NCBI GenBank assembly: GCA_037074765.1
Contig: JBAMDO010000322.1
Span: forward strand, 1-40,247
From: Mansonella perstans
Taxonomy: Eukaryota; Nematoda; Chromadorea; Rhabditida; Onchocercidae
DNA length: 40,247 nt
Direction of reading: 5' to 3'
The position numbers and the translations under genes are program-made. The notes beneath the pieces are model-generated. The model did not search any database. It saw only the letters and a list, made by a program, of their open reading frames with translations, and was not told where the DNA came from. This document shows positions 1 through 40,247 of this stretch, piece by piece. Each line of letters begins with the position of its first letter. Position 1 is the first letter of the stretch.

Positions 1-90
1 AAACTCTCGATTTCTCATACATTCACGATGATTCTTTAGTTGTAGGTTATGGCTTTCAATTTTTCACTGCCAGAAATACTCGAATTTTTC
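1..90 (+). CDS. GTF2H1: GTF2H1 exon a (partial at the window edge)
   Basis: Reading frame 3 (codons from base 3) gives TLDFSYIHDDSLVVGYGFQF, which aligns with LLDLTALEDKPLDEGYG of human p62. The exon ends at base 90 before a consensus donor GTAAGT and leaves one base of a split codon (phase 1). Another frame is also open over bases 46-315 but has no homology here and has a TAG at 43-45. Confidence 0.75.
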
Positions 91-2252
91 GTAAGTAAGG
101 AGTTTTTAATTTCCAAGTTTTGCAAAAACTTAAGATTTCAGAATAGCATATCATCATCGTCGTCATCATGGCAGCATACTTTATCAAAAAAAGACACCTT
201 GATGAAAAGGTTCAATTATCATTCTGAGCGGGTTCTGCTTACTGTTGCTGAAAATGAAGTACCGACCGTTGCAGATTTGGAAGGACAAGTGAATGACGAA
301 GGCACGAAAGTATGATCTTTTTTTTTGAGAACTAGGAAAATGGCTGTTTAAAAATTGATTTAAATTGTTGAGTTTTAATGAGTCTTGGTCTGGTACAAAT
401 GTATGGCTCTTTTTTTGAGAGAGAGAGAGAGGTAATAGGATGTCAACAGTTGAACTTTGTCGTTTAAGCTATCTACTGTTATTAATTTAAATTGTTTGAT
501 CGGTGTGAATTTACATTTGCTAAACCCTTCAAGCGTACTTCCATATTACTTAGTCATTATCAACTCGACTAGCATAAATTTTTTTGCTCGAAACCTCAAC
601 TTATAAACTTGCTTCTTTTCAGATGGACGTGGAGAAACCGAAATCAGGTGAAGAGGATGAAAATGAAATAATATTGGAAAGTGAGGAATTAAGGTCAGAT
701 AAACATGAGGAAGAGTTAGATTTTATTTCATTCACAATTGGTGGTATTGTCAGACCAACAAAACGTTATACGGATGAACAGGCACAAGCTTATCGAGATA
801 CTGTGCTAAGGGTATGCGAAGCTATGGCAGAGAATGAAGACTGTGGTGATGTAAGTTATTAAAATTATTTTGGAAGAGTTGTTTAGAATTCTTTCATGAC
901 ATTCTGATTTTTTCACATTTATCGAGAGTGCTCATTTAATAGTAACTGGTAATTTTGAAAAACTGTTTCATTTTTGCTGCTCTCATTTGCTGAAAATGAT
1001 TGCAGGATTTAGAGGATGATTCGGATAATGACTGTGAAGATCTCATACGATTTGCCACTGCTGGTACACAAACATCTGAGGACATTACATCAGAATTGAG
1101 TGCAACAGATATGGTTGACTTGCAAGCAATCCATGATTCTGTTGCCGAACTACTGAAACATTTCTGGATGTGTTTTCCACCAACGAACCCTGATATGGAT
1201 GATAAAGTAAACTTATTTTGAATTTTTCAGAGTATTCATCTTCATTGTCAGAAACTGTCCCTTTATCATTATTTAAAAGTGTTTTCAGTTAAAAAGAATG
1301 AATGTAACTTTGCGAAATTTTGAAGAAAATAAAATTGCTTCAGCGGAGGAACGATTTGGCGAAAAAAATGTGAGTGAAATTACTACGATATTAGTGAAAT
1401 TTTGATGATAGGTCACATCACTTATATCTGTTTTCAAATTTTAGTCTTTTAATGAATTCAAGCAGTTGACATAAGGTTTTTGAAGACGGTTGTTTGGCTA
1501 TGTTCAGCGATAAGTTGTACCCCACGAAACTTGTTACAGTAAAAGCATCAACACCTGTAATATTCTGGTAGCATTGATAATGCTTAGAAACCTTCTTGAA
1601 AGATCCATTTTGCCACCATCTGCATCTTTTCCAATTAGCCATTTCGTTTGGAGCCTGGAGGGATATATAGTTTAATGAATTATAATAATTCGTTGTAAAA
1701 TTTTTTGAGTATGTTTTGAGAAGTATACTACTGTTCTGTGAATAATAAAATCTGAGATATCAAACTTTTTTGTTTCAGTAATTGTTCTTTTTTAGTATAG
1801 GATAGTATTTTGCGTTCTTTAGATTAGTACATGAAATATACTAGTGGAGTTAGAAAAAGTTATTAAATTAGTTAGGCCTCAAATTTAACCACATATTATT
1901 TTAGTAAAATTTACAATATTTCATTTCAAATTTGGTAATCGAGTTGGCGCAACCAAAAACTTGTCATAATTCTTGCAAATGCTGTTTTAAAGTGTTTTTG
2001 AAATGCATTTTAAAGTGCTACCATTGAAATTACTGTATTAGTTTCGAATTTTACACTTCATTAGCTACTTCATATGAAACAGTTATACTGAATTATATTT
2101 ATACCCTACGGACTATTAGTAATTGATTGGTTATCTTCATCATAATTTTGTTCATTTTTTATCGATTTTATTTTCAGATGAGACGTTGTCGAAGAATGCT
2201 CAATTTTGCTTATACACGTTATGACGCTTATTTGCAGAAGAAGAAGAAGTAG
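1..2252 (+). CDS. GTF2H1: TFIIH p62 subunit (GTF2H1), C-terminal half, 5' end outside window
   Basis: p62 is a core subunit of TFIIH, the nuclear complex that opens promoters for RNA polymerase II and acts in nucleotide excision repair. The exons match the C-terminal half of the family in order: a LDF...DDSL..GYG segment (human LDLTALED...GYG), LMKRFNYHSERVL (human IIKRFNHHSAMVL), a low-similarity acidic stretch, then ELLKHFWMCFPPTNPDMDDK (human [15 protein letters not shown]) and a terminal basic helix ending in four lysines. Proposed exons: <1-90, 194-309 (or from 142), 623-850, 1006-1206, 1289-1369 and 2178-2252, giving about 262 residues, close to the matching part of the 548-residue human protein. 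Introns mostly end in TTTTCAG. The N-terminal PH and first BSD regions lie upstream of the window. The first splice junction is uncertain; the rest is phase 0 throughout. Confidence 0.9.
194..309 (+). CDS. GTF2H1: GTF2H1 exon b
   Basis: This exon encodes LMKRFNYHSERVL, a clear match to IIKRFNHHSAMVL in p62. It ends before donor GTATGA at 310. The best-looking acceptor is TTTCAG at 136-141, but joining it to exon a gives an immediate TAG. The only AG that keeps the frame is at 192-193, and its pyrimidine tract is poor. Either the weak site is used, or there is an indel or a cryptic micro-exon. Confidence 0.7.
623..850 (+). CDS. GTF2H1: GTF2H1 exon c
   Basis: The exon lies between acceptor CTTTTCAG (615-622) and donor GTAAGT (851), phase 0 at both ends, 76 codons. 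The first half is Glu/Asp-rich and poorly conserved. The second half (FTIGGIVRPTKRYTDEQAQA) sits where human p62 has LKKSDRYYHGPTP. Confidence 0.85.
1006..1206 (+). CDS. GTF2H1: GTF2H1 exon d
   Basis: The exon lies between acceptor TTGCAG and donor GTAAAC, phase 0, 67 codons. It carries the most conserved C-terminal block of p62, LQAIHDSVAELLKHFWMCFP, matching [20 protein letters not shown] in human. Confidence 0.92.
1289..1369 (+). CDS. GTF2H1: GTF2H1 exon e
   Basis: The exon has 27 codons between acceptor GTTTTCAG and donor GTGAGT. LKRMNVTLRNFEENKIASAE follows the human pattern [20 protein letters not shown]. Confidence 0.88.
1418..1642 (-). other. unassigned 74-codon antisense ORF inside the last GTF2H1 intron
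   Basis: This minus-strand ORF from ATG to stop begins MANWKRCRWWQNGSFKKVSK. It is less AT-rich than the intron around it. It holds two clustered Trp and several Cys and Lys. I do not recognise a family. It could be a remnant of a mobile element or retrocopy, a nested gene, or chance. Confidence 0.2.
2178..2252 (+). CDS. GTF2H1: GTF2H1 terminal exon with stop
   Basis: Acceptor ATTTTCAG precedes 24 codons and a TAG stop at 2250-2252. The peptide MRRCRRMLNFAYTRYDAYLQ followed by four lysines matches the human ending ([20 protein letters not shown]). The preceding 808-nt intron is the longest of this gene in the window. Confidence 0.88.
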   Translation: MRRCRRMLNFAYTRYDAYLQKKKK

Positions 2253-2621
2253 GTTTTTTCATTTGAGAAAAATAATTTGATGTGTATCATTTCATTCGCT
2301 TGGATTTTTCTTACCCGAAAGAAGTCATAATTTATATGGAATTATTACCCTGAGATAAAGAAAACTTTATTTCTACTTACCGTCTTTGAATTTGTTTGAT
2401 CTATATGTAATCTCATCATAGTTCTCATATTGTAATATGAGCTTTGTTCTGGTGGAAACAATATTTTTCATACACAAAAAAATTTTTAATTCGATCAAAA
2501 TTATTATGCCTTATTATTGTTTCTGAAACTTATATGATGCATGGTTACTGATAAGATCAAAGTAATTTGATGACATCTGTCAGAGTATCTGAAAGAAGAA
2601 AAAGAGGATACTTAGCCGGCA

Positions 2622-2627
2622 AATAAA
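2622..2627 (+). terminator. candidate polyadenylation signal of GTF2H1
   Basis: AATAAA lies 370 nt after the stop and is the first exact copy I see downstream. AATAAA-like sequence is common in such AT-rich DNA, so this is tentative. Confidence 0.35.
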
Positions 2628-4039
2628 TTTATCTATTTCTAGGATATATCCATTTGACTATATCATATTTTTTCAACTTAATATGTCAATGTATTATTAT
2701 AAAATTACATTTCAAGACGGGTATTTATGCTTATTATTGTTTTATGTCAATTAAAAATTTGATTTTATTATTGGTGAAACGAACAGTAAGAAATATTGAT
2801 GATTTTTTTTTGTAGATTTTGAGCTGTTCCATTTTATGTTTTTACTAAATGAAGATTTAATATAATTTTTGATGATTATTGATGTTATTGGTTACTGATT
2901 GAAAAAGTACTGTAAGATGATTTGAAAGTTAGTGTAGGGAACTGTTATTTAATGGAATTAAATTAATTAAAAATATGTTTTGTTGGATTTGAATTAATTT
3001 TTTCGTCATTTTAAAATATCATTCATTAATTAAGTGAGACTCATAGTGAATAGCAATTTTTATACGAAATTGCATACCGTGATAGCTCAGGGAGAGTTTC
3101 GAAGAGACTTTTAAAGCTTAAACATTGTGAAATGAAATTTAGTCTTAAAACTTGTCTTAATGTAGAATTTAAAGTGCAAGTTGACTTCAGTGCATATTCG
3201 GGAGAAGCTATGTATATCCTAAAAAACGAAATCATCGCAAGCTGGTCAGCTTGAAATTTAAAAATTTAAATTTTGTGTGTGGATTATGATTGTTAGCGAT
3301 GACTAGGCTTAATATTTGTTTTGCATGTTTTCTTTTTTTTTTTTTATTGGCAAACTTACCGTTGTTTTAAGCATATACAATATTTTTTTTTGGAGCTTAT
3401 TGGAATTGTTAATTTGTGTTTATTTTGTTTATTTGATCTCTAAGCGTATGAATTCTGCATCGTTTCTCTTTTTTTTTTGGACCATTTGAGTCATTTTGTT
3501 TTTGTTAAATTTTTGTGCAGTTATTTGCACAATAAAAATTGTCATGACAAAACACCTGTTCTTAGATTGACAGTGTAAATGACAAATTGTTTTTCCAATT
3601 CGAATTATTCGGATCGCTGGAATAATCGAGCAATGACATTTAATAAAATAAATTATGAAAACTATCAACAATCACATACATTAAATTAATTAAATCATTA
3701 TAGAGGGTGACAAGAGAGTGACAAAAAAGAAATTTTATTTCCGGTTATTTACATCTTTCTTGTATTTCGATTATTCACATTTAAAAATTTTTTCACACAC
3801 ATATTGAAATAGCTTCAAGTAATTTGCTTAAATTCTTTTTTATTGTAAATTAAAAAAAAAGCCGAACATGGAAAAGTTCGAAATATATGTTGACATTTAT
3901 GAAGTGACAAAAAAAATAAAGTAGTTTAGAAATGATGAGATATGACAATGCATAGTTATTAAAAATGAAATCGAAATGAAATATCACGCAAATAAAATTA
4001 ACTTCTTCTTTTCCCCATTTTAATTGAATTTGAATAATT

Positions 4040-4235
4040 CAACGAAAATGAGAATTGAGGATAGAGCAATTTACAGTAAAAGAATATAGCAACTTAACAA
4101 AACAACTAATATGTGATTGATTAGTTGCTTAATTAGTGAAAATAAGAATTGAAGATAGATCAAAATCTACAACAAAAGAATAAACCAACTTAACAAAACA
4201 AGTAATGTGTAATCAATTGATTGCTTAATTTAGAT
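4040..4235. repeat. two-copy direct repeat, unit about 95-100 bp
   Basis: The block with GAGAATTGAGGATAGA..CAACTTAACAAAACAACTAA..TGATTGATTAGTTGCTTAATT recurs immediately with scattered differences (AAGAATTGAAGATAGA..CAACTTAACAAAACAAGTAA..TCAATTGATTGCTTAATT). It looks like a local tandem duplication. Confidence 0.65.
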
Positions 4236-5011
4236 TCCGAAAAAAAAAATTTAGATTCCACTCTTTAGTAGAATCATTTTAGCTTTATGTAAATTACAGA
4301 ATAAATGAAAAGACAAAATATGGACCAAAAGTTTTTAACAAGAATTAAATATGGATGGAAAAGAAACAAAAGTATTGAAGGGAATGATATAGAATCTCTT
4401 ATTCAGTTCATTGAAAAAAGAAATTAATTTTTTAATCAATCAATTAATTAAATTGAATAAATTTATTTCGCCAAAAATAATAGCTTTTAAAACTGAGACA
4501 AAAAAAAAACTATTTGAATTATTGATTTTATAAATATTTTTTTCCAAATTTTAAATTTAATATTTCAGCATTTTTTTTTTGCTATTGAAATACTACAATA
4601 TTTTAATTCTTTTTGCTAAATTATTTATTAAAACTAGTCAAGTGTAGAAGATATGAAAATTATCATGAACTATTACAGTATCATTCAAAGATATAAAGAA
4701 ATAATTAACTACTACAATATCATTAAACGACAGAAAGAATTAATTAATGAACGAAAAAAAACGCCAAACAAGCGACATTTAAAACTTCATAATTAAATTA
4801 CAAATTTAAAAATGTAATTTTTCGTTGAAACAAAAATCACACCATTTTTAATTACATTAATTTTCGATGATGATGAAATGTAACGGAAATTTTTCCTTTA
4901 CATTAATTACAAATGTTCAGTTATTATATAAAATTTGTTTAAATTTGCTTTTTTGCCTTATTTTTTCTCCAAAATTTGTCAATAGATTTTTTCTTTTTTT
5001 TAAAAAAATTT

Positions 5012-5173
5012 TCAAATAAGTCCTTCGATATTTGGTGGTTGTAAATAGGGTAAATTTTTAGCCTGCTGATATTCCTCAAATTGTGGTCGATATTCGCCAT
5101 GTTTACGACGTCGTTCTTTTACCTTACGATAGCCAATATAGCTAGCAATAATAATGAGAACAATTAATATGAT
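5012..5173 (-). CDS. Crumbs-like terminal exon: half of the membrane span, cytoplasmic tail, stop
   Basis: Acceptor AAATTTTCAG at 5174-5183 (minus strand), then 53 codons and TGA at 5014-5012. A basic stop-transfer (RKVKERRRKH) follows the span. The tail holds Y-x-P-x3-E-Y, the FERM-binding pattern of Crumbs, and ends in -EGLI, a hydrophobic C-terminal PDZ ligand. The Thr and Ser positions phosphorylated by aPKC in fly Crumbs are replaced by Glu, Arg and Gln. Confidence 0.75.
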   Translation of the reverse strand: MILIVLIIIASYIGYRKVKERRRKHGEYRPQFEEYQQAKNLPYLQPPNIEGLI

Positions 5174-6424
5174 CTGAAAATTTTTGACAATTTTTTTTTT
5201 TTGCAAGAATTTGATAAAAATTCGATATAATTTTGGTCATTGTTTCATTTGTTATCAATCTATATAGGAAAAAAAACAATAAAATTTTTTTTCAAATGTC
5301 AAAAATTGAATTGTTCATGTTTCCGATTAATACAGTATGCAACAACTTCAGCTTAAATATTTGTCTAATTTTCTCAAAAAGTTTCGCATTTCAGTAGCCT
5401 TGTTAGATTTAATAATACTTCAAATTACTTGAACTTCTCACTGATCACTGTAAACAGATTTTACTTCAGCTATCGTATTTTGTAATAGTATAACTTCAGT
5501 TCTCATATTACATCACTATAAAGATTTATTATTGGGAATTTTTGTAAGCTAACTAAAAATCAAATTTTGACGGAAACGAAATGGATCATGCTGTGATTGA
5601 AATTAAACTATTGTATTGCAAATAATTTAAAGAAAAAAACTTGGTGAAATCGAACTCAGACATAAAACAAGCCACCTAAGATTTTAGCCAGCTTAACGAA
5701 AATTTCAATAGCAAAAATCTGCTTGAAGTGATATCCAGTAATGACAAAAAAATGATATCAGTAATGATAAATTTCACCGTACTTTCACATCGTATTTCGT
5801 AATACCGTAATCCATCTCATTACCGTATCACTATTGAAAGAAATTAATTAATTTATATATTACAAATCAAATTTAATATTCATGCAACAGTGACGACTAT
5901 TTTAAATGTCTACCACGAAATATTTTCATGTTCTCTTCCATCATCCTGCTCAGTAATATTATATTTTTTGTTTCATTATTTAATTCGAAATAATAATGAA
6001 GTATAGCAATATTGATTGAATTATAAATATGTGAAAATATCAAAACTTGCTCAAGCTACCACTCAAAAAAAAACCATTTCTTCAATTTCAAAATAAATGA
6101 TATTTCATCAAAATGAAAAAAAAACACCTACCAAACAAATAATTACAATGATAAATGTTAGTGTATTACTCCCTTCTTCAACCGATTCTTCAGTCGTGCT
6201 TCTTGGGGTAAATACTGTTGTTGTGCTTGTTGTTGTTGTTGTTGTTGCTGTTGTGATTTTATTTACTTCAGACATTCCCAAAATAGCAAAATTATCACTT
6301 GTAAAAATTGATCGTAACAGGTAGCACAATAACAGTAATAATTTGCAACAATATCGTTACTGTTGCAAATTGTACAGCATTCGAAGAGCAATATGATGCT
6401 GTCGAAAAAATTCCGGAACACTTG
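5012..6424 (-). CDS. Crumbs-type transmembrane protein, C-terminal part (5' end not found)
   Basis: Crumbs proteins are apical polarity membrane proteins whose short tail binds FERM proteins and the PDZ protein Pals1/Stardust. Three minus-strand exons are proposed: 6361-6424, 6132-6297 and 5012-5173. They encode a Thr-rich stalk, a hydrophobic span of about 26 residues split by an intron (TLTFIIVIICL joined to IILIVLIIIASYIGY), and a 38-residue tail. Drosophila Crumbs has 37. The tail aligns as GEYRPQFEEY with GTYSPSAQEY and ends PPNIEGLI where Crumbs ends PPPEERLI. No EGF or LamG exon was seen upstream, so it may resemble the short CRB3 form; no signal-peptide exon was identified. The last two exons are well supported. 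The 6361-6424 exon rests on weak splice sites. Confidence 0.68.
6132..6297 (-). CDS. Crumbs-like exon: Thr-rich stalk and first half of the membrane span
   Basis: The exon encodes a Thr-rich stalk made largely by an ACA/ACT triplet run (the TTG/TGT array of the plus strand), an acidic stretch (STTEESVEEGSN) and the start of the span. It ends before donor GTAGGT in phase 0, matching the next exon. Its 5' boundary (ACAAG/T at 6298) is weak. Confidence 0.6.
6361..6424 (-). CDS. possible upstream Crumbs-like exon
   Basis: Acceptor TTTAATTTCAG is good. The 64-nt exon (SVPEFFRQHHIALRMLYNLQ) leaves phase 2, which fits the next exon across a 63-nt intron. The donor GTAACG and next acceptor are weak, and no homology is seen. 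The plus strand of the same bases is also open, so the assignment is tentative. Confidence 0.3.
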
Positions 6425-6610
6425 CTGAAATTAAATTTTTTTTTTGATTTTGTAAATTTGAAAGATTGAAATATTTTTATATAAACACAAGCTATTAAAA
6501 GCAATTTTGGGCTTTTTATTAAAACGATTCTTCAATAATGTTTTTAATTATTATCCTTCGACAATATTATTAATTATTATTCTAATGTTACTCATTATTA
6601 TTCATTTCAG

Positions 6611-6687
6611 GTAATTCTTCGACCCGGTTTGATTCGTATAATGATCCGGTTCGCATAAATGCAAATGTAACAGTAGTAACAATTTAA
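6611..6687 (+). other. possible plus-strand terminal exon, gene unknown
   Basis: TTCATTTCAG at 6601-6610 is followed by 24 open codons ending in ATT TAA, with peptide NSSTRFDSYNDPVRINANVT. The stretch is clearly less AT-rich than its flanks. No upstream partner exon in matching phase was found. The opposite strand is also open but has no acceptor. Confidence 0.25.
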
Positions 6688-6979
6688 AAAAAAAAAAAGG
6701 TTGAATTGGGATTTTTTGAACAAAACACACAATAAAGAATAACTTAGCTTCATTCGTTAAATAAGTACAGCGGATAATTTCCGGAATATTTTGATAATAA
6801 GATGATACTGTATATTTGGAGAAAAAAAATAAAAATAAAACATAACAAAATGGAGGAAAAAAAAAACGAAACGCATAGAATGATCATTCAAAGCGATTAA
6901 TTTTCCTGAATAAAAATTACTATTCAGGGAGTTCACTCATACTTTACTGCCATGACTTATCAAAATAAACAAAGAGCTT

Positions 6980-7078
6980 TAGATGGTACTGTAAAGATAA
7001 TACTGTATAGTGATACTATGAAGCTGATGCTGCAGTGATAATGAAAAGTTGATACTGTATGGTGGAACTGTAAAGTTA
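6980..7078. repeat. degenerate short tandem repeat (GATACTGTA family)
   Basis: Units around GGTACTGTAAAGATAATAC, TATAGTGATACTATGAAG and GATACTGTATGGTGGAAC recur every 20-40 bp with drift. No coding potential. Confidence 0.5.
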
Positions 7079-8206
7079 AATTCAGATAAAAAATAACCCT
7101 ATTCTGTGCATGAATTTTTGAAATGAACTTTTTGCTTTACTTAATGTAAATAAAAGGATAGCAAAGCGCGAATGAAACATTTTTAAATTTTACCAGATTT
7201 ACCAATGATTTCAGTGAATTATTTTATGTTGATAAATTGAATTGTAATATCTCCCAGTGATTTTTAAAATTTAAGAAAAATGTTAGTACAATCTACAATA
7301 AATTAAATTTCAATGCTGAAAATTTGAAAGGTATTTTTTTTTTAAATAAAATCTTTAAAGAATTAATAGCTATTTCCTATCATTTCATTTTTTTTTTAAC
7401 AATTTGCACAGTTTTTATAAAACAGTTAAATATTGAATCTTTCTCATCAGTTAAGGTTTATTTTTAATTTCAAAAATGTGATTGTTGTTATGATCGACTT
7501 GGATTTCAAATTTTCATTTTTGTATTTTCCTGAAAATTATTCCCGTTCGTAAAAATCCTAATGCTCTCGTTGAGAAATCATTTTGATTTCACTGGACGGT
7601 TACATTGTATGAATTTCATTGATTTTAAGACAAAGCACATTTTCAGATCTCTTCTGCAATCATTCTTATGGTAGCATAGAAAGTTTAATTAATCATCTAA
7701 ATTGCCAATTATTCTGCTTGAGCAATTTTGTCTTTTTAATTTGAATAAATTTATGGTCCATCCTTAAAAAATGATAAAATTGCACAAGCACAAAAATCAT
7801 TTTTTTTTTGGACGAAATAATTTTTAAACGAATTCAAAATTAACGCAATAATTGAAAAGGTAAAAAAAGTTTTGCTAATCAAAAAAAAAAACGGAAAAAT
7901 TAAAAATGAAAAAATAAAACGAAAAATGTGAAATAAATGAAAACACATTTGAATTTTTAAAAAAATATTTATGATAAATTTTATTTGAACGAAAATTTGA
8001 AATTTTTTTTTTGCCATTTACAAAAATATTAAAAAACAAGAAAAAAATAATTAAAAAACTTTTTTTTTTAATAAGACGAAAAAAAAACTGGCTAAAGCTC
8101 AAATTAATTCTTTAATCCAACAATAAAATTAATTAATTTTTTGTTGAGTCATTCAGTGAATTTCATTTTAGCATTATTACTGCAGGGAGAAAAAAAATCA
8201 TATAAG

Positions 8207-8640
8207 TGTTTACTTTAAACATTTTACAAATATCTAGCAATATCTATCAACAGTATCATTTACTTTGAACACTTCTGGAATGTTTATCAATAGTAATATC
8301 ATTTACTTTGAATACCTATCTAGCAATAGTGTTATTTACTTTGAACACTTCTCGAATACTTAGCAATAGTAGCATCATTTACATTGAACACTTCTCAAAT
8401 ACCTATCACAATAGTAGTATTATTTACTTTGAACACTTCTCGAATACCTATCACAGTAGTAGTACGATTTACTATACCTATCACAGGAGTAATGTGATTT
8501 ATACCCATCACAAGTAATAGTATGATTTACTTTGAACACTTCTCGAATACCTATCACAGTAGCAGTCTGATTTATACCTATCACAAGTAGTATGATTTAC
8601 ATTGAACATCTCTTGAAACCTATCACGAGTATCATTTCTT
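8207..8640. repeat. minisatellite, unit about 45 bp, roughly ten imperfect copies
   Basis: The unit begins ATTTACTTTGAACACTTCTC and continues GAATACCTATCACAGTAGTAG. Full units alternate with shortened ones of about 25-30 bp that lack the GAACACTTCTC part, as at 8469-8520 and 8570-8597. Confidence 0.85.
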
Positions 8641-9517
8641 TCGCACTTATCATTATCATTTCAAACAAACCAAGCCCTTATCATGCTGAGCAGTAAATTG
8701 AAAACTTTGCTCTTTTCCAATGAACTAAATGATTTCATCAATTTTACACCAACAGTTTACTGCCAATGATTCATACAAAAGAACTGAATCATTTTTGCAA
8801 AAAATATAACAATAAAAAAAATAATGCGACAGATTTGTGTCATCATTTTACATTCATTTTTCTTTCTTTGTCACATATCATTTTACAATTTTAATGTCAC
8901 AATTTGTCATAATTGTCATAATTTGTCATAATTGCATAGTTTGAAATAATTTAATGAGCATTACCAATTTCTTTTGAGCAATACCAATGAAATAAGAAAG
9001 ATAAATGTATGTGAAAAGATTTATACTAATTAAAAAAAAAAAAAAAACATACTTAACGATTAAATGAATCAAACAATTTCGGATAATCTTTATTAAGCTC
9101 CTTTTTGTATCATCAATAAAAGTTATTATGTTGACAAAAAAACAAAGCAAACATCGATCTATTTTTAACCGTTAAAACTTATTGTTTAATTTCATTGCAA
9201 AATTTCATCAAATATTCATATACATTGAGTTTTAATGATTAATTAAAGTTTTATTGCTAAAAGCTTAAGCAACAAAACTTATCATTTAATCTTAACATAT
9301 ATTAAGCAATGTCAATGATTTAGAATAGAGAGTCTTATAATCTTAATAATTGCTAGGCAATGTTAATGATTTAAAAGAGGGAGTATTAGTTGCTAAGCAC
9401 TAAATCATTTAGGAATGTTTTAGTTATAAGCTTGGGATTTTTAAAATGATTAGTGCTTTTTTTTTGATTATACTTCAAAATTATCATAATTACATGCAAA
9501 AATCATCATCCTCTTTT

Positions 9518-9652
9518 CAGTAATCTTAAAACTAATTGTCATCTTAAGATAAGTAATCTTATGAATATTGGAATCTACAGGCAATACAACGTATTAATCT
9601 TATTAATTATAAGGTAAGTAATCTTAAGAATGTAGATTCCAGTAATCTTAAA
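9518..9652. repeat. repeat cluster with an 11-bp inverted repeat
   Basis: AGTAATCTTA recurs at least four times. TGGAATCTACA (9569-9579) and its exact reverse complement TGTAGATTCCA (9631-9641) flank a 51-nt loop. It could be a remnant of a small inverted-repeat element. Confidence 0.5.
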
Positions 9653-10066
9653 GCGAATATAATAATATTTAAAATTAATTAGCAATTAATCAATTAGTAT
9701 TTTAATGCGACATAGATTTGCCTCAATCATTTTAATAGAAACTTTTTAATTGATAACATAAACATTCATCTATTTAATCTAATTTTATGCTTATTATTCA
9801 TAACACGCGTAATTGTCTCAATTCTATTTTATGCAATATTATATAGTATTAAGCAAAAATACAAGAAATGAAATAATTCTTTTTAAAATTAAAAAAGAAA
9901 TAAAAAAGAAAATAAATATTTAAATGATTTGTTTAAATGAAGCAAAAAAATTAATGGAAAGAAATGCGACATTTGCGCTGCACGTACAACCATATTTTAT
10001 TTGTCATTCATTGATTACGGCGAATAAACATAATATTGCTATGAATAGATGACAGAAGTGTGTGTC

Positions 10067-10070
<4 letters not shown>

Positions 10071-10110
<40 letters not shown>

Positions 10111-10113
10111 TGT

Positions 10114-10172
<59 letters not shown>

Positions 10173-10190
10173 GTGTATGCGTGTATATAT
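10071..10190. repeat. (GT)n microsatellite
   Basis: About 120 bp of nearly pure GT with GGTG interruptions and an ATGTGTAT-containing 3' edge. It creates false Cys/Val and His/Thr ORFs on both strands. Confidence 0.97.
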
Positions 10191-12188
10191 GTGACATTTG
10201 ATAGTGTGTGTATGTGTATGACATTTGGTAAAGATAAGAGTGACATTTTCTAAAGGTAGAGGAAGGAGACTGGCAAAGGCTAATTTGAAATTATGCAAAT
10301 GAAAGAAAAAGCAGTTAGACTAATTGCTTCTTTTCTGTCTTGTTTTCCTTACTTCTTACTGTCTTACCTTTTGTTGTGACAATTTCTTTTTTAACACACT
10401 TTTGGCATCTGTGTGTCATTTAAATTATTCCTGTCTATTTATTTCCCTTTTGTCATCTGTCTCTTATTATCTAAACTCCTATAAACTCATGCACTTATCC
10501 ATGCATGCTCTTATCCATGTATTAAATTAGGCTGACTAAAATCGACTCAAAATTGTCGCATCATTTCAATTTTATTTAAATTTATTATTCATTCAAATGT
10601 TATTTTTTTTTTTTCATTCTTTACTAGATTTATTTGTTTATATTTTCAACTTACTTTTTTTTTTTTTTCACAAACTTGGATGATATGTGGCAATTTGTCG
10701 CATGAAACTGTGCTTATTAATTTAATTTTTAAAATAATCAAAATATTATCAAGAAAAGAAAAACTTTAATCATTAGATATAAATTTAATTGGAATTGAAG
10801 AAATCATTTGATGTGAGAGATTATTGAGTTAGGAATGAAATTAACTTAAAATGCATTTTTCGGGAAATTTTTAGTACTTTTTGCCATAATTTTACCACAT
10901 ATATTCATTATAAAGTTTAATTAATGAAAAAATAAAAGAGCAAAGATCAAAGCTCTAGCAGTACTTAATATTCGCCATCTATGAATAAAATCAAAAAGTA
11001 AAAGAGAAAATGTCGAAATGAAATCAGTAATCAATATCGGATATTTGCTTTTTAAAATTTACTAATTTAAAATTGCAACCATAATAAGTGTTATTTTACG
11101 AAAAAATTTATAAAATTTATGAAAGACAGTGGAAAGCAACATTTTTCATGGCCCATCAAATAATGATACACAATCATATATAAGATTGGAGCAACCAAAA
11201 TTAAATATGATTTGGGAAGAAAGAAATTTAGCAAAGTGATCTTTCACAAAATCCAAGCTATATTACGTATGCATGCATATTAACGAGTAAATCGGTTGAG
11301 AATAGATTTTGGAATAATTATTTTAATTACTTTTAACTATTTTCAACAACAGTAACAATTTAGCAGCTAATAATTAATCATGCAGCTAAAATTTCCATTA
11401 TTTTTTAGAATTTGAATAATAAAACTTTATATTTGAAAATGAAATTAAAATTAGAGTATTTCAGGGAACAACAATATTTCATTATGAAATTTTCAAAAAA
11501 AATTTTCCACGTAATAATAAACAAATTTATTGATATATGTTTTGTATATATAATGAAGTGGAAAATGAAATAAATAAAAGTAAGAAAATTGAAAAATTTC
11601 CGGGAAAATCTCCGGAACAGGAAAATTACTTCATCAACAGAAATACAGTAATCAGTTTTCCTTTTGCGTCCTGTAAACTGGATAAAAAAGAGAAATATGT
11701 TTGGAAAAATTTTTTGTAAAATTTATGGAAAATTTATTCTTATCAGTTTATGAGATTGATTAGAATATTAATTAAATTTAATTAGAACAATTAATTAAAT
11801 TTTTATCCGATGCACTAAATTAAATTTTTAAGGAATAACGAAACAAAGTTTTTAATTACCATTTTATTTTTACACTTATACAATGTTATCACTAATGATT
11901 AAATTAATTTTAAGGAAAAAAGTGATAGATTTGATAGTAATTAATTGGTTGCTGATATTTAACAAGAAGTTACTAAAAGAAACAATTACCGTAAAAAAAA
12001 AGAATGAGAAGGCTTGTAGGGAAGTTTGAGGAGATAAAGGTTACCAACAAAACGAGAAAATTTTTTGGATAATAACTCATTTCCGGTTAAAATAGGCTAA
12101 ACCGGATTTTTCTTTTTTTTTCATATTCAATTTCTCATAGTTTCACATTGAAAGTTCAAATCGATTGAATTCATTCAGCATGAAAGTA

Positions 12189-12260
12189 GAGAGTGAGAGA
12201 AAGCGAGAGAAAGAAAGGAAGAGAGAATGAACAGGAAAGGAAAGAAAGGGAGAGAAAAGA
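12189..12260. repeat. GA/purine-rich tract
   Basis: A run of GAGAGAAAG-type purines on the plus strand. Similar short GA tracts occur at 420-431, 18191-18217, 28437-28451 and 36477-36530. Confidence 0.8.
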
Positions 12261-13129
12261 TACAGGAATGATTGATATAACGAGTGAACAACTATAAATT
12301 CCTGAAAATACAAAAATGAAAAGTATTGGAAGTGGAAAATATGCTAATATTTAGCAAATTAGCTCAGGAAGATTCAATTTGAATTTTTTTTAGCAAATGT
12401 AAAATTTGATCTTTTAGTAAATTTAAAAAAATTTTAATTGTGTAAACAGTTAACAATCAAATGATGCCGATTCATTTCAGAACTTTCTAAACTTTCTTAA
12501 GACAGTGAAATCGATTGTTGCAAATAGATATAATGAATGAATCAAATTGATCTATCTATCATTGGAACAGTTTTTCATGTGAATTGAGATATAGGAGCTG
12601 TAAAATTAGGAGATAAGAATTTAATCCTTTAATAAATTTAAATATATTTTAATTGTAAAAAAAAAATATAAGAAAGTTATAAGGTGTTAGAGCTGATCTA
12701 ATATGAGCAATTAACTTAAATTAATTAATTACTAAGTTTAAAATAAGTTACTGTGAAAAGAATGACTCATTCATATTACACACAGATATACAACTCTCAA
12801 CTGTTGAACAGAATGTTTTGCATGTGCTTATCAGTGAATAGCGCTTATTTCTTCACTTGTCTAATTTCAAAAAAAAAACTCTTAATTTGCAATTAAATTA
12901 AATTTCTCTCTAAATCTCACACTCTGTTAACATTACTGGTAGGATAATTTAATGAAGAAATTAAAGTTATTTTGTAAATATTTGTAAATTTAAAAAAAAA
13001 AAAATAAAAAAGGAAAGCAAAGAAGGACGGCGAAAATGAAAGATTGATAGGAAAAAGCAAAGGACAAAACAAATGCTCAACACTGTTCTAAATGCAAAAA
13101 TTGAATCATTCCAATCCAGAGACCATCAT

Positions 13130-13700
13130 TAAAACCCTTCTTGCTTTTGTAAACAACACAATCGTCAATAATCGTCATCATCACTATCAAAGCACCACCA
13201 CCATCGCTTTCACATTTCATCATTTATCAACCAACCAACCAAACTAACCACGCTAGCAACTAACAAAAACTAACTATGCAACCAAGCAACCAACTAAGTA
13301 ACTAACTAGCTAACCAAACAACTTGATTACATTTCGGAATCTACCAAATAAACAACAACATTGTCAACAAATACATTTCCTAATCAATCAACCAGTCAAC
13401 TAAAACCAATTGAACCGAACAATACAATCATCATCACATTTTATTTATCAACCAATGAACAAAACTAACCAAGCAACCAACTAAGCAATTAACCACTAAT
13501 CAAACTACACTATCACATTTCGTTTACCAACGAAACGACACTGTCACCACTAAATTTCATAATACCAACCAATCAAATAATCAAGCAACTAAAACCAATT
13601 CAACCAAACGAACTATTAGCACCACATCTCTTTGTTAACCAATCAAGCAACTAAATGGCACCGCAGCACTTTCGTTAGCAACCAATGAAGCAATCAAATG
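13130..13700. repeat. degenerate CAAC/AACC/ACTAA-rich low-complexity array
   Basis: Several hundred bases are strongly strand-biased to A and C, built from AACCAACCAAAC, AAGCAACCAACTAAG and AATCAATCAACC-like words. There is almost no plus-strand guanine. It has no translation of interest. Confidence 0.75.
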
Positions 13701-14499
13701 AATCAATCAAAAAACTTTTTATCACTAAAGGTATCAATTCAAGTAAAATATAGATGCTTAAAAAATATTGATTAATATTTAAAAGCTTACATTCTCAAAG
13801 AATATTTTCTCAGAAAATAAATTAAATAACATTTTTACAAATTGTTGTATCATAATTTATTCTTGGAACTGATTTATCAGTGAAACTAAATTTTAAACTT
13901 AATAAAGAAGAAATTAAGTTAGTCTTTCATTTTCTCCTAGAAATTACAACTTAATTCAGAAAATGTTTGCTTCTAACAAAAGAATATTTAATAGAAAATT
14001 TATTTCAAAACTTATTTTCATATATTTATTCCAAAACTTATTTGCATATATGAAATCAATTGTAAATTAATCATTCCTAAAATTAATAGTTTTTCATAGA
14101 AAACATTAAAGAACACTTTTTTTTTTAAAATTGAAATCTATCTCACGAATATTTTGGTTTATTTGTTACATTTTGTACTTTAGAATGCGTTCAAAAAGAT
14201 GAATTGATCGTCGATGCTTACTTATGAATAACTTTAAAATTTATAATTCAGTACTTATATCGATATATGAAATGGAGTTGTTTGGAATGAAACATTACTT
14301 CTAGTAAATAATTAAAAATGAGTGAAATGTGAGAAAAACGAACAATTTATTTATTGTTGACAAAAACAATAGCAACAATTGCAATTTCTAAAGGAAAAAA
14401 ATGCCTAAATTTAATTCGTTGCTTTTTTATTTGAAATTCAAATTTTTCGAATAATTTCTTTTTATCGAACTTCTTCCTTACCAGATATGATTAATTACT

Positions 14500-14640
14500 G
14501 GAAATTTTACTAGTTATTGAAAATTCCGACTAAATATAAAAAATTATTAATTACTGGAAAATTTGACTAATTATTGAAGATTTTGACTAATTATAAAGAA
14601 TTATTAATTATTGGAAAATTTGACTAATTATTGAAAAGCA
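14500..14640. repeat. tandem repeat, unit about 30-60 bp
   Basis: Three or more copies of TTATTAATTACTGGAAAATT and TTGACTAATTATTGAA with small changes. Confidence 0.6.
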
Positions 14641-14729
14641 AAAAAGAAATGAAATTTGTTGAATTTTCAAAATAACGGCAAAAAGAATTTAACTTTCCAT
14701 TATTTGTGCAATTAGAACAAGTAAATGTG

Positions 14730-14862
14730 CTGTTATTATTGTTATTGTTGTAGTTGTCGTCGTTGTTGTCGTTGGTGTTGTTGATATTGCTATTGTTGTT
14801 TATTGTTGTTTTTGTTGTTGTTGTTGTTTGCAGTATTTGCAGTTGTTGTTCTTGTTGTTATT
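14730..14862. repeat. (TTG)n trinucleotide-rich tract
   Basis: Imperfect TTG/TTGTCG/TTGTTT runs. A similar tract lies in the integrin-like intron at 25917-25990, and a coding one in the Crumbs-like stalk at about 6218-6250. Confidence 0.85.
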
Positions 14863-15507
14863 TGTCATTTCAGAATGTATTTGAAAAAATTTTTGTTAAA
14901 TTTTTAAAATTTGTATTGAATTTTTTTGTCGTTATGAAATATGAAACAAATAAAAATACAAAGTCTAAATCATTTTTTTTTAAGAAAATTACAATTTTCT
15001 TTCAAAAAATTTCATAGCAATGAAATTTATGCAAAAATACAAACACGAATACTTTTTTTTCGCTACTAAATAATCTTTGACGGAAAATAACTGTGACACG
15101 ATTGTTTAAATTTAGTGACAAATTTATTGTGAAAAAATGAAAAAGTTTTTGCAAAATTTTCTTTTCAAAACTTTTTTTATTTTATAAAATTTCAAATAAT
15201 AACACATTTATAAAGAGAGAAAGAGGGAGAGAGGAAATTTAATGAAATTAAAATTTTATTTTGAAAAAAATGAAATTCACGAAAAAAACACAAATTTGGA
15301 AGAAAAAACAATTGAATAATCCAATAATATATTATCAGTGATCAGCGACCAGTTCATAATTTTACTCTGTTATTACTTCGTTTTGTTTTTACTCATTTAC
15401 TTAACATTAGTGTGTGTGATCAATTTTGAATTAATTTTGAAACATTATTTAGCCTAAAACGTTGTTAACAGAATTATTTGCAATAAAATAATTGAATTTT
15501 TTTAATT

Positions 15508-15668
15508 AGTTCTATTGATTTAATATAATTTCAGTCCTGATTTATCGGTTCTAATAATTTAGCCAGTGTAATAATAAATTTCAATCCTAATTATCAGTCC
15601 TACTGATTTGATATCAATTTCAATCCTGAATTATCAGTCCCATTGATTTAATATAATTTCAATCCTGA
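15508..15668. repeat. tandem repeat, unit about 55 bp, three copies
   Basis: The unit reads roughly CTATTGATTTAATATAATTT followed by CAGTCCTGATTTATCGG, repeated with drift (TCAATCCTGAATTATCAGTC). Confidence 0.65.
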
Positions 15669-18294
15669 ATTTCTTCCACAATATTAACTCATCGTTTCAA
15701 ATTACGTCACATTTCTTTCAATAATTACACTGGCTAAATTATTCTTTTCCTCAATCAACAATCACTACTTCCGTTCTTTTATGTAAATTCAGCATTGAAA
15801 GTTTCTTCCTTTCTCCGCCTTGCTTGCTACCTCTCTCTCTCTTCCTCTTTATCCCTTTCCCTCTTAAATCATAGTGGAGTGAAATTCTTGACCTTCTTTG
15901 ATACATATTCATAAAATTATATTAATTTATAATTCAATACAAAAGTTACATCAAAATGTCAAAAGTTATACAAATGCATTAGAATTTTAGCATTTGTGTT
16001 TTCGACAATTTTAATTAATCTTAATTAATTAATTTTGATGTCCTGTATACAAATGAATAATGATCATATCGCTTGAGCCTTAAATGACAAATATATTTAC
16101 AGGGAAAATTTAGATAATTTAAAATCGAATATCATCTATGGCATGTCATTGTATATTAACGACCCATTGTGATCCACTATTCTGTCAAATCACCTGTAGT
16201 AATCTTCACCTGTAATAGAATTCAGAGAAAAAAAAATTTATGCAGCATATTATAAAATTATAAAATGAGGCCTGGCATTTCAAAAAAATATGTATGCACT
16301 TATTTTCACTGAATTCATTAATGAAAACTTCCAAGTGATAATTAGTCAAATGGCAATTAATGAAAAATGGCTCATGGAATTATTATTGTAAAAAGTTTGA
16401 AGTAAGATATTTTCCATATATTTGAATATCTTGAGCAAATGCCTTAAAAACATCATTGAATTCGATATTTCGTTTGGAAAATGATCAGGCCTTAAATTAA
16501 AAATATTTGCTTCTACACGAAACCAAGAAACCTAAAATAGAACCTCACATAAAATATCTATAAAAAACATAAATGTAATTATTCCTTCTCCAATTTTAAA
16601 ATTTAAAATTTTATTTTCAAATTTATTTCATGAATAGCTAAAAAATTTTGACTGTGTTTGGCAAATTCTGACGACATATTTTTGATGACAATTTACAATG
16701 AAGCATAATGATTTAAAGTATGCTAGCGAAATTTAATTAAGCAATAGCATAAATCACAAGTGGAATATAAATGGGTGAAATTTTGAATATAAACGAAATT
16801 TTTAAAAAAATTCGAAACTTTTGGAACATTTAAAAAAATTAAAATTTTTACAAAATTTGATGACGGATGATGCGACAGATGGATGATAGAAATCAATTGT
16901 TGTGACAGCAGTGATGAAATTTTAATCATGATGAAATTTTAATCGTTGCATTTTTAACCATTACAAAATTTCAAAAAAAAAATAAAATTTTTCTTTTTTT
17001 TAAAAAATAAGCGCAAAAAGATTGCAAGAAAAAGGTACAAATAATCATTGTTAATTGTCAAGCAAATTAATTTCAGTATATCATAAATTAAAAATTGTAA
17101 AGCAAATTTAAACAGTATTTTTTTTTTATTTTGAACTTAATGTTATTTTGGAAATGATGACTAAATGATGACAGAAATCAGCTGTGAGAGTTTCTGACAA
17201 CGTGATGAAATTTTATTTGTTGCATACATTATTTAATCATAAATAATTAAATCACTAATTAATTTTCTGCAAATACCATATAGAAAAAGATAAAACACTT
17301 GTTCCGTGATATTGTTCCATGATAACGACAAAAAAAAAATTTGTCAATTAGAATTTAAAAAATTTTAAAAATTAAAAATACAATTGGTAATGATCAATTG
17401 AAAATATTTGCAAGCTATGTGTTCAATTAAAATGAATGAAATTTAACGGTGACAAATATGATTGGGTCAATAATACTTCAAATAGCTTAATTTAGAACAA
17501 ATCAAATCGGAAAAGAAAAAAATTACTTTGAAAATATATCCTAACATGACTAGGTTATATGTGCCACCAAATTTTCAGCTATGACAATTAATTAAAATTA
17601 TGAAAAAAGGGCTCTGAAAAAAAAAAACAGGCGAAATATGCCAAGTAATTATAAGTAATGTAGCACTGGAAAGAATTATAGCTTTAATGGGCAGTTTTTT
17701 TTTTGCATAAGTTTTCTAGAATTTCGAGAGTTTCTAAAATCACTGACATTTGCGCCAAACGAAAAAAATGAACCAATCTACCTGCTGCTTTTTCTGATAA
17801 TCAACATTGTCAAATGACTGATTTTTGCGATCATTGACATTTTTCTTTGAAAAAATAAACCAATTTTTTCGCTGCTTTTCTTAATAATCAGCTATCTTTT
17901 CATGCAATTTGCGCAAATTGCTTCTGTATGCTTACGATTGGGAATAAACTTTGTTTTCAGCGAAAAAAAATAAATATTTCCCAGTGAATTATATTTTAAT
18001 ACAAAGGAAAATGATGAAATTTTCACCGCATATTTAAAAAAAAAAAAAAAAAAAAAAACAAAAGACGAAAAAGCACAGTAAACATTATTGTATATATATG
18101 TGTGTGTATATATGTTGTAAGAAAGAAATCATTTTTCGAAGCAATTGTGAAATTTATCAATCAAAGAAAAAAAGGAAGAAAAAAAGAAAGACAGAGAGAG
18201 AGAGAAAGAGAGAGAAACATTCATGCATTTATTTCAAGAAATTAAAATTTAAAGAAAAAAAAAGAAATTGACCTTTTCTTCCTTTCTTCACCTC

Positions 18295-18300
18295 TTTATT
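18295..18300 (-). terminator. candidate polyadenylation signal of the integrin-like gene
   Basis: AATAAA on the minus strand, about 166 nt after the stop at 18466. A second possible copy lies near 18226. Tentative because of base composition. Confidence 0.35.
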
Positions 18301-18465
18301 TAATCTAACCAATTAGTAATTGTTGATGATGGAATGAAATAAGAGACGCTTTGAATTGCAAAAATTTAAATTAACATATTAAAGGAACTTTGACTAGCAG
18401 ATAGTGAAAGATCATTGAGTTTGAGAATCAGTTTTAAATGAAAATTTGCAAAGAATGGTTGAAAT

Positions 18466-18656
18466 TTAAGGCCAAAAAAGTATCATTAATAATAATAATG
18501 ATAAAAAGAATGGATGAATTGTTATCCGTAAACTACCACCGACTTGTTCTTCATGTTTTATCTTACTATCACCACCACCACCACTATCACCATTATCAGT
18601 TGATGTGCCAGCAGCAGTATCTCTATCATCATCCACAGGTGGTAATAGTTCACCAG
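18466..18656 (-). CDS. integrin-like exon 11: linker end and GPI-type C-terminus
   Basis: 62 codons and a TAA. More acidic linker, a DNGDSGGGGDS segment (S467-G468 could carry a glycosaminoglycan), then VGGSLRITIHPFF and a Leu/Ile/Phe-rich end finishing WP. No basic stop-transfer or cytoplasmic residues follow the hydrophobic stretch. Confidence 0.88.
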
Positions 18657-21600
18657 CTATAAAAAAAAAAAAAAGATTTAATGAAAATTTTCCAACACTC
18701 AAAAATTATCCATTTATCATTTAAAAAATCTCAATTTTTTAAAATTTTTATACCTTAAGTTTGATAATTTCAATCTTCAAATTGCTAACAATTTCATTTG
18801 ATTATTGAGATTTTTTCTTTCAAAAAAAAGTTTTTAATTGATTATCAAAATTGATTTCTTTTATTTTTAACTGATAATTGAGATTTTTTTCAGATGTATA
18901 AATAATTTAAAAATCAATACAATATTGGAATAGAAATAAAAATAAAAATTGAAATTATATTTATACCTTCTTGAGCATCATGTCCTTCTGTTGCTTCAAC
19001 ATATTCTACTGCATCTTCAGCTTTAACTTTATCTTCCGTCATTTCGCCGAAATCTTCCCGTTGAGGATCATCCTTACTACTTGTGGTGTGATCTTTTGCT
19101 TCGATTGATTCAGACATTTCATCATCTGAAGCCTCATTTTCAGCCACAACTCCACAGGTTAAACCTGTGTAACCTTCATGACAAACACATTTTCCACATT
19201 CACATCTACCATGTCCATTGCAAATTTTCTGAAAAAAATAAATAAACAAATAAACAAGCAAACGACACTGAAAAAAAACTAACATCAATAAATTAATGAT
19301 GGTGTTAATAAATTTAAAATAAACTAAAATTTTTGAAAAAAAACTCCACAATCAACAAAATTAAGATTATTTATTCAGTTCAAATGATATAAAAAAATAA
19401 ATAAATAGAAAACTTAATTACTTAATTATTTGATGCAAGTAAAATAAAAGATAATTATGTTAAAAATAGAATTTGAAATTTGTCTGTCTTCAAAAATGTA
19501 AAAAAATGAATAAAAAAAAAGAATCAAAAAAAAGAAATGAGTCAAAAAATTATATGAACCAAAAAAAAGTGTATCAAAATATGAATCAAAAAAAATATGA
19601 ATAAAGAATATCAATAAAAAAAAATGAATATAAATGAATCAAAAAATTATATGAATCAAAAAAAACAAAAAAAATATGAATCTGAGGAAATGAATATAAA
19701 TGAATCGAAATATGAATTAAAAAAAAATTATACGGAACAAAAAAAAAAACTTTTTATATAAATAAAAGAAAAACTTTGTTCACTTTAAAACTTACTCCGC
19801 TTTCTAGGCATGGTGAAGTATCAAGAGCACATGAGCAATCTTCACCTGTATAACCTTCTTCACAATAACATTTGCCGCATTTGCATTCACCTTGGCCTGC
19901 ACACATTCGATCTTTTGAAGTTGGACATGATAAATTTTCGCATTCACAATAGTTTCCACGAACCTACAATACAAATCTTCATCCATAAATCTATCGATAA
20001 ATGTCTTAAAAAAAAAACAAACAAATTTCCTTATCTTTCTCTTCATTACTATGGCGTTAAAATTATTCTACGTTTACTTGGATACAAAAAAAGAGAAAAA
20101 ATTAGTTATATTTTAATGTTATGGCACATTTCATTATGGATAAGAACGATGAATTTTACAGGATTTCAACTAGGTTTTTACAACTACGTTTTCAACTACA
20201 AGAAAGTCAATTTTCACGTTCCCTACTAACAATAAAATCAATTTTCACGTTCCTTACACTTCTTATTAGTTCTGCACGGGAAAAGTTTAATCAATTTTTA
20301 CATTTCTCACAAACGAGAAAGTCAATTTTCACGTTCCTTGCTTGTGAGATGCAACGGAAAATCTGATTGGGTGATGTAGAGGTAGTGTATGGGTTTTTCT
20401 GTGATATTTTCTCTCCTTCTCGGACACTGATTCTATACGAGTAATTTTAGCACATTATGAATTGTGTATTTTCATGACCGCTGATTCAGATGTTAGAGTG
20501 GATCATTTGTGATAGTTATTCAACTGAGGTTAAAAGATAAGATAATTTATAGAATCTTTATATCATCATGTTTATGTTGATTTTCACTTTAGCCTATAGC
20601 GTGTGAAGAATTATTGTGTATTCGTTCCATGTTGATTTCCACTTTCATATATAACGTATGGAATTACTTACATTTTCTTTCATGATAACTTTTATTTTGA
20701 CGTAATGCATATAGAATTATTACGTATAGAATTATTTCCCTTCACCTTTACCTTTTCCTTTATTATATTTTCAGTATTTTTCTAATATTTGACAGAATTT
20801 CGAGATTTTTATTACGGTAGAAATTGAATGAAGGTATTACGGTGAAAATTGAATGAACGGAAATTGAAATTAAAATAATAAAAAACAAACTTACGTGTTC
20901 AACATTGCAAACACAGCTACCACACCTACATTCACCATTACCACTACAAATTAAATCTTTCGGTGTTCTGCAAAAAGACAAACATATTTTAATTTCAATT
21001 TTAATATACTATGATCAGAATATCTCTATCGTTATCGGAATAAACCAAACAAATCACTCCACCAACTAAGAACGACCATGCAGCACCAATCACCGAATTA
21101 TGAAAGAGCTCTCAATCTGTCAATCCTTACGATGTCGGGCGTGAGTTTTCCCGTGTTGAGTCAAATTATGCCCAGGATCTACTGAGACAAATTAACAATT
21201 AATTTTACAGTTCGAATTTTTCTTTTTTTTTGAATATGAAATGTTAACATTGCAGTGATAATTATGTGATTGTATTCTTTTTCTTTTTTTTTAAACTTCA
21301 ATTTTAAATTAAAAGCTTATTTTGGTAAAGAATTTTTGAATGCATACTTTCGACATTTATTTTCTAACTCTTGAGCTGATGAGACGCCATGTTTTTTCAA
21401 ATCACATTCACAGTGATTCCCACCTTTACCTGGTTGACATTCACAGACACCACAAATTAAATCACCTGCTCCATGACATAATGACGATGCTTTCTCCTAG
21501 AAAATAAATTTGCTTTAATTAATCATAAAGCTAAATTTTATTGTAATATTCCATCCCTTAAATATTAAGTACCATTTTTCAATATATTTCAAGTAATATA

Positions 21601-24600
21601 ATATTTTTATATCAATATATTTAATTGGATGTTATTTGCTTTTATGTTTTTAATCAGTACTTATCTTGACAATTTAATTCATTCATTATTGAAAATTTTA
21701 GGATAATTGCTTCATTATATACCTCAGATAGATATAGATCATGAGAAAGATTAACCGTCAGATTATTTTGATCTAAATTATCATTGTCACCTGATTTTGC
21801 ACTTTTTCACATTCACAACCACAAGATGGTGTAATATACATGGCGGAAACAGTTTGATAACCATACGCGCCAATTGAAATTGCAATATCGCCACCTGATT
21901 TGCACTCATTCAATGATACTTTAGCAAAAAATTCAATTTTTTCACCTAATGCAACGTTTGGGCATTGGCGACCTTGTACTCGCTTTCTGCAAAAAATATT
22001 TTGTACAATTTTTTTTTCGTTGAAATTTGAAAAATTTTAAATCAAATCCGTAATTTGAAAAAAAACCAAACAAAACGAATCGATAAATAAGTATAATTCC
22101 ATTTTGAATAAAATGAATGGTAGAATTCATAATTAATTAAAACTCAAAGAGCAACAAAAGGAATAAAATTTAGCAATATCTCATATGGATCTATTAAGTT
22201 GCACGTTTAAATTAAACTGATAATTTTAAATTATTTATTATAATTTGCTATAAAGCTCAAATTTTAGCAACTATGAAATTGATTTTTAATTTTAAAACTT
22301 TATTTTAAATTACTTACTATAATTTGTTATAAAGATCAAATTTAGGAACCATAACATTAATTCTTAATTTTAAAATTTTATTATTAAATTATTACAAATT
22401 ACTTGGTTATCAAAATAGATTTTGATTATTAAATTGCATAATTTTCTTATATAAATTTGATTAATAAATTTAAACATTGATTATTTTAAATTTCAAAAAC
22501 TTTGTTTTGCTTTTTATATTAAATCTACTAAAAAATTTGGTTTTGGATTTTTTAATTATTTAAATTTTGAAACTTGATAATAATTTAAAAAAGACAAACC
22601 CGCCACAATTAATGGAAAAGTCAATGCCAACACCCAATGATCGAAATTCGCTAGTCTGTATGACGAAATCACGTATATTTGTTTGCTGTGGATTATGCAA
22701 ATATTTAAATGGTACTTCCAGGATATCACCTGAAAAACACCACAAATTTAATGGTAAATGATGAAATATATAGTTGGGAAAAAGAAGTGAATGAAAGTAA
22801 AGAAAATTTAGTGCAAAAGAAAAAATTTTAGTTTTTTAAGCTTTTTTCAATTTAATCTATTGAATGAAATACATTTCACACAGTATATGCAGTATAAAAT
22901 GCTTTTCATACAGTAAGTGCCATTTAAGAATTCCCTAATCACAATCATCATTATCATCGTCACTTAAATGCAGGTGATCATGATCATTTTAATGTGACAA
23001 ATTAATAAGTGAGAATTCCGTATCATTTTTTTTCCTAAGAATTTTACACAGTCCAATTTTTTTGAGATTTCAATGAAATGCTTGCTTGATTTTTGTAAAA
23101 TGAAAATTTCGGATAAAGTATTGAAATAAATGAGTTTAATGAAAACTTCAGAAAGTACTGTGTGTTTTGGAATGAAATGAGAGATGAAAGTAACATGACA
23201 ATCTAAAAAAAGAAACGAAAGGCTTGATGGTTTTGTGTTTTGGGATGAGATAAGCGATGAAAGAAAATGTGATAATCTCAAAAAAAAAACGTGAAACGTG
23301 ATAGTTTAACAAAAAAAAAGGAACCTATAGAAATATTTCATTTTAAATGGTTTGCACAATTTATGAAAAAGAGGAGCGAAAAAATGGCGTAAAAACATAT
23401 ATTACGTCATTGTAAAGTAGTTGTGAATAAAGATATTGCAAATGAATATATCAGCAAAATGTTTCAAAACGGTAAAATTGTCCCTAAAAAATTTTTTATA
23501 TTATGTAGGAGAGTAAGTGATTATATTATAATAATTAACAAATTAACATGTTGTAGGGTGATTAAGTGATAAAAGTTAACAAAATAACATATATAAAGTG
23601 ATTAAGTGATCATGGTGTTAATAAAACAAGCATGTAAGTGATAGTAATTAACAAACTAACATGTGAGCGACAATAATCAACAAATATATAGTGACAATAA
23701 TTAACAAACTAGCATATAGGTGGCAATAATTAACAAACTAACATAAAGGTGACAATAATTAACAAACTAACATTTAAATGACAATAATTAACAAACTAAC
23801 ATATTTTGGACGTTAGTTTGCAACTATTATTAAATATTCGTTAATTATGATTGCTAATCAAGTGTTTTTTAATTATTATTAATTTTTATTAAGTGATAAT
23901 AATTTACATATTAACATGAAATCGTAAAAAATAGAAAATTTCTCTTTTTGTTAAATTACTTACTAGGAAATATCACACTTTTTGTTTGCTTGTAAGTAAA
24001 AATTTTCAAACAAATCGGAAAGGGAAAGAAAAAAGAAAAACGAAGTAATAGTGTAAATGATACTTTTTGTTTGATAAATAAAGGAAAAAAAGAGAAAAAT
24101 AGTGAAAATTAATAATCGGTTAAAAGGAAAAAAAGAAAGTTATAAAAATATATTTTTTTGTTTCAATTTTCCCATTCTTCTGAATATTTTTACTTTTTTT
24201 TTAAAACACATCAATAAAAATACTGTTGGTTAAAATAAATCATCAGGCTATCAGTTATGTTATTTTGTTTTATGGTGTTTTGTTGATTTTTTTTTTTTTT
24301 TTAAAGCTTTCAGTGCTGTTTATCATTATTATTTTTTAACTAAACATGCTTTTTGTTTTTGCTCCTTATTGTTAAGAATTACTTCGTCTTAATTATTTTA
24401 AATTTAATTATTCGAGTTTAATTTTTGTTAGGGAATGCATTTTTCAGTTTTTGTTTTTTCTTTTTTCTGCTTTAAATTTACTAATATTTACTACAGTAAT
24501 TAGCTCATTTCAAATTTAATTTTTGCATTATCTAGTTTTCATTTTTTTTAATTTGCTAACACATACAGTGATTCAATCATTTTTAATTTAATTATTCAAA

Positions 24601-27250
24601 TTTGATTTTTGTTAAAAAAACGTTAAAAAAAAGTGTTTTTCGGTTTTTGCTTTTCTTAAAAAAAATTTCACTAGAGTAATTAGTGCATTTCAAATTTAAT
24701 TTCTGCATTTTTCAGTTTCCGCTTTTTTTAAATTTATTAATACATATAGTAATTTATTCAAATTTAATTTCTGTCGAAAAATGCATTTTTGATTTTTTTT
24801 CTTTTCTTAATTACTTTTTTAATTAGTGCTATTTACGATATTTGTTGTAATTTACTTCAAATTACTATTATTATTGATGATTGAATGGGGGAGAAGATTT
24901 TAAAAGCTGCTTTTATAAAACAAAGCGTTCACAGAGACTAAAACAGTGAAGAGGATTTATTATTAATTGCTGTGTTAATGCATAATGCTGTTGTTTTTAT
25001 TTGAATTTAAATTGTAAAGTTTGGTGTATAGTAAGAAAAAAGAGAAACCGAAAAAAAAAGAAAAAAGAAGCAGGAAGAACGAAACCAAATATTCGGAAAT
25101 TCAATGTTTGCACTTTTTTTTGCATAATTTTATAACTTGCGAAATTTTTGAACTTTGAAAAGCAAATTCTCATTAATAAAATATTGCCAAATTTTAAATT
25201 TCTAAACGAATTCTAATTAAAAATATCAAACCTCAAAATTTTTAAATTTTTTTAAAATTTCAAAATTTTAAACTTCCAAATAAAATTCTCATTAAAAGTA
25301 TTCCATTTCAAAAATTTATCAAATCATCATTTCAACAAATAATCAAAAAATTCATTTTATTATCTGAGCACTGAAATAATAACTGAGGAATTCCGAGACT
25401 TTGTCCTGTAATTGCTGATAATAAGGAAGGAACGAAAAAAAAATTTAAACTTGAAATTATGAATTCTAATCACTTAATAGTTTGAGTTCAATTAAGTTAA
25501 TTAACACTTTATAATAGGATCAATATATTTGGTAAATATTTAAAAGTTCATTATGTTGTCCTTTTTTTTTAAAAAAAGATTCCCAAAAATGAAATTAAAT
25601 GGTTTTGATAATTCAAGTATTTTAATTAATGTGTTTCTTAGTCCAATTTAAAGCATTTTACTTATTTGGTAGCATTTTTCTTGCTTTCTTTTTTTACTAT
25701 TTCATAAAGATGAACGGATTTGAGTTTGAAGCGAAAGCAAGCATTATTCGAATAGAATTAGATAATTTTAATTGTCTAAATAAAATTAATATAATCACAA
25801 TTACCAGGTTTCATCCTCAGTATAACTTGTTGTGGTTCAAGTTGTACAATCGTTGAACCATCTGCTTGTTTACTTCCTAATGGTAAATTCTGCAAATAAA
25901 AATTACTTGTAATATTGCCGTTGTTGTTTGTTTGTTATTTGTTATTGTTTTTGTTGTCGTTTGTTTGTTGTTGTTTGTTTGTTTGTTTCTTTTGAAATTA
26001 AAATTTCCCAAGAAATGAAATTAAATACTTATAATATTCAAAAAAAAAGAAAAAATGAAACATTACATTTTGTGGTATCATTCGAATTTCTGTCTTTGGT
26101 GAATAGATAAGCGATGGATTACATTTGCCTTGAAATTCACTCTTCAAATCACATCTTGATGGGCCTACCAAATGCTGTAAAATTTCAAAAAAAAGAAATT
26201 GCAAAATGAGATAATTAAAATTATAATATTTATTACATGCAACACTTATACTCAACATTTCGTTGAAGTTAGTTTCCTCTTTTTTTTTCTTGAAACTTTT
26301 TTTTATAATTTAAATTTTACACTACCTTATTCATTCAATACTACCTTATTGAAAAACAAAATTTGAATGAATAAATGATTTTAGAAGAAATATGATGAGA
26401 TTAATTATCTAATTAATTAATTAGTAAAAGTTAAATTAATTTACTAGCTCATCATATTTCCTAATTCAAGTGTTTAAAGATAATTTAAAATTTTCTCCAC
26501 AATTTCCATCCCTTTTTTAAGTAATTAATTTTTAAATGGATAATTAATTTTTTGATTGAATTTAAACATTACATTACGAAAAAAAAATTTCTTCCTATAT
26601 TCATTACTAACTTCTTTATCATGCACCATGCAAATAATTTAATTTTTACATGGAATTAATTAAAACAAAAAATACGAGCATAAAAAAAATTAAATTAAAA
26701 ATTTATTCTTCAAGAATTTGAAAATTCACAAAAGAATTTATCCAAAAATTAAATTCATCATGTCAACCAAATAATGTCATGTGAGCAAATTAAAAAATAA
26801 TTATAGAACTTTTTTTTGAAATTTTCATTTTTATCACTCAAAACTAATTGATAAAAGATAATTTATGAATTTCATAATTATCCCGGACTAAAAATATTTA
26901 AAGAAAAAATGACTAATGATAAATAATAATTGCAATGAAAAAAATTTGCGAACCGGATCAAGACACCATGCACATTCCGGATGTTGTTTGATGCACTGGC
27001 CACAACTTCTACTACCCAATATATTGGTACATAAATTTCTGATATCCTTTGCAATTACTATAAAAAATTGGTAATTAGATTTTTACTCAAACAAAATTCA
27101 TTATATCATATTAATTGATTGAACAATATCAGTATTAATATTTCAATAATTTAAAATTTGAAATAGAATTTGAAAATTTTTTCAAAAAGATTTCATACCA
27201 TTAACAACAATGATGAATGATGCAAGCAATGCGTACATGTAATACTTCAT
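18466..27250 (-). CDS. integrin beta-like protein lacking the beta-I domain, predicted GPI-anchored, 505 aa
   Basis: Eleven exons join in phase from ATG at 27250 to TAA at 18466. Residues 1-17: hydrophobic signal sequence. 27-70: PSI domain with all seven cysteines (27, 36, 39, 46, 49, 60, 70) and the CAWC motif. About 105-225: hybrid domain, with EPQQVILRMKPG matching the SPQKVTLYLRPG strand of beta subunits, then C158, C168 and C188. 215-256, 273-307, 312-344 and 351-380: four I-EGF modules (CxCGxCxC cores). 381-481: acidic Ser/Thr-rich linker. 482-505: GGS, short spacer and hydrophobic end without a cytoplasmic tail, typical of a GPI signal. No beta-I/MIDAS, beta-tail, transmembrane helix or NPxY tail is present. 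A nematode integrin beta-like or ITGBL1-like relative is the closest idea I have. Role unknown; likely extracellular adhesion or matrix. Confidence 0.9.
18967..19228 (-). CDS. integrin-like exon 10: I-EGF4 and acidic linker
   Basis: ICNGHGRCECGKCVCHEGYT ends in CG instead of the usual CxxC, so module 4 has seven cysteines rather than eight. It is followed directly by an Asp/Glu/Ser/Thr-rich linker (EASDDEMSESIEAKDHTTSS onward). Canonical beta subunits have a cysteine-rich beta-tail here. Acceptor TTTTTTTCAG, donor GTATAA. Confidence 0.93.
19229..19795 (-). repeat. integrin-like intron 9 with ATGAATCAAAAAA-type repeats
   Basis: 567-nt intron. Between about 19480 and 19735 the plus strand repeats TATGAATCAAAAAA and AATGAATATAAATGAATC with drift. 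No exon is seen inside. Confidence 0.6.
19796..19963 (-). CDS. integrin-like exon 9: end of I-EGF2 and I-EGF3
   Basis: 56 codons, phase 0 at both ends. CECENLSC closes module 2 and opens module 3. CAGQGECKCGKCYCEEGYTG is the module 3 core. N309-L-S is the one N-glycosylation sequon noticed. Confidence 0.94.
19964..20894 (-). other. integrin-like intron 8
   Basis: 931-nt intron containing three copies of CAATTTTCACGTTCC (20208-20222, 20239-20253, 20323-20337) and a less AT-rich stretch at about 20370-20740 with repeated ATAGAATTATTACGTA-like words. The ORFs through it have no homology I recognise. Confidence 0.6.
20895..20967 (-). CDS. integrin-like exon 8: I-EGF2 core
   Basis: 24 codons between acceptor TTTTTGCAG and donor GTAAGT. 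LICSGNGECRCGSCVCNVEH matches EICSNNGECVCGQCVC of beta1. Confidence 0.94.
21016..21180 (-). pseudogene. 18S rRNA fragment inserted in integrin-like intron 7
   Basis: On the minus strand the bases read TAATTTGACTCAACACGGGA, AGGATTGACAGATTGAGAGC, CGTTCTTAGTTGGTGGAGTG and TTATTCCGATAACGA in this order. These are universal landmarks of the 3' major domain of eukaryotic 18S rRNA. About 165 nt of the roughly 1.8-kb gene is present. Differences at conserved sites (GCATGGTCG for GCATGGCCG, a changed CGGTGATTGGTGCTGC) and shortening around the ACTCACGCCCGAC stretch mark it as a decayed copy, not a functional gene. It lies in the same orientation as the host gene. Confidence 0.9.
21348..21496 (-). CDS. 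integrin-like exon 7: I-EGF1
   Basis: 49 codons and two bases. LCHGAGDLICGVCECQPGKG followed by CEC is the I-EGF1 core. KKHGVSSAQELENKCRK leads into I-EGF2, as SEDMDAYCRK does in beta1. Acceptor TTTTCTAG, donor GTATGC. Confidence 0.94.
21791..21986 (-). CDS. integrin-like exon 6: second half of the hybrid domain
   Basis: KRVQGRQCPNVALGEKIEFF matches GRKCSNISIGDEVQFEISI of beta1. It ends in PSCGCECEKVQNQ, the C-x-C-x-C entry to I-EGF1. Acceptor ATTTTTTGCAG, donor GTGACA. Confidence 0.94.
22600..22729 (-). CDS. integrin-like exon 5: both sides of the missing beta-I insertion
   Basis: This exon starts in the first hybrid half (GDILEVPFKYLHNP, compare GQAAAFNVTFRRAKGYP) and ends in the second (SLGVGIDFSINCGG, compare the EGVTISYKSYCKNG of beta1). 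Only about 20 residues separate them, where about 240 residues of beta-I domain are expected. Acceptor TGTTTTTCAG, donor GTTTGT, phases 1 and 2 matching the neighbours. Confidence 0.92.
22730..25804 (-). other. integrin-like intron 4 (3,075 nt)
   Basis: This is the longest intron, placed just before the exon where the beta-I domain is missing. I looked for beta-I landmarks (DLSxSM MIDAS loop, the GGFDA and disulfide loops) in the visible ORFs and found none. The longest ORF (22964-23281, minus, 105 codons) has no integrin character. It contains a minisatellite at 23529-23820 and long poly-T/poly-A runs. Confidence 0.7.
23529..23820. repeat. minisatellite, unit about 34 bp, with an inverted end
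   Basis: Eight or so copies of GTGACAATAATTAACAAACT followed by AACAT. The last copy is followed by GTTAGTTTG (23812-23820), the exact reverse complement of CAAACTAAC (23792-23800), giving a 9-bp stem with an 11-nt loop. Confidence 0.8.
25805..25889 (-). CDS. integrin-like exon 4: first hybrid-domain strands
   Basis: 28 codons plus one base. It encodes VQLEPQQVILRMKPG, the conserved strand before the point where normal beta subunits enter the beta-I domain. Acceptor TTATTTGCAG, donor GTAATT. Confidence 0.92.
26067..26174 (-). CDS. integrin-like exon 3: end of PSI
   Basis: 36 codons, phase 0 at both ends, acceptor ATTTTACAG, donor GTAATG. RCDLKSEFQGKCNPSLIYSP aligns with the [21 protein letters not shown] region of beta3 and holds PSI cysteines six and seven. 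Confidence 0.92.
26954..27057 (-). CDS. integrin-like exon 2: PSI domain
   Basis: It starts after TTTTTTATAG and supplies LCTN...SCGQC...CAWCLDP, the first five PSI cysteines and the WC pair. The donor is GTTCGC, far from consensus, yet the join gives the expected WCLDP/HLVGPSRCDLK, close to human beta3 WCSDEAL..PRCDLK. Confidence 0.88.
27199..27250 (-). CDS. integrin-like exon 1: start codon and signal peptide
   Basis: ATG begins 40 nt after a TTTTTTACAG acceptor. MKYYMYALLASFIIVVN is a short signal sequence. The exon ends before donor GTATGA in phase 1. Confidence 0.85.
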
Positions 27251-27293
27251 CAGGGCGATTATCGTATAATTTAAATTAACTTCGAAATATCTG
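27251..27293 (-). promoter_or_regulatory. 5' UTR and probable trans-splice (or 5' intron) acceptor of the integrin-like gene
   Basis: TTTTTTACAG at 27300-27291 (minus strand) ends 40 nt before the start ATG. In nematodes such a site next to a start codon is commonly used for spliced-leader addition. A non-coding upstream exon is the alternative. Confidence 0.5.
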
Positions 27294-27312
27294 TAAAAAA
27301 AAAAAGATGAAA

Positions 27313-27345
27313 AATGTCGCATTTTATAAAAATAAATGCGACATT
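27313..27345. repeat. perfect 12-bp hairpin upstream of the integrin-like gene
   Basis: AATGTCGCATTT and AAATGCGACATT are exact reverse complements separated by nine bases. The hairpin sits about 13 nt outside the likely trans-splice acceptor. Confidence 0.8.
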
Positions 27346-27655
27346 TATTCAAATTGTTGCAAATTAATACGGTTATTAATAATTGTGCTAATTATGTGCA
27401 CTTTAGCAATAATAAAAAAAAACTGAATATTAAAAAAGAGATTTAGAACTTAAACTTGAGAATAATTTTTCTTCAAGCAGCTTTATTGAAAGAGTTCGTT
27501 TGAAAATAACTTTTAAAGCAGCTCTGTTGAATTTGTTAATCATTTGTAATGCTGGCAGTATTAGTGTACTGATGGTAATGTCATTGTTGTGTTAGCAGCC
27601 TGAGATTGCACTTCTTCCGGCAGACCGACCCGACGGCTGTCAATTAATCAATCAA

Positions 27656-27700
27656 TTATCAGTGCGGTGCTTATCTCGACTGTTCGAGAAGCTGATAAGA
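27656..27700 (-). promoter_or_regulatory. cluster of three GATA-factor sites, likely promoter/enhancer
   Basis: TTATCAGT (27656-27663), CTTATC (27670-27675) and GCTGATAAGA (27691-27700) lie in 45 bp, 406-450 bp upstream of the integrin-like ATG. They sit in a locally less AT-rich patch (about 27585-27720) that also holds a CCGGCAGACCGACCCGACGG stretch. TGATAA is the core of the nematode intestinal GATA factor ELT-2 site. Known of the factor: it drives intestinal genes. Inference: gut expression of this gene. Confidence 0.5.
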
Positions 27701-28769
27701 AAAAGTTTGTTCAGTGGCAGAGGAGAATTACGAATGTAAACTTAGAATTCATTTAGGCTCATTACTAACTAATTTATGTCATGACAAAAAAAAACAAAAT
27801 CTTTTTTTTCTTTCATATTTTCGCTCTTTTTTCTCTCTCTCTCTCTCTTTCACTCTCTTTCCATTCCTTTTTCCTGTTTGTTCTTTTTATTTTACTTTTT
27901 AATCTTCTTCTTTAATATTCAGTTCTTTGGCTAAATAATTAATTAATTAATAATTAATTCCTACATGTAAGGTACAAGCAATTACTACATAAGTGTTCGG
28001 ATATTAATAATGTGCAATTACTACAGCATAAGCTTTATGACATTTAATAATCTATCAGTATGCAAATACTTTTGTGTTACTCTGATTAGATAAAACGAGC
28101 TAAAAAAAAAAAAAATTAATCAAAAAACTCTAAAGAATGAATGCCTAGTTGAACTTCATTAGGGGATCTGTTGGATTTCATCAGGTTCACCGGTCCATTT
28201 TTGATTTCTCAATACACATATCAGTCGATCAAATTAATCGACACAAAAAATGCTGACAAGTCGATATCAATTAATTAGCAGTGAGATTAATTAATTAATC
28301 GGTTAGCTTAATCTTAATTAATGAGCTGATATATACTAATAATAAAATGCTATCAAAAAAAAATAACCTTTCATTAATTCGTTAATTTGTATTACAGAAC
28401 ATGCAAAAATTCATGAATAATAATTAGTTAACTAAGCGAGAGAGAGAGAAAGGGGTAGAAAGAGGCATAAAAAGAAAGAGAAAAAAATAGGACTTAAATT
28501 TTTCTTACTTTTTCTCTTTGTAAATAAAAAAATTAAACAGAAAAAACCGAAGAAAAATTAAACGAATTTTCGTTTTAAAATAGCTGCAATGAATTATTTT
28601 CCAAAAAAAAAAAACACTACTTTTCTATGTCTTTTTCTCTCTCCTTCGCTCTCATATTTTTCTCTTCTTTATGACTTGTTAATTTTTTTTTTAAAAAAAG
28701 CATAAGAAATGAAATTTGCAGGAAGTTTAAAATATTACTTTCATGAGTAAATGATTTGAAATAAAGCAA

Positions 28770-28965
28770 TCTTATCATTTTTTGTCAAAAATAGTTTTAT
28801 CAGTGTTCTAAAAGTAATCCTATCAGTCCTCTATCAAGAATAGCCTTATCAGTGCGTAGAAGCAGTCTTATGAGCCTTCTACTAAAAACACTCTTATCAG
28901 TGCTACTGTTAAGAATAATCCTATCAATCCTCTACCAAAAATGCTCTTATCAGTCTTACCATTTT
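28770..28965. repeat. minisatellite, unit about 30-45 bp, carrying TTATCAGT
   Basis: Repeats such as TCTTATCAGTGCTACTGTTA and AATCCTATCAGTCCTCTATC, about six copies. Four keep an exact TTATCAGT, the reverse complement of ACTGATAA. Confidence 0.7.
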
Positions 28966-31329
28966 CATAATAATTGCCGCAAAAACTATCACTTAAATTG
29001 AGCATTTTGTCTATTAAAAAATATCCCTTCTACTTATTGACAAAAACAAAAAGACTTGTTTTTTCTTTTTTTTCCAAATTATATCTAAATTAATTGTAAA
29101 TAATGATTACTGCAGTTAACTGGAATTAATTATAAATGAATGATTTTTTATTGGAAATAACAAATTTGAAATCAAAAATTTGGTTTTTTTTGTTTGAATA
29201 AAATACTTAAGTATTTAATAAATTTCGTGAAATCCATTTTTTTTTAAATTTATAACAAAAAAATGAAAAAATAAGACATAGTTGGCTATATCAATAATAT
29301 GGCGCAATAATTATATATTGAGCTATCATAATTGGCTAATTTATCACATCCATCTTTATTTGCTGCTTTTTTATAATATTTTGAACTTTTTAAAGCATAA
29401 TAAAAAAAATGAAAATAATATTTATTTATGTATTTTTCATACTTTCAAACCTTAAAAATCTTTTAAAAATTTGCTGCATAAAATTTCATAGCGCTATCGT
29501 TGTTGTTCGTTTTTTTTTTTTTTTTTTTTTTAAATCATTTCAAATAAATTTCAGATCCAAATATTTTCATAAATAAGTAACAAAAAGAATAAAAACGAAA
29601 ATATTTCCAGACGAATGAAATTTTTATTTATGCTTAAAAAAGTAATTTGAAAACACCAAAAATTTGCACAGCTGGCATAAAATAAAATCAATTTTTGTTT
29701 TTTTGGTGAAAGCATATATTTTGTTAATATTTAATAAATTTTACAAAAAAAAAATTAAAAAGTTGAATAATAACAATATATACAAACAGTACACATCAGC
29801 AATATGCAACCGCATTAATGTGTGGATTTTTAAAAATCATTTTCTCCAATGAAATTAAACTAGTAGATTAATTATTAGTGAGAATTAATTAAATGATTTA
29901 AATGAGACGGCTAAAAACAAAAACAATGAAGAACGAGTCGTGTGGTTTGCTTTTTAAATTGATTTACCAAAGTTAAATTTAATAAGAAGCTGTCACACAA
30001 TTTAAAAACAAATTAAAAATTTATAAAATTTAAAAAAGTCTAAGTGAAAAAATTAAATGAAAAAACTACTAATTAGTAATTAGTGCTGGAGGTTTATCCT
30101 TTTTCTGACTAACTTTCAATTTTCTTTTCTTTTCTTTTCAGTCAAACGAAAAACAAAAGATTATTTAATTGCACTTATTTAATTATAATTACCTTAATTA
30201 CAATTCATTGAATTCATTTTTTTAGAGTTTAAAGTAACTCAAAATTTTTGCATCACAAAAATCTCGTGAAATAGTTTTACAATTTATATGCCACACTGAA
30301 ATTTGCAATTAATTAAGCCAAAAAAAAACTTTTCAAATGTTTTAAGATAATTAATAACTAAATGATTAATTATTTGCCTTAAAAAGGAAAAAAAAGAATT
30401 TGACAATTTATTCAAGATGGTTCGGTATTTTGTTTGAAAAATTCATTGGTAATACAGAATACATATGTTGTATGTGTATACTGTAGTACTTACATTATGT
30501 GCATACCGTAATACTAATGAATTCATTTCAGCTAATTTTTCTTCGCCCAATTTCATCAGTTTCAATTTATTAGAAAACATTGGAAATTTTACTGGAAATT
30601 TGACCTGAAACTATCCTGAGATTTGGATGAAATCTGCATTAAGACAATGATTTTCATATATAACTTTGCAAATATTTATCGACCAAATTGTAACTAGATT
30701 AGAATCATCTAGTGTCGTTAATTAACTGGTTAACTAATTAATTGCACAAAGACTATTTTTTATACCAATTTATCATTAACATCAAATTAGCAATATCCTG
30801 GATAATTTAAAACAACGTGGAATGTATTTTTGAAATAAATTTTAAAAAAAAATTTCCACCAACAAAAAAAAAGAATAAAAGATAAATGTGACAAAAAAAA
30901 GTTTTGATAAAAACTTTTGGAAACTTTTTTCTTTATAAATAAAATTTTTCACAAAAGTTGGATAAAATCAAAACTATCTATCCTGCATCTTATTTTAATG
31001 CCTTTTGCCCAAATAAATTGCTAATTGAATTTAAGCTTAAACTCAGCATTGCCTTCTTTGGGATCTGCACTGAATGTGATATGATACAGAATGCAAATTT
31101 TATTTCCATGTTATTTCAAAAAGTGTAAAAAAAAGAAAGTTTTAAAAGCAAATATGGCTGTCGCTTATAATGGCACATTGTTGAAGTTTTTTTTGAAAAA
31201 TTAAACGAAATTAATTGTAAGCTAATTAAAAGAGAAATAATTGCAAGCAAAATTTTTCACAAACATTATTAAAATGCTTCATTTCTTAAAATAGTAATAA
31301 ATCAAAAGTGTACATTCGAAAAAAATTCC

Positions 31330-31440
31330 TTCATTCCAAATATTATTGATTCTTTTATTTTAAATATTAATCCTTTCATTTAGAACATTATTAATTCTTT
31401 CATTTCAAATATTACCAATTCCTTCGCTTCAAATACATCT
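31330..31440. repeat. tandem repeat, unit about 31 bp, four copies
   Basis: Copies of ATTATTGATTCTTTTATTTT, ATTATTAATTCTTTCATTTC and ATTACCAATTCCTTCGCTTC, each followed by AAATA or AGAAC. Confidence 0.65.
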
Positions 31441-33825
31441 GAATATACCTTGAAGCTTCAAAAGAAAGAAGGAAAACAAACAAAAAGAGAAGTTTAAAAG
31501 ATGAACAAATAGGTTAAATTCGCAATATTTTAAATTTTACAAATTATTAATTTGTTATTGGGTCCATTAATTAATTAATTAAAAAAGGAAATTTCGTCAA
31601 TTTCTGTTTAATAATTCACATTTTAACAAAAAATATAATCGTACATTAATTTAGCGCATCCTCAAAAACTGATTAAGCAATCCCGATAATCTGGAACATA
31701 ATTTGAATCCTTTTTTTAAAATTAATTAAATTGTCCACTTAAAATGTTTACAGAAAACCTTGGTACCGCATATATCTTCCGATGAATGATTATTTGTTAA
31801 TGACAACAAATGTCGTATAAAATAATTAGACTAGGACACAATCATAGTTAATACTTTGAGACTAGTAGCAGTAGTAGCTGAGAGAAATGAGCCAAAAGGC
31901 AACAGTAAACAAAATGATCTCATTAAAAAGCACTTTTCGTAGACAGCGCGCACATGCATTAATTTTCTCATTAGAAATTACTTACTAACATCATCATCAT
32001 TCATTTATTTTAAAACCACGTCGAAATAACGCATACATACATAATAATGATTAGTGAGTGCTTCTAAGTCATTTTACAAAAGAACAGTTCCCGCATTTGC
32101 ATTATTATTCACTTTTTCGAAGTTGAACTACTAAAATGCATTAATGCAATATAAGATTAGAAGAAGACAGTAAAAGTATGTGATGCTAAATTAACTAACA
32201 CCTGATTTTTTAAAATTTATTTTTTCTAAATTTTTTAAAACTAAACGGAAAAAAGGATTATCAGTATCGATCAAAAAAAATCAATAAATGTAACAAATAA
32301 TAAATTGATCAAAATAAATATACTACATTAACTGAATTAAAAAAAAAATTAAAATTTAAATTTTAGCTAAATTTTCTAATTTAACAAAAAGTTTAGAGCA
32401 TTTTTTTTTTTACAATAAACTTTGGCATTAACTTAAAATGAGCTATTCATTCGCAATCCATCATTATTTTCTTTCTTTGCCGAATTGTTGATTGATGTTT
32501 ACAGTGAGTAAACAAAAGTAGGTATTAAGATTAGGTTAAGCCTTTGCCTCACAATTTGATATCCGCGCGCTAATTAACTTTTCTGTGCTAATCTGAGCTA
32601 ACTTCAAATCACAATAACAAATCACAGGGCCCAATCCAATCTTCAATGCAAATCTCAAGCCTAATGAAATGAGAATTGTACACAAATAATTACAACAAGC
32701 AAAATGTGCACTATTTCGCTAAAGCTTTTTTTTTTTACTATTTTTAAAGAAATTCAATCAACTAATCGATTTTGTGATTAAATCTGTAATCATCTGCAAG
32801 CTTCATAAAGTTGTTTTGTTTTAATTAGTTAATTAAGAAAAAAAAGTTAATTAAAATAATATATTCTGAAGATCTTTTAACGATTTTTTCTCGTTCTGTA
32901 TGTTTGATATATATTAATGTATTGCCAATCTTACAGATACTGTATATTTTTTCAAACTAAAAAAATTTTAATACATTAATTAAAAATGAATTCTTATTAA
33001 TGATTTCTTATTAATTTTCTTATTAACTCTTTCATGTTAATCTTATTAACCTCTTAATGAACTTCTTTTTCTTTTCTACGTCCTTTAAACACGAAATAAT
33101 ACAAAAAACGAATGAACTGAAATATTTAAAAAACTTTTCAAATGGAACAAAAAGTTATAATCTTATCTTATCTTATCTTATTAAACAGAATAAGTTTAGA
33201 AAATTTACACAACTCTGCACAAAATTTTTTCATAGATCAAATACTTATTTCAACAAAAATTTTCTTTTTTTTTTCTTTTTCAATTATTTCAAAGAATAAA
33301 AATTTCTGTTAACTAATTAATCTTTTTTATCTCTTTCGTTTTTTTTTTGAATAAAAAATTACTGTGAAATTTATTGAATTCATAAATTCGTTGCAAAATG
33401 AAAGATTTAAATCACTTCAAAAGTATTGTCTATTTATTCTCAACTGGGGGTATAATTTGTAGCAAATTTTTTTACCTTTAAATTTATACGAATCGAATAA
33501 ATTGAACTTAAACTTTTTTTTTTCTTTTAAAAATTTATCGGAGAAAAAAAAATTATACAAAAATATTAACAATTTACAAAAACCATAGTTTATCAAATTT
33601 TTTAAAAATATACAAAAATAATGCAAAAAGTTACAATCATATAAAACAACAATGATCGGTTTCAGATCTTAATTGAACTAACATTATTAATATTAACTTT
33701 CACACAAAACAATTTTTCTAATATTGTTAAAGAGGAAACTCAATTCAAGAGGTTATTTATACACATATGTTTGACAGATCACCAACAGATGCTACCTTTT
33801 CCCTATGATCTGTCCAATTCATTCA

Positions 33826-33900
33826 TCCCAACCGTCATCCATATATTCATCCGATCCGTTCATTCATAACATCCCTACATACATTCATCCATTCATATCT
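33826..33900. repeat. degenerate CATC/ATTC low-complexity tract
   Basis: ATTCATCC, CATCCATA and ATTCATCCG words in tandem on the plus strand. A related CCATCCATCC tract is at 36628-36660. Confidence 0.6.
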
Positions 33901-36030
33901 ATACACTAATTGCATAATATTTTTACAAAATACTATTTAAATTGTTGAAATTGTCGAAAACAGAAAAAAAGTTATGAATAAAAAGGATTTTTCAAGTTTT
34001 TTAATTATTAATTTTTATTTATTACTAATTTGGAAAAATTAAATTTTGTATACCTTTATTAATTAAATATTAGTTTTCATTTTAATACATAATTTGCTAA
34101 TTTTTCAAAGGATAAATTATTTATTTCATAATTTATCAAACGAAAAATACCTATTTATAAATATTTTTATTAATTATTTATTAATTGTTATGCACCTTTT
34201 ATCAATTAAATATTAATTTTCATTTCAATTATACAATTGTTGTTAAAGAATTCTATCAATGAATCATTTATTTTAATTCATTCATATTTCATTTTTAAAC
34301 ATTTTTTTTAATTTTGAAATGAAAAAGAAAAAGAGAAAAATATGCACACAGTGTTACATAGACAGAGAAAAAGAGAGAGAAGGAGAAAACAAAGTATTTA
34401 TAAAGAAAAACTTGTTGCACTTTTCAAAATTTTTGTTTAAGAAATTTAAGCTCATTTTCTTTTCCACATTGAAAATTAAAGTATTTCTTGCTAAAGTTTT
34501 GTTTATGAATAAGTTTAATCCTAAATACATTCTGCACTGATCCATTCCTATAATTTACTGTTATCATTGGGGAAAATTATCGAAAAAAAAAAAAGAAAAA
34601 ACACCCTGGAAATGATATTATTAATTCTAATAACGAAAGAAAGAAAAAAAAGCAAACAGAGAGAGTAAGAAATGAAGATTATGGAGGGAATTTGAATTTT
34701 TTTTTGTTTTTTTTACAATAATTTTTAAAAATAAATTTGAAAATTCATTTTTTTATTGATTTTTGTAATTTCAGAAATTTATAAAAATATGCATAAAACT
34801 TTGGAAAAAAGAATGAAATGATATAGAAAAGCAGTCAGCAGCAGATGGAATATGTAGTTGCCTTTTTTTAGGACAAATGACGAATAAGTGAGCATTTCTC
34901 TCTCACAGTGAGAAACTCAGAGAAGTTTAAATGATCATATTAGAATTGTTTTTTTTCAGTTCACTTTGATATATAATTTAAGCTTCATTTTTTCATCTTT
35001 ACTGACAAAAGGTCCAAAAAAAAGAAAAAAAAAAACGGAAATAAAAACTGATACATCATCATACAAATTATTCATCCATCTGTTTGTTCTCCTCGCATCA
35101 TCTAAACAGTCAAAAATGAACTAGGCTTAAAAGTAATTTGCCTTCTAAACAATAAGGCTGACCTAAATTCTCTCTCAAACTTTCAGATTTGCGAAACAGC
35201 ACAGGCAATTTATGGTTGAATTACATGATGTTGAAATTTTTAAAATTGTGAGATTTTCGTCATGCAAAAATAAGGACGGATAAATTTGAATGAAGGGACA
35301 ATTTTGAAGCAAAAAACTGCGATGTTTACAAAAAAATTAAAAAAAAAAATCATGTTGACCTTTATTTTTAATTTCGGTTTTCATTTTTTTGATATTCGAG
35401 TATTATTAATTAAATAACTAATTTGGTATTTTTAACGTAAAAAAAAATCTCTTTGTCAAATGCTGTGACTAATCGTAATTGAAGAAGCAAAAAAAATCGT
35501 TTTTTTTTTTTTTTTTAGTACAAAAAAGAAATTTCTAGCATGTCAATCTACAATAGTCTTTACTAGACTTTCTTTTTTTGCAGTAAGTTGCTAAATTATT
35601 AGAACAATAAGATTTAAAAATTAAAGCTCACGTTCTATAAAATTTTCATAGAACATAGGATCAAATTTACTGATTGCGAATTTTCAATCGTTCGTATCAG
35701 AAGAAAGTATCAGATCTGTTTGGAAGTTTGTCATGCAAATATCTTTAAGGCTAGCTGAGAGAGGACTGCGAAGTACAAAATGTGAAAATTTACGCTTGAA
35801 CCTGAACGTAGAAAATGTAGCAAAGTTAGAATATTCTTTTGACAAAAATGTTTTTTAAAATATTCTGTTGCATGCAAATTGCCGTATAACTAAATTTAAT
35901 TTCTATGCTTAGCGCATTGCAAGAAAACTGCAAGGAATATTTCAAGATCTTTTCAAAAAAAAAAATCCTGAAAATACATTTGATTACAAATAAATTCAAG
36001 TGATAAAATTTCAGAAGGCTCTTAAAGAAA

Positions 36031-36100
36031 ACACACCACACACACCACACACACACACACACATACACACACACCACACACACGCACACACACACACACA
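36031..36100. repeat. (CA)n microsatellite
   Basis: About 70 bp of CA with CCACA, CATA and CGCA interruptions. Confidence 0.95.
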
Positions 36101-36743
36101 GATTAAAATTAACCGGAAAATGTTAAAATCCTTGTTGCAGTATTCCATTCTTTAGATTTCAAACATTAAGCTGAAATTAAGTATTGAAATAATATCTGTT
36201 AATTTTGTTAATGTTAATTTAAAAAATTTAATGTTAATATTATTATTGATAAAAATGAAAAAGTAAAGGAAAAAAAATGATATAAATTAATTAATGAAAT
36301 TAACAGTTGTTTTTCGGAAATATAGGATATTTGAAGATGGTAAGATGAATAAAGTAATCGATTGTTTTAGGGAAAAGGATTTGATGATGGATAAAATGAG
36401 CGACTAACTTTTTGTAATAGCTAAATGAATTGTTAGAAAGTTTAAAAGCAATGTAACAAAGAGAAAAGTTAACATAAAGAGAGAGAGACGGAGAGAGAGA
36501 GTGAAGAGAGGGAGAAAGAGAGAAAGGATAAGAGTAAATGATCAAGGTCAAGGCAAATGGTTAATGCTGCAAATACTCCATTCCTTTCTTCCTACAAACT
36601 TCTTCCAGTTGTTGAACTAAACTAAACTATCCACCTACCTATATATCCATCCATCCACTACATCTCAATTCCATCCTTACCAAATCCACACATTCATTCT
36701 TGCAAGCATCTGCTCGAAAATCTTTACTTGTACTGCAACTGTT

Positions 36744-36823
36744 CCACACACATACATACATACACACACATACACATACACACACATACACACACGCACA
36801 CATATATATATATATATATATAC
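36744..36823. repeat. compound (CA)n-(TA)n microsatellite
   Basis: CA/CATA repeats up to about 36802 pass directly into a pure TA run. Confidence 0.95.
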
Positions 36824-39360
36824 ACCAGTAAATAACTCTAAAGTTTGAAGCATAAACGAGCAAAGGGAGAGAGATATTCACTTTGCCAAAAAACATTCAA
36901 CAAAAGAAAAAACGGAAAAAAAAAGAACAAGGAACCGGAAAAAAAAAAAGGACATTTCATACAAAAAAAAACTCTTATTATTGTAACCATAAATTGAAAA
37001 GAAAGTTAAATGCTTTCTTTGCTTAAGATAATAAGTTGTTTTTTTTTTTTTTGTTTTTGTAAGATTATTTGAAAAGTGAAAAGAATGTTAAACAATAATA
37101 GAGTAAAAAAAAAGAAAAAAAATTGTATAACAAATATAAATTTAGCACAAATTTTTTTTTTTTTTTTGTTTTTATTACTCTTAACAAATATGCATGCAAA
37201 TAGGCAAATACATGAATTTTTTTTTTTTTTTAGTAGTAACAAATAAAACTCTAGAGTTAAATAACGACAAAATAAATTACATTAATCTTTTAATACAATA
37301 GAAAAGCCTCACTTGCTTTCATAAAGCACTAAGTAGCTAAAATTGTTTTTAACTAATTACATCTAATGTAGGAAATATCAGTAATAAATTTACAAAAAAA
37401 ACAAAAAAAAAAAAAAAAAATTGCTTTTTTTTCATAAAACACTTTTTTAATGCTTTTTTTTCTTTTAAATTGCGGTAATTAATCTGTTGTCTGGAAAAAT
37501 TATCACAATTGTTTTTAAAATTATTATAATTAATCGATGTCTACTATTGAATTAGAAAGTTACTAGAAGGGATTTTTCAGTGTGTAATATGAAATTCAAA
37601 AAAAAATAATACGCTAAAATGTTTCAATCAGCATTGCTGATGAGTGAATTTAATTATTCTTAATTACTTACATATGGTTCAGCAACAACTTCTTTATTTG
37701 TGGTCAAAGAAAAAAGGAGCAAGATGAAACAACGATCAATAAAACCGTGAAAAGTTGATATAAGTGTATTAGCAAATGTCAGATAGTGATAACAAAGCAA
37801 CTGATAAGATTTATCTGAATGGAACTTACATTTGTTCCAAATTGTTGTAATTTATTTTTCAATTTCAAATTTTTAAATTTTCTGATAAAATTTCTAATAA
37901 ATTTCCTTAGAACAAAAAACAAACAAACAAAAAAAATTCTAAAATTAAATTGAAATTGAAATTAGGGCTAATAATTTTTCAATCAAATAAATATTCGATG
38001 TTAGCTAGTCTTTAAAAATAAATATGAAATAAAACAGTAAATGAGGAATGGGGCAAGAAAAAAACCGGACAGAGAAAACCGGAAAGAAAAAAAGGAATAG
38101 GAGAAAAGAAACTCAAGAGGAAACAAAACCAAACAAAAACCAAACTGGAGAGGAAACAGGAAACGATTTCGGAGAGAGAATTAAATGAATAAGGTTTTTT
38201 GCCTAATTTTTTTTTTATCATCATATCAATATGTGATGCTGTCATCAGTTATATGAGTTGTAAAAGAAGAAAATAATATTTTTCTGTTATTTAGGCTATC
38301 AAAAATAATTTCGAATATCAATTCTATTCATTTCAAATATTAAGTAAAAGTTAATCGGTTTTATTTTGTATTAACCGGATTATTGTCATACTTGCGCTTC
38401 GTGCTATACTTTATATGACATTTTCCATTTATTTTACAATTCCTACGGCGAGTAAAAAAATGAAAAACTTTTATCTTTTATATCGTCAAAAAAAAGCTTT
38501 TTTTTGTTTACTATCAAGCTCAAATATTAATTTTTACTATTTCAAGTATTAGTTTTTCCATTTTAAAGACAAATTTTTTCATTTGAAATATTGATTTTTT
38601 ATTTCAAATATTAATATAAATTATTTAGCAGTTTCTACAGCATGTCAAAGAGAAAAAGCTGTAAGTTTTTTTTTGTCGAATATTAATTAATTTCGATGGT
38701 TTGCTTTAAATTCAAATTCACACTGATACGAAATTAATTTTGATAAAAATGAATATTCACCACAATTCCTTAGGCTTAATTTTAAATTTAAATTAATATG
38801 TAATATATCAATTTTTTCATTATTTAATTTGAAGGTTCTATTTTTTGATTTAGCAAAACTTAACAACAAAATATTAACCATTTTTTTGTTTCGATTATTT
38901 CCACTATCGATCAATTTCATTTCTTCGTAAAAATTTTTTTTCAACCAAGATCACTTCAGAAATATTCGGCGATGTTCTATTTGCTATACTCAACACAAGC
39001 AAAATCAAATCATTTAATTTAATATTGTTCGGAATTTTCTTCAATTAAAGCATGAGAGAAATTTTACACTTGTCACAATAAAAATGATTAGGATATAATT
39101 TACATAGTTCTTGACAAGGCTAATACGTGGAGACACAATGGAGATTTGACTCATGGACTTCTCCAAACCACTCAAACAAGTATGTAATTGTTAGTTTCCA
39201 GAAAAAAAAAGGAATTAGGGGACAATGTGCATTTACCGTAACCGCTTGATAAAAGTCAAAGAAAAAAACGGAAACTGATGATTCAAAAGTTTCTCGAGTT
39301 GATGCTCACTGTTATATATACAATTATTATTGCTTCATCTGAAAACATATGACACTAAAA

Positions 39361-39382
39361 AATGATTGATCGATCAATCATT
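39361..39382. repeat. 22-bp perfect palindrome
   Basis: AATGATTGATCGATCAATCA plus TT equals its own reverse complement. No known site is recognised. It includes GATCGATC and two TGAT/ATCA half-sites. Confidence 0.85.
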
Positions 39383-39817
39383 ATCAATTTATGCTAATAT
39401 TACAATTTTTTTATTTCTGAGCCATATTCTATAAGCTAATTAATCAAATTATCGAGTGCAATCGTTTATTTCATGGCTATGAACTATAAGTAATTAATCA
39501 AATTATATAAGCGGAAAAGTCACATGTTACATTTTTAATTCATTTGCAAGGTAACAAGCAGGTTGTGTTGAAAAAGCTTTGTTTGTATAAAATTAAATGT
39601 ACAATTTGCTAATTCACTTGAATTCAGAAAAAAGTGTGAAAGGAAATTTAAGATCTCAGTGACATGTTAATTTCCATTTAGTTCATGTTTGAGTTATTTT
39701 CGAAAAATTGTTCAAATATGCATTGTTTTTTTTTTTGTCCAAGCCCAAAACTAGACATTTGTTAATTAAATTAGAGCAAATTTTAAATTGATCCTTTATT
39801 TCGTACATGTACCTGTC

Positions 39818-39932
39818 ATAAACGTCTCCAATTTATTTATTCAAGTTTAATTAAAAACGTTTGGCAATTTTCTATTTTAATTAATAAACGTTTAGCAATT
39901 CTCTATTCAGGTTTAATTAATAAACGTGTAAC
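39818..39932. repeat. tandem repeat, unit about 43 bp, three copies
   Basis: TTTAATTAAAAACGTTTGGC, TTTAATTAATAAACGTTTAG and TTTAATTAATAAACGTGTAA, each separated by an AATT(C/T)TCTATT-like spacer. Confidence 0.7.
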
Positions 39933-40247
39933 ACATTTCCATACTTAAAGCATTTTAACGCTCACATAATTAAAATTTACGGAATTCCGACTATCTGGCA
40001 TCTTCAGTGATAAAACGAAAAAACTTTTCAGTTTTATTAATCACTAAAGTAAGCGATAAAATATTATTTAAAACTAAGAAAAGAAAAAAATGAACTGAAT
40101 GGGATAGTAATCCGGAGTGTGCTTTTTTCAATGCTATTTTTTGTGCGGATAATTTTTTTATGGAAAAAGAAGACCAGACCAACTAGCACTTTTTTTTCTG
40201 CTGATAAATTAGTTATACAGGAAGAAATGTCAAACAGAGATATTCTT

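What the first reader, a model, noticed from the sequence alone, without database searches (positions are those of the whole stretch)
22600..22729. Integrin beta-like protein whose hybrid domain is not interrupted by a beta-I domain
Seen: PSI, hybrid and four I-EGF modules follow in normal order, with all exon phases compatible. One 130-nt exon holds both hybrid halves (ILEVPFKY and GVGIDFSINC) with about 20 residues between them. Known: in all canonical integrin beta subunits the roughly 240-residue beta-I domain is inserted exactly here; it carries MIDAS, binds ligand and contacts the alpha propeller. Inference: either this lineage lost the insertion cleanly, or it preserves an uninterrupted hybrid fold. 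It should neither bind ligand by MIDAS nor pair with alpha subunits in the usual way.
Basis: partly seen in the sequence, partly recalled or inferred. Interest (0 to 1): 0.88.

Follow-up and report, generated by a model that had tools for sequence, protein, structure and literature searches.

The report
Headless integrin beta of roundworms
Roundworms carry a relative of the cell-adhesion receptor integrin that has no ligand-binding head domain (likely lost from an ordinary integrin gene); it is predicted to be tethered to the cell surface by a lipid anchor and likely tunes the real integrins rather than gripping matrix itself.

Summary
An 11-exon minus-strand gene (27250-18466) encodes 505 aa: signal peptide, PSI, uninterrupted hybrid, four I-EGF modules, acidic stalk, hydrophobic C-terminus. 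Exon 5 (22600-22729) joins both hybrid halves. No beta-I exon was found in the 3,075-nt intron; the same genome has a PAT-3-like beta subunit with beta-I on another contig. Of 332 proteins examined, 307 have both hybrid halves: 64 spaced under 60 residues (52 nematode-type, window included), 243 at 133 or more. The 20 nematode rows put in a tree form one clade reaching Trichuris. Six of eight shared-region introns match PAT-3's in phase within 5 columns (a seventh by eye), including both that flank the junction, so the gene is likely a PAT-3 duplicate that lost beta-I from inside exons. The modelled B. malayi ortholog superposes on the beta-3 hybrid at 1.5 Å. Published ortholog data: B. malayi peptides only after PI-PLC; C. 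elegans C05D9.3::GFP on muscle membrane, with an RNAi mark. Likely a GPI-anchored, ligand-blind modulator of PAT-3 integrins; that mechanism is inferred. Some teleost, mollusc and moth records also lack beta-I; one origin for all is rejected.

The parts
27199..27250 (-). exon 1: start codon and signal peptide
   Evidence: gene model
26954..27057 (-). exon 2: end of signal peptide and first part of PSI domain
   Evidence: PSI aligned to integrin beta-3
26067..26174 (-). exon 3: rest of PSI and linker
   Evidence: intron phases match own PAT-3
25805..25889 (-). exon 4: start of hybrid domain, first half (VQLEPQQVILRMKP)
22730..25804 (-). intron 4 (3,075 nt): no beta-I coding exon found
   Evidence: no N
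22600..22729 (-). exon 5: last strand of hybrid half 1 joined to the first strands of hybrid half 2
22668..22697 (-). about ten-residue loop (window residues 128-137) that takes the place of the beta-I domain
   Evidence: loop by DSSP on the model of the B. malayi ortholog, which has the same residue numbering there
21791..21986 (-). exon 6: rest of hybrid half 2 up to CGCECE
21348..21496 (-). exon 7: I-EGF1
   Evidence: Pfam I-EGF_1
20895..20967 (-). exon 8: I-EGF2
   Evidence: Pfam EGF_integrin
19796..19963 (-). exon 9: end of I-EGF2, I-EGF3, start of I-EGF4
18967..19228 (-). exon 10: rest of I-EGF4 and acidic stalk
   Evidence: 31% D+E over 102 stalk residues
18466..18656 (-). exon 11: end of stalk, C-terminal hydrophobic segment, stop
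18469..18513 (-). C-terminal hydrophobic segment, GPI-signal-like, nothing cytoplasmic after it
   Evidence: hydropathy

Best explanation
The gene encodes a nematode-wide integrin beta-like protein with PSI, an uninterrupted hybrid domain and four I-EGF modules but no beta-I domain, beta-tail or cytoplasmic tail; it is predicted to sit on the cell surface on a GPI anchor and likely modulates the real PAT-3 integrins instead of binding matrix itself. Shown by sequence: the architecture, the joined hybrid, the absence of beta-I here and its presence in a PAT-3-like gene of the same genome. Reported for orthologs by others: recovery only after PI-PLC in B. malayi (4 peptides) and GFP on the muscle membrane in C. 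elegans. Inferred: that a PAT-3-like gene duplicated before crown Nematoda and lost beta-I by a deletion running from inside one exon to inside another. Inferred and untested: that the headless leg acts in cis on PAT-3 heterodimers, for example by competing for leg-to-leg contacts, as secreted ITGBL1 inhibits integrins in vertebrates. My confidence by step: architecture about 0.97, GPI anchor about 0.9, loss from a PAT-3-like gene about 0.85, integrin modulation about 0.4.
Against: No direct evidence of contact with PAT-3 or any alpha subunit. The C05D9.3 GFP pattern is 'cell membrane' (category 7), not the dense-body, M-line and attachment-site pattern described for PAT-3 (category 2), which fits a separate role as well. 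The RNAi study behind the mark found most of its new genes in a MYO-3::GFP strain with muscle defects of its own, and pat-3 RNAi itself gave no highly penetrant disorganised-filament phenotype there (PMC2694363, passages); I saw only the table mark for C05D9.3, not the scored data. 16 of 52 nematode rows lack a GPI-like end; several are visibly partial models, but not all were checked. The C. elegans protein was in none of the lists returned (lists of 14 and 38 capped at 120); its membership rests on the Brugia paper and on four Caenorhabditis relatives. That P0001 is Bm1972 is likely from name and species, not shown.
Confidence: 0.5

Rival explanations
1. Same architecture, but the protein works independently of integrins, as a GPI-anchored spacer or adhesion protein with its own partner at the muscle or other cell surface.
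For: C05D9.3::GFP sits in the general membrane category rather than the PAT-3-like category. A PSI-hybrid-EGF rod on a long acidic stalk would suit a spacer.
Against: The RNAi mark is for muscle, where PAT-3 adhesion acts; the ITGBL1 precedent acts through integrins.
Confidence: 0.4
2. The protein keeps an ancestral uninterrupted hybrid from before the beta-I domain was inserted into integrin beta.
For: The predicted fold is complete without beta-I, and shared flanking introns fit an insertion as well as a deletion.
Against: Outside nematodes the lists of three searches (two of them capped) show joined halves only in mollusc, teleost and moth records; holding the nematode clade with own PAT-3 gives a likelihood 9.4 higher than the free quick tree, p-AU 0.72, which does not prove that clade; beta-I is present in the cnidarian row used as outgroup (P0197). 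The unrooted tree alone cannot decide it.
Confidence: 0.05
3. Artefact: a missed beta-I exon, an assembly gap or a wrong splice model.
For: No transcript of this species was seen; splice sites are modelled and two donors are weak.
Against: No N and no beta-I signal in the intron; the junction is inside one exon; 51 other nematode-type rows have the same join, among them four unnamed records on contigs of 1.6-1.7 kb that likely are transcripts; B. malayi peptides exist.
Confidence: 0.02

Closest known systems
Canonical integrin beta subunits (PAT-3, beta-1, beta-3)
   Same: PSI, hybrid, I-EGF1-4 in the same order; most intron positions and phases shared with the genome's own PAT-3-like gene
   Different: No beta-I/MIDAS, no beta-tail, no transmembrane helix plus NPxY tail; GPI-type end instead
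C. elegans C05D9.3 / B. malayi Bm1972a
   Same: Same family; called orthologs and listed as GPI-anchored proteins with PI-PLC proteomics (PMC6742230)
   Different: Described there only as 'EGF-like domain containing protein'; no word on a missing beta-I domain in the section and passages read ('integrin' does not occur in that main text)
ITGBL1 (TIED) of vertebrates
   Same: Integrin-beta-like EGF repeats, no beta-I, reported to inhibit integrin activity (PMC8921176)
   Different: Secreted; the swan record P0322 lists only EGF families and the hybrid profiles found no pair of halves in it
PSI/hybrid/I-EGF fragments of integrin beta-2 in the PDB (2p26, 5e6w, 5e6v)
   Same: Single continuous match to window residues 33-303, 33-343 and 28-255: the same PSI-hybrid-EGF join in a solved structure
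   Different: Fragments of beta-2 solved in the laboratory; here the join is natural
Teleost, abalone/chiton and moth 'integrin beta-like' records without PF00362 (13 records)
   Same: Hybrid halves joined without beta-I (12 by profile; chiton P0124 by eye)
   Different: Beta-tail model PF07965 listed for 10 of 13; by the same numbers 12 of 13 lack a GPI-like end; all headless rows taken together are rejected as one clade

Membership tests
Integrin beta subunit | beta-I (VWA-like) domain with MIDAS inserted in the hybrid domain | tested here: not met
   PF00362 absent; joined halves; no exon in intron 4
Integrin beta subunit | hybrid domain | tested here: met
Integrin beta subunit | PSI domain | tested here: met
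   aligned to beta-3 PSI within a stretch of i-E 6.5e-13; structure rows from residue 22. Pfam PF17205 did not pass for the window protein but is listed for some relatives
Integrin beta subunit | four I-EGF modules | tested here: met
   Pfam EGF_integrin 4 stretches, I-EGF_1
Integrin beta subunit | beta-tail domain, transmembrane helix and cytoplasmic tail with NPxY | tested here: not met
   no such Pfam hit; own-genome PF08725 only on C534; NPxY 0 of 52 nematode rows (last 120 residues) against 172 of 243 canonical rows (last 60)
Integrin beta subunit | heterodimer with an alpha subunit | not testable with these tools
   needs biochemistry
ITGBL1 (TIED) | made of I-EGF repeats only (recalled) | tested here: not met
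   PSI and hybrid present
GPI-anchored protein | C-terminal hydrophobic segment with no cytoplasmic tail | tested here: met
   residues 491-505; one residue after the best 13-residue window. No GPI predictor was run here
GPI-anchored protein | release by PI-PLC | not tested
   published for the B. malayi ortholog (PMC6742230), not for this species

The most novel reading that the evidence does not exclude
Headless integrin beta subunits are a recurrent animal invention: once, anciently, in nematodes (GPI-anchored), and separately in molluscs, several teleosts and a moth (mostly predicted secreted), forming a class of ligand-blind proteins that regulate real integrins through the beta leg alone.
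Probability: 0.35. Interest if true: 0.78.

Novelty: new variant of a known kind. Interest (0 to 1): 0.62.

Why it matters
If true, nematodes keep a natural integrin beta 'leg' without its head, conserved from Trichuris to filariae. It shows that a domain inserted into another can be taken out cleanly in evolution, and offers a genetic system (C. elegans C05D9.3 beside pat-3) to ask whether the beta leg alone can regulate integrins. UniRef names several of these proteins 'Integrin beta subunit VWA domain-containing', after the very domain that is missing.

Tried and rejected
An alternative beta-I exon in intron 4: rejected by the genome-wide PF00362 search and by a profile from 220 canonical beta-I stretches with a positive control. 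A single origin of all headless proteins: rejected, p-AU 2e-11, on the 29 headless rows put in the tree; nematode plus mollusc together is not rejected (p-AU 0.81, likelihood 16 higher than the free quick tree), so the number of origins is not settled. A first spacing count used a second-half profile that reached into beta-I and gave canonical spacings near 105; it was redone with the right edge and only one search is used for counts. A motif count for MIDAS used different patterns for the two groups and is not used. A reading that the junction is a new conserved hot spot: the loop itself is the least conserved part of the folded region (mean top-residue frequency 0.49 against 0.57-0.70), the strand after it is ordinary (0.67). 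Paper searches that bear on a published description of a beta subunit without beta-I; none was seen in the listings (one search returned nothing, a phrase search, returned only lycopene papers). The other searches looked for ITGBL1 and for the beta-2 fragments. The library holds open-licence papers only, so this is not proof of absence.

Full report
Observation. The finding's exon is where it was said to be. On the minus strand an 11-exon chain with AG/GT borders and fitting phases runs from the start codon at 27250 to the stop ending at 18466 and gives 505 residues. Exon 5 is 22600-22729, 130 nt. It carries DILEVPFKYLHNPQQTNIRDFVIQTSEFRSLGVGIDFSINCG, that is, the last strand of the first hybrid half and the first strands of the second. 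The window has no N. No transcript of this species was seen, and the donors after exons 2 and 5 are weak GT sites.

Domains. Pfam gives EGF_integrin (four stretches), I-EGF_1 and other EGF models, and no Integrin_beta (PF00362), beta-tail or cytoplasmic-tail model; PSI_integrin does not pass for this protein. phmmer against solved structures matches integrin beta chains: a beta-3 chain (6bxj) in two stretches, window residues 25-119 and 150-381, and the beta-2 fragments 2p26, 5e6w and 5e6v in a single stretch. The 280-residue 2p26 chain is aligned over numbers 1 to 519, so it lacks the beta-I residues; how it was made is recalled, not read.

Own genome. PF00362 rings only on contig C534, six exon pieces; the integrin cytoplasmic tail model also only there; the window protein finds its own exons and two EGF pieces on C534. 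These searches score only the best candidates, so counts are lower bounds; within that limit the assembly has one canonical beta and one headless gene. A beta-I profile from 220 canonical proteins gives nothing in intron 4 (best E 2.5) or elsewhere in the window (best E 8.1), against seven hits at 2.3e-22 to 6.2e-6 in the C534 locus.

Introns. I modelled the shared region of the C534 gene from homology and GT/AG borders, without transcripts; the 5' border of its exon that ends beta-I is approximate. Of the eight window introns in that region (introns 2-9), six match a PAT-3 intron in phase within 5 columns (offsets 0, 2, 0, 2, 0, 5). A seventh of the same phase lies 39 columns off in the alignment because of an insertion in the Trichuris row, 4-5 residues by eye; the script's rule did not count it. 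The eighth has no partner, and PAT-3 has one I-EGF intron that the window lacks. The two introns that flank the junction are KP(G) phase 1 and CG(G) phase 2 in the window, RP(K) phase 1 and CL(D) phase 2 in PAT-3. In PAT-3 the beta-I edges lie inside the exons that border those introns. Exon 5 therefore looks like the head of one PAT-3 exon fused to the tail of another, with everything between gone. This fits a deletion; by itself it would also fit an insertion in the other direction.

Family. Three database searches listed 331 different proteins (best 120 of 162; 107; best 120 of 337); with the window, 332. Profiles of the two hybrid halves found both in 307; 25 lacked a recognised half, among them chiton P0124, whose joined hybrid is seen by eye. 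Spacing splits cleanly: 64 below 60 residues, 243 at 133 or more. The 64 are 52 nematode-type rows (47 named nematodes, 4 unnamed records that resemble them, the window), 4 abalone, 7 teleost and 1 moth row. Named nematodes include filariae, Ascaris, Strongyloides, Pristionchus, Caenorhabditis, Plectus and Trichuris. A quick maximum-likelihood tree was made of 68 chosen rows (20 of 52 nematode, 5 of 7 teleost, 2 of 4 abalone, the chiton, the moth, 38 of 243 canonical, own PAT-3), with the stretch between the halves removed. My group labels there are loose: 'fish_canon' and 'invert_canon' include a few other vertebrates. The 20 nematode rows form one clade (SH-aLRT 99), Trichuris and one unnamed row near its base. 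Holding this clade together with own PAT-3 is not rejected and gives a likelihood 9.4 higher than the free tree (p-AU 0.72), which does not prove it; all headless rows as one clade is rejected (p-AU 2e-11); nematode plus mollusc is not (p-AU 0.81). Deep branches are weak and two rows are long.

C-terminus. Window residues 491-505 are hydrophobic, with one residue after the best 13-residue window. By a simple hydropathy rule 36 of 52 nematode rows end GPI-like; 0 of 52 carry NPxY in the last 120 residues, 172 of 243 canonical rows carry it in the last 60. No GPI predictor was run.

Published data on orthologs. PMC6742230 (section 19 in full, other passages): Bm1972a, 'ortholog of C. elegans C05D9.3; EGF-like domain containing protein', 4 unique peptides, only in the PI-PLC-treated membrane sample, recognised by 2 GPI prediction programs, and ortholog of a protein identified in the C. 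elegans GPI study of Murata et al. 2012 (that paper not held, not read). That P0001 is Bm1972 is likely from name and species, not shown. PMC3096668 (passages): C05D9.3 in category 7, cell membrane, marked for an RNAi phenotype in Meissner et al. 2009. PMC2694363, that study (passages): C05D9.3 is not in its main text; most new genes came from a MYO-3::GFP strain with early muscle decline, and pat-3 RNAi gave no highly penetrant disorganised-filament phenotype. PMC8921176 (abstract and introduction): ITGBL1 is secreted and inhibits integrin activity.

Mechanism. Without beta-I there is no MIDAS and none of the main contact to the alpha propeller (integrin structure, recalled). Without a cytoplasmic tail there is no talin or kindlin link (recalled). 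What is left is a beta leg on an acidic, likely flexible stalk, likely held by GPI. The muscle-membrane location and RNAi mark, and ITGBL1's action, make a cis effect on PAT-3 integrins my choice; an integrin-independent adhesion role is about as likely.

Novelty. The proteins are in databases under names such as 'EGF-like domain', 'Integrin beta subunit VWA domain-containing' and 'INB domain-containing'. No listing from the six paper searches that bear on it describes an integrin beta without beta-I in nematodes. I rate it a new variant of a known kind.

Noticed in passing
P0226, P0234, P0238, P0241, P0257, P0279, P0311: Seven teleost 'integrin beta-1-like' records join the hybrid halves without beta-I; P0226 is about 90% identical to canonical P0239 of the same fish in the shared parts, P0257 96% to Takifugu P0263 in its second part and 73% in its first. 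Recent paralogs or gene-model errors are both possible.
   Followed up: partly
P0077, P0121, P0122, P0123 (Haliotis), P0124 (chiton): Mollusc integrin-beta-like proteins with PSI-like start, joined hybrid, I-EGFs and mostly a beta-tail model, no C-terminal membrane segment by hydropathy; predicted secreted.
   Followed up: partly
P0079, Leguminivora glycinivorella: A moth 'integrin beta-PS-like' record without beta-I; branches with insect canonical beta-PS. May be a missed exon.
   Followed up: partly
names: Several headless nematode records are named 'Integrin beta subunit VWA domain-containing' or 'INB domain-containing', apparently after the domain they lack.
   Followed up: no
window 1-1760: Several open frames of 89-113 aa (for example 578-859 +) at the left edge; not identified, may belong to another gene.
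   Followed up: no
window 10011-10319, 35829-36122 and 36621-36896: Stretches that read as His-Thr, Val-Cys or Tyr-Thr repeats, as CA/TG microsatellites do.
   Followed up: no
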